A DNA stretch of 61,289 nucleotides from Lachnospiraceae bacterium (lineage in GTDB: Bacteria > Bacillota > Clostridia > Lachnospirales > Lachnospiraceae). How positions within the stretch are numbered: the first letter of the stretch is position 1; each line of letters starts with the position of its first letter. The translations under genes and the position numbers were made by a program. Below, piece after piece: positions 1-61,289 of this stretch. The notes beneath the pieces were generated by a model. It saw only the letters and a list, made by a program, of their open reading frames with translations, was not told the origin of the DNA and did not search any database. Where the stretch lies: the NCBI GenBank assembly GCA_017619615.1, contig JAFZRY010000004.1:1-61289 (forward strand). The letters run 5' to 3'.

Positions 1-564
1 GCGAAGGAAGCGGAATTCTTCTCCTTCGGCACCAACGACCTGACCCAGATGACCTTCGGCTTCAGCCGTGACGACGCCGGCAAGTTCCTGGGCGCCTACT
101 ACGACAAGAAGATCTACGAGAACGATCCGTTCGCGAAGGTCGACCAGACCGGCGTGGGCAAACTGGTGAAGATGGCCGTCGAACTCGGCCGCGCCACCCG
201 CCCCGACCTGCACCTGGGCGTCTGCGGCGAGCACGGCGGCGACCCGAGCTCCGTGGAATTCTTCCACAAGGTCGGCCTGGACTACGTGTCCTGCAGCCCG
301 TTCCGCGTTCCGATCGCCCGTCTGGCCGCCGCGCAGGCCGCCATCAAGGACATGGACAACGGCACGACCGCCCGCTCCGACATGGAAGAGCGCGTAGAAG
401 CCGCCAAGAAGGCCCTGCAGGAAGCCACCACCCGCGTCGCTTCCGCCGCCGCCTCCGCCACCGTGGAACTTAAGGACGCCGCCTCGGCCGCCTTCAAGAG
501 CCTCATCGCCGGCTGGGAGCAGGCCAAGAAGACCTTCAATGAAGAAAGAAACGACAACAAATAA
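1..564 (+). CDS. ppdK: Pyruvate, phosphate dikinase, C-terminal part (5' end outside window)
   Basis: The reading frame is open from base 1, so only the last 187 codons are here. PPDK interconverts pyruvate, ATP and Pi with PEP, AMP and PPi in the cytoplasm. The C-terminal PEP/pyruvate barrel is recognisable from [19 protein letters not shown], the [13 protein letters not shown] active-site segment and the closing [18 protein letters not shown]. Known PPDKs stop a few residues after that last motif. Here about 70 further residues follow, rich in Ala, Glu and Lys and likely helical, before the stop. Identity is certain; the role of the tail is unknown. Confidence 0.95.
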
Positions 565-583
565 TCACTCCGCGTGAATCACC

Positions 584-615
584 AGGGGGCCGTCTTCCGT
601 CGGGAGCGGCCCCCG
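584..615 (+). terminator. Hairpin after ppdK
   Basis: An 8-bp GC stem (GGGGGCCG with CGGCCCCC) closes a short loop just after the ppdK stop. There is no strong U tract, so termination may be weak. Confidence 0.45.
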
Positions 616-661
616 CTTCGTACCATGCAAAGGGCAACCGGCCCGATAAAGGAATCAAACC

Positions 662-1486
662 ATGATCAAAGAATTTGAAAGCGTAGCCCTGCTCATCGAC
701 GCTGACAATGCGCAGGCTTCCAAAATAGAGAGTGTCCTCAAAGATGTGTCCGCCTACGGCCGCATCGTCATCAAGCGCGCCTACGGCAACTGGTCCAAGC
801 CGCACCTGTCCTCCTGGGAGAGCAAGATCAAGCGCTTCGCCATCTCCGCCATCCAGCAGTTCGACTTCGCCACCGGCAAGAACGCCTCGGACATGGCCCT
901 GACCATCGACGCCATGGAACTGCTGCACACCGAAAAATACGACTGCTTCGTCCTGGTCTCCAGCGACAGCGACTTCACTTCCCTCGCCATCAAACTCCAC
1001 GAATCCGGCGTCTACGTGGTCGGCTACGGCAACAAGACCACCGTCGAATCCTTCCGCAACGCCTGCGATGAATTCAACTACGTGGAGGAACTGCTGGAAG
1101 AGGAGAAAAGCAGCGAAGAGACCGAAGCCGAGGCGGAAACTGAACCCGAAGCCCCGGCGGCCGGGACCGAAGGCGGCAAGCCGAAGAAGACCCGCTCGCG
1201 GAAATCCGCCAAAAAGGACCCGTTCGCGGAACTCGACAGCCTGCTGAAGATCGCCGAAGAACGCTACGCGGACGACACCGGCTTCGCCAACAGCTCCTCC
1301 GCCGGCACCTACATCAAGCGCGTCAAACCCGACTTCAACATCAAACTTCTGGGCTACTCCAAACTGCCCGAATACCTGAAAGAAAACCCGGAAAAGTACG
1401 TGACCGAGGAACGCGCCGGCAAGGGCACGGTCAAGCTGATCATGTACAAGTCGGTCGCGAAGAAGAAAACATCCCGCAAAAAGTAG
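662..1486 (+). CDS. NYN (PIN-like) domain protein with C-terminal OST-HTH/LOTUS domain
   Basis: The 274-residue protein starts with a LabA/NYN-type nuclease-like domain (about residues 8-145). ALLIDADNA carries the first acidic residues, and VLVSSDSDFTSLA the DSDF motif of the family. A charged linker rich in Glu, Lys and Arg (about 150-190) follows, then a LOTUS-like domain (about 190-270). NYN domains are predicted metal-dependent RNases and LOTUS domains bind RNA, so RNA turnover or processing is a reasonable inference; the substrate is unknown. It is separated by a hairpin from ppdK and followed 8 bp later by the P1 peptidase gene, so the two may be co-transcribed. Confidence 0.85.
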   Translation: MIKEFESVALLIDADNAQASKIESVLKDVSAYGRIVIKRAYGNWSKPHLSSWESKIKRFAISAIQQFDFATGKNASDMALTIDAMELLHTEKYDCFVLVSSDSDFTSLAIKLHESGVYVVGYGNKTTVESFRNACDEFNYVEELLEEEKSSEETEAEAETEPEAPAAGTEGGKPKKTRSRKSAKKDPFAELDSLLKIAEERYADDTGFANSSSAGTYIKRVKPDFNIKLLGYSKLPEYLKENPEKYVTEERAGKGTVKLIMYKSVAKKKTSRKK

Positions 1487-1494
1487 GGGCCGCT

Positions 1495-2466
1495 ATGAAA
1501 GAAATATCCATCCGAGAGATCGCTCCCTTCCGCATCGGCCAGGCCGAAAACTCCGCGGCCGCCACCGGCTGCACGGTCATCCTGTGCCCCGACGGCATGC
1601 GCGCCGGCCTGGACGTCCGCGGCGGCGGGCCCGCCTCGCGCGATTCGCAGATGCTGAATCCCCTGATGGCGATGGAGACCATCCACGCCGTCGTGCTTTC
1701 CGGCGGCAGCGCCTTCGGCCTGGACGCGGCCGGCGGCGTCATGCGCTTCCTGGAAGAGCACGGCGTCGGCTTCAACGTCGGCGTCACCAAAGTCCCGCTC
1801 GTCGTCCAGTCCTGCCTCTTCGACCTGACCGTCGGCGACAAGGACGTCCGTCCGGACGCCGCCATGGGCTATGAAGCCGCCCGCCAGGCCTGGGAGAATC
1901 CCAATTACCGCGACGGCAATTTCGGTGCCGGCTGCGGCGCCACTGTCGGCAAATGGGAGGGCATGGAGTGCTGCATGAAGTCCGGTATCGGCAGTTACGC
2001 GATGCAGATCGGGGATCTGCAGATCGGCGCCGTCGCGGCCGTGAACGCGCTGGGCGACGTGTTCGATCCGCGCACCGGCCGCCAGATCGCGGGCCTGCTC
2101 GCGGAAGATAAAAAATCGCTCCGCAGCACCGCGGGAGAGATGATGAAAAAGACGGAAGCCCGGGAGAATAAATTCCTGACCAATACCACGCTGGCCGCAG
2201 TCCTGACCAACGCTTCCTTCACCAAAACGCAGCTTTGCAAGATCGCCGGCATGGCCCAGAACGGCCTCGCCCGCTGCATCGACCCGGTCCACACTTCCGC
2301 CGACGGCGACAGCATTTACGCCCTCTCCGCGGGCACCGTGAGCGCGGATCAGGACCTCGTCGGCACACTGGCCGCTCACGCTGTCAGCGAAGCCGTCCTC
2401 CGCGCCGTGCGCAGCGCGGAAAGCGCGTATGGATATCCTGCCACCAAGGACATCCTGCCTTTCTAA
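1495..2466 (+). CDS. P1 family peptidase (DmpA/endotype aminopeptidase-like)
   Basis: The 323-residue product matches the self-cleaving N-terminal-nucleophile P1 family. VVLSGGSAFGLDAAGG lies near residue 70 and the GAGCGATVGKW segment around 140. A conserved region near residue 240 (FLTNTTLAAVLTNA) would precede the family's internal cleavage site. These enzymes release N-terminal residues or open small cyclic amides; the substrate cannot be read from sequence. No signal peptide is seen, so it is probably cytoplasmic. It starts 8 bp after the NYN gene stop and ends before a strong terminator. Confidence 0.85.
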   Translation: MKEISIREIAPFRIGQAENSAAATGCTVILCPDGMRAGLDVRGGGPASRDSQMLNPLMAMETIHAVVLSGGSAFGLDAAGGVMRFLEEHGVGFNVGVTKVPLVVQSCLFDLTVGDKDVRPDAAMGYEAARQAWENPNYRDGNFGAGCGATVGKWEGMECCMKSGIGSYAMQIGDLQIGAVAAVNALGDVFDPRTGRQIAGLLAEDKKSLRSTAGEMMKKTEARENKFLTNTTLAAVLTNASFTKTQLCKIAGMAQNGLARCIDPVHTSADGDSIYALSAGTVSADQDLVGTLAAHAVSEAVLRAVRSAESAYGYPATKDILPF

Positions 2467-2492
2467 AAAACGCAGAATCTCCCGCATTCCCG

Positions 2493-2524
2493 AAAACACA
2501 TCTGTGCCGCGGATGTGTTTTTTG
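2493..2524 (+). terminator. Rho-independent terminator after P1 peptidase gene
   Basis: Perfect 10-bp stem AAAACACATC / GATGTGTTTT with a U-rich 3' side. Confidence 0.85.
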
Positions 2525-2553
2525 TTGCCATTCCGGGAAGCCTATGTTATATT
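2525..2553 (+). promoter_or_regulatory. Sigma-A type promoter for the zinc-ribbon/TPR gene
   Basis: TTGCCA at 2525-2530 and TATATT at 2548-2553 are 17 bp apart, about 70 bp before the start codon at 2621. The -35 region and following bases (TTGCCA, then TCCGG) recur in front of the paralogue at 4170. Confidence 0.7.
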
Positions 2554-2620
2554 TATTTTATCTTAGAGATCGTGACGGCCTGTCTTTTGACAAAACGGGG
2601 CAGGAGAAAGGAAGGAAAGA

Positions 2621-4006
2621 ATGGCACAGTTGGTATGTGAGATCTGCGGAGGCACGGACCTGGTCAAGCAGGAAGGCGTTTTTGTCTGTCAGACCTGCGG
2701 CTGCAAGTATACCGTGGAAGAAATCCGGAAAATGATGACCGGCGGTGGCGGCACGGCCCCCGCGGCGCCGGCGGCACCCGCCCCTCAGAACAATACGGCA
2801 CAGATTGAAAACTATATTAAAATGGCGAAGAGTGCCGCGGATGCGACCAACAACAAAGAAGCTGAAAATTATGCAAACCGTGTGCTGGAATTAGACCCTG
2901 ACAATGCCGAGGCATGGCTGATCAAAGGAAAAGCCGCCGGCTGGCAGTCTTCTTTGGCAAATATTCGCCTGGGTGAAAGTGTAGAGTGCTGGAAAAAGGC
3001 TTATGCGAACGCAGACGATGAGAACAAAGAGGAATACAAGGTACTGATCCAGTCGGAATTCGTCAGTATCGCAAAGGCTCTGATCATGAAGCGCGGAGAA
3101 TTGTTTACGGATAATCCCACGAAAGACAACGGCTCCTCCATGATCGGGACCATCACACAGATCATAACCTGGAATATTGACTTTTTCGGAGATGCCCGTT
3201 TCTTCTTGTATGATACCGACACCTTCTTCCACTTTATCGGTGAGCGGCTGAATATGACAGCAGTCGGCGGCTCGAACACGGCAGATAAGAACTTCGGAAA
3301 TGACCGGAGCCACAGAACGAAATATGCCTGGGAACGGTTTATGGATCAATACGATGCCTGCATGACTCTTCTGGAGCTTGCCATAGGTTATGTTAATACG
3401 GAGGCTATGGTCGACAGAATCGTATCCAATTACAAAGTCCTTCAGCAGGCAGTAATCGATTCCTGCAGCTATACATATAGCAACGGAGGTTACGTGAAGG
3501 ATTATTCCCTGACAAATGAGTCAAAGAACGTCCGCAAGAACAGAATTAATTCCGTAGAAAACAAAGGAAGAGAGAGAAAGCAGAAATTCCGGGAAGATAA
3601 GACTAAAAAACGTGACGCCTACTGGGCCGAACATAAAGAAGAAAAAGAAAAACTGGACGCCGAGATGACGGAACTGCAGGGGAAGAAGGCAGACCTGACG
3701 GCCAAGATCAAGGCCGGCGAGGAGGAAAAAGAGAGCCTTCCTTCCGCACTCAAGTCCAAAGAAATCAAAGATGCCACCAACCGGCTGAAAGTACAGATGG
3801 ATAACCTGGGCCTCTTCAAAGGAAAAGAGAAGAAAGCCCTCCAGGAACAGATCGCCGCGAAAGAAAAGGAACTGGAGCCGATCGAGGCTTCCCTGCAAGA
3901 AGAAAGAAAAGCCGTGGATATGAAGCTGGCCCCCGCCAAGGAAGAACTCGCCACAGTCGAAAAGCGGATCGGCGAGATCCAGGCGGAGTTTGAAAAAGAC
4001 CGCTGA
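2621..4006 (+). CDS. Zinc-ribbon protein with TPR-like region and C-terminal coiled coil
   Basis: The 461-residue protein opens with a TFIIB-like zinc ribbon (about residues 5-35; CEICGG then CQTCGCKYT, with a following Met/Gly-rich linker). A Pro/Ala linker follows, then a helical repeat around 65-130 (YIKMAKSAADATNNKEAENYANRVLELDPDNAEAW style) and, from about 310, a long Lys/Glu coiled coil. No enzyme motif is present. Such proteins are common in Clostridia and uncharacterised; a scaffold role is only a guess. It has its own promoter and a terminator, and is a relative of the next gene. The GC content of its middle is lower than that of its neighbours. Confidence 0.7.
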   Translation: MAQLVCEICGGTDLVKQEGVFVCQTCGCKYTVEEIRKMMTGGGGTAPAAPAAPAPQNNTAQIENYIKMAKSAADATNNKEAENYANRVLELDPDNAEAWLIKGKAAGWQSSLANIRLGESVECWKKAYANADDENKEEYKVLIQSEFVSIAKALIMKRGELFTDNPTKDNGSSMIGTITQIITWNIDFFGDARFFLYDTDTFFHFIGERLNMTAVGGSNTADKNFGNDRSHRTKYAWERFMDQYDACMTLLELAIGYVNTEAMVDRIVSNYKVLQQAVIDSCSYTYSNGGYVKDYSLTNESKNVRKNRINSVENKGRERKQKFREDKTKKRDAYWAEHKEEKEKLDAEMTELQGKKADLTAKIKAGEEEKESLPSALKSKEIKDATNRLKVQMDNLGLFKGKEKKALQEQIAAKEKELEPIEASLQEERKAVDMKLAPAKEELATVEKRIGEIQAEFEKDR

Positions 4007-4034
4007 CCGCGGTCTTCCCCGCCGCGCGGATAAG

Positions 4035-4078
4035 GCCGGTGGTCCCTGCTTCCGGGCAGAGATCACCGGCTCTTTTAT
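4035..4078 (+). terminator. Terminator after zinc-ribbon/TPR gene
   Basis: GCCGGTG / CACCGGC stem with an inner arm, followed by TCTTTTATT. Its end touches the -35 element of the next promoter. Confidence 0.7.
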
Positions 4079-4111
4079 TGCCAATCCGGAAATCATATGG
4101 TACTATATAAT
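4078..4111 (+). promoter_or_regulatory. Probable promoter for the TPR paralogue gene
   Basis: TTGCCA at 4078-4083 is followed by TATATAAT at 4104-4111. The spacing is longer than ideal (20-22 bp), but the block resembles the promoter at 2525-2553, which suggests a shared origin. Confidence 0.45.
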
Positions 4112-4169
4112 CAACTGATGTTACGAGGATTCCGTATTCGAACAGGAAGGACGGAGAAAGGAATAATAG

Positions 4170-4724
4170 ATGGGTATGGAAACAAACGAAAAGCCGGAAA
4201 AAACTGTTTCACGGGATGTCTTGAGTAAGGTAGATAGCATTCTTAAGATAGCCGGTTTAGAGCTTTCGGCTTTACGCTTCAAAGAAGCGGAGGAATTATG
4301 TGATCAAGCGCTTGCCCTGTATCCGGAAAGTGATGATGCATGGATGAGAAAAGGGTTCGCGATCTGCCAAGGGAGCCTGCTGTCGGAGGCCCGGCCGGAA
4401 GAAAATGTGGATTGCTGGATAAAAGCCTACACCTATGCGACGAATAAAGCGTTGGTAGAGCCCCTCCAGAAAGATATTTTACATGTCTTTACCAAATTCT
4501 CAAAGTTTCAGATAGGAAAATGTTTGATGGCATTCACTCAGGATCCTTCCCAGGAAAACGCGGAAGCCCTTGTGCACTTAATGCGGCGGATCCTGTTTTC
4601 TGCCGCCCGATACAAAGAGGCGCTTTCCACCGAGTGTCTTGATGAAGACGAATTCTTAAGTGCCTGCGCTGCCGGAATCAGGGTGGCGGTGACCCGTGAA
4701 TACGGGCAAGAGGAAGAAACATGA
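4170..4724 (+). CDS. TPR-like protein, shortened paralogue of the 2621-4006 gene
   Basis: The 184-residue protein aligns by eye with the middle of the 461-residue upstream protein. Both have a repeat ending in ALYPESDDAWMRKGFA or LELDPDNAEAWLIKGKA, followed by a matching EENVDCWIKAY / GESVECWKKAY block. It lacks the N-terminal zinc ribbon and the C-terminal coiled coil. No catalytic motif is seen. The RBS GGAGAAAGGAA is also shared with the upstream gene. Its stop overlaps the next start (ATGA), so it is translated with the 4721 gene, which does carry a zinc ribbon at its C-terminus. Confidence 0.65.
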   Translation: MGMETNEKPEKTVSRDVLSKVDSILKIAGLELSALRFKEAEELCDQALALYPESDDAWMRKGFAICQGSLLSEARPEENVDCWIKAYTYATNKALVEPLQKDILHVFTKFSKFQIGKCLMAFTQDPSQENAEALVHLMRRILFSAARYKEALSTECLDEDEFLSACAAGIRVAVTREYGQEEET

Positions 4725-5629
4725 CTTTTTCCGACAAACTGAACGGCTTCTGGGAAGAAGGCTACCACTACTACATCGAGATCCGTGACAGCCGTCTGAC
4801 CCTCCGCCGCTACGACCGCCTGATCACGCTGGAGACGGAGATCGCTTACGACGCGGCCACCCTCGAGCGCGGCGAACGCACCGTGATCACCCTGGAGGAT
4901 CCGGTCCTGTCGCGCACGTACACCGGCGATTTCATGAGCCGCATCGATGAACTCGCTTACGAAGACGGCAAACTCTTCCTGCTCCGCAACTACCTGGATC
5001 AGGAGAAGGTTCCTTATACCCTGAACAAAGTGGACCACGGCCCCTTCGATCATATCCGCATCCGCGACGACGAATTCATGGACGCGCTGCAGGGCGAATG
5101 GGTCCGCTGGACGTCGAAAGGCCCCGGGGACGTCCTGACCATCGAGGGCCGCACCCTGAGTTGGGGCATCCTGGGCGGCGGCCGCTTTCACGCGGTCAGC
5201 TATCAGTACGCGCCGGACGAGGTGCATTTGGTTCCGGAGGACCTGGTTTCTTCGAATTTCTCCGGTTTCACCGCGGTCACCGTGGAAAAGGACATGCTGA
5301 CCACAAGGATGATCGTGTTTGACGCGAGTGTGCCGCTGTCGGTCTTCGTGCGCCGGGACATGCTGGACAAGGTCAGGATCCCGGACGCGGCGAAGCAGCC
5401 GATGGTCAGCACGATGACATGTCAGCCGCAGACGCCACTGCCCGGCATGATACCGAACCCGGAGCCTCTTATCCCGATCGGGACGGTCCCGAAACCGGCG
5501 GAAAAACCGGCGCCGTTCCCCCTGCCGCACGATGACCCGGCCGAGCGGGCCCGCATCTGCGCCTGCTGCGGCCAGATCTTCGAGCAGGACCCGCCGAAAT
5601 TCTGCCCCGAATGCGGGGCGCCCCTGTAG
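4721..5629 (+). CDS. Uncharacterised protein with C-terminal zinc ribbon
   Basis: 302 residues. The first 220 residues look like beta-rich repeats without a family I can name. About 60 residues rich in Pro follow, then a short zinc ribbon at the very end (CACCGQIFEQDPPKFCPECG). No membrane segment or signal peptide is seen. It overlaps the preceding TPR gene by 4 bp and is followed 10 bp later by a membrane-protein gene, so it sits in a probable four-gene unit (4170-6686). Function unknown. Confidence 0.65.
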   Translation: MTFSDKLNGFWEEGYHYYIEIRDSRLTLRRYDRLITLETEIAYDAATLERGERTVITLEDPVLSRTYTGDFMSRIDELAYEDGKLFLLRNYLDQEKVPYTLNKVDHGPFDHIRIRDDEFMDALQGEWVRWTSKGPGDVLTIEGRTLSWGILGGGRFHAVSYQYAPDEVHLVPEDLVSSNFSGFTAVTVEKDMLTTRMIVFDASVPLSVFVRRDMLDKVRIPDAAKQPMVSTMTCQPQTPLPGMIPNPEPLIPIGTVPKPAEKPAPFPLPHDDPAERARICACCGQIFEQDPPKFCPECGAPL

Positions 5630-5639
5630 GTGATGGACC

Positions 5640-6215
5640 ATGGTCTCACGCATCCTGAACGCGCTGATCTTCCTGATCACGGCGTCAATCGTTCCTTTAT
5701 TTTTCCGCAAGGACGGCCAATGGTCCACCGAGACCGCCAAAAAAGCCTTCCGCTTTTTTACGGTGCTCAGCAACGTGTTCTGCGCGGTGACGGCCCTGCT
5801 TATGTGCCTGCTGCCTGACTGGCAGCCCGCCTGGCTCCTGAAATATCTGGGGACCGCGGCCGTCGCGCTGACCATGGTGACCGTGCTCGTCTATCTGGGA
5901 CCGGCGATCGGATACGGGAAACTGCTGGCCCGATACGACTTTTTCCTGCACCTGTTCACGCCGCTTCTCGCCATCGTATCCTTCTGCTTCTTTGAAAAGC
6001 GCGGGATGGGCTGGGGGACCGCTCTGCTGGGGGTGATCCCGATGCTGCTGTACGCGTTTTTGTACCTGTACCACGTCGTCCTGGCGCCGGAACCGAAGCG
6101 CTGGGAGGATTTCTACGGCTTCAACCGGGGCGGTCACTGGAAACTTTCCTTCGCCGCGATGCTGGCCGGCATGCTGCTGATCTGCTTCGGGCTGATGGCC
6201 CTGCAGAACGCGTAA
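5640..6215 (+). CDS. Six-span membrane protein, FAR-17a/AIG1-like (Pr6Pr-type)
   Basis: 191 residues with about six hydrophobic spans, at roughly 1-20, 38-58, 68-90, 102-120, 128-148 and 168-188. The internal FRFFTVLSNVF motif near residue 38 and a conserved YHVVLAP segment near 142 resemble the Pr6Pr/FAR-17a family of membrane proteins, some of which hydrolyse hydroxy-fatty-acid esters in eukaryotes. The bacterial members are uncharacterised. It lies between two genes of unknown function in the same direction. Confidence 0.6.
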   Translation: MVSRILNALIFLITASIVPLFFRKDGQWSTETAKKAFRFFTVLSNVFCAVTALLMCLLPDWQPAWLLKYLGTAAVALTMVTVLVYLGPAIGYGKLLARYDFFLHLFTPLLAIVSFCFFEKRGMGWGTALLGVIPMLLYAFLYLYHVVLAPEPKRWEDFYGFNRGGHWKLSFAAMLAGMLLICFGLMALQNA

Positions 6216-6230
6216 GGGGGGAAGAGGATC

Positions 6231-6686
6231 ATGGAAGGCGAAGAACTGATGATGCTTGTGGAAGACATCCTGGAAAGACCTTATCAAATCGTCGATATCT
6301 TTCCGGCCCAGGTCCCGCAGGAAGGCGCGGACCGCTATTTCTGGACAGAACGCTATTACCAGAAACCGCAGCGGCTGCAGCGCATTTACCGTAAATACGC
6401 GGAGATCCTGCTGCGCCTGAACTGCTTTTGGCCCATGCGTGTATCCTTTGACTGGGGCGGGTTCTGGGACGAGGACCCGGACCCGGAAACGTTCGCGGAA
6501 AAGGTCGGAAACCTGCCGGGCAACGGCCACCTGCGCGTCCTGTTCCTTCCGCAGGAGACGCTGATCGATCTGGATGCCCCGGACACCTCCGTGACGGTTT
6601 TTTCGCCGGAGCCGGCCCTGTGGGAAATACTGCAGAAACTGGCCGCTGCGGAGGGATTTTTCACCTGGCAGCCGCCGGAAGAATAA
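6231..6686 (+). CDS. Hypothetical protein
   Basis: 151 residues, acidic and rich in Trp and Pro (SFDWGGFWDEDPDPETF), with no membrane segment and no motif I recognise. It has a good RBS (GGGGGAAGAGG) 15 bp after the preceding gene, so it is the last gene of the 4170-6686 unit. It ends just before a hairpin that separates it from the convergent DUF554 gene. Confidence 0.6.
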   Translation: MEGEELMMLVEDILERPYQIVDIFPAQVPQEGADRYFWTERYYQKPQRLQRIYRKYAEILLRLNCFWPMRVSFDWGGFWDEDPDPETFAEKVGNLPGNGHLRVLFLPQETLIDLDAPDTSVTVFSPEPALWEILQKLAAAEGFFTWQPPEE

Positions 6687-6690
6687 AATA

Positions 6691-6709
6691 GGCGGGTTCG
6701 ATTCCCGCC
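6691..6709. terminator. Hairpin between convergent genes, resembling a tRNA T arm
   Basis: GGCGGG-TTCGATT-CCCGCC is a 6-bp stem with a 7-nt loop, identical in layout to a tRNA T arm. It may serve as a bidirectional terminator, or be the 3' remnant of a lost tRNA. Confidence 0.4.
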
Positions 6710-6733
6710 GGTGGAAAGCCGGATTAAGAAGTT

Positions 6734-7462
6734 TTACAGCAGCGGCGCGATGAACTGTGTCCACAGCCAGCTGACCGGCATGACCAGCACCATGGCCGGC
6801 AGGAGGTCCGCCATCGGGAAGACTTTGACTTTCATGATGGTAAACCCGGTCGCCAGCAGCAGGATCCCGCCGCAGGCCTTGAAATCCGCGATCATGACCT
6901 CCGTGGTCAGCGGGAAGATCAGGCGGGCGGAGAAGAAGAGCAGCAGCATGATGATTAGCTGCGAGACCGCGATCAGCGCGGTGATCTTCTTTAACCGGCA
7001 CGCGAATATTATGGCCGTGAAGAAATCCAGCACCGATTTCGCCAGCAGTACGCTGTGATCGCTGTCCATGCCGGAGACCAGCGAGCCATAGATTCCGGAG
7101 CCGCTCGCGCAGAACAGCACGATAGCGGTGACCAGCAGGCTTTTATCTGCGGGCGCGCCGGCACCGGCCGGAGCCGCCGGATCTTCCCGGAACAGTTTGG
7201 CTGCCAGGTTTTCGGTCCCGCGGCGGATCCGTTCGGACAGCCGCAGGGCGGAGCCGATCACCGTTCCCGCAATCACGGATAAAATAACCGCCGGCAAATT
7301 CCGGATCAGGATGACGGACACGATACCCATGACGATGGCGCACACGCCGAAGGTCATGGTCAGCAGTTCCTTCATCCGCTCCGGCAGTTTATGTCCCATC
7401 CGGGACCCCAGCAGGCCGCCGATCGCGACGGCAAGCACATTAATGATGATTCCGACCGGCAT
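6734..7462 (-). CDS. DUF554 family membrane protein (YdfK/YqgA-like)
   Basis: About 242 residues with 6-7 hydrophobic spans. The start MPVGIIINVLAVAIGGLLGSRMGHKLP is typical of DUF554. I chose the ATG at 7462 rather than the upstream one at 7477 because GGAGGGAAGG lies just before it. The family is conserved across Bacillota, localises to the membrane, and has no established function. It is convergent with the 4170-6686 unit and divergent from the threonine dehydratase gene. Confidence 0.85.
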   Translation of the reverse strand: MPVGIIINVLAVAIGGLLGSRMGHKLPERMKELLTMTFGVCAIVMGIVSVILIRNLPAVILSVIAGTVIGSALRLSERIRRGTENLAAKLFREDPAAPAGAGAPADKSLLVTAIVLFCASGSGIYGSLVSGMDSDHSVLLAKSVLDFFTAIIFACRLKKITALIAVSQLIIMLLLFFSARLIFPLTTEVMIADFKACGGILLLATGFTIMKVKVFPMADLLPAMVLVMPVSWLWTQFIAPLL

Positions 7463-7567
7463 CGTCCTTCCCTCCATTCGTCTTGATTATAAAAGGGAAA
7501 CGGAAAAGAAACAGGATGTTTTTCCGACGGGGCCGGACGCGTTAAAGCAAAAAGGAGGAACCGTACG

Positions 7568-8527
7568 ATGTCTCTTTCGATCCGGGAGATCAGACAGGCA
7601 GCGGAGCGCATCGCGCCTTACGCTGCGAAAACCCCGCTTCTGCGCCTGCAGAACCTGGACAAAGCCCTGGGCTGCGAAGTCTACGTCAAGCCGGAATGCC
7701 TGCAGGTCACCGGCGCTTTCAAATTCCGCGGCGCGATGAACAAACTGCTCACGCTGTCGGAAGAGGAGCGGGCGCGCGGCGTTGTGGCCGCCTCGTCCGG
7801 CAATCACGGCAAAGCGCTGGCGTATGCGGCCGGGATGCTTGGCGTGAAAGCCGTCATCATCCTGCCCGATACCGCCACGCAGATCAAGGTGGATACGATC
7901 CGGCACTACGGCGCGGAGATCATTTTCTCTACCGTCGAGGAGCGCTTTGAGACGGCGGAACGGGTATGCCGTGAACGCGGCGCCGTCATGGTCCCGCCTT
8001 TTGATGATGAACAGATCATGGCCGGCCAGGGCACGGCCGGCCTGGAGATCCTGGAGCAGTGCCCGAAGATGGACGCTGTTGTGGTCCCCGTCAGCGGAGG
8101 CGGCCTGATCGGCGGCCTGTCCACGGCGGTCAAAGCCGTCTCTCCCCGGACGAGAGTCTTCGGGGCGGAACCGGCCGTGGTGCCGCGCTATTCGGAGAGC
8201 CTGAAAGCCGGAAAACGCGTGAAAGTGGAAGCGCACCGCTCCGTGGCGGACGGCCTGATCTCGCTGATCCCCGGCGACGTCTGTTTCCCGTACGTGGCGG
8301 CCAACACCGACGGATTCGCCGCGGTGGAAGAGGAGTACATCCTCAAAGGCTGGAAACTGCTGGTGACCGAAGGCAAACTCCTCGGCGAGCCCTCCGGCGC
8401 CATCACGATGGGCGCGGTCCTGCAGGGCCTGCTCCCCGTGAAGAAGACGGACAGGGTCTGTTTCTTCATCTCCGGCGGCAGCGTTTCGCTGGAGCAGCTC
8501 CGCGTGCTGGAGGACGTCAGACTGTAG
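7568..8527 (+). CDS. Threonine/serine ammonia-lyase, PLP-dependent (catabolic type)
   Basis: 319 residues of the fold-type II PLP family. The PLP lysine lies in TGAFKFRGAMNKL (about residue 56), the SSGNHGKALAYA segment binds substrate, and the glycine loop SGGGLIGG binds the PLP phosphate (about residue 180). There is no C-terminal ACT domain, so it resembles the short catabolic TdcB type rather than isoleucine-inhibited IlvA. It would deaminate threonine to 2-oxobutanoate or serine to pyruvate in the cytoplasm; serine racemase activity is an alternative. An AGGAGG RBS sits just before the ATG. Confidence 0.85.
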   Translation: MSLSIREIRQAAERIAPYAAKTPLLRLQNLDKALGCEVYVKPECLQVTGAFKFRGAMNKLLTLSEEERARGVVAASSGNHGKALAYAAGMLGVKAVIILPDTATQIKVDTIRHYGAEIIFSTVEERFETAERVCRERGAVMVPPFDDEQIMAGQGTAGLEILEQCPKMDAVVVPVSGGGLIGGLSTAVKAVSPRTRVFGAEPAVVPRYSESLKAGKRVKVEAHRSVADGLISLIPGDVCFPYVAANTDGFAAVEEEYILKGWKLLVTEGKLLGEPSGAITMGAVLQGLLPVKKTDRVCFFISGGSVSLEQLRVLEDVRL

Positions 8528-8564
8528 AAGGCCGTTTTTTTAGCAATATCAGGGAAAAACGGAT

Positions 8565-9242
8565 ATGGATAACGAGCTTTTGCGGATCATGCGGGCGCGC
8601 CACAGCGTGCGGCAGTATCTGGATAAACCGGTCCCGGCGGACGTTCGTGAACAGCTGGACGCGTACGCGGCGGAACTGAACCGGCGCGGCGGCCTGCACA
8701 TGCAGGTCATCTATGACGAGCCGTCGTGCTTCAATTCCTTTATGGCCCATTACGGGAAGTTTTCAGGCTGCGCCAACTACATCATCCTGGCCGGCCGGAA
8801 AGCCCCGGACCTCGACGAGCGCTGCGGCTTTACCGGCGAACTGCTGGTGCTGAAGGCGCAGGAACTGGGCCTGAACACCTGCTGGGCGGCGCTGACGCAC
8901 GGGAAGAGCAAGGCGGTCCTGCATGACGGCGAGAAGGAAGTCATCGTCATCGCGCTGGGCTACGGCAAAACGCAGGGGAACCTACGGAAAAGCAAGACGG
9001 CGGCGGAGGTCAGCGACATGACCGACGACGCGCCGGTATGGTACAAAAACGGCGTGGAGGCGGCCCTTCTGGCCCCCACGGCCATGAATCAGCAGAAGTT
9101 TTTCTTCACGCGGGAAGGAAACGCCGTGACGGCACGCGCCGGCCGCCTCGGCACCTGCCTGAAGATCGACCTGGGCATCGTCAAATGCCACTTCGAACTC
9201 GGCGCCGGCAAAGAAAATTTTGAATGGAGGAAGCAGCAATGA
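8565..9242 (+). CDS. Nitroreductase family protein
   Basis: 225 residues. The N-terminal MRARHSVRQYLDKPVP is the FMN-binding opening of the nitroreductase fold; the GELLVLKAQELGLNTCWAAL helix and IALGYGK segment are also typical. The substrate is unknown; members reduce nitro compounds, quinones or flavins. The last bases overlap the start of the next gene (ATGA), so it is translated together with a pyridoxamine-phosphate-oxidase-like protein. Confidence 0.8.
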   Translation: MDNELLRIMRARHSVRQYLDKPVPADVREQLDAYAAELNRRGGLHMQVIYDEPSCFNSFMAHYGKFSGCANYIILAGRKAPDLDERCGFTGELLVLKAQELGLNTCWAALTHGKSKAVLHDGEKEVIVIALGYGKTQGNLRKSKTAAEVSDMTDDAPVWYKNGVEAALLAPTAMNQQKFFFTREGNAVTARAGRLGTCLKIDLGIVKCHFELGAGKENFEWRKQQ

Positions 9243-9637
9243 GCAAAGTGAACGATTTCCTGAACGAAACGGGGACCTTTTTCCTGGCGACCGCCGACGG
9301 TGACCAGCCCCGCCTGCGCCCCCTGGGCCTGCACCTTGAAATGGACGGAAAAGTCCTGTTCGGCATCGGGGATTTCAAGGCGGTCTACCGTCAGCTGCGC
9401 GCGAACCCGAAGTGCGAGATCGCGGCCTTAAAGCCAAACGGCCACTGGCTCCGCTACACCGGCACGGCCGTCTTTGAGGAGGACCCGAAATACGCGGAAG
9501 CCGCGCTGGACGCGATGCCCAACCTGCGGAAAATCTATAACGAAGAGACCGGCAACCATATGATGATCTTCCATCTGGAAAACGCGACGGCCCTGGACAT
9601 CGCCGTCATGGGCCCCGGCGAAGACCTGCTGCAGTAA
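9239..9637 (+). CDS. Pyridoxamine 5'-phosphate oxidase family protein (flavin-binding split barrel)
   Basis: About 132 residues. The sequence reads FLNETGTFFLATADGDQPRLRPLG, the usual N-terminus of the small split-barrel family that binds FMN or F420. The start at 9239 is chosen over 9224 because GGAGGAAGC lies at the right distance before it. It overlaps the nitroreductase stop by 4 bp. Family members are often flavin reductases or oxidases of unknown substrate; the pairing with a nitroreductase suggests a shared reductive reaction (inference). Confidence 0.8.
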   Translation: MSKVNDFLNETGTFFLATADGDQPRLRPLGLHLEMDGKVLFGIGDFKAVYRQLRANPKCEIAALKPNGHWLRYTGTAVFEEDPKYAEAALDAMPNLRKIYNEETGNHMMIFHLENATALDIAVMGPGEDLLQ

Positions 9638-9660
9638 CGGCCGGAGCGGGAAGCAAGCCT

Positions 9661-10197
9661 ATGGAGATCCGGAAAGCAGAAGAACGCGACCTGCCGCGCA
9701 TCATGGAGATCTACGCCCACGCGCGCGCCTTCATGGCCGCCCACGGCAACCCGAAGCAGTGGGGCGCCACGAACTGGCCCCCGGAAGAGGCGGTCCGCTG
9801 CAGCATCCGCGCGGGGGAAAGTTACGTGTGCCTGAACGATGCCGGCCGCGTGGCGGGCACGTTCTATTACTCCCAGGGCCCTGATGCGGAGCCCCTGTAC
9901 AAAAACCTCACGGAGGGCCGCTGGTTCGACGACAGCCCCTACGGCGTCGTGCACCGCATCGCGACGGACCATTCGGAGAAGGGCATCGGCGCCTTCTGCC
10001 TGAACTGGGCGTACGAACAGTGTCCCCACCAGCGCATCGACACCCACGGGGACAACACCGTGATGCAGAACCTGCTGAAAAAGCTGGGCTACGTGTACTG
10101 CGGCATCACCCATGTGGCGCAGGACGACGACCCGCGGCTGGCCTTTGAGAAGAACGCGCGTATCCCGGTGCGCCCGGACAACGATAACGAGATCTGA
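9661..10197 (+). CDS. GNAT family N-acetyltransferase
   Basis: 178 residues. It opens with MEIRKAEERDLPRIMEIYAHARAFM, the beta1-alpha1 start common to GNAT enzymes. A HRIATDHSEKGIGAFCLNW segment matches the acetyl-CoA pyrophosphate loop (motif A, about residues 98-116), and a DTHGDNTVMQNLLKKLGY segment matches motif B. The acceptor cannot be predicted. It sits in a same-strand run with short spacers. Confidence 0.85.
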   Translation: MEIRKAEERDLPRIMEIYAHARAFMAAHGNPKQWGATNWPPEEAVRCSIRAGESYVCLNDAGRVAGTFYYSQGPDAEPLYKNLTEGRWFDDSPYGVVHRIATDHSEKGIGAFCLNWAYEQCPHQRIDTHGDNTVMQNLLKKLGYVYCGITHVAQDDDPRLAFEKNARIPVRPDNDNEI

Positions 10198-10210
10198 CAG
10201 GAGGACGCTT

Positions 10211-10831
10211 ATGCAGACCCAGGCCCTGGAAAAAACCGATGAAAAGTACCGCTGGCAGTACCGGATGAGCCTGTACCGGAACCCGACGATCTTCGTGAGC
10301 ACGGCGAAGGCGATCTTCATCGCGCTCGTGATCACGCTGCTGCTCATGGGACTGATCACGCTGATCGCGGACGGCTTTGACAAGGACAACCTGCGTTTCC
10401 TCGGGACGCTGGCGTTGATCCTGTTCGGCATTTTCGCCGTCCTGCTCGTGCTCGGGTATCTGCTCTATGCCGTCATCATGGGCGGCTATTACATCGTGGA
10501 CTTCCTGATGGACGGCAAACGGCTGGTCCACGCCCAGAACCCGAAACAGGCGAAGAAAGCGGAGAAGATCAGCGAGGCGGCCGTCATCATGGGGGCGCTG
10601 GCCGGAAACCGCGGCGCCGTCAGCGCCGGCATGCTCTCCGCCGGGCGGTCGGTCTCGGTCACCGAGTTTTCCGGGGTGACGAAAGTCGTCGTCGACCGGA
10701 AAAGGAGCACCATCAAACTATGGAATCACGGCTGGAATGCCGTTTACGCGGACGGATCGGATTTTGACTTCGTGGAAAACTGGATCCGCACGCACGTGCC
10801 GGAAACGGCGGAGTGGACCGTAAAAGGATAA
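10211..10831 (+). CDS. Hypothetical membrane protein with two transmembrane segments
   Basis: 206 residues. Start chosen at 10211, with CAGGAGG a few bases before. Two adjacent hydrophobic spans (about residues 30-55 and 65-90) are followed by a cytoplasmic or exposed domain of about 110 residues ending in NWIRTHVPE. No motif I recognise. It lies between a GNAT acetyltransferase and an asparaginase gene on the same strand. Confidence 0.6.
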   Translation: MQTQALEKTDEKYRWQYRMSLYRNPTIFVSTAKAIFIALVITLLLMGLITLIADGFDKDNLRFLGTLALILFGIFAVLLVLGYLLYAVIMGGYYIVDFLMDGKRLVHAQNPKQAKKAEKISEAAVIMGALAGNRGAVSAGMLSAGRSVSVTEFSGVTKVVVDRKRSTIKLWNHGWNAVYADGSDFDFVENWIRTHVPETAEWTVKG

Positions 10832-10853
10832 GCAAAGGAGCAGCAGATACGCC

Positions 10854-11882
10854 ATGATCAACATTTTTCAAAAGATATTCGGCGGGGAAGAAAAGAAAGA
10901 GACCGCACCCGCGGGACCCGGGAAAGTCGTGATCCTTGCGACCGGGGGAACGATCGCCGGGGTCGGGGAATCCGGAAAAGCGACCGGATACGAGCCGGGC
11001 GCCATCACGGCGGAAGACCTGATCGCGTCTGTCCCCGGACTGGACGGCCTCGCGGAGATCGAGGCGATCCAGGTCTGCAACGTGAATTCCGATGACATCA
11101 CTTCGGAGATCTGGATCACCCTGGTCAATACGATCAATGAAATGGCAAAGGACCCGGCGGTGAAGGGATTTGTCATCACGCACGGCACGGATACGCTGGA
11201 GGAGACCGCCTATTTCCTGAATCTGACCGTAAAAACGGACAAACCGGTGGTCCTGACGGGATCCATGCGGCCTTCCACCGCCATCTCTCCGGACGGCCCC
11301 ATGAACCTGTATGAATCCGTACAGGTCGCCGCGTCGGACGAGGCGGTCGGCCAGGGCGTGCTGGTCGTGTTCTCCGACCGTATTTACACGGCGCGGTCGG
11401 TCATGAAGATGAGCACGTACCAGGTCACCGCGGTCTCTGCCGGGGAAATGGGCGCCGTCGGGATCATCCGGGACACGACGGTCAATATTTACGAAAGTTC
11501 GACCAGAAAGCACACCACGGAAACGGAGTTTGACGTCAGCAAACTGAAGGAACTGCCGAAAGTGTGTGTCCTGTATTTCTCCGTGGACGCGGATCCGGAG
11601 ATGCTGCGCTATGCGGCGGAGAACTCCGGCGGGATCGTGATCGCGGGCGCCGGAGCGGGCGAGTTCAGCAAAAAATGGATGGATGTGATCGATGAACTGG
11701 AGGTCCCGGTCGTGATCAGCTCCCGCATCGACGACGGCATCATCACCAAAGATTCGCTGCTCTGCAGAAATACCGTGGCGGCCAATAATCTTTCTCCTCA
11801 GAAAGCCGCCATCCTGCTGCGCCTGGCTTTGACGGTCGGCGCGGACAGGGAACGGCTGGAAGAGATGTTCTGCCGGTATTGA
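10854..11882 (+). CDS. ansA: Asparaginase
   Basis: 342 residues. Both catalytic threonine motifs are present: LATGGTIAGVGESG near residue 31 and ITHGTDTLEETAYFL near residue 108, with TGSMRPSTAISPDGP downstream. It hydrolyses asparagine to aspartate and ammonia. The layout and the GESGKATGY loop resemble the high-affinity type II enzymes, but no signal peptide or lipobox is visible: the first 20 residues are MINIFQKIFGGEEKKET, so it is probably cytoplasmic. It starts 22 bp after the preceding membrane-protein gene. Confidence 0.9.
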   Translation: MINIFQKIFGGEEKKETAPAGPGKVVILATGGTIAGVGESGKATGYEPGAITAEDLIASVPGLDGLAEIEAIQVCNVNSDDITSEIWITLVNTINEMAKDPAVKGFVITHGTDTLEETAYFLNLTVKTDKPVVLTGSMRPSTAISPDGPMNLYESVQVAASDEAVGQGVLVVFSDRIYTARSVMKMSTYQVTAVSAGEMGAVGIIRDTTVNIYESSTRKHTTETEFDVSKLKELPKVCVLYFSVDADPEMLRYAAENSGGIVIAGAGAGEFSKKWMDVIDELEVPVVISSRIDDGIITKDSLLCRNTVAANNLSPQKAAILLRLALTVGADRERLEEMFCRY

Positions 11883-11924
11883 GGGGGAGTCCGGAAGCAT
11901 TTTTGCTGACAGAGGGAGAAACAG

Positions 11925-14342
11925 ATGAACGATTATGAAAGAGAACACAATGCTTTTCTGCGTCGTTCCGGCGCGGAATGCGCGGTGCTGCTCAAGACAG
12001 ACTGCGCTTTCCCGTTGGATGTCCCCTGTGAGATAGCGCTTTACGGCAGCGGCGCGCGCCGCACCGTGAAAGGCGGGACGGGATCCGGAGAAGTCAATTC
12101 CCGCAGTTATGTCACGGCGGAAGCAGGGCTGGAAGAGGCCGGTTTCCGCATCAGCAGCAAGGACTGGCTGGACCGCTATGACGAAGTGCGGGCGGAAGCG
12201 AAGAAGCGCTTTATCCGTGACCTGAAACGCTCCGCCTTAAAGCACGGGACGCTGGCGATCCTGAACAGCATGGGCGCCGTGATGCCGGAGCCGGAATATG
12301 ATCTTCCTTTGGAAGCCCCGGGCGATGCCGCCGTTTACGTGCTGTCCCGCATCTCCGGCGAAGGCTCGGACCGCCGGCCCGTGCCCGGCGACATCCTGCT
12401 GACGGAAACGGAGATCCGCGATATCCTGGCGCTGGAACGGAAGTTCGAGCACTTCCTGCTGGTCCTGAACGTGGGCGGGCCGGTCGACCTGTCGCCGGTC
12501 GCGGAAGTCCGGAACATTCTGCTGCTCAGCCAGCTGGGCGGGGAGACCGGGCATATTCTGGCGGACCTGATCCTGGGGAAGAGCGCGCCGTCCGGCAGGC
12601 TGGCGACCACCTGGACCGCCTGGGAGGACTATCCCGCGGTCGGGACTTTCGGCGACAAATATGATACGCGGTATATTGAAGGCGTCTACGTCGGCTACCG
12701 CTATTTTGACAGTATCGGCAAAAAGCCGCTGTTTCCGTTCGGCTTCGGCCTGAGTTACACGACGTTCGCCCTGACGGCGGGCGGCGCCCGGGAAGAAGCA
12801 GGCCGGGTGAGCCTGGACGTTTCCGTGCGGAACACCGGATCCCGCGGCGGGAAGGAAGTCGTGCAGCTGTACGTGTCCCAGCCGCAGGGAAAACTGGACA
12901 AGCCTTATCAGGTCCTGGCGGCGTTTGCAAAGACCGGCGAGCTGCCGCCGGGCGGAGAGCAGACGGTAACGCTTTCCTTCGAACTCCGCAATCTGGCTTC
13001 TTACGACACGGCCCGCGCGGCGTGGATCCTGGAACCCGGCGACTACGTGCTGCGGTGCGGGAATTCCAGCCTCGATACGGAAGCGGCGGCTATCATCCGC
13101 TTAAGCGGCGAAGCGGTCGTCCGTCAGGGCAAAAACTGCCTCGGCGAGCCGGATTTTCTCGACTGGAGGCCGGAAGCACATGCGGAAGAAACGCCCGCCG
13201 GTCTGCCCGTCCTTCCGGTCGACGCGGCGGCCTTTGAGACAGAAATCGTGGATTATTCCCTGCAGGAGGAGTACGACCCGCTGACCGCCACGCTGCGTGA
13301 TGAGGAACTCTGCCTCCTGAACATCGGCGCGTTCAAGGCGGGCGGTCCCGCGAGCGTGATCGGCGAGGCCTCGGATTCCGTGCCGGGCGCCGCGGGAGAA
13401 ACGGTCTGCCTGCAGAAACACGGGATCCCGCCCATGGTCATGGCGGACGGTCCGGCCGGCCTGCGCCTTGCCCGTCAGTACACGCGGGATGAAAAAGGCG
13501 CGCACGCCGTGGGCGGCGACATGCTGGAAAGCATGCTGGAACTGATGCCGGCGCCGGCGGCCTTTGTGATGAAACACCTGGGCGGAAACGGCAAAGTGAC
13601 AGGCAAGGTCTTCGAACAGAACTGCACCGCCATCCCGATCGGCACTGCGCTGGCCCAGAGCTGGAACCCGGCCTTCGCGGAGCAGTGCGGCGACCTGGTC
13701 GGCGACGAGATGGAACGCTTCGGCGTGCGCCTCTGGCTCGCCCCGGCCCTCAATATCCACCGCGACATCCGCTGCGGCCGCAATTTTGAATACTTTTCCG
13801 AAGACCCCCTGATCTCCGGCCGCTTCGCCGCCGCCCTGACCCGCGGCGTGCAGAAGCATCCCGGCTGCGGCACGACGCTCAAGCATTTCGCCGCCAACAA
13901 CCAGGAGACCAACCGCTACGGCAATAACAGCCTGGTCAGCGAACGCGCGCTGCGCGAGATCTACCTGCGCGGTTTTGAGATCGCCGTGAAGGAAAGTCAG
14001 CCGCATGCGCTGATGACTTCGTACAACCTCCTCAACGGCGTCCACACCTCCGAGCACCGCGGCCTCATCTGGGACGTCCTGCGCGCAGAGTTCGGCTTCC
14101 GGGGGATCGTCATGACCGACTGGATCATCGCGGCCCTCAACATGGGAAAGAAGAAATATCCGGCCCCGAACGCCGCCCGGATCGCGGCGGCCGGCGGCGA
14201 CCTGGTCATGCCCGGCAGTAAGGGCGACCTGCAAGCCATGCTCAAAGGCCTGGAAGACGGCACCGTGACGCGCCGTCAGCTTATGATAAACGCCACCCGC
14301 GTCGTGCGGATGGCGTTAAAACCGGCGGATAATACGGACTGA
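11925..14342 (+). CDS. Glycoside hydrolase family 3, circularly permuted domain order
   Basis: 805 residues. The domains run in reversed order compared with most GH3 enzymes. The (alpha/beta)6 C-terminal type domain comes first (about 1-280, LNVGGPVDLSPVAEVRNILLLSQLGGETGHILADLI). A fibronectin-III-like domain follows (about 300-385, NTGSRGGKEVVQLYVS), and the TIM-barrel catalytic domain is last (about 485-800). The barrel carries KHFAANNQETNRYG and the nucleophile aspartate in GIVMTDW. This permuted order is known from beta-glucosidases of ruminal Clostridia. No signal peptide, so it probably hydrolyses imported beta-linked oligosaccharides. Exact sugar specificity is open. Confidence 0.88.
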   Translation: MNDYEREHNAFLRRSGAECAVLLKTDCAFPLDVPCEIALYGSGARRTVKGGTGSGEVNSRSYVTAEAGLEEAGFRISSKDWLDRYDEVRAEAKKRFIRDLKRSALKHGTLAILNSMGAVMPEPEYDLPLEAPGDAAVYVLSRISGEGSDRRPVPGDILLTETEIRDILALERKFEHFLLVLNVGGPVDLSPVAEVRNILLLSQLGGETGHILADLILGKSAPSGRLATTWTAWEDYPAVGTFGDKYDTRYIEGVYVGYRYFDSIGKKPLFPFGFGLSYTTFALTAGGAREEAGRVSLDVSVRNTGSRGGKEVVQLYVSQPQGKLDKPYQVLAAFAKTGELPPGGEQTVTLSFELRNLASYDTARAAWILEPGDYVLRCGNSSLDTEAAAIIRLSGEAVVRQGKNCLGEPDFLDWRPEAHAEETPAGLPVLPVDAAAFETEIVDYSLQEEYDPLTATLRDEELCLLNIGAFKAGGPASVIGEASDSVPGAAGETVCLQKHGIPPMVMADGPAGLRLARQYTRDEKGAHAVGGDMLESMLELMPAPAAFVMKHLGGNGKVTGKVFEQNCTAIPIGTALAQSWNPAFAEQCGDLVGDEMERFGVRLWLAPALNIHRDIRCGRNFEYFSEDPLISGRFAAALTRGVQKHPGCGTTLKHFAANNQETNRYGNNSLVSERALREIYLRGFEIAVKESQPHALMTSYNLLNGVHTSEHRGLIWDVLRAEFGFRGIVMTDWIIAALNMGKKKYPAPNAARIAAAGGDLVMPGSKGDLQAMLKGLEDGTVTRRQLMINATRVVRMALKPADNTD

Positions 14343-14351
14343 TCCTCCGCT

Positions 14352-15344
14352 TTACCCCTCCTTTTTCCTGCTCATCACGCCCTTCACGATCCCGATGAGC
14401 AGCGCGTACACGATGCCGGACACGGCCCAGATGATCCAGCTTCTGTCCCACCGGCCCGTCACAAAACTATACACCAGAAAGACCGCTGTGACAGCCATCC
14501 AGTACACCCCGGAGATCCAGCCGGTCTTTTTTTGTTCCAGCTTTTCGCGGCGGGTGTAGCCGCCTTCCTCCAGCAGCATCTGGTAGCCGCCCTGCACGAT
14601 CGCGACCCGCACGATCAGGAATGCGCCGCACGCGACGGCCAGGAGGATGAAGACCACGGAGATCCCGCGCGCCAGGTCGCTGTTCTCAAAGAGGAAGAGC
14701 GAGAGCATCAGCGGCACCACGGAGATCACGCAGAGCACGATTCCGGCCGTCAGGCAGGCCGTAAAGCGCGGCGCGAACCGCGTCATCTGCTCGCGCACCG
14801 ACCCGCTTACGCCGTAGGCCGTTTCGATGCTTTCTTTTTCGATATATTCATACTTCTGCGAACGGATCCCGGTCAGGACGAAGAGCGCCACGGCGGCGCC
14901 CACCATCAGGAAAAGCACGGTCAGTCCGATCCCGGCCGCGCCGCTTTCGGACAGCGAGATCTTCCCGCCTTCCCGCAGCGTCCCGAGCAGGATCAGCATC
15001 GCCGGGGACAGGATGCAAAGCAGCACGCCCAGCGACACCTGGCGCGCGTTCTTTTCCTTAACGGCCAGGAACGCCTGCGCTTCCTCCATAGAGACTGTCC
15101 GGAGGTCCGTATCCGCTTCCGGGACGCTGACGTATTCCGGCGCCGTCATGTCGTCCTTCAGCAGGTAGTCCGTGCTGACGCCGAACACTTCCGACAGCTT
15201 CAGGATCCGGTTCATGTCCGGGACCGACTGCGCGCTTTCCCATTTGGAGACCGACTGCCGGCTCACGTCCAGCAGATCCGCCAGTTCTTCCTGGGACCAG
15301 CCGTTTTTCTTTCTGAGTTCGATGATCTTATCCGCGAGTATCAT
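14352..15344 (-). CDS. XRE-family transcriptional regulator with C-terminal membrane domain
   Basis: About 330 residues. Start chosen at 15344 because ACGGAAGGAG precedes it. The N-terminal helix-turn-helix (about 8-60) reads GWSQEELADLLDVSRQSVSKWESAQSVPDM, the common Clostridial XRE type. About 100 residues later come four or five hydrophobic spans, ending in a short basic tail. This suggests a membrane-tethered regulator. It is divergent from the SPFH/NrtR operon across a 330-bp region that contains a palindrome suited to autoregulation (15446-15460). Confidence 0.8.
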   Translation of the reverse strand: MILADKIIELRKKNGWSQEELADLLDVSRQSVSKWESAQSVPDMNRILKLSEVFGVSTDYLLKDDMTAPEYVSVPEADTDLRTVSMEEAQAFLAVKEKNARQVSLGVLLCILSPAMLILLGTLREGGKISLSESGAAGIGLTVLFLMVGAAVALFVLTGIRSQKYEYIEKESIETAYGVSGSVREQMTRFAPRFTACLTAGIVLCVISVVPLMLSLFLFENSDLARGISVVFILLAVACGAFLIVRVAIVQGGYQMLLEEGGYTRREKLEQKKTGWISGVYWMAVTAVFLVYSFVTGRWDRSWIIWAVSGIVYALLIGIVKGVMSRKKEG

Positions 15345-15445
15345 GTTGTTCTCCTTCCGTCCGGGGGCGTTCTCGTTTTCCCTCCGGACGCTGACATCGT
15401 AGCAAAAAGGGCGGTTGCAGGCCACCGACGCGGCTTGGAAATCGC

Positions 15446-15460
15446 GCAACCGGCGGTTGC
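15446..15460. promoter_or_regulatory. Candidate operator of the XRE regulator
   Basis: GCAACCG-G-CGGTTGC is a perfect 7-1-7 palindrome about 100 bp before the regulator start. A second half-site GCGGTTGC lies at 15411-15418, 35 bp away. This spacing and position suit autoregulation by the XRE protein (inference). Confidence 0.4.
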
Positions 15461-15580
15461 ACCTGCCGAAAACATTGTGAAGGAAGGGTGGAGATTTGTC
15501 AAGCGGCGGTTTTGGGGCAGTTTTCAGGGGCGGCGGAGCGGGGAAAGCGGCCCGGAGAAATAACATTTTTTATAAACCTC

Positions 15581-15609
15581 TTGACAAAGTAGTAAAATGC
15601 TACTATTAT
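15581..15609 (+). promoter_or_regulatory. Sigma-A promoter of the SPFH-NrtR operon
   Basis: TTGACA (15581-15586) and TATTAT (15604-15609) are separated by exactly 17 bp. The spacer is almost entirely occupied by the first operator copy, so a bound repressor would block RNA polymerase. Confidence 0.85.
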
Positions 15610-15635
15610 AAAACCAGAAGGTAGCAAAACGCTAC
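15589..15635. promoter_or_regulatory. Twin operator, probable NrtR sites
   Basis: Two 15-bp near-palindromes share the pattern GTAG-Y-AAAA-Y-GCTAC: 15589-15603 (GTAGTAAAATGCTAC) and 15621-15635 (GTAGCAAAACGCTAC). They start 32 bp apart, about three DNA turns. One lies between -35 and -10, the other just after the start point. An NrtR-type regulator is encoded by the third gene of this operon, so autoregulation is likely. Confidence 0.65.
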
Positions 15636-15641
15636 TATGTA

Positions 15642-15655
15642 GGGCCGAAAGGCCC
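15642..15655 (+). other. Short hairpin with GAAA tetraloop in the operon leader
   Basis: GGGCC-GAAA-GGCCC folds into a 5-bp stem with a GNRA loop between the second operator and the RBS. It may stabilise the transcript. It is too small to be a riboswitch. Confidence 0.5.
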
Positions 15656-15678
15656 GTCCCCAAGAGGAGGTGACAACA

Positions 15679-16734
15679 ATGACGATCCGATTCCAGAAAT
15701 TCCTGCCCGCCAACTATGTCATGCTGATGCGCGGCGGCGACGTCGCCAAAGAAGGCCAGGGCCTCGCCGTCTGGTACAACAGCCGCCGCACCAATATCCT
15801 GCAGCTCCCCGCCACGGCCTACGATGAGCCGTTCGCCTTTGACGACATGATCACCGCCGACTTCCAGTCCGTCTTCGTGCAGGGCCAGATCACCTACCGT
15901 ATCCGCGATTTCCGCCAGGCGGCGCGTATGGCGGATTTCAGCTGGGAAAGGAAAGGCCCGGACAACATCCCCGCCGCCATGGAACTCTTCGGCAAACGGC
16001 TGTCCGATATCGCCAAATCGATCCTGATGAAGGAGACCGCCCGCAGCACCGTCCGCGACATCCTCAAAAATGCGGACACCCTGGCCGGGACCCTCTTCGC
16101 CGCCATGAAAGACAGCAAAGAAACGGAAGACCTCGGCACGGAGATCCTGAGTGTCAGCGTTCTGAGCGTCGCGGCCCGGCCCGAGACCCGGAAGGCGCTG
16201 GAAGCCGCGGCCCGCGAGGAGATCCTGAAGGAGCAGGACGACGCGATCTACAAGCGCAGAAACGCGGCCATCGAGCAGGAGCGCCTGATCAAAGAGAACG
16301 AACTGAACACGGAGATCCGCGTCATCGAAAAGAAAAAGGAACGCACCGAAAAAGAGCAGGAGATCAAGCGGAACCTGATGCGCTCCGAACTGGACATGGA
16401 GAAGGAAAAATCCGCCCGCCGTCTGGAGATCCGGGCGCAGGAACAGGAGGAACACATCCGCCTGGAGGAAAAGAACAGGGAACTGGTCGCGCTGGAGACC
16501 GAGAACGAAAACACGCGGGCGATGCAGCGCGCGGAAGCGGTCCGGGCCATGATCAAGGCCTACGAAAATGTGAACGTGGCACTGATCGAAGCCTGCGCGC
16601 TGGCCCAGATGGACCCGGGCACGCTGATGGCGAAGGCGTTCATGGAGATGGGAGAGAACGCCGGCAAGATCGGCACGCTGAACCTGTCGCCGGAACTGCT
16701 GGAAGCCATCGCGAAGAGCGGAAGTAGGGCATAG
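15679..16734 (+). CDS. SPFH/band 7 domain protein with long coiled coil
   Basis: 351 residues. The ATG at 15679 is preceded by GAGGAGGTGA. The first 170 residues have the SPFH pattern (FLPANYVMLMRGG, then a beta-rich region with VQGQITYRIRDF). Residues 190-310 are a highly charged coiled coil (ILKEQDDAIYKRRNAAIEQERLIKENEL style), and a hydrophobic tail follows. Unlike most flotillins or stomatins it has no N-terminal membrane anchor. SPFH proteins assemble ring or cage scaffolds. It is the first gene of an operator-controlled operon with NAD-linked partners. Confidence 0.8.
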   Translation: MTIRFQKFLPANYVMLMRGGDVAKEGQGLAVWYNSRRTNILQLPATAYDEPFAFDDMITADFQSVFVQGQITYRIRDFRQAARMADFSWERKGPDNIPAAMELFGKRLSDIAKSILMKETARSTVRDILKNADTLAGTLFAAMKDSKETEDLGTEILSVSVLSVAARPETRKALEAAAREEILKEQDDAIYKRRNAAIEQERLIKENELNTEIRVIEKKKERTEKEQEIKRNLMRSELDMEKEKSARRLEIRAQEQEEHIRLEEKNRELVALETENENTRAMQRAEAVRAMIKAYENVNVALIEACALAQMDPGTLMAKAFMEMGENAGKIGTLNLSPELLEAIAKSGSRA

Positions 16735-16746
16735 GAGGACCGTGCC

Positions 16747-17676
16747 ATGGACCGGGAGATGAACAAGATCGTGATCGTGACCCGCCGGACCCGCCTGGAG
16801 GAACTGAAGAGCCGCTTCAATACGGTCGAACAGGCCCGTTTCTACATCGAGCACCTCGGCGCGGACTTTTCGGACTACGAGCGGGAAGACCGGAATTACC
16901 GGAGCAGCCTGGCCGCCGTGTTTCAGGCGGCGGAGCGTGCGGCCCGCGTCCAGGTGATCGAGCGCACGTACCTGCCGAACATGATCTTCGGGGAGCAGGA
17001 CGTCGTGATTGCGGTCGGCCGGGACGGGCTGGTCGCGAATACGATGAAATACCTGAGCGGCCAGCCTCTCATCGGCGTCAACCCGGACGCGCAGCGCTGG
17101 GACGGCATCCTGCTCCCCTTTGAGCCGCGCGACATGGAAAAACTGCTGCCCGCCGTCCTGGACGGCCGTTACCGGGAGAAAAGCGTCACGATGGGCGCGG
17201 CCCGGACGCGGGACGGACAGGAACTGTACGCGGTCAACGATTTTTTCATCGGCGTGCAAAATCATACGTCCGCGCGGTATCAGATATGCTATAATGGCGT
17301 CACCGAGAATCATTCCTCGTCCGGGATCATCGTATCCACCGGCCTGGGCATGACCGGCTGGCACCGCTCCGTCATGGCGGAATTCCGCGGCATGGCGCGT
17401 GTGTTCCGGCTGGGCGAGATCCGCGAACCCGCCTATTCCTGGGACAGCCCGGCCCTGGTCTTCCAGGTCCGCGAACCCTACCCGAGCCGCTTCACGCAGG
17501 CGGAACTCGTATACGGGGAAGTGACGGCGGAGAGCCGCCTGAGCATCGTTTCGAACATGCCGGAGGGCGGGGTGATCTTCTCGGACGGCGTGCCGGAGGA
17601 CAGCATCGTCTTCGGCGCGGGCCTGGAAGTGACGGTCGCCCCCGCGGAACGCACCGGGCGGCTGGTCACCGGCTGA
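16747..17676 (+). CDS. NAD-kinase-like protein with altered GGDG motif
   Basis: 309 residues. The layout follows NAD kinase: VVIAVGRDGLVANTMKYLSGQPLIGVNPD (residues 86-114) replaces the canonical GGDGT loop with GRDGL. Further on, YAVNDFFIGVQNHTSARY and IIVSTGLGMTGW (about 194-205) match the NE/D and ISTPTGSTAY positions. The GGDG and TGSTAY changes suggest altered or lost ATP phosphotransfer, so it may bind NAD or an analogue as a sensor, or phosphorylate a different ligand. It is translated 12 bp after the SPFH gene. Confidence 0.6.
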   Translation: MDREMNKIVIVTRRTRLEELKSRFNTVEQARFYIEHLGADFSDYEREDRNYRSSLAAVFQAAERAARVQVIERTYLPNMIFGEQDVVIAVGRDGLVANTMKYLSGQPLIGVNPDAQRWDGILLPFEPRDMEKLLPAVLDGRYREKSVTMGAARTRDGQELYAVNDFFIGVQNHTSARYQICYNGVTENHSSSGIIVSTGLGMTGWHRSVMAEFRGMARVFRLGEIREPAYSWDSPALVFQVREPYPSRFTQAELVYGEVTAESRLSIVSNMPEGGVIFSDGVPEDSIVFGAGLEVTVAPAERTGRLVTG

Positions 17677-17688
17677 AAAGAGGAGAGT

Positions 17689-18360
17689 ATGGAGAATCAG
17701 GACCTTTTTCCCAGTGCGTCAATGTCCGTGACCGTTGACGTCCTGCTGTTCACGATCGAGGACGGCAAACTGAAACTGCTGCTGATCCGGCGCGGCGAAG
17801 AGCCGTTTGACGGCGTCCCCGCCCTCCCCGGCGTGTTCATCCGCCCGGACGAGACGCCGGAAGCCGCGGCGGAGCGGGCGATCCGCGAAGAGACCGGCCT
17901 GACCGGCATTTACCTGGAGCAGCTCTACACCTTCGGCGCCGTGGACCGCGACCCCCGCCGGCGGATCATTTCGATCGCCTACATGGCCCTGGTCCCGCGC
18001 GAAAGACTGACCTTCACCGCCGGCGTCCGCACCCGCGAAGCCTGGCTGGAGGACGTTGACGCACTGCTGCAGGACGACCGGCCCCTGGCCTTTGACCACC
18101 GCGAGATCATCCGCACCGCCCGTATCCGCCTGGCCGGCAAAGTCGAATACACGGACATCGCCTTCCACCTGGCCGGGGAAAAATTCACGCTGCCCGACCT
18201 GCAGCGCATCTTTGAGATCCTGCTGGGCGAAAAACTGTATAAAGCGAACTTCCGCAAAAAAATGGCGGAGAAGATCGAAGAGACCGGCGGGATGCTTTCG
18301 GGCGGCCCGTACCGGCCGAGCAAACTGTACCGCCTGAAGAAGGAGAAAGACCGTTCATGA
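17689..18360 (+). CDS. nrtR: NrtR-type Nudix transcriptional regulator
   Basis: 223 residues. The N-terminal Nudix fold carries a box at about 48-71 (GVFIRPDETPEAAAERAIREETGL). It departs from the G-x5-E-x7-REUxEExGU rule: the catalytic REU glutamate is Ala, and one residue is inserted. The C-terminal 70 residues form a winged helix (FTLPDLQRIFEILLGEKLYKANF). This two-domain plan is that of NrtR repressors, which bind ADP-ribose or a related NAD metabolite through the Nudix domain and control NAD genes. The altered box fits a sensor rather than an enzyme. Its operator is probably the repeat at 15589-15635. Confidence 0.82.
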   Translation: MENQDLFPSASMSVTVDVLLFTIEDGKLKLLLIRRGEEPFDGVPALPGVFIRPDETPEAAAERAIREETGLTGIYLEQLYTFGAVDRDPRRRIISIAYMALVPRERLTFTAGVRTREAWLEDVDALLQDDRPLAFDHREIIRTARIRLAGKVEYTDIAFHLAGEKFTLPDLQRIFEILLGEKLYKANFRKKMAEKIEETGGMLSGGPYRPSKLYRLKKEKDRS

Positions 18361-18887
18361 AAAACAATCTGCGTCTGCTGACCGCGACCGCCATCGGGAT
18401 CGCCCTTTTTGTGGTCCTGTCCCTGATGCTGCAGGTGCCCGTATTCCAGAACTACTATCTCTGCCTGGGATATGTGGCCATGGCGGTCTATTGCTATTCC
18501 TTCGGCGCCGCCAGCGGAACGGCCGTAGGCGCATTAGGCGTCGTGCTCTACTGTATCATCATCAGCGGGATGCGCGGCATGCCCGGCTGGGCTCTGGGAA
18601 ACGTAGTGATCGGGATCGGCCTGGGCCTGAGCTTCGCCCGGTCGAAAAAACTGGAGTCCGCCCCCCTGCGGCTCGCCGTTCAGGCAGGCGCCATCATCCT
18701 GTTCACGGCAGCCGGCATACTGGGCGTGAAATCCCTGGTGGACAGTTTTATCCGCTCCCAGCCTTTCCTCGTGCGGGCGGGCATGAACATGTCGGCCTTC
18801 ATCGCCGATGTTGCCGTGCTGCTGCTGTCCTTGCCGATCTGCCGCCTGCTGGATCCCTATGCGAAAAAACTGCTCAAACAGCAATAA
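18357..18887 (+). CDS. Membrane protein, probable ECF transporter S component (vitamin uptake)
   Basis: 176 residues with five or six hydrophobic spans: about 8-28, 33-52, 57-80, 82-100, 110-125 and 145-165. It has the short S-component style start MKNNLRLLTATAIGIALFVVLS. It overlaps the nrtR stop by 4 bp (ATGA). NrtR-linked S components transport niacin in other Bacillota, so a NiaX-like niacin role is a fair inference from context; the sequence alone does not fix the ligand. Confidence 0.6.
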   Translation: MKNNLRLLTATAIGIALFVVLSLMLQVPVFQNYYLCLGYVAMAVYCYSFGAASGTAVGALGVVLYCIIISGMRGMPGWALGNVVIGIGLGLSFARSKKLESAPLRLAVQAGAIILFTAAGILGVKSLVDSFIRSQPFLVRAGMNMSAFIADVAVLLLSLPICRLLDPYAKKLLKQQ

Positions 18888-18890
18888 TAG

Positions 18891-18910
18891 GCCGCTCCCA
18901 TATGGGCGGC
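18891..18910 (+). terminator. Hairpin after the NrtR operon
   Basis: A 7-bp stem (GCCGCTC with GGGCGGC) with loop CCATAT and no U tract. It separates the S-component gene from the next lipoprotein gene and may partly end transcription. Confidence 0.35.
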
Positions 18911-18922
18911 CGGGGAGGAAAC

Positions 18923-19798
18923 ATGAAACGGAGAATACTGATCGCGACCGCCTGCCTGGCGGTTTTGTCAATGCTTTTCAGCGCCTGCGCAAAGAAAGAA
19001 GCCGCAGCGCCTGACCCGGAAAAGATCCAAAAGATCATTGAAGAAATGGTCGTCGACTACGGCGCCTACCAGGCGGAAGCCAAAGAAAAAACCGACGCGC
19101 TGCTGAAAGACCTGCGCGAAGCGGACACCGGGACCGGCGTGCGCTGGGAAAAAATCATGCAGATCTGGACCTCCGCCGACCTGGGGCAGCCGCTGCATTA
19201 CGACGTCCTGCCCGACGGCCTCCCGGACACCGACGAACTGTGCCTCGTCGTCCTGGGCTTCCAGCTGGAACCCGACGGCACCATGCGCGAGGAACTGATC
19301 CAGCGCCTGCAGGTCGCCCTCAAAAGCGCCGAAAAATACCCTAACTCCTATGTTGTCTGCACGGGCGGCGGCACGGCCTCGGAAAACGAATCCGCCTCCG
19401 AAGCGGGCGAAATGGCCAAATGGCTCATCGAACACGGCGTGGAAAAGAAGCGCGTGATCGTGGAGGACAACTCCATCACCACGGCGCAGAACGCCCTGTT
19501 CACCTACGACATCCTGACGTCCCTCTACCCGTCCGTGAAGAAACTGGCGATCATCTCCAGCGACTATCACATCGCGACCGGCGAGCTCCTTTTCAAAGCC
19601 GAATCCATCCTCCGCGCCGGCGCCCCGGGCGGCGAAAAACTGGAGGTGATCTCCAACGCCGCATGGAAAGCGCCGTCGGGCACGCTGTCCGCGATGTTCC
19701 AGGCCGGCGCGCTGATCGAACTGTCCGGGGACGTGAAGACCGCGTTCGAGATCTATTATGACAACTATGATATCCACGGGCTGCCGCCGCTGAAATAA
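18923..19798 (+). CDS. YdcF/DUF218-like lipoprotein
   Basis: 291 residues. The first 22 residues (MKRRILIATACLAVLSMLF then SAC) form a lipoprotein signal with a lipobox cysteine at 22. A linker follows, then a DUF218 (YdcF-like) domain from about 105. LCLVVLGFQLEPDGTMREELIQRLQVAL and CTGGGTASENESASEAGEMAKWLIEHGV match the family, with KRVIVEDNSITTAQNALF in the middle. DUF218 proteins are implicated in envelope maintenance and possibly S-adenosylmethionine binding; the role here is unknown. It would be anchored outside the membrane. Confidence 0.8.
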   Translation: MKRRILIATACLAVLSMLFSACAKKEAAAPDPEKIQKIIEEMVVDYGAYQAEAKEKTDALLKDLREADTGTGVRWEKIMQIWTSADLGQPLHYDVLPDGLPDTDELCLVVLGFQLEPDGTMREELIQRLQVALKSAEKYPNSYVVCTGGGTASENESASEAGEMAKWLIEHGVEKKRVIVEDNSITTAQNALFTYDILTSLYPSVKKLAIISSDYHIATGELLFKAESILRAGAPGGEKLEVISNAAWKAPSGTLSAMFQAGALIELSGDVKTAFEIYYDNYDIHGLPPLK

Positions 19799-19824
19799 GA
19801 AGGAGCGAACGGAAGGACACCCTC

Positions 19825-19989
19825 ATGAAAAAGTTTGTGCCGCTCGGCAAAATGAGCAAGAAAGAACAGAAAAAGGTTTATGCGAAACAGCGGAAGACCT
19901 GGGGCGTTTTCAGCCCGGTGACCAGAACGGCCCCGAACGGAAAAGCCTATAACAGGAAGAAAAGGAAAGCGGAAGAGGATTATGAATAG
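19825..19989 (+). CDS. Small basic protein of 54 residues
   Basis: A 54-codon ORF with an acceptable GGAAGGACACCC spacer region. The product is very basic in its middle and end (KEQKKVYAKQRKTWG, NRKKRKAEED) and has no hydrophobic stretch. I recall similar short basic proteins in Clostridia without an assigned function. It follows the lipoprotein gene by 26 bp and precedes the terminator at 20034-20093. Confidence 0.55.
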   Translation: MKKFVPLGKMSKKEQKKVYAKQRKTWGVFSPVTRTAPNGKAYNRKKRKAEEDYE

Positions 19990-20030
19990 GTTCCCTGCAT
20001 AAGTTCCGGCCACCCGCACGCCTGTGAGGG

Positions 20031-20044
20031 CGAGGGATTTTAAG
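20031..20044. repeat. Left att-like repeat matching the tRNA-Leu anticodon arm
   Basis: CGAGGGATTTTAAG is identical to 22751-22764, which lies inside tRNA-Leu(UAA), and partly to 22568-22579 and 22652-22662. A 14-bp match flanking an integrase remnant suggests an attachment site. It also forms the 5' arm of a terminator hairpin (20034-20093), so the alternative is coincidence with a shared low-complexity stretch. Confidence 0.55.
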
Positions 20045-20093
20045 GAGTCGAACGGGTGTTCCCGACAAACTCCTTAAAACCCTTTTAGTTTAC
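20034..20093 (+). terminator. Strong terminator downstream of the basic-protein gene
   Basis: TTTTAAGGAGT (with GGG one base outside) pairs with ACTCCTTAAAA (then CCC). The loop carries a short inner arm and TTTTAG follows. It ends the lipoprotein/basic-protein transcript. Confidence 0.75.
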
Positions 20094-20150
20094 GGAATTC
20101 CTTGATATTTCAACGAAAAAAGCGATTTTCATCAAGGAGTAGAACAAGGC

Positions 20151-20330
20151 TTATTTCTTTTTTTCGGGAAAAATACCGGAAAAATGGCGCCGATTTGGCG
20201 CCGACGACGCTACAAAATCCCAAAACCATCGAAATGAGCACAAGTAGTTTTCCAGTTCTTTACTGAAAACAGCGTTCTCTTCGCCGACGTGTTCCTTCTT
20301 CAGGTACTCATAGATATCATTCATATTCAT
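20151..20330 (-). pseudogene. Truncated winged-helix-like mobile-element protein
   Basis: 59 codons with a strong RBS (AGGGAGGACGAA) before the ATG at 20330. The first 36 residues (MNMNDIYEYLKKEHVGEENAVFSKELEN) look like the N-terminus of a small DNA-binding protein seen in integrated elements. The rest (SSAPNRRHFSG) comes from the 17-bp repeat at 20185-20201 and looks like read-through into a junction. This is most likely the remains of a longer gene cut by the rearrangement. Confidence 0.45.
20185..20201 (+). repeat. 17-bp direct repeat, left copy
   Basis: TGGCGCCGATTTGGCGC occurs here and again at 22619-22635 in the same orientation, 2.4 kb apart. Both copies lie 110-145 bp inside the att-like repeats. 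They could be arm sites or ends of an integrated element. Confidence 0.6.
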
Positions 20331-20400
20331 TTCGTCCTCCCTGTTCGTTTCTTGGTTCTGGCCGGATATGTCCAGCCGTAGCGTTTGCAGATCTCTTTTC

Positions 20401-20853
20401 CTATCGGTCTGGTAAGATTTGCAATATGGCACTGGAATTATATCTGTCCAAAGGACCACGGGGCAGAGTTCCGCGTTTTTCGCGAAGAAGCTGTTGGTAA
20501 ATCATCTGAAGTCCCGCATTTTCTCGGCGCAGCCTCTCCAGTTCAGATTCTGGAGGGGTTAAATCCAGGCTATATCTTTCTTCTGGATCTCTGCTAAATT
20601 TCCCACTGCCGGCAGGCTTCGTATCTGGTTGTTTATCATTTGTAATAGCACTATTCTTTTTGTTTGTTTCCGCTACTTCTCTGCTGTAGTGTGTTTTAGT
20701 GGATTCTGAATCATCCCGTTCGGATTTCGCGGACTGATTATAGAAAAAATGCTCCTCTTTCGCAATCAGTTCATTTCCCATGTAATTCCGGCGGATATAT
20801 TCCTCTGCGCCAGACAGACTTGTCCCGTAAATAATGTCAATTGCGTTGCCCAA
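20401..20853 (-). pseudogene. Fragment of an unidentified gene, coiled-coil C-terminus
   Basis: An open frame of about 150 codons ends in ELERLRRENAGLQMIYQQLLREK, a short coiled coil, and starts inside the first tRNA-like element with only a TTG codon and no RBS. Its composition is AT-rich compared with the flanks. The 5' end has probably been replaced by the tRNA-like array. I do not recognise a family. Confidence 0.35.
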
Positions 20854-20913
20854 TTGGAAAAGGCATGGAGCTTAAGTCTCCATACAGTGCGGGTTCGACT
20901 CCTGCGCGGCGTA
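20840..20913 (+). tRNA. tRNA-like element A, anticodon UAA (Leu), class I body
   Basis: D arm TGCC-CAATTGGAAAA-GGCA, anticodon stem GGAG/CTCC with loop CTTAAGT (anticodon TAA), a 5-nt variable loop and T arm GCGGG-TTCGACT-CCTGC can be drawn. The 3' acceptor strand GCGGCGT does not pair well with any upstream 7-mer. Real tRNA-Leu has a long variable arm, which is missing here. It may be a pseudo-tRNA or a non-coding RNA of tRNA shape. Confidence 0.45.
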
Positions 20914-20914
20914 C

Positions 20915-21019
20915 GGCCACATAGCCCAAAGGAAGGAGGCACTGAGCTAAGGACTCAGACAGTGCAGGTTCCCACAAGGGACTAGGCGCAATGCACCGTC
21001 GCGAATCCCGCTGTGGATG
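20915..21019 (+). tRNA. tRNA-like element B, anticodon AAG (Leu), 31-nt T-loop insert
   Basis: Acceptor GGCCACA pairs with TGTGGAT (one mismatch, one wobble). D arm GCCC..GGC. Anticodon arm CTGAG-CTAAGGA-CTCAG gives anticodon AAG, rare in bacteria. The variable loop is 5 nt. The T arm starts GCAGG-TTC, then a 31-nt insert (20972-21002) before GAAT-CCCGC. Removing the insert restores a standard 7-nt T loop. The insert contains two mini-hairpins. Confidence 0.5.
20972..21002 (+). other. T-loop insert of tRNA-like element B
   Basis: Lies between T-loop C and R (positions 56/57). It folds as CCC-ACAA-GGG, a short ACTA linker, then a GGCGC/GCACC arm, and ends CGTCGC. It is nearly identical to the insert at 21158-21187. 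Confidence 0.55.
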
Positions 21020-21024
21020 GCTAC

Positions 21025-21098
21025 GCAGGTGTGATGCAACCGGAAGAGCACACTTACTCAAAAAGAGTGTTCTGAAGGTCCGATCCCCGCCGCCTGTA
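21025..21098 (+). tRNA. tRNA-like element C, anticodon CAA (Leu), defective T arm
   Basis: Acceptor GCAGGTG pairs with CGCCTGT in all seven positions (two wobbles). The D stem TGC/GCA is short. Anticodon stem CACTT/GAGTG closes a 9-nt loop with T33 and CAA. A variable segment TTCTGAAGGTC is followed directly by CGATC-CCCGC, so the 5' strand of the T stem is missing. No insert. Confidence 0.4.
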
Positions 21099-21204
21099 CG
21101 TCCCGGTACCACAACCGGAAGAGGGGCTGCGTTCAGAACGCAGTTATGTGTGAGTTCCCCTAAGGGACTAGGCGCAAGCGCCGTCGCAAATCCCCCAGGA
21201 GTGA
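21099..21204 (+). tRNA. tRNA-like element D, anticodon CAG (Leu), 30-nt T-loop insert
   Basis: Anticodon arm CTGCG-TTCAGAA-CGCAG gives anticodon CAG. The D arm is ACC..GGGG like. The T arm starts GTGAG-TTC, then the insert at 21158-21187, then AAAT-CCCCC. Acceptor and T stem contain several mismatches, so this may be a degenerate tRNA or an RNA that only mimics tRNA. Confidence 0.42.
21158..21187 (+). other. T-loop insert of tRNA-like element D
   Basis: CCC-CTAA-GGG, then ACTA, then a perfect GGCG-CAAG-CGCC arm, ending GTCGC. Same position in the T loop and same layout as in element B. Confidence 0.55.
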
Positions 21205-21293
21205 TCATGCTGTCTTGGCAGATCGGTACCCAATCCGCCCCGAAAGCGGAAGTCGCCGGAAACGGAGACGTAACAGAAAGTTCACAATTGATT

Positions 21294-21320
21294 TTAGCAC
21301 TCGCTATTGACAAGTGCTAA
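21294..21320. promoter_or_regulatory. CIRCE element (HrcA operator) of hsp20
   Basis: TTAGCACTC at 21294-21302, nine spacer bases, then AAGTGCTAA at 21312-21320. This is the CIRCE consensus with one mismatch in the right arm. It overlaps the -35 box, so HrcA should repress the small heat-shock gene. Confidence 0.9.
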
Positions 21321-21335
21321 CAACGGTGCTATAAC
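21307..21335 (+). promoter_or_regulatory. Promoter of hsp20
   Basis: TTGACA (21307-21312) and TATAAC (21330-21335) are 17 bp apart. The -35 lies inside CIRCE. The 105-nt leader that follows has a GGGCC-GAT-GGCCC hairpin. Confidence 0.85.
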
Positions 21336-21439
21336 GGAGCCGAACAGAGGAAAAGAGAAGACCTCTGGGGCCGATGGCCCGAAAGATCCAAACACTCCTT
21401 CCCCTTGCTCAAACAAAATGAGTTAAGGAGGAAAAAGAT

Positions 21440-21886
21440 ATGTTGACACCTAGTATTTTTGGAGAGAGTTTATTGGACGACCTGTTCGGTTTTCCGGAAC
21501 TGCGGGATCTGGACCGCGCGGAGCGCAAGCTTTACGGACACCATGCGGACCGTATGATGCGGACCGACGTGCGGGAGCACGAGGATCACTATGAAGTCGA
21601 TATCGATCTGCCCGGCTTCGCAAAAGATGAGATCACCGTGGATTTGAATGATGGCATCCTTACGGTCAGTGCCTCCAAAGGCCTTGACAAGAACGAGGAG
21701 AAGAAAGGCAAACTGATCCGTCAGGAGCGGTACGCCGGTGCCATGCAGCGCAGCTTCTACGTAGGCGAGGACGTCACCGAAGAGGACGTCAAAGCCAGTT
21801 TCAAACATGGCGTACTGACGCTGATCCTGCCGAAGAAGGAAGAAAAGAAGATCCCGGAAAAGAAGACGATTCTGATTGAAGGGTAA
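21440..21886 (+). CDS. hsp20: Small heat-shock protein, Hsp20/alpha-crystallin family
   Basis: 148 residues. The alpha-crystallin domain runs from about 40 to 135: REHEDHYEVDIDLPGFAKDEITVDLNDGILTVSASK, then GVLTLILPKKE with the G-x-L motif. The short N-terminus (FGESLLDDLFGF) is typical. It is an ATP-independent chaperone that holds unfolded proteins in the cytoplasm. CIRCE control and a strong promoter show heat-shock regulation by HrcA. It lies inside the mobile scar next to tRNA-Leu and may have been carried by the element. RBS AAGGAGG. Confidence 0.93.
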   Translation: MLTPSIFGESLLDDLFGFPELRDLDRAERKLYGHHADRMMRTDVREHEDHYEVDIDLPGFAKDEITVDLNDGILTVSASKGLDKNEEKKGKLIRQERYAGAMQRSFYVGEDVTEEDVKASFKHGVLTLILPKKEEKKIPEKKTILIEG

Positions 21887-21931
21887 GCACCTGGCGGTAA
21901 GCGGACAAAAAGATATCCCTCTGAATAATAA

Positions 21932-21968
21932 AGAGGACGGGACCCGGATGGAGTCCCGTCCTCTTTTC
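21932..21968 (+). terminator. Rho-independent terminator of hsp20
   Basis: Perfect 12-bp stem AGAGGACGGGAC / GTCCCGTCCTCT with a T run after it. Confidence 0.9.
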
Positions 21969-21972
21969 GTTG

Positions 21973-22012
21973 TTGGATAGCCATCCAATAAAACCCCCTG
22001 CTGTGCAGGGGT
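21973..22012 (+). repeat. Left-end hairpins of an IS200-like element
   Basis: TTGGAT-AGCC-ATCCAA (21973-21988) and CCCCTG-CTGTG-CAGGGG (about 21995-22011) form two hairpins immediately upstream of a truncated IS200 transposase. A subterminal palindrome is the recognition structure of IS200/IS605 TnpA. Confidence 0.55.
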
Positions 22013-22040
22013 GTTCCCAATAAGCTTCAGCTTCAAGAAA

Positions 22041-22100
22041 GGACCTCCTTTGCTATAATGGAAGTGGTCTGCCAACCGCCCAAAACAGCAAAGGAGGTCC
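22041..22100 (+). promoter_or_regulatory. Inverted repeat that sequesters the tnpA ribosome-binding site
   Basis: GGACCTCCTTTGCT (22041-22054) is the perfect reverse complement of AGCAAAGGAGGTCC (22087-22100), which contains the SD sequence for the ATG at 22104. IS200 uses this fold to keep transposase translation low. A TATAAT box (22054-22059) lies at the end of the left arm. Confidence 0.8.
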
Positions 22101-22103
22101 CAA

Positions 22104-22271
22104 ATGGACAACAGTAATTTAACACATACGATGTGGACATGCAAATATCATATTGTATTTGCGCCGAAGTATCGTAGAAAAATCATCTACAAAAAGATAA
22201 GAGAGGATATCATCCATATCTTCAAAGAGCTATGCAAGAGGAAAGGGATAGAAATCATACAAAGAAGATAA
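22104..22271 (+). pseudogene. tnpA: Truncated IS200/IS605 transposase TnpA
   Basis: 55 codons. MWTCKYHIVFAPKYRRKIIY and the following RKGIEI are the standard start of IS200-type TnpA, a Y1 single-strand transposase of about 140 residues. The frame ends after residue 51 and runs into unrelated sequence (IQRR, stop). The catalytic HUH and Tyr parts are missing, so it is dead. The break joins directly to the integrase fragment at 22273. Confidence 0.88.
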
Positions 22272-22272
22272 T

Positions 22273-22536
22273 CAAACCAGGGTATGTTACTCAGGAATTT
22301 CCAAGATTTTTGAAAAAAATGGATTCCGAAAAATCCGTTTCCATGATCTACGACATTCCTGTGCAACGCTTCTATACAAGAATGGAGTGGGAATAAAAGA
22401 TATCCAAGAATGGCTGGGACACAGTACTATTGCTACTACAGCAAACATTTATACTCATCTGGATTACAGCTCAAAAATTGTTTCTGCAAACGCAATATTG
22501 GGTATTTTTAAGGAAGAGAAAGTATATAAAGAATGA
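22273..22536 (+). pseudogene. C-terminal fragment of a tyrosine recombinase (integrase)
   Basis: The frame reads HDLRHSCATLLYKNG, then IQEWLGHSTIATTANIYTHLD. These are the HxxR, GH and catalytic Y motifs of phage-type integrases. The N-terminal two thirds and the first catalytic Arg are missing. The right end of an integrated element beside tRNA-Leu is where such a gene is expected. AT-rich relative to the chromosome. Confidence 0.88.
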
Positions 22537-22567
22537 GAAACAAACGGAGCTGGAAACAGCTTTTTCA

Positions 22568-22579
22568 CGAGGGATTTTA
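22568..22579 (+). repeat. att-like repeat, internal copy 1
   Basis: CGAGGGATTTTA, matching 12 bases of the tRNA-Leu site at 22751. Located 32 bp after the integrase stop. Confidence 0.5.
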
Positions 22580-22618
22580 CGATTTCTCGCTCTCAAAGAC
22601 CTTGAATAGCTGGAAGAT

Positions 22619-22635
22619 TGGCGCCGATTTGGCGC
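22619..22635 (+). repeat. 17-bp direct repeat, right copy
   Basis: Same sequence and orientation as 20185-20201; lies between the integrase fragment and tRNA-Leu. Confidence 0.6.
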
Positions 22636-22651
22636 TGATTTGAAAAGTGCA

Positions 22652-22662
22652 CGAGGGATTTT
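22652..22662 (+). repeat. att-like repeat, internal copy 2
   Basis: CGAGGGATTTT, again matching the tRNA-Leu site. Several copies in tandem suggest repeated integration and deletion at this tRNA. Confidence 0.45.
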
Positions 22663-22712
22663 TTGCCGGTGAAATGTAAAAATCCGTTGGTATACCAACG
22701 GATTTTGAGGTC

Positions 22713-22796
22713 TGCGGGTGGCCGGACTCGAACCGGCACGGTATCGCTACCGAGGGATTTTAAGTCCCTTGCGTCTACCTGTTCCGCCACACCCGC
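22713..22796 (-). tRNA. tRNA-Leu (UAA), integration target
   Basis: 84-nt class II tRNA. Acceptor GCGGGTG/CACCCGC, anticodon loop ACTTAAAAT with TAA, a long variable arm (CGGTAGCGATACCG) and T arm CCGG-TTCGAGT-CCGG. CCA is not encoded. The anticodon stem and loop contain the 14-bp att-like sequence on the + strand at 22751-22764. Confidence 0.95.
22751..22764. repeat. Right att-like repeat inside tRNA-Leu
   Basis: CGAGGGATTTTAAG covers the anticodon arm of tRNA-Leu, the usual crossover place for tyrosine integrases. Identical to 20031-20044. Confidence 0.6.
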
Positions 22797-22808
22797 GGAA
22801 AAGAAAAA

Positions 22809-22882
22809 CGACCCAGATCGGACTCGAACCGACGACCTCCGCCGTGACAGGGCGGCGCTCTAACCAACTGAGCCACTGGGCC
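22809..22882 (-). tRNA. tRNA-Asp (GUC)
   Basis: Acceptor GGCCCAG/CTGGGTC, D arm GCTC..GAGC, anticodon arm CCGCC-CTGTCAC-GGCGG with GTC, T arm GTCGG-TTCGAGT-CCGAT, discriminator G. CCA is not encoded. It is transcribed with tRNA-Leu. Confidence 0.95.
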
Positions 22883-22992
22883 ATTGCAATCAGCTTCTCT
22901 ACTATATAGCGTTTTGGCGCGGGCGTCAAGATTTTTTTTCGCGGGAGCGGGCAATTTTTCGCGGAAAAAGGGGTTTTTTTTGAAAAATCCGC

Positions 22993-23021
22993 TTGCATTC
23001 AAAATACGGCTGTGCTATACT
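22993..23021 (+). promoter_or_regulatory. Promoter of rpmE
   Basis: TTGCAT (22993-22998), 17 bp, TATACT (23016-23021). The leader of about 78 nt (23028-23105) before the start may be the autoregulatory L31 leader, but I did not confirm its fold. Confidence 0.8.
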
Positions 23022-23105
23022 TCGAACGCTGTTTTCGGAAATAACGGCCAATATCGGAGGAGCGAACCTCTCGCCCGCTCTGGAAATGAAAAAGAGGTAA
23101 AAATC

Positions 23106-23315
23106 ATGCAGGAGAAAATTCAGCCGAAGTACTACCAGGCTAAGGTGACGTGCAACTGCGGCAACGAGTTCGTGACGGGATCCACCAAGCCGGAGATCCA
23201 CGTGGAAATCTGTTCCAAGTGCCATCCCTTCTATACCGGCCAGCAGAAGGCCGTCGCGGCCCGCGGCCGTATCGAGCAGTTCAACCGCAAGTATGGTTTA
23301 GGCGGCAACAACTAG
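23106..23315 (+). CDS. rpmE: Ribosomal protein L31, zinc-binding type A
   Basis: 69 residues. The zinc ligands are present: CNCG at 16-19 and [10 protein letters not shown] near 38, together with [21 protein letters not shown]. Part of the large ribosomal subunit near the central protuberance. The ATG at 23106 follows AAAGAGGTAAAAATC. Its own promoter and strong terminator make it monocistronic. Confidence 0.95.
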
Positions 23316-23326
23316 CTTGATCTTCA

Positions 23327-23380
23327 AGACAAAAGCCTGGTGCGTCCTGAACCGGATGCGCTGGGCTTTTGTCTTTTTAT
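23327..23380 (+). terminator. Terminator of rpmE
   Basis: AGACAAAAGCC pairs with GGCTTTTGTCT, with an internal arm, followed by TTTTTATTT. Confidence 0.85.
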
Positions 23381-23438
23381 TTGCATAAAAACCGGGGACG
23401 GCGTCCCCTTCCATAACTGATACAGAGGTAGTAAAACG

Positions 23439-24413
23439 ATGAAAAATTCCGGGATCGGCGGTCAGGCCCTGATGGAGGGCGTCATGATGCGGAACGGCGG
23501 CGAGTACGCCTGCTCGGTCCGCAAACCGGACGGAGAGATCGTGCAGATCAAAGAAAAATACCAGAATATCGGCGGCAGCGACAGGCTGCGGAAGATCCCG
23601 TTCGTGCGCGGGCCGCTGATCTTTCTGGATTCGATGAAGCTGGGGATGAGCACGCTGACGTGGTCGGCGTCGTTCTTCGAGGAGGATCCTTCGACTGCGG
23701 CCGGGGCGGCCGCTGCTCAGGATGACACGGGGGCGGACGCCTCCGCCCAGGATGACATGAAGGCGGACGCCGGGAAGAAGTCCTCCGCCGGCGAAAAAGC
23801 CGTAATGGGCGCCACGATTATGTTCGCGGTGGCGCTGGCGGTCGGGCTGTTTATCGTTCTGCCCACCGTGCTGGTGAAACTGCTGCGGCGCGTGATCTCT
23901 TCGGGCATCGGGATCTCCCTGCTGGAGGGGCTGATCCGGATGGTGGTCTTCGTGGGGTATCTGGCGCTGATTGCGCAGATGAAGGACATCAAGCGCGTCT
24001 TCATGTACCACGGCGCGGAGCATAAGTGTATCAACTGCATTGAGCACGGTCTGCCGCTGACGGTGGAGAACGCGGCGAAGAGCAGCCGCTTCCACAAGCG
24101 GTGCGGGACCAGTTTCATCCTGTTCAGCCTGCTGGTCAGCATTTTCGTGGGTATTTTCCTGCCCAAGGAGCCGGTGCTGCTGCGTATCGGGACCAAGCTG
24201 CTGGCGCTGCCCGTGATTTTAAGTCTGTCATATGAATTCATCCGGCTGGCGGGGAGTTCCGAAAACCCGGTCGTCAGCGCGCTGAGCAAGCCCGGCCTGT
24301 GGCTGCAGCGGCTGACCACGCGGGAGCCCGACGAGAGCATGCTGGAGGTAGGCATCGCATCCACGGAGGCGGTGTTCGACTGGGAGACCTGGGAGAAGGA
24401 GAATTTCGGCTGA
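23439..24413 (+). CDS. yqhQ: DUF1385 family membrane protein (YqhQ-like)
   Basis: 324 residues. GIGGQALMEGVMMRNGGEYA at the N-terminus is the family signature, and MYHGAEHKCINCIEHG the central one. Four hydrophobic spans lie at about 125-150, 170-185, 220-245 and 248-265. A low-complexity Ala/Asp-rich stretch at 85-115 is unusual for the family. YqhQ is conserved next to prfA/prmC in many Bacillota and has no settled role. Confidence 0.85.
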   Translation: MKNSGIGGQALMEGVMMRNGGEYACSVRKPDGEIVQIKEKYQNIGGSDRLRKIPFVRGPLIFLDSMKLGMSTLTWSASFFEEDPSTAAGAAAAQDDTGADASAQDDMKADAGKKSSAGEKAVMGATIMFAVALAVGLFIVLPTVLVKLLRRVISSGIGISLLEGLIRMVVFVGYLALIAQMKDIKRVFMYHGAEHKCINCIEHGLPLTVENAAKSSRFHKRCGTSFILFSLLVSIFVGIFLPKEPVLLRIGTKLLALPVILSLSYEFIRLAGSSENPVVSALSKPGLWLQRLTTREPDESMLEVGIASTEAVFDWETWEKENFG

Positions 24414-24426
24414 CGGAGCTGAGGAA

Positions 24427-25329
24427 ATGAGTGAGACGATCCACGACATTCTGACGCGGGCCGTGCGGCGCCTGACGGCGGCCGGCGTGCCGGACGCTTC
24501 CTGGGACGCGAAGGAACTCCTGGAGTGGGCCGGCGGGCCGGACCGGAGCCGTCTGCCCCTGATGGGAGAGGAACCGCTGGTGGAGGACGCCGCGGCGCGC
24601 TTTGAGGAAGGTGTGCGGCGGCGCGAGCAGCGCGTCCCGCTGCAGCAGATCACCGGGCGGACCTGGTTCATGGGCCTGCCGTTTGCGGTGAGCGACAAAG
24701 TACTCTGCCCGCGGCCGGACACTGAAAACCTGGTGGAACGGGCAGTCCGGGCGGCGGAGGCGATGGCGCCGCCGCGCATCCTGGACCTGTGCTGCGGGAG
24801 CGGATGCATCGGCGTCAGCCTGGCGCATTTTCTGCCGCAGGCACGGATCGTGCTGAGCGATGTTTCGGAAGAGGCCCTGGCGCTGGCGCGCCGGAACGCG
24901 GCGCTGAACGGCGTGGCGGACCGCGTGAGTTTTGCCTGCGGCGACCTGCTGGACGCCGTGATTCCGGAGACCGGAGAACCCCTGGGCGCCTTTGACATCA
25001 TCTGCTGCAATCCCCCCTACATCCCGGGAGGCGAAATAGAGACCCTGATGCCGGAAGTGCGGGACCATGAGCCCCGGCTGGCGCTGGACGGCGGGGAGGA
25101 CGGGCTGGACTTTTACCGGAGACTGGCCGCGGACCTCAGCCGCGTGAGCGGAAACGCCGCGCCGGAGGACGCGCCTGCCCCGCTCCTTTTCCTGGAAATC
25201 GGCTGCGAACAGGGCCCGGCCGTCCGGGAGATCTTTGAAAACACCGGCCGGTACCGCGTGCTCGTGCACCCGGACCTCGCCGGCCTGGACCGGGTCGCCG
25301 AATGCGTCCCGCGTCCCCGAAAGGACTGA
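24427..25329 (+). CDS. prmC: Release factor glutamine methyltransferase
   Basis: 300 residues. N-terminal helical domain, then a class I SAM fold from about 100: [34 protein letters not shown] binds SAM, and the catalytic NPPY lies in [15 protein letters not shown]. PrmC methylates the GGQ glutamine of release factors. The next gene encodes its substrate RF1, five bases later. Confidence 0.95.
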
Positions 25330-25334
25330 TCTTT

Positions 25335-26408
25335 ATGTATGAACAATGTGCAGATGTCTGCAAACATTTTGAAGAAATACAGGCGGAACTGGCTAGCCCG
25401 GAAGCGGCGCTGGACCAGACGCGTTTCCGCAAACTGATGAAGGAGCAGAGCGACCTCGCGCCGCTCGTGGACGCGTACCGCGCGTACGTGAAAGCCGGCC
25501 GGGACCGCGCCGACGCGCTGGCCATGCTGGAGGAGGAAAAGGACGAGGAGATGCGGGCGCTCCTGAAAGAGGAGATGGCGGCGGCTGAAGACGAGACCGC
25601 CCGCCTGGAGAAGGAACTGAAGGTACTGCTCCTCCCGAAGGACCCCAACGACGACCGGAACGTCGTCCTGGAGATCCGCGCCGGCACCGGCGGCGAGGAA
25701 GCGGCCCTGTTCGCGGCGGAGCTCTACCGCATGTACGTGCATTACGCGGAAACGCGGCGCTGGAAGGTGGAGATGATCTCCCTGAGCGAAGCGGAACTCG
25801 GCGGCTTCAAGGAAGTCGTGGCGATGATCAGCGGCAAAGGCGCGTACTCCCGCATGAAATACGAAAGCGGCGTGCACCGCGTGCAGCGCGTGCCGGAGAC
25901 GGAATCCGGCGGCCGCATCCACACCTCCGCGGCTACGGTCGCGGTGATGCCGGAAGCGGAAGAGGTGGACGTGGTCATCGACCCGAACGACATCCGCATC
26001 GACGTGATGCGGGCCTCCGGCAACGGCGGCCAGTGCGTCAACACGACGGACTCCGCGGTGCGCCTGACCCATTATCCCACCGGCATCGTGATTTACAGCC
26101 AGACGGAAAAATCGCAGCTGCAGAACAAGGAAAAAGCGTTCAAGCTGCTGCGCACCAAACTGTATGAACTGGAACTGGAGAAGAAGCAGAGCGCGGAAGC
26201 CGCGGAGCGCCGCAGCCAGATCGGTTCCGGCGACCGCTCGGAGAAGATCCGGACCTACAACTTTCCGCAGAGCCGCGTGACCGACCACCGGATCCATTTG
26301 ACCCTGTATAAAATCGATGCTATTATGAACGGGGACCTGGACGAAGTGCTGGACAGCCTCATCGCCGCGGACCAGGCCGCCCGCCTGACCCGCATGGAGG
26401 AGGCATGA
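25335..26408 (+). CDS. prfA: Peptide chain release factor 1
   Basis: 357 residues. [23 protein letters not shown] contains the PxT codon-reading motif (here PET) and [16 protein letters not shown] the GGQ catalytic loop, whose Gln is the PrmC target. RF1 reads UAA and UAG stops. I take the start at 25335 ([16 protein letters not shown]) rather than an upstream ATG at 25302 because of the AAAGGA before it and family length. Confidence 0.95.
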
Positions 26409-26430
26409 AAAAAGGACCTTCCGGTCCTTT
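26407..26430 (-). terminator. Terminator of tRNA-Val
   Basis: On the minus strand AAAGGACC-GGAA-GGTCC is followed by TTTTTT. It also overlaps the end of prfA, which it may terminate from the other side only weakly. Confidence 0.8.
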
Positions 26431-26432
26431 CG

Positions 26433-26506
26433 TGGAAGTGATGGGGCTCGAACCCATGACCTCTCGCGTGTGAGGCGAACGCTCATCCCAGCTGAGCTAC
26501 ACTTCC
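26433..26506 (-). tRNA. tRNA-Val (CAC)
   Basis: Acceptor GGAAGTG/CACTTCC, anticodon arm TTCGC-CTCACAC-GCGAG with CAC, T arm TGGG-TTCGAGC-CCCA, discriminator A. CCA is not encoded. Confidence 0.93.
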
Positions 26507-26572
26507 ATGCGCAAGGAGTATTATATCATGCTCTGCCGAAAATGCAAGCATTATTTTTGAAGAGGAAATCCT

Positions 26573-28330
26573 ATGATCTCACTGCAAGACTTAATGACCA
26601 AAGCCTGTTCGGACGCGTTTGCCGCCTGCGGCCTGGACTCTTCCTACGGCCGTGTCAACGTATCCAACCGTCCCGACCTGTGTGAATATCAGTGCAACGG
26701 CGCCATGGCCGCTGCCAAAGCCGCGCGGCGCAACCCGCTGGAGATCGCGGAAGCGGTCGCGGAAAAACTGAAGGAGTCCGGCCTGTTCGCCTCCGTAGAA
26801 GCGGTGCGGCCCGGCTTCATCAATCTGAACGCGTCGCCGGAAGCCGCGGCGGACCTGCTGAACGAACTGGCGGAGCTGCCGGATCTCGGCGTGGATAAGC
26901 CCGGCGCGGGGAAGACCGTGATCCTGGACTACGGCGGCGCCAACGTCGCGAAGCCCCTGCACGTGGGGCACCTGCGCAGCGCCATCATCGGCGAGTCGCT
27001 GAAGCGGCTGTACCGCTTCATGGGCTATGACGCGATCGGCGACGTGCACCTGGGCGACTGGGGCCTGCAGATGGGCCTGATCATCGAAGCCGTGAAGGAC
27101 GCGCAGCCGGATCTGCCGTATTTCGACCCGGATTTCACCGGCGAATACCCCGTGGAAGCGCCGTTCACGATCGGCGACCTGGAGACTATTTACCCGGCCG
27201 CCAGCGCGCGCGCCAAGACGGATGAAGAGTTCTCGGAGCGGGCCCACCAGGCCACACTGCGCCTGCAGCAGGGCGACCGCGGGTATCAGGCGCTGTTCCG
27301 GCACGTGCTGCGGGTCTCCAAGGCGGACCTGAAGAAAAATTACGATGCGCTGGACGTGCATTTCGAACTCTGGAAAGGCGAAAGCGACGTGCAGCCGTAT
27401 ATCGCGGACATGCTGGCGGACTTTGAGCGCCAGGGTATCGTGGAAGAGAGCGAAGGCGCGCGTGTGATCCCCGTGGCGCGGCCGGACGACACGAAGGAAG
27501 TCCCGCCCTGCCTGGTGCAGAAATCCGACGGCGCGTACCTGTACGCCACCACGGACCTCGCCACTATCGTGGAGCGCGAAAAACTGTACCATCCCGCGGA
27601 GATCTTCTACGTCACCGACAAGCGCCAGAACATGCATTTCGAGCAGGTCTTCCGCGCCGCGCACCTGGCCGGCATCGTCCCGGAGGAGACCGTCCTGTCG
27701 CACCTGGGCTTCGGCACCATGAACGGCAAGGACGGCAAGCCCTTCAAGACCCGGAGCGGCGGCGTGCTGCGGCTCGAGTACCTGCTGAAGGAAGTCAAGG
27801 ACGCGGTGTACGCGCGCATGGCGGAGACGGACCTGCCCGAAGAGGAAAAGCAGGCGACTGCCGGCGTCATCGGCCTCGCCGCGCTGAAATACGGCGACCT
27901 GTCCAACCAGGCCACCAAGGACTACGTGTTCGATCTGGAGCGGTTCTCCTCCTTTGAGGGGAACACCGGCCCGTACATCCTGTACACGGCGGTCCGGATC
28001 CGCTCCATCCTGCGGAAAGTGCGGGAGCAGGGCATCGCGGCCGGGCCGATCCAGCCCGCGCAGGGACCGGCGGAAAAAGCGCTGCAGCTGGCGCTCTTAA
28101 AGGCCGGCCAGGCCCTGACCGACGCGTTTGCGGAAAAGGCGCCGCACCGGCTGTGCCAGTTCATTTACGAACTGTCCGACCTGTTCAGCGCGTTCTACCG
28201 CGACAACCACATCCTGAAGGAAGAGGACGCGGCGCGCAAGAGCGGATGGATCCGCCTGCTGGAACTGGCGGAGCGCGAACTGGTCACGTTCTGCGGCCTG
28301 CTCGGCTTCGGGATCCCGGAGCGGATGTAA
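26573..28330 (+). CDS. argS: Arginyl-tRNA synthetase
   Basis: 585 residues. N-terminal additional domain (1-95), then the class I core with HVGHLRSAIIGESLKRLYRFMGY (HIGH motif) near 140 and KPFKTRSGGVLRLEYLL, which replaces KMSKS as in many ArgRS. The anticodon-binding DALR helices make up the C-terminal 130 residues. It charges tRNA-Arg. RBS AAGAGGAAA. Confidence 0.97.
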   Translation: MISLQDLMTKACSDAFAACGLDSSYGRVNVSNRPDLCEYQCNGAMAAAKAARRNPLEIAEAVAEKLKESGLFASVEAVRPGFINLNASPEAAADLLNELAELPDLGVDKPGAGKTVILDYGGANVAKPLHVGHLRSAIIGESLKRLYRFMGYDAIGDVHLGDWGLQMGLIIEAVKDAQPDLPYFDPDFTGEYPVEAPFTIGDLETIYPAASARAKTDEEFSERAHQATLRLQQGDRGYQALFRHVLRVSKADLKKNYDALDVHFELWKGESDVQPYIADMLADFERQGIVEESEGARVIPVARPDDTKEVPPCLVQKSDGAYLYATTDLATIVEREKLYHPAEIFYVTDKRQNMHFEQVFRAAHLAGIVPEETVLSHLGFGTMNGKDGKPFKTRSGGVLRLEYLLKEVKDAVYARMAETDLPEEEKQATAGVIGLAALKYGDLSNQATKDYVFDLERFSSFEGNTGPYILYTAVRIRSILRKVREQGIAAGPIQPAQGPAEKALQLALLKAGQALTDAFAEKAPHRLCQFIYELSDLFSAFYRDNHILKEEDAARKSGWIRLLELAERELVTFCGLLGFGIPERM

Positions 28331-28364
28331 GAGCATAGAATCCACGGTCAACAGGAGGTGTCCC

Positions 28365-28886
28365 ATGGAAGATTTCTTGTCCCTGGCGAAAGCCCGTTAT
28401 TCCTGCCGCCGGCTGGAACCTGTCTCTGTTGACGCAGAGACGCTGGAAAAGATCCTCGAAGCGGGGCGCTGCGCCCCCACTGCTCACAATAACCAGCCCG
28501 TCAAGATCTGGGTGATCCAAAGTGAAGCCGCGCTGGCCGCCGTGAAGGAGACCGCCGCCTTCCCCTTCGTGCAGGCGGTGAACTGCATCCTGGCAGTCGG
28601 CGCCCTGCCCGCGGAAGCCTGGGTGCGCCCCTTCGACGGAAAGAACTTTGCGGACGTGGACGGCGCCATCGTCGCCACGCAGATGATGCTGGCCATCCAC
28701 AATCTCGGCCTCGCGACCACCTGGGTGGGCCATTTCGACGCGGACAAACTGAAAGCTGCGTTCCCGGAAATGATCCCCTACGACATGATCGCGCTGTTCC
28801 CGCTGGGGAAGCCGGCGGAGGGAGCTCGGCCTTCGCGGCTGCATGAAGACAGGAAGCCGGCGGAGGAAAGCATCAGCTGGCTGTAA
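28365..28886 (+). CDS. Nitroreductase family protein (NADH-dependent FMN type)
   Basis: 173 residues. AKARYSCRRLEPVSVDAETLEKILEAGRCAPTAHNNQPVKIW is the FMN-binding start of the family; DGAIVATQMMLAIHNLGLATTWVGHFD lies in the middle, and the C-terminal FPLGKPAEGARPS segment is typical. The substrate is unknown. It is followed by a terminator that overlaps the next promoter. Confidence 0.85.
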   Translation: MEDFLSLAKARYSCRRLEPVSVDAETLEKILEAGRCAPTAHNNQPVKIWVIQSEAALAAVKETAAFPFVQAVNCILAVGALPAEAWVRPFDGKNFADVDGAIVATQMMLAIHNLGLATTWVGHFDADKLKAAFPEMIPYDMIALFPLGKPAEGARPSRLHEDRKPAEESISWL

Positions 28887-28904
28887 TTATTATTGATCTG
28901 ACCT

Positions 28905-28944
28905 AAACGGTCCGGAACGTCTCCTTGACGCCGGGCCGTTTTTT
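28905..28944 (+). terminator. Terminator of the nitroreductase gene
   Basis: AAACGGTCCGG pairs with CCGGGCCGTTT with one G-U pair and is followed by TTTT. The loop contains the -35 box of the next promoter. Confidence 0.75.
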
Positions 28945-28953
28945 CGGTATAGT
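28925..28953 (+). promoter_or_regulatory. Promoter of the NAD salvage operon
   Basis: TTGACG (28925-28930), 17 bp, TATAGT (28948-28953). The spacer forms one arm of the preceding terminator. Confidence 0.75.
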
Positions 28954-28984
28954 GAACTGCAGAAAGAGACCGGGAGCGAGAGAT

Positions 28985-29749
28985 ATGGAGACCGTTCTGA
29001 TCACGGGAGCGACGTCAGGCATCGGGCAGGCGTTCGCGCGGCATTACGCGGCGCAGGGATGCCGCCTGGTTTTAGTAGGACGGGACCCGGAAAAACTGGA
29101 ACGGCTGGCCGGCGAACTCGGCGCGCCGTGCCGTCTGCTGACGGCGGACCTGGCGGACGAAGCGCAGGTCCGGCAGCTGGCGGACGCGGTGAAGGACGAG
29201 CCGCTGGACGTGTTCATCAACAACGCGGGCTTCGGCGTCACCGGCCCTTTCCTGGAGACCGACACGGAAAAAGAGATCGCGATGCTGAAGGTCAACGACC
29301 TGGCGATGCACCTGCTGTTCAAGAGCGTCCTGCAGAGAATGCAGGCGCGCGGCCGCGGGACCATCGTGAACGTCGCGTCCTCCGCCGGCCTGCTGCCCGG
29401 CGGGCCGTACATGGCGGCGTATTACGCGTCCAAGGCCTATGCGGCGTCCCTGACGCGGGCTGTGGCGCAGGAACTGAAAGAGGCGGGGAGCGGCGTGTAT
29501 GTCTGCGCGCTGTGCCCGGGCCCGGTGGATACGAATTTCAACAGGAACGCGGACGCGTCCTTCTCGCTGAAAGGCATTTCCGCGGAAGAGTGCGTCAAAG
29601 CGTGCCTGACCGGGATGGCAAAAAAGAAAACGGTCATCGTGCCGAAGGCGCGGATGCGGGCGGCGGTCATGGCCCGGCGTATCGTCCCGGACAACGTGAT
29701 GCTGGCCGTCACGGGCAGGCAGCAGAAAAAGAAAATCTGGCCGAAGTAA
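28985..29749 (+). CDS. Short-chain dehydrogenase/reductase
   Basis: 254 residues of the classical SDR fold. TGATSGIGQAFARHYA is the NAD(P)-binding GxxxGxG loop, NNAGFGV the central motif, and YYASKAYA supplies the catalytic Tyr and Lys. Its R-rich VLVGRDPEKLERL after beta2 suggests NADP preference. The substrate is unknown. It is the first gene of the operon that continues into pncA. Confidence 0.85.
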   Translation: METVLITGATSGIGQAFARHYAAQGCRLVLVGRDPEKLERLAGELGAPCRLLTADLADEAQVRQLADAVKDEPLDVFINNAGFGVTGPFLETDTEKEIAMLKVNDLAMHLLFKSVLQRMQARGRGTIVNVASSAGLLPGGPYMAAYYASKAYAASLTRAVAQELKEAGSGVYVCALCPGPVDTNFNRNADASFSLKGISAEECVKACLTGMAKKKTVIVPKARMRAAVMARRIVPDNVMLAVTGRQQKKKIWPK

Positions 29750-29784
29750 GGCCGGAACCAAGCGGCAGGCAAAGGAGGTCTTGC

Positions 29785-30306
29785 ATGGACAAATACCTGA
29801 TCGTCGTGGATATGCAGAAGGATTTCGTAGACGGTGCGCTGGGCACGCCCGAAGCGCAGGCCGTCGTGCCGGCGGTGCGCGCGAAGATCGAGGCGCACGG
29901 GGGGCCGGTGATCTTCACGCAGGACACGCACGGGCCGGAGTATCTGCAGACGCAGGAGGGGCGCTTCCTCCCGGTGGAGCACTGTATCCGCGGGACGGAA
30001 GGCTGGGAGATCGTGCCGGAGCTCCGGGACCTGGCGGTCCGGCCGGGCGCGCGCATCATCGATAAACCGTCCTTCGGGTCCACGGTCCTCGCGGCCGTGC
30101 TCACCGAGGAGCGGGATAAAATAGAAAGTGTGGAACTGATCGGACTTTGCACGGACATCTGCGTGGTGTCCAACGCCCTGATGATCAAGGCGGCCCTGCC
30201 GGAGGTCCCGCTGTCCGTGGACAGCGCCTGCTGCGCGGGGGTCACGCCCGGCAGGCATGAGGCGGCACTGGAAACCATGCGGAGCTGTCAGATCACGGTA
30301 AAATAG
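29785..30306 (+). CDS. pncA: Nicotinamidase / isochorismatase family protein
   Basis: 173 residues. The catalytic triad of the family is visible: Asp in IVVDMQKDF, Lys in IIDKPSFGST and Cys in LIGLCTDICVVSNAL. It would deamidate nicotinamide to nicotinate, the first step of the salvage route encoded by the following genes; that context supports the call. Start at 29785, RBS AAAGGAGG. Confidence 0.88.
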   Translation: MDKYLIVVDMQKDFVDGALGTPEAQAVVPAVRAKIEAHGGPVIFTQDTHGPEYLQTQEGRFLPVEHCIRGTEGWEIVPELRDLAVRPGARIIDKPSFGSTVLAAVLTEERDKIESVELIGLCTDICVVSNALMIKAALPEVPLSVDSACCAGVTPGRHEAALETMRSCQITVK

Positions 30307-30315
30307 GAGGAGACT

Positions 30316-31761
30316 ATGCACTCGATTTACGAAGCCAGAAACATTTCCATGATGATGGATCTGTACGAACTGACCATGGCCAACGGCTATTTCCTGGAAG
30401 AGCAGGAGAAGAAAAAGGTGGCCTTCGACGTCTTTTACCGGAGGAATCCGGACGAGGGCGGCTTCGCGATCTTCGCGGGCCTGGAGCAGATCCTGGAGTA
30501 TCTGGAGGGGATGCGCTTCGAGCCGGAAGACATCGAATACCTGCGCTCGCTGGGCCATTTTGACGAAAGCTTCCTGGCCTATCTGGCGGATTTCCGCTTC
30601 CACGGCGACGTGTACGCGTTCCCGGAAGGCACGGTGATGTATCCGGGCGAGCCGATCATCACGGTGGTGGCGGACCTGGTGGAGGCGCAGCTGATCGAGA
30701 CGGAGCTGCTGGCGCAAGTGAACCACCAGTCGCTGATCGCGACCAAGGCGAACCGCATCGTGCGCTCCGCGAAGGGCCGCAGCGTGTCGGACTTCGGCGC
30801 CCGGCGCGCGCACAACAATGACGCGGCGATCTACGGCGCCCGCGCCTGCTACATCGGCGGCGTGAACGGCACCGCGACGGTCTCCTCCGGCCAGGAATTC
30901 GGCATCCCCGTGGGCGGCACAATGGCCCACAGCTGGGTGATGTTCTATAAAGATGAGCTGCAGGCGTTCCGGCGCTTCGCGGCCCGCTACCCGCACAACT
31001 GCATCCTGCTGGTGGATACGTACGACGTGCTGAAGGTCGGCGTGCCGCACGCGATCCAGGTGTTTAAAGAGATGCGCGAGCAGGGTGTGCAGTCCCGCTA
31101 TTTCGGCATCCGCCTGGACTCCGGCGACCTGGCGTATCTGTCCCGCAAGGCGCGCGCGATGCTGGACGAGGCGGGCTTCCCGGACGCGAAGATCGTGGTC
31201 AGCAACTCGCTGGACGAATTCACCATCTTCTCGATCCTGGAGCAGGGCGGCTGCATCGACGCGTTCGGCGTCGGCGAGCGCATGATCACGGCCAAATCCG
31301 AGCCGGTGTTCGGCGCGGTCTACAAGCTCTGCGCGGTGGAAGAGAACGGGGTGATGATGCCGCGCATCAAGATCTCCGAAAACATCGAAAAAGTCACGAA
31401 CCCGGGCTTAAAGCGCATCTACCGCCTGTATGATGACAAGCACCACAGCATCGCGGACGTGATCGCGCTGCGGGACGAGACGCCGGAGACCATCGAATAC
31501 ATGGTCGACCCCGAAAAGCCCTGGAAGAAATACCCCACGGCCGGCATGACTTTCGTGGAACTGCAGAACCTGGTGATGCAGGGCGGCAGGCGCCTGCAGC
31601 CGGTGGAGGACATTAAGGTGATCCGCCAGCGCGTGAAGGATCAGATGGACAACGAGGTCTGGGTGGAGGAACAGCGTTTCCGCAACCCGCATAAGCACTA
31701 TATGGACATGACACCGGCCTATTATGATGAAAAGATGCGGCTGCTGCAGGAGGAGATGTGA
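30316..31761 (+). CDS. pncB: Nicotinate phosphoribosyltransferase
   Basis: 481 residues. LYELTMANGYF at the start, SDFGARRAHNNDAAIYGARACYIGG with the family loop, and the SGDLAYLSRKARAMLDEAG segment fit the type I family. It makes nicotinate mononucleotide from nicotinate and PRPP with ATP hydrolysis. Its stop overlaps the nadE start by one base, and it follows pncA by 9 bp, so the four enzymes are translated together. Confidence 0.95.
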   Translation: MHSIYEARNISMMMDLYELTMANGYFLEEQEKKKVAFDVFYRRNPDEGGFAIFAGLEQILEYLEGMRFEPEDIEYLRSLGHFDESFLAYLADFRFHGDVYAFPEGTVMYPGEPIITVVADLVEAQLIETELLAQVNHQSLIATKANRIVRSAKGRSVSDFGARRAHNNDAAIYGARACYIGGVNGTATVSSGQEFGIPVGGTMAHSWVMFYKDELQAFRRFAARYPHNCILLVDTYDVLKVGVPHAIQVFKEMREQGVQSRYFGIRLDSGDLAYLSRKARAMLDEAGFPDAKIVVSNSLDEFTIFSILEQGGCIDAFGVGERMITAKSEPVFGAVYKLCAVEENGVMMPRIKISENIEKVTNPGLKRIYRLYDDKHHSIADVIALRDETPETIEYMVDPEKPWKKYPTAGMTFVELQNLVMQGGRRLQPVEDIKVIRQRVKDQMDNEVWVEEQRFRNPHKHYMDMTPAYYDEKMRLLQEEM

Positions 31762-32561
31762 TGGAAGGATTCGAACGGACCGCCCCCTTTGAGGCGGAAA
31801 AAGTACGCGACAAGCTGGTGGAGATGATCCGGGAGCACATGGCCCGCTGCGGCGTTTCCCGCGCCGTGCTGGGTGTTTCCGGCGGCAAGGACAGCACCGT
31901 GGCGGCGGCTCTGTGCGCGCGGGCGCTGGGGCCGGAGAACGTCTGGGGCATCATGCTGCCGGACGGCGTGCAGGCGGACATCTCGGATTCGCAGGCGGTG
32001 TGCGCCGCGCTGGGGATCCATACCCGTACGGTCAATATCGGGGCCACGCACGCGGCGCTGAAGGCGTCGGTGCAGGAAGGCCTGCCGGAGGACATTTTCC
32101 CGGGCGGCGAGCCGGTCGCGGCGGAGCGGGAGAGCAACATCAACGTGGGGCCGCGTCTGCGGATGACCACGCTGCGCTACATCGCCCAGGCCCTGGGTGC
32201 CTTCCTGTGCGGCACCGGCAACCTGTCCGAGCGCATGGTGGGCTACTGCACCAAGGACGGCGACACCAGCTGCGACTTCAACCCGCTGGGCAACCTGACC
32301 AGCAAGGAAGTGGTCGCCGTGGGCCTCACGCTGGACGAACTGCCGCCGCACCTGGTGGAGAAGGCGCCGAGCGACGGCCTGTCCGGCAAGACGGACGAGG
32401 AGCGTCTGGGCGTGACCTACCAGCAGATCCACGACTGGATCCGGAAGGGCACTTCCGGCGACGCGGCCGCGGACGAAGTGATCCGGAAGAAGTGGCTGTC
32501 CAGCGCGCACAAGCGCCGGCTGCCGCCGATTCTGGACCCGTTCACGGGTGAGATCGTATGA
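31761..32561 (+). CDS. nadE: NAD synthetase, ammonia-dependent
   Basis: 266 residues. LGVSGGKDSTVAAAL is the ATP-binding SGGxDS loop (about 39-53), and GTGNLSERMVGYCTKDGD the adenylate/NH3 site. No glutaminase domain, so it uses free ammonia to convert deamido-NAD to NAD. Start at 31761 (ATG directly at the pncB stop); the next gene overlaps by 4 bp. Confidence 0.95.
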   Translation: MEGFERTAPFEAEKVRDKLVEMIREHMARCGVSRAVLGVSGGKDSTVAAALCARALGPENVWGIMLPDGVQADISDSQAVCAALGIHTRTVNIGATHAALKASVQEGLPEDIFPGGEPVAAERESNINVGPRLRMTTLRYIAQALGAFLCGTGNLSERMVGYCTKDGDTSCDFNPLGNLTSKEVVAVGLTLDELPPHLVEKAPSDGLSGKTDEERLGVTYQQIHDWIRKGTSGDAAADEVIRKKWLSSAHKRRLPPILDPFTGEIV

Positions 32562-33823
32562 AGATCGGTCTGGTGGGCGGGACCTTCGACCCCATCCACC
32601 GGGGCCACGTGCTGCTGGGCGTTGTCGCCCGGCAGCAGTTTGATTTGGATGAGATCTGGTTCCTGCCGGCAGGCCAGCCCTACTTCAAGGAGGGCAAAAA
32701 GGTCAGCCCCGCGCAGGACCGGCTCGCGATGACGAAGCGCGCGCTGGACGGCCTGGCATGGGCCCGCGTGTGCGATATCGAACTGCGCCGCGAGGGCCGC
32801 ACCTATACCTGCGAGACGGTGGAGGAGCTGCGCGCACGGTACCCGGAGCACGAATTCAGTTTCATTTTCGGCGCGGACTGCCTGGACCAGCTGGACAGCT
32901 GGCGGGAGCCGGAGAGGATCCTGGCTGGCGCGCGGATCCTCGCGGCCGGCCGGGGCAGCGGGACGGATTATGACGCGATGGAGCGGAAAGCCGCGGCGCT
33001 GATGACGCGCTTCGGCGGGCAGATCCGCGTGATGCCGTTCCCCGCGCTGGACGTTTCTTCCACGCTGGTCCGCGAGCGCATGCGGGAAGGGCTGGACGTG
33101 TCGGACCTGCTGCCGGAAGCGGTGGCGGCGTATGCGGAGAGGCAGGGGCTGTATAGAGAAGTCGATCATTCCTCCTTTACCGCTGTCGTCTTTGATATGG
33201 ACGGCACGCTCCTGGACACCGAAAAACTCTTTATCGATGCCTGGGAAGAAGCGGAAGGGTGCGTGACGCCGGAACTGGAGGAAGCGCTCTACGCGATCAT
33301 CGGCGTGACCCGCGAGCGCTCGGAGGAGATCATTTACGAACGCCTGGGCGCGGATTATCCTTATGAAGAACGCCGCATTGCGGTGGACGAAGTGTTCCGC
33401 CGGACCCGCGAAAACGGCGCGCTGCCCGTCAAAGCCGGCGCGGCGGAGATCCTGCGGACGCTGTGGCGGAAGGGCTACAGACTGGCCCTGGCGTCCTCCA
33501 CGGAGCGGGAACTCGTGATCCCGGAACTGGAAGCGGCGGGCCTGCTGCCGTACTTCGACGCGGTCATCTGCGGCGGCGACGCGGCGCGCGGCAAGCCGGC
33601 GCCGGACATCTTCCTGAAGGCGGCGGAAGCGCTGGGCACGGCCCCCGGCCGCTGCCTGGCGGTGGAGGATTCCCGCAACGGCATCCTGTCAGCCCACGCG
33701 GCGGGCATGATCCCGCTGATGGTCCCGGACCTGCTCCCGCCCGACGAAGAGATCGCTGCCCTGGCGGCGGACATCTGCCCGGACCTGCCGACCGCGCAGA
33801 CCTGGATCGCGCTGCACGGATAA
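32558..33823 (+). CDS. nadD: Nicotinate-nucleotide adenylyltransferase fused to a HAD phosphatase
   Basis: 421 residues in two domains. Residues 1-200 are NadD, with GGTFDPIHRGHV and the C-terminal ALDVSSTLVRERMREG (the ISSTxIR region). Residues 208-421 are a HAD phosphatase of the beta-phosphoglucomutase type: VVFDMDGTLLDTEKLF with nucleophile Asp213, then GKPAPDIFLKAAEALG and VEDSRNGI. NadD makes deamido-NAD for NadE. The HAD domain may dephosphorylate a nucleotide or a sugar phosphate and is not usual in NadD. Overlaps nadE by 4 bp. Confidence 0.88.
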   Translation: MKIGLVGGTFDPIHRGHVLLGVVARQQFDLDEIWFLPAGQPYFKEGKKVSPAQDRLAMTKRALDGLAWARVCDIELRREGRTYTCETVEELRARYPEHEFSFIFGADCLDQLDSWREPERILAGARILAAGRGSGTDYDAMERKAAALMTRFGGQIRVMPFPALDVSSTLVRERMREGLDVSDLLPEAVAAYAERQGLYREVDHSSFTAVVFDMDGTLLDTEKLFIDAWEEAEGCVTPELEEALYAIIGVTRERSEEIIYERLGADYPYEERRIAVDEVFRRTRENGALPVKAGAAEILRTLWRKGYRLALASSTERELVIPELEAAGLLPYFDAVICGGDAARGKPAPDIFLKAAEALGTAPGRCLAVEDSRNGILSAHAAGMIPLMVPDLLPPDEEIAALAADICPDLPTAQTWIALHG

Positions 33824-33903
33824 TAATTTGTCAACGGTCTGCAACATTTGCTCCGCCCCGTCTGTATTCCGGGTGAAGAGCAATAAACAAGGAGGACCGA
33901 CTC

Positions 33904-35229
33904 ATGAAAACGGTGAAGAAAATGATCGCATTATTAGTAGTTTTTGCATTGCTGCTCTGCACGGCGGCCTGCGGCGCGAACGAATCTGCGCAGCCGTCCG
34001 GCAATCCGGGCACCACGACCAAAGCCCCGGAAACGGATCCGCCCGCTCCCCGCAAAGTGCAGGCCGCGGACCTGCTGGAGGCCTTCACGGCCCGCCAGGT
34101 AGAGGACAAGGCCACGGACGACACGTTCACGGCCGCCGCCTTCGACTGGGCTGCGAAGCTGTTCAGCCAGGTCTACGCAGGGGAAGGAGAGCAGAAGACC
34201 CTGCTGGTCTCCCCGCTGTCCGTGCTGATCGCGCTCGCCATGACCGCGAACGGCGCCAAAGGCGAGACCCTGAAGGAGATGGAGCAGGTCCTGGGCGGCC
34301 TGGGCATCGACGACCTGAACGCCTACCTGCGCACCTACTTAAAGTCCCTGCCTTCCTCGGAACTGGCCAAGTTCGCGTTTGCGAACGCGATCTGGTTCAA
34401 GGATGACCCGGATTTCCTCGTGGAGGACGAATTCCTGCAGAAAGTCGTGGACTATTATGACGCGGCGGTCCGCAAGGCGCCGTTCGACGAGACCACCGTG
34501 CAGGAGATCAACCAGTGGGTCGCCCTGCACACGGACGACATGATCGAAAAGCTGCTGGAAGAGCTGAAGGACAGCGACCGCATGGTCCTGGTCAACGCCC
34601 TGGTCTTCGACGCCAAGTGGCAGGTCCCGTTCCTGGAAGAGGAATGCAGAGAGGACGTATTTACCGGTCTGGACGGTCGGAAGGGCACGGCCACCTTCAT
34701 GTCGCAGGAGATCCATTCCTATATCGAGAGCGACGAGGCGATCGGCTTTACCAAGTCCTACAAAGATGATACCTACCGTTTCGTGGCGCTGCTGCCCAAA
34801 GATGAGGAGGGGTTCGAGGACTTTGTGAAAGGCCTGACCGGCGAGAAGCTGGCGGCGCTGATAAACAGCGAGAATGGCGACAGGACCATCATCAGAATGC
34901 CGAAATTCAGCTACGATTACGATACGAGCCTGGTCTCGGTCCTGGAGGCGATGGGCATGAAGAAAGCCTTTACGGACAGAGCGGATTTCTCCGGCATCAG
35001 CACCACGGAAGCGGTGTGCATCGGCGACGTGCTCCACAAGACCCACATCGACCTGGATTCCGAAGGCACCCGCGCCGCCGCCGTCACCGCCGTCATGATG
35101 CTCAGCGCGACGGCCGTCATGCAGCCGCCGCACCGGGTGACGCTGGACCGGCCTTTCGTGTACATGATCGTGGATTCCGCGACGAATCTGCCGGTGTTCA
35201 TGGGCACCGTGACCGGATTCGGCGAGTAA
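33904..35229 (+). CDS. Serpin (serine protease inhibitor) lipoprotein
   Basis: 441 residues. A lipoprotein signal (MKTVKKMIALLVVFALLLCTAAC, Cys23) and a Pro/Thr linker precede a complete serpin domain. LLVSPLSVLIALAMTANGAKGETLKEM starts it, and the reactive loop begins at Glu387 (EGTRAAAVTAV hinge), ending before RVTLDRPFVYMIVDSATNLPVFMGTV. By the usual numbering the scissile bond is near SA-TA, so P1 is a small residue, which would suit elastase-like or subtilisin-like targets. It is exported and anchored; bacterial serpins protect against host or competitor proteases. Separate transcript with a strong terminator. Confidence 0.9.
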   Translation: MKTVKKMIALLVVFALLLCTAACGANESAQPSGNPGTTTKAPETDPPAPRKVQAADLLEAFTARQVEDKATDDTFTAAAFDWAAKLFSQVYAGEGEQKTLLVSPLSVLIALAMTANGAKGETLKEMEQVLGGLGIDDLNAYLRTYLKSLPSSELAKFAFANAIWFKDDPDFLVEDEFLQKVVDYYDAAVRKAPFDETTVQEINQWVALHTDDMIEKLLEELKDSDRMVLVNALVFDAKWQVPFLEEECREDVFTGLDGRKGTATFMSQEIHSYIESDEAIGFTKSYKDDTYRFVALLPKDEEGFEDFVKGLTGEKLAALINSENGDRTIIRMPKFSYDYDTSLVSVLEAMGMKKAFTDRADFSGISTTEAVCIGDVLHKTHIDLDSEGTRAAAVTAVMMLSATAVMQPPHRVTLDRPFVYMIVDSATNLPVFMGTVTGFGE

Positions 35230-35269
35230 AAGGGAGACTATCCCCGGAAACAGTTCCGTCAAATAAAAC

Positions 35270-35306
35270 AGCGGCATGACCTTTGGGCCATGCCGCTTTC
35301 TTTTTA
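35270..35306. terminator. Bidirectional terminator between serpin and pmbA
   Basis: Perfect 9-bp stem AGCGGCATG / CATGCCGCT with T runs on both sides. Confidence 0.85.
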
Positions 35307-35317
35307 TTTCTGCCTGC

Positions 35318-36535
35318 TCAGATCTTATCCACGTCCATCTTCACGGCGATCAGCATCTCGCCTTCGACCGGATCGTTATGGACCGCGCCGAGATAGTCTT
35401 TTCCGAACATGCCGAAGAAATCGCCGCTGATGTTCAGCTGAGGCAGGCGGCCTTTCAGCACGCCGTCTTCCAGCAGATACGCCATCTGCACCGGCGCGGC
35501 GAAATGCCCGTCGGGCGTGGCGTCGCCGCCGGAGGAGACGACCGCGAGCACGGCTTTGCCGGGGACCAGGTCTTTCAGGCTCTGCGCCGTCGGCTCCGGA
35601 TACAGACGGTGGAATCCGATGCCCGGGACGCCGTCGTACGGCGCGTCCGCGCTGCCGAGGTTCGGAAGACCGTACTGCTCCGCCGTTTTTTTCGTGGTCA
35701 CGAGCCCGGTCAGCACGCCGTTTTTCACAAACACAGGCCGGCAGTCCTCCGCGACGCAGCCTTCGGCGTCAAAGAAGCAGGTCCCGCATGCGGTCGACGG
35801 GTTCATGTCGTCACGGATGGTCAGTTTATCGGAGAACACCTTTTCCCCCAGTTTTCCGCTGAGAAGAGAAGCTCCCGCCGCGTACAGATCGCCCACGAAG
35901 TGCTGCATGAACGAGCCGTACAGGCTTTCCGCCTGCGCCACGACGGGATAGCGGCCGGGAGCCAGATCCGCGGGCGTGCAGAACGCGTCATACTGCATTT
36001 TGAAGTAGGAGAGGAGCTCGTCCGCATCGAAGTGGTCGCCGCCCCAGACCAGGAACGTGTCGAACAGGTTGCCGGAGCCGCGGTCCTGCGCGAGCAGTTC
36101 CACGGAGATCGAACGGCCAGTACTGACCAGCCGGCGGCCGGCGGAATTGCGGTATTCCGTGCGGTCATCCTCCAGGCGGATCTTGTGAGAGAGCGCGAAT
36201 CTCGGGCACAGTTCGCCGAGCCGGTCGAGGAACGCCTGCATCGTGGGGATGAACGCGGGGATCGGGATGATCTCCTCATCTTGATGCTTTTCGAGTTCCA
36301 GCGCGCCTTCCGGCCGGCAGGGATACGGGATCCCGAAGCCGAGCGCTTCCTTTGCCTGTTCCGTAAGCTTTTCCTCGTCCGGTTCGCCCAGGCAGCCGGC
36401 GACGCCGATCAGGCCGTTCTCATAGACCCGGACGGTTCCGGTCGTTTTTTCCAGTTCGCGGAAGCTGTCGATCTTCCCCGCGGTCACGTTCAGCGTGACG
36501 CTGTGTTCGGTCTTTTTGATGAATTCTTTTTCCAT
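35318..36535 (-). CDS. pmbA: TldD/PmbA family protein (TldE-like partner)
   Basis: 405 residues. It resembles PmbA/TldE: GCFAGA-like VSSGGDATPDGHFAAPVQMAYLLEDG at the C-terminus and ENGLIGVAGCLGEP near the N-terminus. It lacks the HExxxH zinc motif found in the partner, as TldE proteins do. It forms the non-catalytic half of the TldD/TldE protease, which processes modified peptides and degrades unstructured ones. It starts 10 bp after the tldD gene stop, so they form an operon. Confidence 0.85.
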   Translation of the reverse strand: MEKEFIKKTEHSVTLNVTAGKIDSFRELEKTTGTVRVYENGLIGVAGCLGEPDEEKLTEQAKEALGFGIPYPCRPEGALELEKHQDEEIIPIPAFIPTMQAFLDRLGELCPRFALSHKIRLEDDRTEYRNSAGRRLVSTGRSISVELLAQDRGSGNLFDTFLVWGGDHFDADELLSYFKMQYDAFCTPADLAPGRYPVVAQAESLYGSFMQHFVGDLYAAGASLLSGKLGEKVFSDKLTIRDDMNPSTACGTCFFDAEGCVAEDCRPVFVKNGVLTGLVTTKKTAEQYGLPNLGSADAPYDGVPGIGFHRLYPEPTAQSLKDLVPGKAVLAVVSSGGDATPDGHFAAPVQMAYLLEDGVLKGRLPQLNISGDFFGMFGKDYLGAVHNDPVEGEMLIAVKMDVDKI

Positions 36536-36545
36536 GGCTTTCTCC

Positions 36546-37883
36546 TCACTGCACGTTCATGGACGATATCCGGACATACGGCCCGCCGAAGCCGACGGGC
36601 AGGCCCATCTGCTCCATCTTGCCGCAGCCGCCGGTGACGAAGGACAGCAGTTCGACGTCCTTCGTGAGCCCGTCGATCAGGCCGAGCGTTTCGAACACGG
36701 AACCTGTGATCACGCTGATCTGCACCGGACGGCCCAGTTTGCCGTCCGCGATCTCGTAGGCCAGGGCCGGCGCGATGGTGAACGTGCTCATGCCGCTGCC
36801 GTGGCGGATCGTCTTGATGTAATAGCCTTTTTCGATCGGGGCGATGAGCTCGTCGAAACTCAGACCGCCGCCCTCGATATACGTCGTGGTCATGCGGACG
36901 ATCGGCTCGAAGGTGCAGTCGATCGCGCGCGCGTTGCCGGTCAGTCCTTCGTCCAGCGCCGCCGCGGTCGCCGCGCTGTGCAGGCGGCCTGCCAGCACGC
37001 CGTTCTTGATCAGATAGTTCCGGCGCGCCTTCGTGCCCTCGTCGTCGTACGGGACGAACCCGCTGCCGGGGACGCTGCCGCATTCCGCGATCGACAGGAT
37101 CGGCGAGCCGACGGCCTTGCCGAGCTGCCATTCGTCCTTCATGGACTCGTCGGACAGCATGAAATCCGACTCGGACTTGTGGCCGAAGGATTCGTGCGCG
37201 AACACGCCCGCGGCTTCCGGAGAGAGGACCACCGGATATTTCCCGGCTTCCACCGGCACGGAATTCCGCAGGAAATATGTCTGCTCCCGGACCGCGCCGC
37301 GGATCGCCTCCGTCAGTCCCTGCAGATCGTCAAAGCGCGTCCCGCCCTTCTGCCAGTGGCCCGAGAATTTCTTCCCCCCCTCCGCCATGCTGAACGAGAA
37401 TGCCAGGCCGCAGGTCTGGTAGTCGTACGCGATGTCCGCGCCGAGGCTGGACAGAAAGCGGAACTGACTGTTCCGGTCCAGATAATGGCCTTCCGGCAGC
37501 GCGACGCAGGAGTCTTCCTCCAGGAGCGGCAGATAGGAGAGCAGGAGCGCCTGCTTTTCTTTGAGAGGGACGTCGCGGACGGAGCAGTCCGCAAAGTTCG
37601 AAATGCTGTCGCGGTTCTTCTCGAAGCGCCGCACGACCGGATCGCCGAGGATGCGCGGGTTCTCCGACGCGGCGGCGTACAGCCCGTCCAGCGTTTTCTG
37701 CAGATGGTCAACGTCCGTCACGGACGCGTAGTACCAGAGGTTTCCGTCGTAGACCCGCAGAAATGCCTGCCGCTCCCGGCGGTTCCGCATCTCTTCGAGC
37801 GCGCCCGCTTTGTAAGAAATGACGGTGCGGCTCCGGTCTTCGATGCGGATGTCGGCGTAGAAGCCGTCTCGAAATTGGATCAT
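36546..37883 (-). CDS. tldD: TldD metalloprotease, catalytic subunit
   Basis: 445 residues. The zinc motif HESFGH is present in GVFAHESFGHKSESD. The GGGLSFDELIAPIEKGYYIKTIRHG and IADGKLGRPVQISVITGSVFETL segments are standard TldD. Together with pmbA it would form the zinc protease heterodimer in the cytoplasm. The RBS GAAAGGAGAAG precedes the ATG. A 19-bp palindrome sits about 90 bp upstream of its start. Confidence 0.92.
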   Translation of the reverse strand: MIQFRDGFYADIRIEDRSRTVISYKAGALEEMRNRRERQAFLRVYDGNLWYYASVTDVDHLQKTLDGLYAAASENPRILGDPVVRRFEKNRDSISNFADCSVRDVPLKEKQALLLSYLPLLEEDSCVALPEGHYLDRNSQFRFLSSLGADIAYDYQTCGLAFSFSMAEGGKKFSGHWQKGGTRFDDLQGLTEAIRGAVREQTYFLRNSVPVEAGKYPVVLSPEAAGVFAHESFGHKSESDFMLSDESMKDEWQLGKAVGSPILSIAECGSVPGSGFVPYDDEGTKARRNYLIKNGVLAGRLHSAATAAALDEGLTGNARAIDCTFEPIVRMTTTYIEGGGLSFDELIAPIEKGYYIKTIRHGSGMSTFTIAPALAYEIADGKLGRPVQISVITGSVFETLGLIDGLTKDVELLSFVTGGCGKMEQMGLPVGFGGPYVRISSMNVQ

Positions 37884-37972
37884 GGATCTTCTCCTTTCGG
37901 GTTTCTGAGGTGATTATAGCGGAAAGAGAGGGAAAAGAGAAGACACGGTTCATATTGAAAAGATTTGACATT

Positions 37973-37991
37973 CTCATACTGACAGTATGAG
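37973..37991. promoter_or_regulatory. Perfect palindrome upstream of tldD
   Basis: CTCATACTG-A-CAGTATGAG is a perfect 9-1-9 palindrome about 90-110 bp before the tldD start, on the promoter side. This is the expected shape of a dimeric regulator site. TTGACA lies just beside it at 37965-37970 on the + strand, but no -10 follows at the right distance there. Confidence 0.5.
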
Positions 37992-38008
37992 TTTTGAGAA
38001 AGGACACA

Positions 38009-38040
38009 CAAAAAGGGACTGCTGAAAGATCAGCAGCCCC
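38009..38040 (-). terminator. Terminator of the ABC exporter operon
   Basis: On the minus strand GGGGCTGCTGA pairs with TCAGCAGTCCC and is followed by TTTTTGTG. Confidence 0.85.
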
Positions 38041-38079
38041 GTATATGATGGAGTGGCGCCTGGCAGCGCTTCGGTGTTT

Positions 38080-39900
38080 TTACCCTAACACACTTGCCGT
38101 GGCTTCGTCCTCGTACTGTCTCGTGAACAGTTCGTGGTAATAGCCGTGGAGGTTCAGCAGTTCGCGGTGGCGGCCCTGCTCCACGATCTTGCCGCCTTTT
38201 ACGACCAGGATGCAGTCCGCATTCTGGACGGTGGACAGACGGTGGGCGATCATGATGGAGGTCCGGCCTTTCACGATGGTGTCGATGGCCTTCTGGATCT
38301 TCTGCTCCGTGATCGTATCCACGGAGGAAGTCGCCTCGTCCAGCACCAGGATCTTCGGGTCGGCCAGGATCGCGCGCGCGAAGCTGAGCAGCTGCTTTTC
38401 GCCGGTGGAGAGGAGCGAGCCGCCTTCGCCGACGTCGGTGTCCAGGCCTTTCTCCAGCTTCTCCACGACTTCCGTGGCGGAGACCAGCTCCAGCGCCCGG
38501 CGGATGTCGTCCTCGGAGGCGTCCGGGTTCCCGTACAGCAGGTTCTCCCGGACCGTCCCGGAGAACAGGTGCGGCGTCTGCAGCACGTAGCCCAGCGCGC
38601 TGTGGAGCCACAGCTGGCTGCGCTCGCGGGCGTCGCGGCCGTCGATCAGCACGCGGCCCTCAGTGGGCTCATAGAAGCGGCAGACCAGGTTGACCAGCGT
38701 GGATTTGCCGGCGCCGGTCTCGCCGACGATGGCGATGCTGCTCCCGAACGGGATCTTGAGGTCAAAGTGCTCCAGCACCATTTCCTCGCCGTCGGGATAG
38801 TGGAAGGAGACGTCCTGGAACTCGATGTCGCCCTTGATCTCTTCCCAGTTTTCCCGCACCGGGTCGAAGCTGTCGCCGTAGATCCGGACCACCTCGTCGG
38901 TGTCCGTTACGTCGGACTTCGTTTCGAGCAGGCGGGTCAGGCGCTCGATGTTCACCTGCGTGGTGATGAAGTCGGAGATCACGTCGATGATCCAGCGCAC
39001 CGGCTCCATCATCCCCTGCGCGTACGACATGAACAGCGAGAACGTACCCACGTCCTCGGCCGCCAGCACGCCGCCCTTCCACAGCACGATGGCCAGCGCC
39101 AGCGAGGAGGCCAGCCCGATCGTGGAGGCGAACAGGCCCCGGAAGCGCGCGGCCTTCACGGTGGTGCGCCGCATGTTGGCGGTCTCGGCCCGGAAATCCT
39201 TTTCGATCAGGTCCTCCACGGCCAGCGTCTTGATGGTGCGGGCGCCGGTGATGCCTTCGTTGAAATTGCCCGTGATGCGGGAGTTGATCTCGCGCACCTC
39301 GCGGTTCACTTTGATCAGCCGTGCCTGGAACAGGCTGAACAGGATCACGATGAGCGGCAGCACCAGCAGCACCAGCAGCGCCAGCTTCGGCCGCACGGCC
39401 AGCATCACGGCGATGGCGCCGATCAGGTACGTCCCCTGCCACACGCCCTCCGCCAGGGACCAGGAGAACAGTCCGCCGATGCGCGACGTGTCGCTCATGA
39501 CGCGGGAGTGGATGTACCCCACGCTGTTCTGATTGTAGTACGAAAACGCCAGCGTCTGCAGATGGCCGAACGCCAGGCTGCGCAGGTCCTTGTCCACGGA
39601 CACTTCCAGCGTCAGCGCCAGGTGCCCGTTGATGTAGTTGGCCGCCGCCGTGAAGATCAGGGAGGCCACGTAGATGACGAGGAACCAGGGCAGCGTGTCC
39701 AGCGTGCCCAGCCCCACGAAATGATTCAGCGCGTAGCGCTGGTACAGCGGGATGATGATGTCGATCGTGCTGCCCACCAGGCCGGTGAGCACCATGACCA
39801 GCATCATGCCCCGGTATTTTTTGATATACGGCATGATCTTCGGGATCCCGAAGAACGGCAGGGACTTCTTCTCCTGCTTATCTTCCTGCTTATCCGGCAT
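38080..39900 (-). CDS. ABC multidrug exporter subunit with canonical Walker B, degenerate signature
   Basis: 606 residues: six membrane spans (about 30-330), then an ATPase domain. Walker A GETGAGKST and Walker B ILVLDEATSSVDT with catalytic Glu are intact. The signature is LSTGEKQ instead of LSGGQ. The gene overlaps the upstream partner by 11 bp. In heterodimers of the BmrCD and TM287/288 type, the active site is split between one normal and one degenerate pair; this subunit supplies the good Walker B. Export of drugs or lipids is likely; the substrate is unknown. Confidence 0.88.
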   Translation of the reverse strand: MPDKQEDKQEKKSLPFFGIPKIMPYIKKYRGMMLVMVLTGLVGSTIDIIIPLYQRYALNHFVGLGTLDTLPWFLVIYVASLIFTAAANYINGHLALTLEVSVDKDLRSLAFGHLQTLAFSYYNQNSVGYIHSRVMSDTSRIGGLFSWSLAEGVWQGTYLIGAIAVMLAVRPKLALLVLLVLPLIVILFSLFQARLIKVNREVREINSRITGNFNEGITGARTIKTLAVEDLIEKDFRAETANMRRTTVKAARFRGLFASTIGLASSLALAIVLWKGGVLAAEDVGTFSLFMSYAQGMMEPVRWIIDVISDFITTQVNIERLTRLLETKSDVTDTDEVVRIYGDSFDPVRENWEEIKGDIEFQDVSFHYPDGEEMVLEHFDLKIPFGSSIAIVGETGAGKSTLVNLVCRFYEPTEGRVLIDGRDARERSQLWLHSALGYVLQTPHLFSGTVRENLLYGNPDASEDDIRRALELVSATEVVEKLEKGLDTDVGEGGSLLSTGEKQLLSFARAILADPKILVLDEATSSVDTITEQKIQKAIDTIVKGRTSIMIAHRLSTVQNADCILVVKGGKIVEQGRHRELLNLHGYYHELFTRQYEDEATASVLG

Positions 39901-41728
39901 AGGGACCTCCTTCCCGGGCGCTGCCCGACTGGATTTCGTAGATTTGCTGATAAATGCCGCCGGCGGACTTGAGTTCGTCCGGCGAGCCCTGCTCCGCGAT
40001 GCGGCCCTTCTCCAGCACCAGGACCTCGTCCGCCTGGGACAGGGTCGTGATGCGGTGGGAGATAAGGATCACGGAGGCGGCGCCGAAGCGGGCCCGGAGC
40101 GCCGCGCGGATCTTCGCGTCGGTCTCCGTGTCCACAGCGGACAGGGAGTCGTCAAAGACCATGATCGGCGCGTCCTGCGCCAGCGTCCGCGCGATGGCGG
40201 CACGCTGCGTCTGGCCGCCGGACAGCGTCACGCCGCGCTCGCCCACGAAGGTGTCGTAGCCCTTGGCGAAACTCAGGATCGTCTCGTCCAGGCAGGCCGC
40301 GGAGGACACTTCGCGGATCTCGTCCATGGTCATGTGCGGTTTGGTGATGGCGATGTTTTCCTTCAGCGTGCGGGAGAACAGGAAGGGCTCCTGGAGCACC
40401 ATCCCGATGTTCTGCCGCAGGTACGCGGTGTCGATCTCCTTCACGTCCACGCCGCCGATCGTGATGCGCCCGCTGCCCTCCGGCAGCAGGTACAGTTTGG
40501 CGAGCAGCGCCATCAGCGTGGACTTGCCGCTCCCCGTGCCGCCGATGATGCCCAGCGTGCGGCCGGCCGGCAGCGTGAAGCTGATATCGTGCAGCATCTC
40601 CGGACTGTTCTCATAGGAGAAGCTCACGTGGTCGAACACGATGTCCGCCTTCAGATCCGGCTTCAGGCCCTTCTCCGACGGTTTTTCCTCCTCCGCGTCC
40701 ATGATGTACGCGATGCGGTCCAGCGACACGCCGGCCTTGCTCATTTCGGAGATCATGCGGCCCAGCATGCGGATGGGCCACACCAGCATCGCGTTGTACG
40801 ACACGAACGCCACGTATTCGCCGGCCTGCATGCGTCCGCTGATGCAGAACGCCGCGCCGAAGACCACCACCAGCATCACCTGCAGGCCGCTCAGCACGTC
40901 CGCGGTGCTCCAGTAGCGGGCCATGACCCGCGAGAGCTTGATCCAGAGGTTCGTATATTTTACATTCTGCTCCTCGAAGCGGTCGCGCTCGTAGCGCTCG
41001 CGCCCGAACGCCCGCACCACGCGGACGCCGGTCAGGTTCTCCTGCACCATCGCGGACAGGACACCCTCGTTTTCGTCGCATTCCTCGAAGCCCTTGCCAA
41101 TCTTGCGGTGGAAGACCAGCGAATAGCCGATGATGAACGGCATCGGGATCAGCGCGATCAGCGTCAGCCCCGCGTCCATGCGCACCATGAAGATGACGGA
41201 AAAGACCAGCAGGATCACGATGCGGAAGACCTGCGTCAGCTGCTCGGACACGAAATTCTTCATCGTATCGATGTCCGACGTGCAGCGCTGGATGATATCG
41301 CCCGTGCGGTTCTGCCCGTGCCACGCGAAGGGCAGCCGCTGGATGTGCGAGAACAGGCTGTCGCGCATCGTCTTGACCAGCGTTTCCGCCGCCTTGGTGT
41401 TGCACACGCGGAACGAGTACTGCGCGAGCGCCTTCACGGCCGCCACGATCACGATTCCGAGCGCCATGATCCACAGATGCTTGCCGAGGTATGCGAAGCC
41501 GCCCAGGCTCTCTACGAAGTCCAGCACGAACTGCGGCTGGTTCGGCTCCTTGCCGCCCAGCGCGTTGTCGATCGCCATGCGGATGATCTGCGGGTTCACC
41601 ATGTCCGCCAGCGCGGAGATCATCGCGGACGCGATCGAGGCCGCAAACAAAAGCTTGCTGCCTTTCAGGAAGCGGACCAGCAGTTTTATGTTTTTCTTTG
41701 TATTTCTTTTTTCTTTAGGCTCAGCCAT
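39890..41728 (-). CDS. ABC multidrug exporter subunit with degenerate Walker B
   Basis: About 612 residues from the ATG at 41728 (SD AAAGGGA; an upstream ATG at 41788 lacks one). Six spans, then Walker A GGTGSGKST, signature LSGGQTQR (canonical), Walker B IMVFDDSLSAVDTETD with Asp instead of the catalytic Glu. It complements the partner's LSTGE signature, so the pair has one active and one inactive ATP site, as in BmrCD-like exporters. Its mRNA leader carries a small ORF and an attenuator. Confidence 0.88.
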   Translation of the reverse strand: MAEPKEKRNTKKNIKLLVRFLKGSKLLFAASIASAMISALADMVNPQIIRMAIDNALGGKEPNQPQFVLDFVESLGGFAYLGKHLWIMALGIVIVAAVKALAQYSFRVCNTKAAETLVKTMRDSLFSHIQRLPFAWHGQNRTGDIIQRCTSDIDTMKNFVSEQLTQVFRIVILLVFSVIFMVRMDAGLTLIALIPMPFIIGYSLVFHRKIGKGFEECDENEGVLSAMVQENLTGVRVVRAFGRERYERDRFEEQNVKYTNLWIKLSRVMARYWSTADVLSGLQVMLVVVFGAAFCISGRMQAGEYVAFVSYNAMLVWPIRMLGRMISEMSKAGVSLDRIAYIMDAEEEKPSEKGLKPDLKADIVFDHVSFSYENSPEMLHDISFTLPAGRTLGIIGGTGSGKSTLMALLAKLYLLPEGSGRITIGGVDVKEIDTAYLRQNIGMVLQEPFLFSRTLKENIAITKPHMTMDEIREVSSAACLDETILSFAKGYDTFVGERGVTLSGGQTQRAAIARTLAQDAPIMVFDDSLSAVDTETDAKIRAALRARFGAASVILISHRITTLSQADEVLVLEKGRIAEQGSPDELKSAGGIYQQIYEIQSGSAREGGPYAG

Positions 41729-41785
41729 TTCAATTCCCTTTTGTTCTGTCTGGCAGGTGGTTCTGAACAGTTTCTTCTTTAACAA

Positions 41786-41816
41786 CAAAAAAGCGCGCCG
41801 CCCTTTCAGGCGCGCA
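41786..41816 (-). terminator. Attenuator in the exporter leader
   Basis: On the minus strand GCGCGCC-TGAAAGGGC-GGCGCGC is followed by TTTTTT. It lies 50-60 nt after the leader ORF stop and about 60 nt before the exporter start, so it can stop transcription early. Confidence 0.7.
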
Positions 41817-41873
41817 CCTTCCGATCGATCGTTACAGGGTACGAGAAGCCTTCTCAGGGTTCCGAAAATCTAT

Positions 41874-41921
41874 TCAGTTAACGGATTCCTCCCGGAAAAC
41901 CCGGATCCTGATGCTCAGCAT
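41874..41921 (-). CDS. Leader peptide of the ABC exporter operon, 15 residues
   Basis: A 15-codon ORF (MLSIRIRVFREESVN) with a strong SD, AGGAGGAAGCGAG before its ATG. It is upstream of an attenuator in the exporter leader, the arrangement of bmrB in front of bmrCD. Ribosome stalling here by antibiotics could control read-through. Confidence 0.6.
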   Translation of the reverse strand: MLSIRIRVFREESVN

Positions 41922-41970
41922 CTCGCTTCCTCCTTATCTGTCCGCAGGGTCCTCCCCGCCGACCTTGCTT

Positions 41971-42000
41971 ACCATAACACAGGCAGGGGAAGTCTGTCAA
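41971..42000 (-). promoter_or_regulatory. Promoter of the ABC exporter operon
   Basis: On the minus strand TTGACA (41995-42000), 18 bp, TATGGT (41971-41976). Transcription would start near 41964, giving a leader of about 236 nt. Confidence 0.65.
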
Positions 42001-42017
42001 GTTAATTATACTGACAA

Positions 42018-42155
42018 AAAATGACAAAGGGACGGTTTCTTTGCGTAGGGGCCGTTGTTTCAACGGGCCGCTTCCTTTCCCCAAAATGACAAAAACCGTG
42101 GGTTTTCGGTATAAACAGTGTATAATAGGACAGAAGACCCGAAAGGAGCGCCGCC
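42018..42155 (+). other. Region upstream of the sigma factor gene
   Basis: Two copies of AAAATGACAAA (42018-42028 and 42083-42093) are 65 bp apart. A GGCCGTTG-TTT-CAACGGGCC hairpin lies at about 42050-42068 and TATAAT at 42121-42126. The repeat could belong to autogenous sigma control; no classical -35 fits the TATAAT box. Confidence 0.35.
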
Positions 42156-42704
42156 GTGAGAGAGCAGGCCGTCATCCGAAAACTGAAAGAACGGGAAGAA
42201 AGCAGCGCGGAAGAACTGCTGCTCCATTACGGCCCGCTGCTTCGCTACGTGATCGGTGCGATCCTGTCGGATGAACGTGACCGCGAGGAATGCGTGCAGG
42301 ACGCCGTGCTGAAAGTGTGGCGGGAGATCGGCCGCTTCGACGCGCAGAAGGGCAGCTGGACCGGCTGGCTCACGACGATCGCCCGCAATCTGGCGCTGAA
42401 CCGCCTGCGTAGCATGGCCGGGCAGGAGAGCCGGGAACTGACCGAAGAGGAAACGGACAAGACGCCGACCCCGGAAGAAGCCCTGCTGCGGAAAGAGCAG
42501 CAGGATGCGCTGCAGAAAGCACTGGGCCGGCTGAAGAAAGCGGACTGCGTCCTGTTTTACCGGAAATACTATTACCGCCAGACGACAGCGCAGATCGCGG
42601 CGGAACTGGGCACCACGGAGCGGGCGGTGGAAGGCCGCCTGTACCGGATCAAAGCAAAATTAAGGATCTATCTGGAAGGAGGAGACCATGGCGGACAAGC
42701 GTGA
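42156..42704 (+). CDS. ECF-type RNA polymerase sigma factor
   Basis: 182 residues, GTG start at 42156 after GAAAGGAGCG. Region 2 spans about 25-95 (YVIGAILSDERDREECVQDAVLKVWREIGRFDAQKGSWTGWLTTIARNLALNRLR); region 4 lies at 120-170 (RQTTAQIAAELGTTERAVEGRLYRIKAKL), including its helix-turn-helix. It directs RNA polymerase to alternative promoters. The following gene overlaps it by 17 bp and would be expected to encode an anti-sigma factor, though its product does not look like a usual one. Confidence 0.9.
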   Translation: MREQAVIRKLKEREESSAEELLLHYGPLLRYVIGAILSDERDREECVQDAVLKVWREIGRFDAQKGSWTGWLTTIARNLALNRLRSMAGQESRELTEEETDKTPTPEEALLRKEQQDALQKALGRLKKADCVLFYRKYYYRQTTAQIAAELGTTERAVEGRLYRIKAKLRIYLEGGDHGGQA

Positions 42705-44208
42705 TTTGTTTGAAGAAAACAGCAGCCGCGAGGCGCGGGACGACGCGTTCGACGCCCTGCTGATGGACAGTCTGCCTCCGGAAGCGGATCCTTCCGTCAG
42801 CAGCAGCATCGCGCCGGGCCGGCAGGGGATGCTTTTCATCCTGATCAGTGTGGCCCTGGGCCTTCTCACCCTGCATTTTTTATATCTGGATCTGATCCTG
42901 CCCGTCATCTCGTACGGCCTGGGCCTTCTGGGCTGGCATCGCCTGAAAGAAGCGAATGGCAGCTTCCGCCGCGGCTGGACCCTGCAGCTGGTGCGGACCG
43001 TGCTTTATCTGTTCTTCCTGTTCCAGCAGATGTCGGTCTGGACGATGGAAGAAATACTGACGAAGGTGGGCTATGCGGCCTTCGGCTGGGTTTGTACGCT
43101 GCTGCTGATGGCGCAGCTGTATTTTCTGCGACAGGGCATCCGGGAAGTGCAGCGGAAGGCGGGACAGCCGGAAGATACGAAAGCGGTCAATGCGCTGATC
43201 GCGGAGATTGCAGTCCTGTGCGTCCTGGGCTTCCTGGACGTGCGCGGGCTTCTGGCCTTGATCATGATCATCGTGCTCATCGTCTGCCTGAAAAACCTGT
43301 TCAAACTGACCGGCGCGCTGAATGAGGCGGGCTATGCCCTGAGTGGCCGTCCGGCCCGCATCCGTCCCGCGGTGCTGCTGGGGATCTACGCGGTCCTGGT
43401 CCTGCTGGTCTGTGCCCTGGCTCCGCGCAGCTATCCGATGCAATGGCAGGAGCGTCAGAAGGTGCAGCAGTCCGCTGCGCTGGCTGTCGCGGCAGATCTG
43501 AAGGCGAAAGGCTTCCCGGACGAAGTGATGCAGGATCTGACGGAGGAAGATCTGCTGAGCTGTGAAGGCGCGGTATCCGTTATGAAGTACCGGTCGGAGG
43601 TTTCCACACCGGACCTGGACGGGCTCCTGCTGCAGGCGGTGGCTGTCGTGCTGGACGAGGGCCGCGGCCTGGGCGGAGCGCCACGTGTCTGGCGCATTTT
43701 CTATCATTTTTCCCTGCCGGACCGGGATCATGGCCGGGGCACGGAAGCGTTGGAGATACCCGAGACCTTGTTCCGGCCTTTCGGAGGAGAAGATTGCGTC
43801 ACGGAAACTCCCTGCGGATGGATATTCCACGAGGAGAAAGGGAAAACTGTGACAGCTCCGATCTCCGGTATCGAACGGAAACATTATACTACCAGCCCGG
43901 ACCTGTTCGGTACTTATTACACTTACGATTCCTGGTTCGCCGGTTTCTCCCTTTCCTCCGACTGCCGCCGAGTCCGCGGTTATGTCGCCCTGACCGTTCA
44001 GGACGCCTACGGCGAGATCGACTTCTCCTGGGACAACGCGGAACCTCGGATCCAGGACCGCTACGGAACCAGCAGCCTGTGCTACATCCACCAGCTCCGC
44101 TCCCTCCAATTCCCCGTCCTCTCCGCCGTCACCTGGAAAACCTCGGGCATCCAAGGGGAGGCCTTCGAAAATATCCGCCTCTACGGATATTTCTTCCCGG
44201 AACAATAA
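42688..44208 (+). CDS. Multispanning membrane protein, possible anti-sigma partner
   Basis: 506 residues. An N-terminal acidic cytoplasmic segment of about 48 residues precedes seven to eight spans up to about 255. A 250-residue exposed domain without a recognised family follows. The gene overlaps the sigma gene by 17 bp, which is the usual position of an anti-sigma gene, and the N-terminal tail could bind sigma. There is no zinc-binding anti-sigma motif. The extracytoplasmic part could sense a signal. Function inferred only from position. Confidence 0.55.
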   Translation: MADKRDLFEENSSREARDDAFDALLMDSLPPEADPSVSSSIAPGRQGMLFILISVALGLLTLHFLYLDLILPVISYGLGLLGWHRLKEANGSFRRGWTLQLVRTVLYLFFLFQQMSVWTMEEILTKVGYAAFGWVCTLLLMAQLYFLRQGIREVQRKAGQPEDTKAVNALIAEIAVLCVLGFLDVRGLLALIMIIVLIVCLKNLFKLTGALNEAGYALSGRPARIRPAVLLGIYAVLVLLVCALAPRSYPMQWQERQKVQQSAALAVAADLKAKGFPDEVMQDLTEEDLLSCEGAVSVMKYRSEVSTPDLDGLLLQAVAVVLDEGRGLGGAPRVWRIFYHFSLPDRDHGRGTEALEIPETLFRPFGGEDCVTETPCGWIFHEEKGKTVTAPISGIERKHYTTSPDLFGTYYTYDSWFAGFSLSSDCRRVRGYVALTVQDAYGEIDFSWDNAEPRIQDRYGTSSLCYIHQLRSLQFPVLSAVTWKTSGIQGEAFENIRLYGYFFPEQ

Positions 44209-44214
44209 ACTGAT

Positions 44215-44263
44215 AAAGATCGCGTCCCCTTGTCAGATCTTCTGATGAGGGGACGCGATCTTT
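44215..44263. terminator. Bidirectional terminator, perfect 16-bp stem
   Basis: AAAGATCGCGTCCCCT pairs perfectly with AGGGGACGCGATCTTT over a 17-nt loop. It separates the sigma unit from the convergent trmO gene. Confidence 0.85.
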
Positions 44264-44264
44264 G

Positions 44265-44927
44265 TCAGGTCTCGACTGCTGTAACACGCAGCAAGCCGCC
44301 TTCGACGCGGAACTTGATGTTGTGTGCCCCGAACCTGACCCCGTATACCCGCTGCGGGTCATCCTGGTAGGCGGGGCGGGGATCGAGGGCGAGCATTTCG
44401 GTGAGGGCGGGGAGCTTGTCGGCGGGGAGCTGCGCGGCGAGGCTTTCGGGGATTTCGACGGCGAGCCGCTTCCGGCTCAGCGCTTCGTTCACGCGGGCAT
44501 CGGGGACCGCGTCCGCATACGGTAAATAGGGCTTGATATCATAGACCGGCGTACCGTTCATCAGATCGGCGCCGGCCACGACGAGCACCGGCCCGTCGGC
44601 AGTCTCCTCCACCCGCACAAGCTCCACGCAGGACAGGCCCAGCCGGTTGGGGCGGAACGGTGAACGGGTCGCAAAGACCCCCACGCGCGTATTGCCGCCC
44701 AGCCGCGGCGGCCGGACGGTAGGCGAAAACGGCGCGTCCGCCGGGACCTGCGAGAACTCCCAGATCAGCCACAGATGCGAGTACGCCTCGATTCCGCGGA
44801 ACGCCTCCGGCGCCCGGTACGCGGGCTCCATCACGATACGCGAGAGGAGAGCGGGGTTGAGGCCGCTCTGCCGGGGCACGCCGAACTTTTCGGTATAGTC
44901 GTTATAAATGTGAGCGATGATGTCCAT
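44265..44927 (-). CDS. trmO: tRNA (N6-threonylcarbamoyladenosine37-N6)-methyltransferase
   Basis: 220 residues of the TsaA/TrmO family: HIYNDYTEKFGVPRQSGLNP, EAYSHLWLIWEFSQVP and RSPFRPNRLGLSCVELV are diagnostic. It methylates t6A37 in tRNA-Thr using SAM. The SD before the ATG is weak. Convergent with the sigma unit and divergent from the polysaccharide genes. Confidence 0.9.
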   Translation of the reverse strand: MDIIAHIYNDYTEKFGVPRQSGLNPALLSRIVMEPAYRAPEAFRGIEAYSHLWLIWEFSQVPADAPFSPTVRPPRLGGNTRVGVFATRSPFRPNRLGLSCVELVRVEETADGPVLVVAGADLMNGTPVYDIKPYLPYADAVPDARVNEALSRKRLAVEIPESLAAQLPADKLPALTEMLALDPRPAYQDDPQRVYGVRFGAHNIKFRVEGGLLRVTAVET

Positions 44928-45078
44928 GGCGCCATCATATCACATTCCCGGGCGCGCCCTCAATAAAAACTTCTTCCTATCTCCGCGTATTTATGCTATA
45001 CTGTCCCGGAACGAAGGGGAACCCGATGGGATCTCCCCGGTTTTCTACGGTCTGAGAAAGGAAAAGGCCCGCAATCCA

Positions 45079-46461
45079 ATGCCTAAGAAGATACAAAAAG
45101 GAAACAGCACTGCGTCCATCAAACTGATGAATACCGGTCATTTTCTGCTGATCGTGCTCAGTTTCTGGATCGTCTGGATGAAAAACGTGGCGCCCGCCGT
45201 GGGCCATGCGGAATCCCGTTACAATATTTACGTGACCGGCCTCTACGCGGTCATGGTCTTCATCCTGAACCGCACGTACAACTCCTATCTGGTAGGATAT
45301 ATGTCCGTGGGGGACATGGTCTACTCGCAGAGCCTGTCCTGCACGCTGTCCGTGCTGGCGGTCTATGCCCTGACCTCCCTGGCCTGGGTGCGTCTCTATA
45401 ATCCGATCCCGTTCCTGCTGCTGCTGGCCTCCCAGATCCTGGTGAACATCCTCTACAGCAATTTCATCACGCACGTGTATTTCCGGGTGATCCCGCCGAA
45501 AGAGACCCTCGTGATCTATCACAGCAAAGATGAGCTGCAGCGTATCCGGGAGATCGAGGACAATCCGAAAAAATTTCACATTTCGGCCCGCATCCCGGAC
45601 ACGGAGATCGACGGCACCGACCCGGAACGCCTGAAAAAATTTGACGCGATCTTCGCGGTCGGCATGGAACCCGGCCTTCGCAACACGCTGATCCAGTACT
45701 GCGTGGAACAGGGCATCCAGGGCTATTTCCTGCCCGAGGCCGGCGACGTGATCCTGTCCGGCGCGCAGCACATCCAGTCCTACAGCGTCCCGCTGCTCAA
45801 CGTGGAGCGGAAGGCGGCCGCCCCGGAATTCCTGGCCATCAAGCGCGTGTTCGACGTCCTGGCCTCACTGATCGGCATCGTGATCGCTTCGCCGTTCATG
45901 CTGGTCACGGCCCTGGCCATCCGCCTGTACGACAAGGGCCCGGCCCTGTACCGCCAGGTCCGCCTGACGAAGGACGGCAAGGAATTCGAGATCCTGAAAT
46001 TCCGCAGCATGCGCGTGGACGCCGAAAAGGATGGTGTGGCGCGCCTGACCACGGAGCACGACGACCGCATCACGCCGGTCGGCAAAGTGATCCGCGCCGT
46101 GCGTTTTGACGAACTGCCCCAGCTCTTCAATATCCTGAAGGGCGACATGAGTGTCGTGGGCCCGCGCCCCGAGCGCCCGGAGATCGCCCGCCAGTACGCG
46201 GAGGAATTCCCCGCCTTCGACCTGCGCCTGCAGGTCAAAGCCGGCCTGACCGGCTATGCCCAGGTGTACGGCCGCTACAACACGGACCCGCACGACAAAC
46301 TGCAGATGGACCTGATGTACATCAATAAGATGGGGATCATGACCGACCTGATGCTGATCTTCGGCACCCTGCGCATCCTGTTCATCCGGGAAAGCACCAG
46401 CGGCGTGGAGGACGGCCATATCACCGCTTCCGTCGCGGAAGAAAACAAGGGAGAAGAGTGA
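45079..46461 (+). CDS. Polysaccharide sugar-phosphate transferase (undecaprenyl-phosphate type)
   Basis: 461 residues. Four N-terminal spans (about 18-115), a nucleotide-binding-like middle, then the bacterial sugar transferase domain from 255: KRVFDVLASLIGIVIASPFMLV, LKFRSMRVDAE, FDELPQLFNILKGDMSVVGPRPERPE and GLTGYAQVYGRY. It adds the first sugar phosphate to the lipid carrier for cell-surface polysaccharide. Start at 45079; the SD is weak. A TATACT box at 44997-45002 may serve the promoter. Overlaps the next gene by one base. Confidence 0.9.
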   Translation: MPKKIQKGNSTASIKLMNTGHFLLIVLSFWIVWMKNVAPAVGHAESRYNIYVTGLYAVMVFILNRTYNSYLVGYMSVGDMVYSQSLSCTLSVLAVYALTSLAWVRLYNPIPFLLLLASQILVNILYSNFITHVYFRVIPPKETLVIYHSKDELQRIREIEDNPKKFHISARIPDTEIDGTDPERLKKFDAIFAVGMEPGLRNTLIQYCVEQGIQGYFLPEAGDVILSGAQHIQSYSVPLLNVERKAAAPEFLAIKRVFDVLASLIGIVIASPFMLVTALAIRLYDKGPALYRQVRLTKDGKEFEILKFRSMRVDAEKDGVARLTTEHDDRITPVGKVIRAVRFDELPQLFNILKGDMSVVGPRPERPEIARQYAEEFPAFDLRLQVKAGLTGYAQVYGRYNTDPHDKLQMDLMYINKMGIMTDLMLIFGTLRILFIRESTSGVEDGHITASVAEENKGEE

Positions 46462-47372
46462 TGACGCCCCGGATCCTGGTCTTAATGGCGGCCTATAACG
46501 GGGAGCGGTATCTGCGGGAGCAGATCGACAGCGTCCTGGCCCAGGAGGGGGATTTTGCCCTCACCCTGCGCATTCGCGACGACGGTTCTTCGGACGGCAC
46601 GGCGGCGATCCTGGAGGAATACCGCAGCCGGTTCCCGGACCGGGTCGAGGTGCTCACCGGGGAGAATATCGGCTACAATGCCTGTTTCTTCACGCTGATC
46701 GACAGCGCCGATGACTGCGATTACTGCGCGCTCAGCGACCAGGACGACGTCTGGCTGCCGGGCAAGCTGCAGGCCGCAATCCGCGCGCTGGAGCAGGAAA
46801 GCGGTCCCGCCCTGTACGCGTCGGCGTCGCAGATGACGGACGCGGAGCTGCATCCGACGGGCCTCACCCGCCTGCAGAAAAAGCCGCTGGCGCCTGCCAA
46901 TACGCTGATCCAGAATATCTGCCCCGGCCACAACCAGGTGATGAACCGGGCACTGCTGGAACTCGTGCAGCAGCCGCGGGACATCTCGCAGATCTACGTC
47001 TATGACCTCTGGATCGCCAACCTGGCCGCGCTGTACGGCGTGATCCGCTTCGATCCGGAACCCCGCACCCTGTACCGCCAGCACGGAAACAACGAGCTTG
47101 GCTCGAAGGGCAGCGCGCTGGGCAAACTGGTCAAGGCGGGCAAACGCTCGCTGGCCGGCGAGGGCAAAAAGAACCAGCGGCAGATGGCATATTTCGCGGA
47201 ACAGAACCGCGAAGCGCTGGAGCGGGCCGGCCTGTACGGAGCCGTGCAGGAACTGCTGGGCGCGGACACGTTCGGCAAGCGCCTCCGCTTCGCCGCGCAC
47301 TGCCCGTTCTACCGCCAGAGCGGGGCGGAAACGCTCGCGTTCAAGGCGGCCGTGTTATTCGGAAAGTATTGA
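46461..47372 (+). CDS. Glycosyltransferase family 2
   Basis: 303 residues. MAAYNGERYLREQIDSVLAQ and IRDDGSSDGTAAIL form the nucleotide-sugar site, and SDQDDVWLPGKLQ gives the DxD motif. No membrane segment. It would extend the glycan begun by the preceding gene's product. Rhamnosyl- and other hexosyltransferases share this pattern. It starts on the last base of the preceding gene. Confidence 0.9.
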   Translation: MTPRILVLMAAYNGERYLREQIDSVLAQEGDFALTLRIRDDGSSDGTAAILEEYRSRFPDRVEVLTGENIGYNACFFTLIDSADDCDYCALSDQDDVWLPGKLQAAIRALEQESGPALYASASQMTDAELHPTGLTRLQKKPLAPANTLIQNICPGHNQVMNRALLELVQQPRDISQIYVYDLWIANLAALYGVIRFDPEPRTLYRQHGNNELGSKGSALGKLVKAGKRSLAGEGKKNQRQMAYFAEQNREALERAGLYGAVQELLGADTFGKRLRFAAHCPFYRQSGAETLAFKAAVLFGKY

Positions 47373-47392
47373 TTTGACAAGGAGTGATCGTT

Positions 47393-48469
47393 ATGCCTGC
47401 TGTCGTATCCACTATCGATATCTGGTTTGAAAAACTCGGGATCGCGTTCCATGACGTCCAGAAGAGTTTTTCCGTCTTCGGCTTCGAAGTCTTTTTCTAT
47501 GGCGTGGTCATCGCCGTGTCCGTGCTGGCGGGGCTGTTCGTAGCCACGCGCGTGGCGAAAAAGACGGGACAGGATCCGGAAAATTATCTGGAACTGGTGA
47601 TCTTCTGCATCATCTTTGGCGTGATCGGCGCGCGGCTGTATTACGTGATCTTCGCGTGGGATGATTTCAAGAACGACCTGCTGCAGGTCTTCAATATCCG
47701 CGGCGGCGGCCTGGCCATTTACGGCGCGGTGATCGGCGGCGTGTTGACGGCGGTGGTCTACTGCCGGAAGAAAAAACTGAACACCCTGCTGGTGCTGGAT
47801 ACGGCGTGCTGCGGCCTGATCACGGGCCAGATGCTGGGGCGCTGGAGCAATTTCATCAACATGGAAGCGTTCGGCAGCTATACCGACGGCTTTACAGCCA
47901 TGCGGCTGAACGCGGCCAAACTGACCGCCCCCATGCTGTCGGGCTATACCGGCCCCATGATCACCGTGGACGGCGTGGATTACATCCAGGTCCACCCTAC
48001 TTTCCTCTATGAAAGCCTCTGGAGCATGATGGTCCTGATCGTCCTGCTGATCTTTACGAAACGCAAGAAATTCAACGGCCAGATCTTCCTGATGTACCTG
48101 ATCGGCTACGGTCTGGGACGCTTCTGGATCGAGGGGCTGCGGACGGACCAGCTGAAGATCGGGCACACCAGTATCGCGGTCTCGCAGGTGCTGTCCGGCG
48201 CGCTCGTGATCGCCGGCATCGCTGTGTTCATCGTGATGCTGCGGAAGTCGAAAATGAAAGCGGCATTGACCGGAGAAGCGGCTGCTGCGGAAGAGGGAAC
48301 AGTACCTGCAGCGGAAGCGGCGGAAGAGGCAACCGCGCCTGCTGCGGAAGCGGAGACAGCGACAGCGGAACCCGCTGCAGACGTGAATCCGGAAGTGACT
48401 GCGGAACCCGCTCCGAAACCGCCCGCCGCGGCCCCCGCCCCCTCCGATAACACCCCTCCCGAACCGTAA
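47393..48469 (+). CDS. lgt: Prolipoprotein diacylglyceryl transferase with long acidic tail
   Basis: 358 residues. Seven spans. Signature regions: LAIYGAVIGG, GRWSNFINMEAFG, HPTFLYESLWSM and GRFWIEGLRTDQL. It attaches diacylglycerol to the lipobox Cys of prolipoproteins, such as the serpin and the YdcF-like proteins here. The last 70 residues are an Ala/Glu/Pro-rich tail not found in typical Lgt (about 270 aa), probably cytoplasmic. Start at 47393 with AAGGAG eight bases before. Confidence 0.93.
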   Translation: MPAVVSTIDIWFEKLGIAFHDVQKSFSVFGFEVFFYGVVIAVSVLAGLFVATRVAKKTGQDPENYLELVIFCIIFGVIGARLYYVIFAWDDFKNDLLQVFNIRGGGLAIYGAVIGGVLTAVVYCRKKKLNTLLVLDTACCGLITGQMLGRWSNFINMEAFGSYTDGFTAMRLNAAKLTAPMLSGYTGPMITVDGVDYIQVHPTFLYESLWSMMVLIVLLIFTKRKKFNGQIFLMYLIGYGLGRFWIEGLRTDQLKIGHTSIAVSQVLSGALVIAGIAVFIVMLRKSKMKAALTGEAAAAEEGTVPAAEAAEEATAPAAEAETATAEPAADVNPEVTAEPAPKPPAAAPAPSDNTPPEP

Positions 48470-48551
48470 AAACCACCTGAAAACCCCATATTTTGTAGTC
48501 CTCCCCGCCCCTCCCGCGGCGGACCTACAAGACCTGTAAAAACGGTGTCCG

Positions 48552-48588
48552 AAAGGGCCGGAAAACCTTGATTTTCCGACCCTTTTTT
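48552..48588 (+). terminator. Terminator of lgt
   Basis: AAAGGGCCGGAAAA pairs with TTTTCCGACCCTTT (one mismatch) and T's follow. Confidence 0.8.
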
Positions 48589-48635
48589 GATGCAAAAAAA
48601 GTTGGAAAAAACCTGAAAAAAACCGAAAAAGGGAC

Positions 48636-48707
48636 TTGATTTTCCCTCGAAAACTGTTAGAATATGCAGTGTAAGGGTGGAAAGTGCCATAAAGTGGTTT
48701 AGAGTGG
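48636..48707 (+). promoter_or_regulatory. mraZ promoter with MraZ-type direct repeats
   Basis: TTGATT at 48636 and TAGAAT at 48658 with a 16-bp gap form the promoter. Downstream, AAAGTG-type repeats occur at 10-bp pitch (48681, 48691, 48701) as AAAGTGCCAT, AAAGTGGTTT, AGAGTGGCGG. MraZ binds direct GTGG repeats in front of its own operon. Confidence 0.7.
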
Positions 48708-48773
48708 CGGTTTTCCCGGAACGGCCGCTCTGTTTTTCTCCCCCAAAATCCGCGGGAAAGGAGGTTCCGGACC

Positions 48774-49199
48774 ATGTTGATGGGTGAATACAGCCATACG
48801 CTGGACGCCAAGGGCAGAATCATCGTGCCCGTCAAGCTGCGCGACCAGCTGGGCGACACGTTCGTCGTCTGCAAGGGCCTGGAGCACTGCCTTTTCATCT
48901 TTTCCCCCGCGGAATGGGAAAAGCTGGTGAACAAACTGGAAGCGCTGCCCCTGACCGATGCCAGGGCCCGGAAATTCACCCGGTACTTCCTCGCCGGCGC
49001 TTCCGAAGTGGACATGGACAAACAGGGCCGCGCCCTGCTCCCGCAGAACCTGCGGGAATCCGCCGGGCTGGTGAAGGACGTCGTCCTCTGCGGCGTCGGC
49101 AACCGCGCGGAGATCTGGTCCAAAGAAGCCTGGGAAGACATTTCTCATTACGACGATATCGACGAACTTGCGGAACAGATGGCAGCCCTGGGCATTTAA
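48774..49199 (+). CDS. mraZ: Transcriptional regulator MraZ
   Basis: 141 residues with two AbrB-like SpoVT halves: YSHTLDAKGRIIVPVKLRDQLG at the N-terminus and SEVDMDKQGRALLPQNLRESAG in the second half. It is the autorepressor of the division and wall cluster, binding the repeats at 48681-48707. RBS AAAGGAGG. Confidence 0.95.
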   Translation: MLMGEYSHTLDAKGRIIVPVKLRDQLGDTFVVCKGLEHCLFIFSPAEWEKLVNKLEALPLTDARARKFTRYFLAGASEVDMDKQGRALLPQNLRESAGLVKDVVLCGVGNRAEIWSKEAWEDISHYDDIDELAEQMAALGI

Positions 49200-49218
49200 C
49201 AGCGGCAGGGAGGGCGAT

Positions 49219-50196
49219 ATGGACTTTGCACATGTGCCCGTCATGCTGCGGGAGTGCCTGGAAGGCCTGCAGATCGATCCGGACGGCATCTATGTGGACG
49301 GAACGGTCGGCGGCGCCGGGCACGCGGGCGAAATTTTCAGAAGGCTTTCCCCGGAAGGCCGGCTGATCGGAATAGACCGGGACAGTGAGGCTCTGGCCGC
49401 GGCTGACGAAAGACTCAAAAAACTCGCCGCCGCTCTTGCGGAGACCAGAGCCGAACATCCCGCATTCTCCCTGGTGAAAGCCAATTACGGCGATCTGCCG
49501 CAGGTCCTGCGGGAACTCGGAATCCCGGCCGTGAACGGCATCCTCCTGGACCTGGGCGTCTCCAGTTACCAGATCGACAACCCCGAACGCGGCTTCTCCT
49601 ACATGCACGACGTCCCGCTGGACATGCGCATGGACCAGACGGAAAGTTACACCGCGAAGGATCTGGTGAACGGATACAGCGAAGCGGAACTCACGCGCAT
49701 CCTCCGGGATTATGGGGAAGAGCGCTTCGCGAGCTTCATCGCCCGCCGCATCGTGCTGGCGCGGCAGGAAAAACCGATCGAGACCACCGGCGAGCTGGTG
49801 GCGGTCATACAGAAGGCCATCCCCATGAAGTACCAGAAGACGGGAGGCCACCCGGCCAAGCGGAGTTTCCAGGCGATCCGCATTGAGCTGAACCACGAAC
49901 TGAGCACCCTGGAACAGTGTCTGGGCAGCCTGATCGACTGCCTCGCCCCCGGCGGAAGGCTGGCCGTGATCACCTTCCACTCCCTGGAAGACCGGATCGT
50001 CAAGACCGCGTTCCGGAAGGCCGAAGACCCCTGCATCTGCCCGAAGACCTTCCCGCGCTGCGTGTGCGGCGCCGTGAGCAAGGGCCGGGCGGTCAACCGG
50101 TCGCCGATCCTTCCCTCGGAAGAGGAGCGGGAGAGCAATTCCCGGGCAGCCAGCGCCAAACTGAGAGTTTTCGAACGGGCGGCAGCGGAGAGTTAA
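49219..50196 (+). CDS. rsmH: 16S rRNA (cytosine1402-N4)-methyltransferase
   Basis: 325 residues. HVPVMLRECLEGL, DGTVGGAGHAGEIF and GIDRDSEAL form the SAM site; ILLDLGVSSYQID follows and the C-terminal VITFHSLEDRIVK is diagnostic. It methylates C1402 in the decoding centre. Start at 49219 after GGGAGGGCG. Confidence 0.96.
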   Translation: MDFAHVPVMLRECLEGLQIDPDGIYVDGTVGGAGHAGEIFRRLSPEGRLIGIDRDSEALAAADERLKKLAAALAETRAEHPAFSLVKANYGDLPQVLRELGIPAVNGILLDLGVSSYQIDNPERGFSYMHDVPLDMRMDQTESYTAKDLVNGYSEAELTRILRDYGEERFASFIARRIVLARQEKPIETTGELVAVIQKAIPMKYQKTGGHPAKRSFQAIRIELNHELSTLEQCLGSLIDCLAPGGRLAVITFHSLEDRIVKTAFRKAEDPCICPKTFPRCVCGAVSKGRAVNRSPILPSEEERESNSRAASAKLRVFERAAAES

Positions 50197-50199
50197 GAG

Positions 50200-50685
50200 A
50201 TGGATAAGAGAACAGAATTATTTGAAGAATATTATCAGGAAGGCAACACCGTCAGGACCCGCGTCGTGGAGCGTCCGCTCCCGGACGAGGACCTGCTGCG
50301 CCTGCCTCCGGAACAGGAGCAGCCGTCGCGCGCGTCCCGTGCGCAGCGGGTGCCCCGTTTTGATCCCGCGAAGATCGGCACCTTCGTGCTGCTCACCGCG
50401 CTGTCCGTCCTGCTGGCTTTCGGCGGGATCGTGTACCTGCGGCTCAACGCGTCCGTCATGGCGTCCCGCACCCATATCGCCGAGATGGAAAAAGAGCTGG
50501 CAACCCTGAAAATGAACAACGAACTGCAGACCGACAAACTGAACGCGGAGATCGATCTGGCAGAGATCTACCAGGTCGCCACCGTACAGCTGGGCATGGT
50601 CCACGGGGATGGCAGCGAGACCATCACTTACGAGGAACAGCTGAGGGAGTACGTGAGACAGTATGAAAATATCCCGGGAAGGTGA
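50200..50685 (+). CDS. ftsL: FtsL-like division protein
   Basis: 161 residues. A cytoplasmic N-terminus of about 60 residues, one membrane span (TFVLLTALSVLLAFGGIVYL), then a short coiled coil and a tail. This is the topology and position of FtsL in Bacillota: immediately after rsmH and overlapping the PBP gene by 23 bp. FtsL stabilises the division-site FtsW/FtsI complex. Sequence identity with FtsL is weak as always, so the call rests on order and topology. Confidence 0.75.
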   Translation: MDKRTELFEEYYQEGNTVRTRVVERPLPDEDLLRLPPEQEQPSRASRAQRVPRFDPAKIGTFVLLTALSVLLAFGGIVYLRLNASVMASRTHIAEMEKELATLKMNNELQTDKLNAEIDLAEIYQVATVQLGMVHGDGSETITYEEQLREYVRQYENIPGR

Positions 50686-52525
50686 CGGCAAAAAACGCCT
50701 GAAACTGAATATATACATGCGGAGAAAACTGACGATCGCCTTTGGAGTGGCATCGGCAGTTTTGTTCGCATTGGCGCTGTATCTCGTCTTCCTGATCCGG
50801 GACAACGGCGAGTCCTACCAGAAGCAGATCCTGCAGCAGCAGGACTATTCCTCCGAAGTCCTTCCCTTCCGCCGCGGCGCCATTACGGACCGTAACGGGA
50901 CCGTGCTCGCCTACAGCGAGGAAGTCTTCACCCTGATCCTGGACCCGTCCGTGATCCTCTATTCCCCCAAAAACGACAACGCCCAGCCCAACCGCAATGC
51001 GACCGTGCAGGCGCTGACCGAAGTCTTCGGCTTTGACGCGGCGGACATCAACAGGATCCTGGACGAAAAACCGGACAGCCAGTATATCCGCTACGCGCGC
51101 CTGCTGACCCTGGAACAGAAGAACGCGTTCCTGACGCTGCAGGAGGAGTACAATACCGCGGAAGACGCGCAGGGCCGCGCGCTCCACAGCGACGAGATCA
51201 GGGGTGTCTGGTTCGAAACCGAATACAAGCGCACCTATCCCAAAGGCACGCTGGCCTGCACCGTGCAGGGCTTTTCCGGCGCGGAAGCGTCAGAAGGCCA
51301 CTGGGGCATCGAGGAATACTACAACGACTATCTGAGCGGCGTCAACGGCAAGCGCTACAGCTACATGAACCAGAACGGCGACATGGAGGACGTCCGCCAG
51401 TCGCCGGAAAACGGCAAGACTGTCGTGACCACGATCGACTGGTACATCCAGTCGGTCGCGGAGGAGAAAGTACAGGAATTCATCGCCGACAACGAATACA
51501 AGAACGTGGGCGTCGTGGTGATGGACCCCCGCACCGCGGAAGTCCTGGCCATGGCCACGGATAAATGCTTCGACCCGAACGAGCCGGCGGACATGAGCCA
51601 TACCTACACGGAAGAGGCCATTCAGGCCATGACCGAGGAGGAACTGGGCGAAGCCCGCAACCAGATGTGGCGCAACTTCACCATCAGCGACGCTAACTCC
51701 CCGGGTTCCGTCTGCAAGACGTTCACCGTGGCGATCGGCCTGGAGGAAGCGGCCGTGACGCCGGAATCGATGTTTGTCTGCGACGGCGGCGAGGATGTTA
51801 ACGGCGTGCACATCGGCTGCACGGAGACCCACGGCGACCTGATCCTGGAAGAGGGCCTGTGGTATTCCTGCAACGACGTCATGATGAACATCGCGGCGCG
51901 CCTCAGCGTACCGTCCATCCTGCAGTACGAGCGGAATTTCGGGCTGGGCAGCCAGACCGGCATCGACCTGCCCGGCGAAGCGTCCGGCAGCATCTTCACC
52001 GAAGACACGATGTCCGCGGTGGACGTGGCCACGACCTCTTTCGGCCAGGGCTACGCCGCCACCATGATCCAGGTGGCCGGCGCGTACTGCGCGCTGATCA
52101 ACGGCGGTTATTACTACCGGCCCCACATCGTCCGCCAGATCGTGGACGAAAACGGCGGCCTGGTGAAAAAATTCGAACCAGAACTGGTCAAGACCGTGGT
52201 GACGGAGGAGATCTCGTCCTTCCTCCGCACGGCGCTGTACAACACCGTGGAATCCTGGAGCACCGCGCGCAATGGCCGCATCGAAGGCTACAAGGTCGGC
52301 GGCAAGACGTCCACGGCGCAGAAATACCCCATCGAAGAGGAGCGCTACCTGATCGCCTACATGGCGTTCGTGCCGGCGGACGACCCGCAGCTGCTGATCT
52401 TCGTGGAAGTGGACGAGCCGGAACATCAGGGGACCACCGTTTCCAACGAAGGCGCCGCCAAGCTGGAAAAGGCCATCATGACAGAACTGCTGCCCTATCT
52501 GGGCATCCCGAAAACGGGAAAATAA
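50663..52525 (+). CDS. Penicillin-binding protein 2 / FtsI-SpoVD-like transpeptidase
   Basis: 620 residues. One membrane span (about 24-46), a dimerisation domain, then the transpeptidase. The SxxK motif is SVCK (SPGSVCKTFTVAIG), the SxN motif is SCN (LWYSCNDVMM), and the third motif reads KTS (VGGKTSTAQ) instead of KTG. It crosslinks septal peptidoglycan. No PASTA domains. The first ATG overlaps ftsL; an internal ATG at 50717 is a less likely alternative start. Confidence 0.9.
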   Translation: MKISREGDGKKRLKLNIYMRRKLTIAFGVASAVLFALALYLVFLIRDNGESYQKQILQQQDYSSEVLPFRRGAITDRNGTVLAYSEEVFTLILDPSVILYSPKNDNAQPNRNATVQALTEVFGFDAADINRILDEKPDSQYIRYARLLTLEQKNAFLTLQEEYNTAEDAQGRALHSDEIRGVWFETEYKRTYPKGTLACTVQGFSGAEASEGHWGIEEYYNDYLSGVNGKRYSYMNQNGDMEDVRQSPENGKTVVTTIDWYIQSVAEEKVQEFIADNEYKNVGVVVMDPRTAEVLAMATDKCFDPNEPADMSHTYTEEAIQAMTEEELGEARNQMWRNFTISDANSPGSVCKTFTVAIGLEEAAVTPESMFVCDGGEDVNGVHIGCTETHGDLILEEGLWYSCNDVMMNIAARLSVPSILQYERNFGLGSQTGIDLPGEASGSIFTEDTMSAVDVATTSFGQGYAATMIQVAGAYCALINGGYYYRPHIVRQIVDENGGLVKKFEPELVKTVVTEEISSFLRTALYNTVESWSTARNGRIEGYKVGGKTSTAQKYPIEEERYLIAYMAFVPADDPQLLIFVEVDEPEHQGTTVSNEGAAKLEKAIMTELLPYLGIPKTGK

Positions 52526-52550
52526 AGATCGATCCGGGGGGAGAGGAACG

Positions 52551-53501
52551 ATGAAGGAACTGGCATGGGCCGGCACCATCGCGTTCGGGATCAGCGTGAT
52601 CCTGACGCCGGTGCTGATCCCGATCCTGCAGAAACTGAAATTCGGCCAGGTGATCCGTGAGGACGGACCGCAGGGCCATCTGAAAAAAGCAGGCACGCCT
52701 ACCATGGGCGGTATCGCGTTCGTGCTCGCATACACGGTCGCGGCGCTGATCTTCGTGCGTTCTCACACGGAGTGGCTGCCGGTCCTGATCGTATCCGTCC
52801 TGTGCGGCCTGATCGGCTTCGCGGACGATTTCCTGGAGATCCTGAAAAAGAAAAACGAGGGCTTAAAGCCCCTGCAGAAATTCTTCCTGCAGCTGCTGGT
52901 CATGACGCTGTTCCTGGTATACCGCTTCCTCGCGGTCCCGGAGCCCACGCGCATCCTGCTGCCCGGCGGGAGCGAATGGAACATGCCCTGGTGGCTGTAC
53001 ATCGCGATGTTCTTCTTCATGTTCATCGGGACGGACAACGGCGTGAACTTAAACGACGGCCTGGACGGCCTCTGCGCCAGCGTGACCACGGTAGTGGCGC
53101 TGTTTCTGACGTTCCTGTCCGGCAAATATGACGCCGGGCTGGGCACGCTGTGCATCGCGGTGGCCGGCGCGCTGTTCGGCTACCTCATCTTCAATACCTA
53201 TCCGGCGCGCCTGTTCATGGGCGACACCGGTTCGCTGGCCCTGGGCGGCTTCGTGGCGGCGGCGTTCATCACGCTGCGCCAGCCGCTGCTGATCCTCATC
53301 GCCGGCTTCATCTACGTCGCGGAAAGCGTTTCCGTGATCATCCAGCGCTATTATTTCAAGGCGACCCACGGGAAGCGGTTCTTCCGTATGACCCCGATCC
53401 ACCATCATTTCGAGCTGGGAGGCTGGTCCGAGCCCCGCGTGGTCATCGTCTTCACCGCGGTCACGTTCTGGTGCTGCGTGCTGGCGTATCTGCTGGCGTA
53501 A
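52551..53501 (+). CDS. mraY: Phospho-N-acetylmuramoyl-pentapeptide-transferase
   Basis: 316 residues with about ten spans. KKAGTPTMGGIAF, FADDFLEI and the DNGVNLNDGLDGL motif carry the catalytic Asp residues; MTPIHHHFELGGWSE closes. It makes lipid I from UDP-MurNAc-pentapeptide. RBS GAGAGGAACG. Confidence 0.96.
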   Translation: MKELAWAGTIAFGISVILTPVLIPILQKLKFGQVIREDGPQGHLKKAGTPTMGGIAFVLAYTVAALIFVRSHTEWLPVLIVSVLCGLIGFADDFLEILKKKNEGLKPLQKFFLQLLVMTLFLVYRFLAVPEPTRILLPGGSEWNMPWWLYIAMFFFMFIGTDNGVNLNDGLDGLCASVTTVVALFLTFLSGKYDAGLGTLCIAVAGALFGYLIFNTYPARLFMGDTGSLALGGFVAAAFITLRQPLLILIAGFIYVAESVSVIIQRYYFKATHGKRFFRMTPIHHHFELGGWSEPRVVIVFTAVTFWCCVLAYLLA

Positions 53502-53531
53502 GCGCCTGCGGACCAAAGAGGAGAGAAGAGT

Positions 53532-54890
53532 ATGGAATGGAATAAGGAACAGCCGATCCTGGTGGCGGGAGCGGGCATCAGCGGGACCAACGCGCTGCGC
53601 CTGCTGCTGAGGGAAGGCTATAAACCGGTCTTATATGACGGCAACCCCAAGGTGGACCTGGAGAAGCTTTACGCGAAGCTGGACGGCCGCCGGGATTTCG
53701 AAGTGGTGCTGGGCGACCTGACGGACGACGTGATCCGCCGCGTGCAGTTCTGCGCCATCAGTCCGGGCATCTGGCTGGACCGCCCGTTCGTGAAGCAGCT
53801 GCGTGACGCCGGCGTGCCGGTCATCAGCGAGATCTCGCTGGCGTATCATTTCTCCCGCGGCCGCGTCGCCGTCGTCACCGGCACGAACGGCAAGACCACG
53901 ACCACCACGCTGATCGGCCACATTATGGAGGCCGTGAACCCGGAGACCTACACGGTGGGCAACATCGGCCGGCCGTATTCGGAATATGTGACGCGCACGA
54001 CGGACAATTCCCTGACCGCCATCGAAATGTCCAGCTTCCAGCTGGAGACGACGGACGAACTGGTCCCCGACCTGCTGGTCATCACCAACATCCGCGCCGA
54101 CCATCTGGACCGCCACGGAAGCATGGAAAACTACGTGGCGCTCAAGAAAAAACTCTGCCTGCACCAGCGCCCGGACCAGTTCACCGTGATCAACGGGGAC
54201 GATCCCTGGCTGGCGGACGTGCCCTCCCTGACGAAGGCCCGCGTCCTGCGTTTCTCCTCAAAGCAGGAACTGGAGGAAGGCTGCTTCCTGCGGAATGACA
54301 ACGTCATCCTGCGCATGGACGGCAAAGAATTCCACATTTGCCGCCGCGATGAGATCCAGCTGCTGGGCATGCACAATGTCGAGAACGTCATGACCGGCGT
54401 CCTGGCCTGCTGTGCGCTCGGCGCGCCGGCGGACGTCATCCGGGAGCAGGTCCTGAGTTTTACCGCGGTCCCGCACCGCATGGAATACATCTGCACAAAG
54501 AACGGGATCAAGTATTACAATGATTCCAAAGCCACCAACCCTGACTCCGTGGTCAAGGCCATGGAGGTGGTGACGCCGCCCGTGGTGCTGATCGCCGGCG
54601 GTTTCGACCGCCACGCGGATTACCGGGAGATGGTGGAAAGTTTCCGCGGCATCGTGCGTTCCGTGGTCCTGCTCGGGACCACCGCGCAGGACATCGCGGA
54701 TGCCATCAACCTCTGGTACCCGCTGCCCACCGCGATCGTGGACACGCTGGAAGAAGCAGTGAAACTGGCGACGGAACAGGCGCGCGAGGGCGACACGGTG
54801 CTGCTCAGCCCCGCCTGCGCCAGCTGGGACATGTATCCGAATTTTGAGGTTCGGGGAGATGAATTCAGGCAACTGGCCTTAAAACTGTAA
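53532..54890 (+). CDS. murD: UDP-N-acetylmuramoylalanine-D-glutamate ligase
   Basis: 452 residues. VTGTNGKTTTTTLIGHI is the ATP P-loop, and NIRADHLDRHGSMENYVALK and YNDSKATNPDS mark the central domain. It adds D-Glu to UDP-MurNAc-Ala. Four bases separate it from ftsW. Confidence 0.96.
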   Translation: MEWNKEQPILVAGAGISGTNALRLLLREGYKPVLYDGNPKVDLEKLYAKLDGRRDFEVVLGDLTDDVIRRVQFCAISPGIWLDRPFVKQLRDAGVPVISEISLAYHFSRGRVAVVTGTNGKTTTTTLIGHIMEAVNPETYTVGNIGRPYSEYVTRTTDNSLTAIEMSSFQLETTDELVPDLLVITNIRADHLDRHGSMENYVALKKKLCLHQRPDQFTVINGDDPWLADVPSLTKARVLRFSSKQELEEGCFLRNDNVILRMDGKEFHICRRDEIQLLGMHNVENVMTGVLACCALGAPADVIREQVLSFTAVPHRMEYICTKNGIKYYNDSKATNPDSVVKAMEVVTPPVVLIAGGFDRHADYREMVESFRGIVRSVVLLGTTAQDIADAINLWYPLPTAIVDTLEEAVKLATEQAREGDTVLLSPACASWDMYPNFEVRGDEFRQLALKL

Positions 54891-54894
54891 CGCG

Positions 54895-56088
54895 ATGAAA
54901 GTCAGACGGATCAATCTGCAGGAACAGAAATACGGGTATGACATCGGCTTGCTGTTTGTCACGGTATTTCTGTGCATTTTCGGACTGATCATGATCTACA
55001 GCGCAAGCTATTACACGGCCACGGTGAAGGAGCTGCCCGCGAACTATTACCTGAAAAAGCAGATCATTTCGACCCTGATCGGCCTGGGCCTGCTGATCGC
55101 GATGGCGGCGATCCCCTACCGCGTTTTCTGCGGGTGGCTGTCCCTCGTCGCGTACGGCGCGGGCCTCATCCTGATCGTCCTGACCACGTTTACGTCGCTG
55201 GGCCATACGGCCGGCGGGCGCACGCGTTGGATCACGCTGTTCGGGCAGACGTTCCAGACGGCGGAGATCGTAAAGGTCGGCGTCATCGCGGTGCTGGCCT
55301 GGCTGGTGATGCGCTTCGCCAAACAGATCCGGGGCCATAAGCTGTGGTGGCTGATGCTGGCGATCGCCGCCCTCCCGGCCATCCTCGTGTTCAAGAACGA
55401 CCTGAGTTCGGCCGCCATTATCGCGGCGATCCCGATCGTCATGATCGTGGTCCTGAACAATAAGAAATCGACCTATATCATTCTGGCCGTGGCTTTCGTC
55501 CTGTTCACCGCCCTGCTGATCTATATCAAAAATATGGATCTGGACAAACTGATGCAGATCGGCAAATGGGTCGACGAGCATACCCCGCTGCACGAGTACC
55601 AGATGCGGCGCCTGTACGTGTGGAACGATCCCACGTATGACGCCAAGGGCGACGGCTACCAGGTGCTGCAGGGGCTGTACGCGATCGGCTCCGGCGGCCT
55701 GTTCGGCAAGGGCCTGGGCGCTGGGACGCAGAAACTGGGCTTCGTGCCGGAAGCTTCCAACGACATGATCTTCGCGATCCTCTGCGAGGAACTGGGGCTG
55801 TTCGGCGCGTTCGCGCTGATCCTGCTTTACATTTTCATGCTGTACCGCATGATGCGCATCGCCGTGCAGGCGGAGGACGCGTACGGCGCGCTGTTCACCG
55901 TCGGCGTCATGACGCAGATCGCCGTCCAGTCGATCTTCCATATCGCGGTGGTGACGAATCTGCTGCCCAACACGGGTATTTCGCTGCCCTTCATCAGTTA
56001 CGGCGGCACCTCTTCGATCTTCCTGATGGGGGAAGTGGGCCTGGTGATCAGTGTCGGACGGGGCCGCAGGGAGAAGAAAAAGACGTGA
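54895..56088 (+). CDS. ftsW: FtsW/RodA/SpoVE-family lipid II polymerase
   Basis: 397 residues with about ten spans. LFVTVFLCIFGLIMIYSAS near the start, GTQKLGFVPEASNDMIFAILCEELG, and NLLPNTGISLPFISYGGTSSI are the SEDS signatures. It polymerises glycan strands at the septum together with the PBP. It overlaps the next gene by 4 bp. Whether it is FtsW or SpoVE cannot be told from sequence; its position favours FtsW. Confidence 0.93.
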   Translation: MKVRRINLQEQKYGYDIGLLFVTVFLCIFGLIMIYSASYYTATVKELPANYYLKKQIISTLIGLGLLIAMAAIPYRVFCGWLSLVAYGAGLILIVLTTFTSLGHTAGGRTRWITLFGQTFQTAEIVKVGVIAVLAWLVMRFAKQIRGHKLWWLMLAIAALPAILVFKNDLSSAAIIAAIPIVMIVVLNNKKSTYIILAVAFVLFTALLIYIKNMDLDKLMQIGKWVDEHTPLHEYQMRRLYVWNDPTYDAKGDGYQVLQGLYAIGSGGLFGKGLGAGTQKLGFVPEASNDMIFAILCEELGLFGAFALILLYIFMLYRMMRIAVQAEDAYGALFTVGVMTQIAVQSIFHIAVVTNLLPNTGISLPFISYGGTSSIFLMGEVGLVISVGRGRREKKKT

Positions 56089-56825
56089 AAAAATGGATCC
56101 TGGTAATCGTTCTGGCCGTGGCCGCCGTCCTGGTCGTCCTGGCGCTGATCCCTGCCGGAACCATCCGTTATGAAGGAAACGCCTATTACGAAGAAGAGGA
56201 ACTGACGAAGCGGGTCTTCGGAGACAGCAAGCCCCGCTACTTCGTCGCGCTCCTGCAGGAAAAACTGGGGCGCCACAAGGAGATCCCGTTCGTGGACCAT
56301 TACGACGTGCAGTTCGGCCCGGGCCGCGATATCACGGTGCGCCTGTACGAGCGCTCACTGGCCGGCTACCTGCGCTTCCAGGACTACAACCTGTACTTTG
56401 ACTGGAGCGGCACGGTGGTGGAGAGCAGCAGACAGCAGGTCGACGGCGTTTTCGAGGTGACGGGCCTGGGCGTGGATTACGCCGTCGTGGGGAAAAGGCT
56501 CCCGGTGGCGGACAGTACGGCGATCGACAGCATCCTGACCATCAGCCAGTTCCTGAAGAAGGAGAGCGTTGCCTGGAACGGTACGGAGACCCCGCTGGCC
56601 AGCCTGGCAAAGCGGATCCGCTTCAGCAGCGACGGCGTCTCGGTCGATTTCGGGGACATCGAGGTCCTGCTGGGCAGCGCCGAAAACATGGACGCCAAGC
56701 TGTTCCTGATGGCGGACATCCTGCCCGAACTGGCCGGCCGGAAGGGAACGCTGTACCTCGACAACTACCAGAGCGGGGCCGTCAGACCCCATTACGTCTT
56801 CAAAGAAAAGCAGCCCGGCGAGTAA
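56085..56825 (+). CDS. FtsQ/DivIB-like division protein
   Basis: 246 residues with a single N-terminal span (about 5-22) and a POTRA-like start [20 protein letters not shown]. The extracellular rest is diverged. This is the usual position of divIB/ftsQ before ftsZ. It overlaps ftsW by 4 bp. Confidence 0.75.
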
Positions 56826-56846
56826 GACCGGGCGCTTCTTTTTTTG
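56813..56846 (+). terminator. Terminator overlapping the ftsQ stop
   Basis: GCCCGG pairs with CCGGGC, including the stop codon in the loop, and TTCTTTTTTT follows. Confidence 0.75.
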
Positions 56847-56865
56847 GAAAATTTATCACGCATAC

Positions 56866-56894
56866 TTGATTATTGGGGATAAATCCCCTATACT
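56866..56894 (+). promoter_or_regulatory. Promoter of ftsZ with palindromic spacer
   Basis: TTGATT (56866-56871), 17 bp, TATACT (56889-56894). The spacer holds GGGGAT-AA-ATCCCC, a perfect 6-2-6 palindrome, so a regulator may bind between the boxes. Confidence 0.8.
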
Positions 56895-56985
56895 TGATGT
56901 GAAACTGAGGGAGACCATCCGGTGGACAGCCTACAGGCCGTCCATTTACAGTATTCTAAAAACGGACCATTCGGGAGGTAGCAGG

Positions 56986-58149
56986 ATGTTGGAGATAAAA
57001 GCCAACAATATGGACAGCGGCGCAAAGATTTTTGTGATCGGTGTCGGCGGCGCCGGCAATAACGCCGTGAACCGCATGATCGACAGCAACACGGAAGGCG
57101 TGGAATTCATCGGGATCAATACGGACCGTCAGGCCCTCATGGCCTGCAAAGCCCCTTCCACCATCCAGATCGGCGAAAAGCTGACGAAGGGCCTCGGCGC
57201 CGGCGCGAAGCCGGAGATCGGCCAGAAGGCCGCGGAAGAAAGCGAAGAAGATATCGCCTCCGCCATCCAGGGTGCGGACATGGTGTTCGTGACCTGCGGC
57301 ATGGGCGGCGGCACCGGCACGGGCGCGGCTCCCGTCGTGGCGCGCATCGCCAAGACCATGGGCGTCCTGACCGTCGGCGTGGTGACCAAGCCTTTCCGTT
57401 TCGAAGGCAAGGTCCGCATGCAGAACGCCAACACGGGCATTGAAAGATTAAGAGAAAACGTGGACACGCTCATCGTGATCCCGAACGATAAACTGCTGGA
57501 GATCATCGACCGCCGCACCTCCATGCCGGACGCGCTCGCCCGCGCGGACGAAGTGCTGCAGCAGGCCGTCCAGGGCATCACGGACCTGATCAACGTGCAC
57601 GCGCTGATCAACCTGGACTTTGCCGACGTGCAGACCGTCATGCAGGACAAGGGCGTGGCCCATATCGGTATCGGCCGGGCCAAAGGCGATGACAAGGCTA
57701 TCGAAGCCGTCAAGATGGCGGCTACCAGCCCGCTGCTGGAGACCAGCATCATCGGTGCCAGCGACGTGATCCTGAACGTATCCGGCGACGTCGGCCTCAT
57801 GGAAGTGTACGACGCGGCCAGCTACATCACGGATCTGGTAGGCGAAGACGCCAACATCATCTTCGGCGCCACTTACGATGACACCATCCAGGACGAAGCC
57901 ACCATCACCGTGATCGCCACCGGCCTGACGGAAGGCGCCAAGCCCGCCCCCAACAGCGCGGCCAAGACGATCTCCGCCTTCCGCAGCGAACGCCCGGCAG
58001 CGCCGAAGGCGCCCGCCGAAGACAAGGAAAAAGACAAGAGACCGGAACCTCCCGTGAGCAGCGGCAGTTACGTGCGCCAGCCCGCCCAGGTCCCCAACGC
58101 CACGGTGACCCGCCGGGAGATCAACGTACCGGGCTTCTTGAAGAAATAA
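56986..58149 (+). CDS. ftsZ: Cell division protein FtsZ
   Basis: 387 residues. [35 protein letters not shown] (tubulin signature) and [11 protein letters not shown] with the catalytic T7 loop are all present. A linker of about 55 residues ends in the INVPGFLKK tail that binds partner proteins. Start at 56986 by the RBS GGGAGG. It polymerises into the Z ring with GTP. It has its own promoter, so it is not only read through from the upstream genes. Confidence 0.97.
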
Positions 58150-58172
58150 GACCGGTCTGACCGGGACCCATC

Positions 58173-58199
58173 GGGGGCAGGCGCATTCGCCCGCCCCCG
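58173..58199 (+). terminator. Hairpin between ftsZ and rapZ
   Basis: GGGGGCAGGCG-CATT-CGCCCGCCCCC, 11-bp nearly perfect stem with no U tract. Likely attenuates or stabilises the ftsZ message. Confidence 0.5.
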
Positions 58200-58217
58200 T
58201 TTCATCAGGAGAGACAC

Positions 58218-59102
58218 ATGGAACTTCTGGTCGTAACAGGCATGAGCGGCGCCGGCAAGACCCAGGCGCTGCAGACACTGGAGGACATCGGCTATTACTG
58301 TGTGGACAACATGCCCCCGCAGCTCTTCGTGTACCTCCTGGACCACGGCTACGGCGGCGGTATGGACCGTGAAAAAACGGCAGTCACCATGGACATCCGC
58401 TCGGAGATCCTGCTGGACAGCCTGGACGCCGTGCGCGAAAGCCTGACCGCGCAGCAGGTGCAGACCCGCATCCTGTACCTGGACGCGACCGACGAGTCCC
58501 TGAAGCGGCGCTACAAGGAAACGCGCCGCCTCCACCCGCTGGTCATGCAGAAAAAAGCCGCCTCCCTGCCGGAGGCCCTGGCGATGGAGCGCGAACGCCT
58601 GCAGCCGCTGAAGAACCGGGCGGACTTCGTGATAGACACGACGCGCCTGAAGACCAAGGAACTGCGCACCCGCCTGATCAAGCTCTTCGCGCCGGCCGGC
58701 TTTGAGGCCATGACCATCGAATTCGTGGCCTTCGGCTACAAATACGGCATCCTCGCGGACGCGGACCTGGTCTTCGATCTGCGCTGTCTGCCCAACCCCT
58801 TCTACGTGGAGGAACTGCGCCTCCTGACCGGGGACGACCCGGCCGTGCGCGACTACGTGATGAGCGGCGACGAAGCCATCGGCCTGTTCACGCGGATCGA
58901 GGAACTGCTCCGCTATTCGATCCCCCTGTACCGCAAGGAAGGCAAGTCCCGGCTGGTGGTCGGCTTCGGCTGCACCGGCGGCCAGCACCGCTCCCTCGCG
59001 GTGGCGGGCCTCATGCAGGAAGCCATGGAAAACGACTTCCCCGGCATCCGCGTCACCTGCCGCGACAAGGATGAGAACCGGTACGAGATCAGCATGCGCT
59101 GA
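58218..59102 (+). CDS. rapZ: RNase adapter RapZ / nucleotide-binding YvcJ family
   Basis: 294 residues. The P-loop VVTGMSGAGKTQALQ and the FGYKYG, DLRCLPNPFY and GFGCTGGQHRSLAVAG segments are diagnostic. In Bacillota YvcJ binds GTP and is linked to competence and cell-wall stress; in enterobacteria RapZ guides RNase E to sRNA GlmZ. RBS AGGAGAGACAC. Confidence 0.92.
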   Translation: MELLVVTGMSGAGKTQALQTLEDIGYYCVDNMPPQLFVYLLDHGYGGGMDREKTAVTMDIRSEILLDSLDAVRESLTAQQVQTRILYLDATDESLKRRYKETRRLHPLVMQKKAASLPEALAMERERLQPLKNRADFVIDTTRLKTKELRTRLIKLFAPAGFEAMTIEFVAFGYKYGILADADLVFDLRCLPNPFYVEELRLLTGDDPAVRDYVMSGDEAIGLFTRIEELLRYSIPLYRKEGKSRLVVGFGCTGGQHRSLAVAGLMQEAMENDFPGIRVTCRDKDENRYEISMR

Positions 59103-59108
59103 CGCCGG

Positions 59109-59141
59109 CCATAAAAAAAGCGCATCTTGGGGGGATGCGCA
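59109..59141 (-). terminator. Minus-strand terminator without an obvious gene
   Basis: On the minus strand GCGCATC-CCCCCAA-GATGCGC is followed by TTTTTTT. No minus-strand gene is upstream of it; see finding. Confidence 0.5.
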
Positions 59142-59156
59142 AAGGAAGGGGAAAAA

Positions 59157-59204
59157 ATGATGAAGTTTTTGCTTCTGTGCCCTCATTATGGCAGGAGATT
59201 ATGA
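59157..59204 (+). CDS. Possible tiny ORF, 15 residues
   Basis: MMKFLLLCPHYGRRL with GGAAGGGGAAAAA before the ATG. It precedes the thioesterase gene by about 60 bp. It could be a leader peptide or chance. Confidence 0.2.
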   Translation: MMKFLLLCPHYGRRL

Positions 59205-59262
59205 CCAAATTGTGAAGAGGCTGTGCAGCTTCTGTGAAATCTGAAAAGAACGGGAGGACATT

Positions 59263-59661
59263 ATGATCGACTATCAGGCCCAGCTGGATCTGGCCAACAC
59301 CAAAAACGCGTTCATGCTCCACAACGGGATCCGCGCGGTCTCCGTCAGTGAGACCGAAGCGGTCTGCGAAGCGGACGCCCTGCCCGAAGCGCTCAATCAC
59401 ATGGGCACCGTACACGGCAGCATGATGATGACCATCGGCGAGATCGCCGCCGGCCTGATGGCCCGCAGCGACGGCCGCCCCTACGTTTCCGTCGGCGCGG
59501 ATTTCCGCTTCATCGGCGGCGGCAAGGCCGGCGAGAAAATCGTGGCCCGCGCGGAACTTGTCAAGCGCGGCCGCACTATGGCCTTTATCCACACCCGCGT
59601 CCTGCAGGGCGACAAGCTGCTGCTGGACGGCAACGTGACGTTTTTCTGCACGGCGAAATAA
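59263..59661 (+). CDS. PaaI-type acyl-CoA thioesterase (hotdog fold)
   Basis: 132 residues. NHMGTVHGSMMMTIGEIAAGLMA holds the family catalytic segment; the hotdog pattern and VSVGADFRFIGGGKAGEKIVARAE fit. It hydrolyses acyl-CoA or similar thioesters; the acyl group is unknown. Confidence 0.85.
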   Translation: MIDYQAQLDLANTKNAFMLHNGIRAVSVSETEAVCEADALPEALNHMGTVHGSMMMTIGEIAAGLMARSDGRPYVSVGADFRFIGGGKAGEKIVARAELVKRGRTMAFIHTRVLQGDKLLLDGNVTFFCTAK

Positions 59662-59716
59662 CGGCGTTCCGCGCGCCGGGCCGTGTCCCGTCAAAAGACA
59701 TGAAGGAGGTTTTGCC

Positions 59717-60022
59717 ATGTCTCATATTGATATTACCAAAGAAAATTACGAGCAGGAAGTCCTGCAGTCCGACAAGCCCGTCCTGCTGGATTTCTGGGCC
59801 CCCTGGTGCGGCCCCTGCCGCATGGTCGGCCCCGTGATCGAGGAGATCGCCGCCGAGCGCCCCGACATCAAAGTCGGCAAAGTCAATGTGGACGATCAGC
59901 CGGAACTGGCCGTTCAGTTCCGCGTCATGAGCATCCCCGCGCTGTTCGTTATGAAGAACGGAGAAGTCACCAACAAAACCGTGGGGGCTTCCTCCAAGGC
60001 GCAGATCCTGGGACTGCTGTAA
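59717..60022 (+). CDS. trxA: Thioredoxin
   Basis: 101 residues. Active site WCGPCRM at about 31-37, cis-Pro loop SIPALFVMKNG. A general dithiol reductant. It stands alone with a strong RBS (AAGGAGG) and terminator. Confidence 0.96.
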   Translation: MSHIDITKENYEQEVLQSDKPVLLDFWAPWCGPCRMVGPVIEEIAAERPDIKVGKVNVDDQPELAVQFRVMSIPALFVMKNGEVTNKTVGASSKAQILGLL

Positions 60023-60073
60023 AGTATCCGGACCGGAAGGGGAATCGCCCGTACGGCCCGGCAGACAAAACAA

Positions 60074-60098
60074 AGGGCGGCCGAAGCCGCCCTCTTTT
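60074..60098. terminator. Bidirectional terminator between trxA and the aquaporin gene
   Basis: AGGGCGGC-CGAA-GCCGCCCT with CTTTT on the right and a U-rich complement on the left. Confidence 0.85.
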
Positions 60099-60122
60099 CA
60101 TGACTTGTGACCGGTCCCTGTA

Positions 60123-60812
60123 TTATTCCTTTTCCAGGAAACGGTACACGAAAGCCGCCAGCGCCGCGCCGATCAGCGGACCGACGATAAAGACCCACAG
60201 GCTCGCCAGCGGCGCGCTGTTACCGGAAATGGCCGCGACCAGCGCAGGACCAAAGCTCCGGGCCGGGTTCACGGACGTGCCGGTCAGGCCGATGCCCAGG
60301 ATGTGCACCAGCACCAGTGTGAAGCCGATGACGAGGCCCGCGAACGAGCCGTGTCCGGCCTTCTTGCTGGTAACGCCCAGGATCGCGGTCACGAAGATGA
60401 AGGTCAGCACGATCTCCACCACCAGACCCGCCAGCGCGTTGTCGTTCACACCGGCCAGCCCGTTGGAACCGAAGCCGCCGGTCATGTCCTTCACGCCGCC
60501 CAGTCCGAAGATGGCCGCCAGAATGCCGGCGCCGGCCAGCGCGCCCAGGCACTGGGAGATCACATAGCCGACGAATTCCTTCGCCTTCATGCCGCCGCTC
60601 AGCAGGACGCCCAGCGAGACCGCGGGATTGATGTGACAGCCGGAAATATTGCCGATGGAGTATGCCATCGCGACGATAGTGAGACCGAAGGCAAAAGCAG
60701 TCAGGATGTAGCCGCCGCCGGCCGCCGCGTCGCAGCCCACCAGCATGGCGGTGCCGCAGCCCAGGACGACCAGGGTGCAAGTTCCGATGAATTCAGCTAA
60801 ATACTTTTTCAT
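60123..60812 (-). CDS. Aquaporin / MIP family channel
   Basis: 229 residues from the ATG at 60812 (SD AGGAGG; an ATG at 60842 lacks it). Six spans and both NPA half-helices: HINPAVSLG and SVNPARSFGPA. The lining GCHINPA and the short loops are AqpZ-like, so water is the likely substrate, though glycerol cannot be excluded. Confidence 0.93.
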   Translation of the reverse strand: MKKYLAEFIGTCTLVVLGCGTAMLVGCDAAAGGGYILTAFAFGLTIVAMAYSIGNISGCHINPAVSLGVLLSGGMKAKEFVGYVISQCLGALAGAGILAAIFGLGGVKDMTGGFGSNGLAGVNDNALAGLVVEIVLTFIFVTAILGVTSKKAGHGSFAGLVIGFTLVLVHILGIGLTGTSVNPARSFGPALVAAISGNSAPLASLWVFIVGPLIGAALAAFVYRFLEKE

Positions 60813-60889
60813 GACAGGACCCTCCTTTCCTTGTTTCCGCATTATATCACAGATTGGAAAATATTTTCAAGCAGGCAGCCATAAAATGA

Positions 60890-60918
60890 TTGACACCCTG
60901 CAGGTTTTATAGTATACT
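60890..60918 (+). promoter_or_regulatory. Promoter of the tRNA cluster
   Basis: TTGACA (60890-60895), 17 bp, TATACT (60913-60918), 20 bp before tRNA-Gly. Confidence 0.9.
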
Positions 60919-60937
60919 CTCCCTTGCGCTTCAAAGC

Positions 60938-61008
60938 GCGGGTGTAGTTCAATGGCAGAACACCAGCCTTCCAAGCTGGACACGTGGGTTCGATTCCCAT
61001 CACCCGCT
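60938..61008 (+). tRNA. tRNA-Gly (UCC)
   Basis: Acceptor GCGGGTG/CACCCGC, anticodon arm CCAGC-CTTCCAA-GCTGG with TCC, T arm TGGG-TTCGATT-CCCA. CCA not encoded. Confidence 0.95.
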
Positions 61009-61035
61009 TATCTGCAGCGCCGGCATGGACCGCAT

Positions 61036-61109
61036 GGTGGGTTTAGCACAGTTGGCAGGGCGTCAGATTGTGGTTCTGAAGGTCGTGGGTTCGAGCCCCA
61101 CAACCCACC
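61036..61109 (+). tRNA. tRNA-His (GUG)
   Basis: Acceptor GTGGGTT/AACCCAC with an extra G at -1 (61036), anticodon arm TCAGA-TTGTGGT-TCTGA with GTG, T arm GTGGG-TTCGAGC-CCCAC. CCA not encoded. Confidence 0.95.
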
Positions 61110-61113
61110 CTAT

Positions 61114-61185
61114 TGGGCTATAGCCAAGCGGTAAGGCACAGGACTTTGACTCCTGCATTCGTTGGTCCGAATCCAACTAGCCCAG
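61114..61185 (+). tRNA. tRNA-Gln (UUG)
   Basis: Acceptor TGGGCTA/TAGCCCA, anticodon arm AGGA-CTTTGAC-TCCT with TTG, T arm TTGG-TCCGAAT-CCAA. CCA not encoded. Confidence 0.95.
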
Positions 61186-61226
61186 CTGGTCTCGGACAAC
61201 GCGGAAGCCTAGCCCAAGACAAAAAC

Positions 61227-61289
61227 GGGCGATTAGCTCAGTCGGTAGAGCACTTGACTTTTAATCAAGTTGTCGGGGGTTCGAATCCC
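61227..61289 (+). tRNA. tRNA-Lys (UUU), 3' end beyond window
   Basis: Acceptor GGGCGAT, D arm GCTC..GAGC, anticodon arm TTGA-CTTTTAA-TCAA with TTT. Cut off by the window end within the T arm. Confidence 0.9.

Follow-up and report, generated by a model that had tools for sequence, protein, structure and literature searches.

Four tRNA-like units lie head to tail on a contig from a rumen Lachnospiraceae bacterium (the whole 61,289-nt stretch analysed, hereafter the window). They are very probably what decay has left of a leucine block (Leu UAA-AAG-CAA-CAG) that was once part of a mobile auxiliary tRNA array linked to RtcB. The analysis shows their origin from an array, lesions in every unit and the recent transfer of the block in which they sit. 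The window copy has most likely lost the function of an intact array. Table 1 gives the features.

Table 1. The tRNA-like units and their surroundings (window positions).
Feature	Position	Strand	Basis or remark
Whole array of four head-to-tail tRNA-like units	20839-21203	+	Lachnospiraceae bacterium, 61,289-nt window
Unit 1, tRNA-Leu(UAA)-like	20839..20912	+	ARAGORN, Rfam tRNA model, hand-placed stems
Unit 2, tRNA-Leu(AAG)-like with T-loop insert	20915..21018	+	Likeness to Leu(AAG) of L032, stem count
31-nt insert in T loop of unit 2, repeat-family member	20972..21002	+	
Unit 3, tRNA-Leu(CAA)-like	21025..21098	+	Rfam tRNA model, stem count
Unit 4, tRNA-Leu(CAG)-like	21100..21203	+	5′ part resembles Leu(CAG) of L032; 3′ half not tRNA-like
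30-nt T-loop insert in unit 4, of the repeat family seen in unit 2	21158..21187	+	
Transferred block, ~2.1 kb: ORFs, tRNA remnant, hsp20, IS200 fragment	20155..22259		Comparison with G004, G011
Inverted repeat before hsp20, TTAGCACTC-N9-AAGTGCTAA, taken to be CIRCE-like	21294..21320	+	By eye
Small heat-shock protein gene hsp20	21440..21886	+	By eye
IS200-like transposase fragment	22104..22270	+	3′ limit approximate

The anticodon loops of units 1–4 read CTTAAGT, CTAAGGA, CTCAAAA and TTCAGAA, giving the leucine anticodons UAA, AAG, CAA and CAG, all with U33; the variable regions are 5–6 nt. A first-pass annotation had described this arrangement, the missing long arm, poor pairing in some acceptor and T stems and inserts in alternate units, and all of these points hold. 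With segments placed by hand and pairs counted out of 20, unit 1 has 15 (acceptor stem 2/7), unit 2 has 18 (acceptor 6/7), unit 3 has 17 (acceptor 7/7, T stem 3/5) and unit 4 has 12 (acceptor 2/7, T stem 3/5), its 3′ half being lost behind the T-loop insert. The anticodon arms are the best preserved part, their stems keeping 4–5 of 5 pairs. ARAGORN calls unit 1 alone. In a covariance search with a tRNA model, as the annotation had suggested, units 1 and 3 match the Rfam tRNA model, at 25.3 and 14.0 bits, both under the 29-bit cut-off, and units 2 and 4 do not match it even at E≤10. Four positions of unit 1 are left unmatched after the first bases. The seven window tRNAs above the cut-off score 56 to 73 bits. 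When a seven-pair acceptor stem and a 7-nt T loop are asked for, 0/4 units pass on every count; hence, by score as by acceptor stem and T loop, they do not qualify as functional tRNA genes. Nor do they fold singly better than shuffles suggest (z of −1.29, −0.04, −0.83 and −1.37 for units 1–4).

These lesions bear on whether the units are still expressed as non-canonical leucine tRNAs that translate element or stress genes. Anticodon stems with 4–5 of 5 pairs and a retained U33 would suit such a role, as would the five leucine positions (defined below), all present in unit 1. Moreover, the CAA anticodon of unit 3 is absent from the 45 ARAGORN tRNAs (unit 1 counted) of the host loci sampled; the window genome has 47 tRNA-model matches at E≤10, 45 of them over the cut-off. 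Expression of this kind is nonetheless very improbable: two acceptor stems stand at 2/7, two units have an insert in the T loop, two score below the cut-off and the other two have no model match, and unit 3 and most of unit 4 are missing in genomes G004 and G011. A promoter scan of 20600-21460 listed no + strand site, which also counts against it; this is weak evidence, because a likely promoter of hsp20 that is visible by eye escaped the same scan. With all four copies damaged, two scoring below the cut-off and two unmatched, the roles that the annotation had proposed for them (decoy, translation of element genes, leucine-starvation sensor) are not upheld. The annotation had also considered AAG rare in bacteria; the host has an 83-nt housekeeping tRNA-Leu(AAG), and the anticodon is not unusual here. 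The tRNA-Leu(UAA) that it placed next to the array does exist as a housekeeping gene (22713-22796) and lies 1.5 kb away.

Relatives of the units reveal their source. A search of 98 relatives gave matches at E<0.001 in genus members only, and units 2 and 4 are, in their 5′ portions, 92% identical to tRNAs of one sister genome over about 59 nt each. Chance tRNA-like folds were rejected because homologues exist, in agreement with the annotation, which had named an absence of homologues as grounds for doubt. Unit 1 is 81% identical to Leu(UAA) of locus L030 and unit 2, without its insert, 89% identical to Leu(AAG) of locus L032. L032 (genome G013) holds 17 ARAGORN tRNAs (Glu-Tyr-Leu(AAG)-Leu(CAG)-HTH-Phe...) and L030 (a second locus of G011) holds 14 (Tyr-Leu(UAA)-...), with the end of RtcB 1.1 kb upstream of the first. 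Three of the four leucine genes are thus present intact in the G013 and G011 arrays, likewise without a long variable arm; their stems have 18, 20 and 20 of 20 pairs, as against 15, 18, 17 and 12 in the window. This supports the view that the units are leucine-specific and descend from unusual tRNAs of an accessory array. Two points count against this reading: Leu(UAA) of L030 has flaws of its own, scoring 33.1 bits and pairing at 18/20, no better than unit 2, and for unit 3, Leu(CAA), no intact counterpart was found, so that it is known from the window only.

The L030 and L032 arrays are extra to the housekeeping tRNA set. At E≤1, the tRNA model finds 60 matches in G013 and 58 in G011, and 39, 44, 42, 48, 39, 41 and 30 in seven other genus genomes. 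Signs of mobility are patchy presence and remnants only. The Tyr-Leu-Leu DNA of L032 has matches in 2/397 family genomes, both of the genus, and remnants also occur in G003, G004, G009 and the other G011 locus (L029). In G004 (L028) and G011 (L029) the remnant lies at the same place as in the window and is shortened, unit 2 running into the tail of unit 4, with unit 3 and most of unit 4 gone. G003 keeps Glu, Tyr and the HTH gene about 3.9 kb downstream of RtcB, and G009 has Tyr-Leu-Leu remnants behind an IS200 gene (by eye). Pieced together from these genomes, and whole in no single one, the ancestral order would be Glu-Tyr-Leu(UAA)-Leu(AAG)-[Leu(CAA)]-Leu(CAG)-HTH-Phe. Homology and gene order of the window units match the leucine block of such an array, unit 3 excepted, and it is this order that accounts for four leucine anticodons in a row.

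The association with mobile DNA noted in the annotation is also confirmed. Aligned parts of the block around the units are 97–100% identical to the window in G004 and 97–99.8% in G011, the exception being the unit 4 tail in G004 (91.7% over 36 aligned positions). The flanks fall to 88–93% just left of the block and 85% from 22883 on in G004, where the drop is clearest; in G011 they are 86–97% (left) and 97% (right). G009 carries 21217-22259 at 99.2% in another setting. Judged by these identities, the block is a recent transfer. A complete relative of its IS200 fragment, in L031, belongs to Pfam Y1_Tnp. We also observed that hsp20 and the CIRCE-like repeat travel between species in a short block with the IS200 fragment.

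Within the block, the identity of G004 and G011 to the window is 97.3% for unit 1 and, where unit 2 aligns, 100 and 98.7%, within the range of the surroundings. Selection deduced from between-species identity was rejected, as the entire block is equally similar; identity is no evidence of selection when the units ride in recently transferred DNA. This weighs on the idea that the units, without being translated, serve as decoys for toxins or anticodon nucleases. Although the anticodon arms are what is best preserved, and phage tRNAs counter tRNA-cutting defences according to the accessible text of PMC11555353 and PMC13096335, differences among the three genomes stay within the range of the block, so nothing points to selection on the units; with no + strand promoter-like site listed either, we consider decoys very unlikely. 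It is highly unlikely that the units regulate hsp20 as a leader or as a leucine sensor: the units do lie upstream of hsp20 in three genomes, but the CIRCE-like repeat (by eye) stands between them and the gene, which argues against a leader, and the 99.2% identical hsp20 of G009 has no units in front of it.

The inserts belong to a repeat family of ~30 nt. For their core pattern the shuffle mean is 0.00. Among 145 genomes, the core has 20 copies in G001, 2 in G000 and 1 each in G004 and G011, and it is absent from the remaining 141. The G001 copies (loci L068-L088) sit mostly inside GC-rich inverted repeats. Complementary arms of at least 7 bp (G-T allowed) flank 14 of the 24 distinct copies, all 14 in G001, and 0/25 control positions placed 60 nt further out; arms of at least 5 bp flank 22/24 copies and 10/25 controls. 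By the same measure, the four T-loop copies have arms of only 3 to 5 bp. G001 also has 32 forward-strand matches to the same arms with loops of 1–9 nt and no insert, two of them nested. The data fit a repeat that settles in the loops of hairpins, among them the T loops of tRNAs. The notion that the inserts are spliced out as introns with RtcB assisting, to yield working tRNAs, is barely credible. Two units do carry inserts in their T loops and related arrays are linked to RtcB; however, the core recurs 20 times in G001 inside GC-rich inverted repeats, unit 4 has no matching 3′ half and no bulge-helix-bulge was seen by eye.

The decayed leucine block and its intact relatives share an unusual form. 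By the textbook rule, tRNA-Leu is class II and carries a long variable arm. The variable region is 5–6 nt in unit 1 and the three array leucine tRNAs and 13–15 nt in four housekeeping leucine tRNAs. We scored five leucine-identity positions (A14, A15, A20a, U48 and A73): the array leucine tRNAs keep 5, 5 and 4, and unit 1 keeps 5/5, as does each of the four housekeeping leucine tRNAs. All five occur together in 0/40 non-leucine host tRNAs (2 not parsed), 1/28 from arrays (2 not parsed), 0/111 from other sources (4 not parsed) and 0/141 from phages (6 not parsed); against their specificity, four of the five are reached by 7/28 non-leucine array tRNAs. Unit 1 and the array genes are therefore leucine-like at the identity positions and lack the class II arm. 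The accessible text of PMC9976931 states that arm-less variants stay active, yet in its table the large variable region is given as one of the bacterial leucine determinants.

Arm loss is not general among RtcB-linked leucine tRNAs, a proposition that we rejected: at other RtcB/HTH loci 8/9 have variable regions of 11–15 nt, and the remaining one (L143) has 5 nt and lacks the leucine positions. Six phages and one megaplasmid, chosen for likeness to the array leucine genes, have 14 short forms (5–7 nt) among 17 leucine tRNAs, 11 of the 14 with all five positions. Twelve phages chosen by their other tRNAs (picked by hand for a spread of host genera, out of the 60 rows listed from 535 records) have 4/11 short leucine tRNAs, in three phages, and 7/11 long ones; two of the four short ones come from Dorin, already a match in the leucine search. 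In these 12 phages 0/17 serine and tyrosine tRNAs are short; over all sets the counts are 0/39 for serine and 0/27 for parsed tyrosine tRNAs, two viral tyrosine tRNAs not being parsed and a 75-nt tyrosine tRNA in L318 being a possible exception to the long arm. The nearest neighbours of 26 short-arm leucine tRNAs among 463 tRNAs were short-arm leucine (17), non-leucine (8) and long-arm leucine (1), a result that leans to the short-arm class because unit 1, L143 and phage genes selected for their similarity were included.

A literature search by title and abstract start found no general account of short-arm tRNA-Leu; the accessible text of PMC6582537 has one short-variable-loop tRNA-Leu(TAG) in a transferred mycobacterial tRNA cluster. 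A single arm-less leucine family may be common to mobile arrays and phages, keeping its leucine core while shedding an arm targeted by nucleases or toxins, with serine and tyrosine tRNAs mostly keeping theirs and the window holding a fossil four-gene block; we regard this as doubtful, a tentative proposal. Short-arm bacterial and phage tRNA-Leu do recur in mobile arrays, against the general rule as it appears in the accessible text of PMC9976931.

Linkage to RtcB was assessed in the best 80 (L117-L196) of 378 relatives found among 424 candidate stretches. At least one ARAGORN tRNA is present in 25/80 of these loci and an array-type HTH (E≤1e-6) in 34/80. A tRNA lies within 1 kb downstream of RtcB in 15 and upstream in 9 of the 74 loci with enough flank, compared with 7/700 1-kb bins taken from these loci at distances of 3 kb or more. 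In 8 of the 9 loci with an upstream tRNA it lies 34–48 nt before the RtcB match; downstream tRNAs mostly start about 300–570 nt behind it. The array HTH has matches at E≤1e-8 in 115/397 family genomes, and an ARAGORN tRNA falls within about 1.5 kb of it in 16 of the 30 loci listed. Against linkage, RtcB in the window genome is on another contig, of which 18 kb were examined and gave no ARAGORN tRNA, and in G013 no RtcB is seen beside the array, at which the contig begins. The neighbourhood tRNA–rtcB–small HTH–tRNA is recurrent in Lachnospiraceae among these best 80 of 378 loci; locus L153 of [Clostridium] aminophilum KH1P1 is an example of an rtcB-HTH-tRNA operon. We found no paper on this linkage in Lachnospiraceae by title and abstract start, in a search outside which most subscription papers lay. 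In L114 (G015), at about 2620-2700, we noted by eye a tRNA-like sequence whose T arm is clean; it immediately precedes a DUF2828-like gene and RtcB and may be a Y-RNA-like RNA.

Direct phage origin of the array found no support. Viral contigs gave 0 matches to two exact patterns from the array Tyr and Leu(UAA) genes and no confirmed relative of the array HTH; the window stretch had no match in phage records. Among plasmids, one weak match covers 17% of the window stretch, in a Bifidobacterium megaplasmid with an array of its own. Viral RtcB contigs carry tRNAs in 20/80 cases (best 80 of 193 relatives), and viral contig L325 has 25 tRNAs, three of them short-arm leucine. In Rhodococcus phage Peregrin, a single region combines band-7 and RtcB with a tRNA array; in the window (15670-18360), a Band_7/SPFH gene adjoins a 309-aa ORF (no Pfam match) and a NUDIX-NrtR gene.

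In Lachnospiraceae, rtcB often has tRNA genes and a small HTH gene as neighbours, an arrangement that suggests an RNA damage kit of ligase and spare tRNAs; the window array itself is a relic. By analogy with Anabaena and phage tRNAs, intact arrays would supply spare tRNAs under translational or nuclease stress. The leucine tRNAs among them, devoid of the class II arm, are from their sequence probably still chargeable by LeuRS, and RtcB, again by analogy, may reseal cut tRNAs.

Several known systems resemble this arrangement, as far as the accessible texts of the papers cited here describe them. Mycobacterial tRNA array units and transferred tRNA clusters (PMC12803027, PMC6582537) likewise consist of extra tRNAs that are grouped together, have spread horizontally and are distinct from the housekeeping isoacceptors; here, in contrast, the hosts are Lachnospiraceae, RtcB and small HTH genes lie near the intact relatives and the window copy is a decayed fragment. 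The large, normally silent trn operon (L-array) of Anabaena PCC 7120 is induced by translational stress, and rtcB and rsgA are under the same repressor, TrcR (PMC10272220, PMC9938897). In Anabaena rtcB stands apart from the operon and shares only its control, whereas here rtcB and tRNAs adjoin. Phage tRNA-rich regions counter tRNA-cutting defences (PMC11555353, PMC13096335, PMC10264068), and T5 tRNA-Tyr resists cleavage through a distinctive variable loop (PMC13096335). Such regions carry extra tRNAs, with short-arm leucine tRNAs in some phages examined, as in the sister arrays; in contrast, 0/10 proteins scanned around the sister arrays matched phage structural families. PMC10264068 has no bearing on arm loss, since variable-region, leucine or RtcB content was not found in its accessible text. 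Finally, animal mitochondrial tRNA-Leu has no long arm and uses A73 and A14 as identity elements (PMC9976931). The arm-less leucine tRNAs described here differ in being bacterial and mobile, whereas in that review other lineages keep the long arm.
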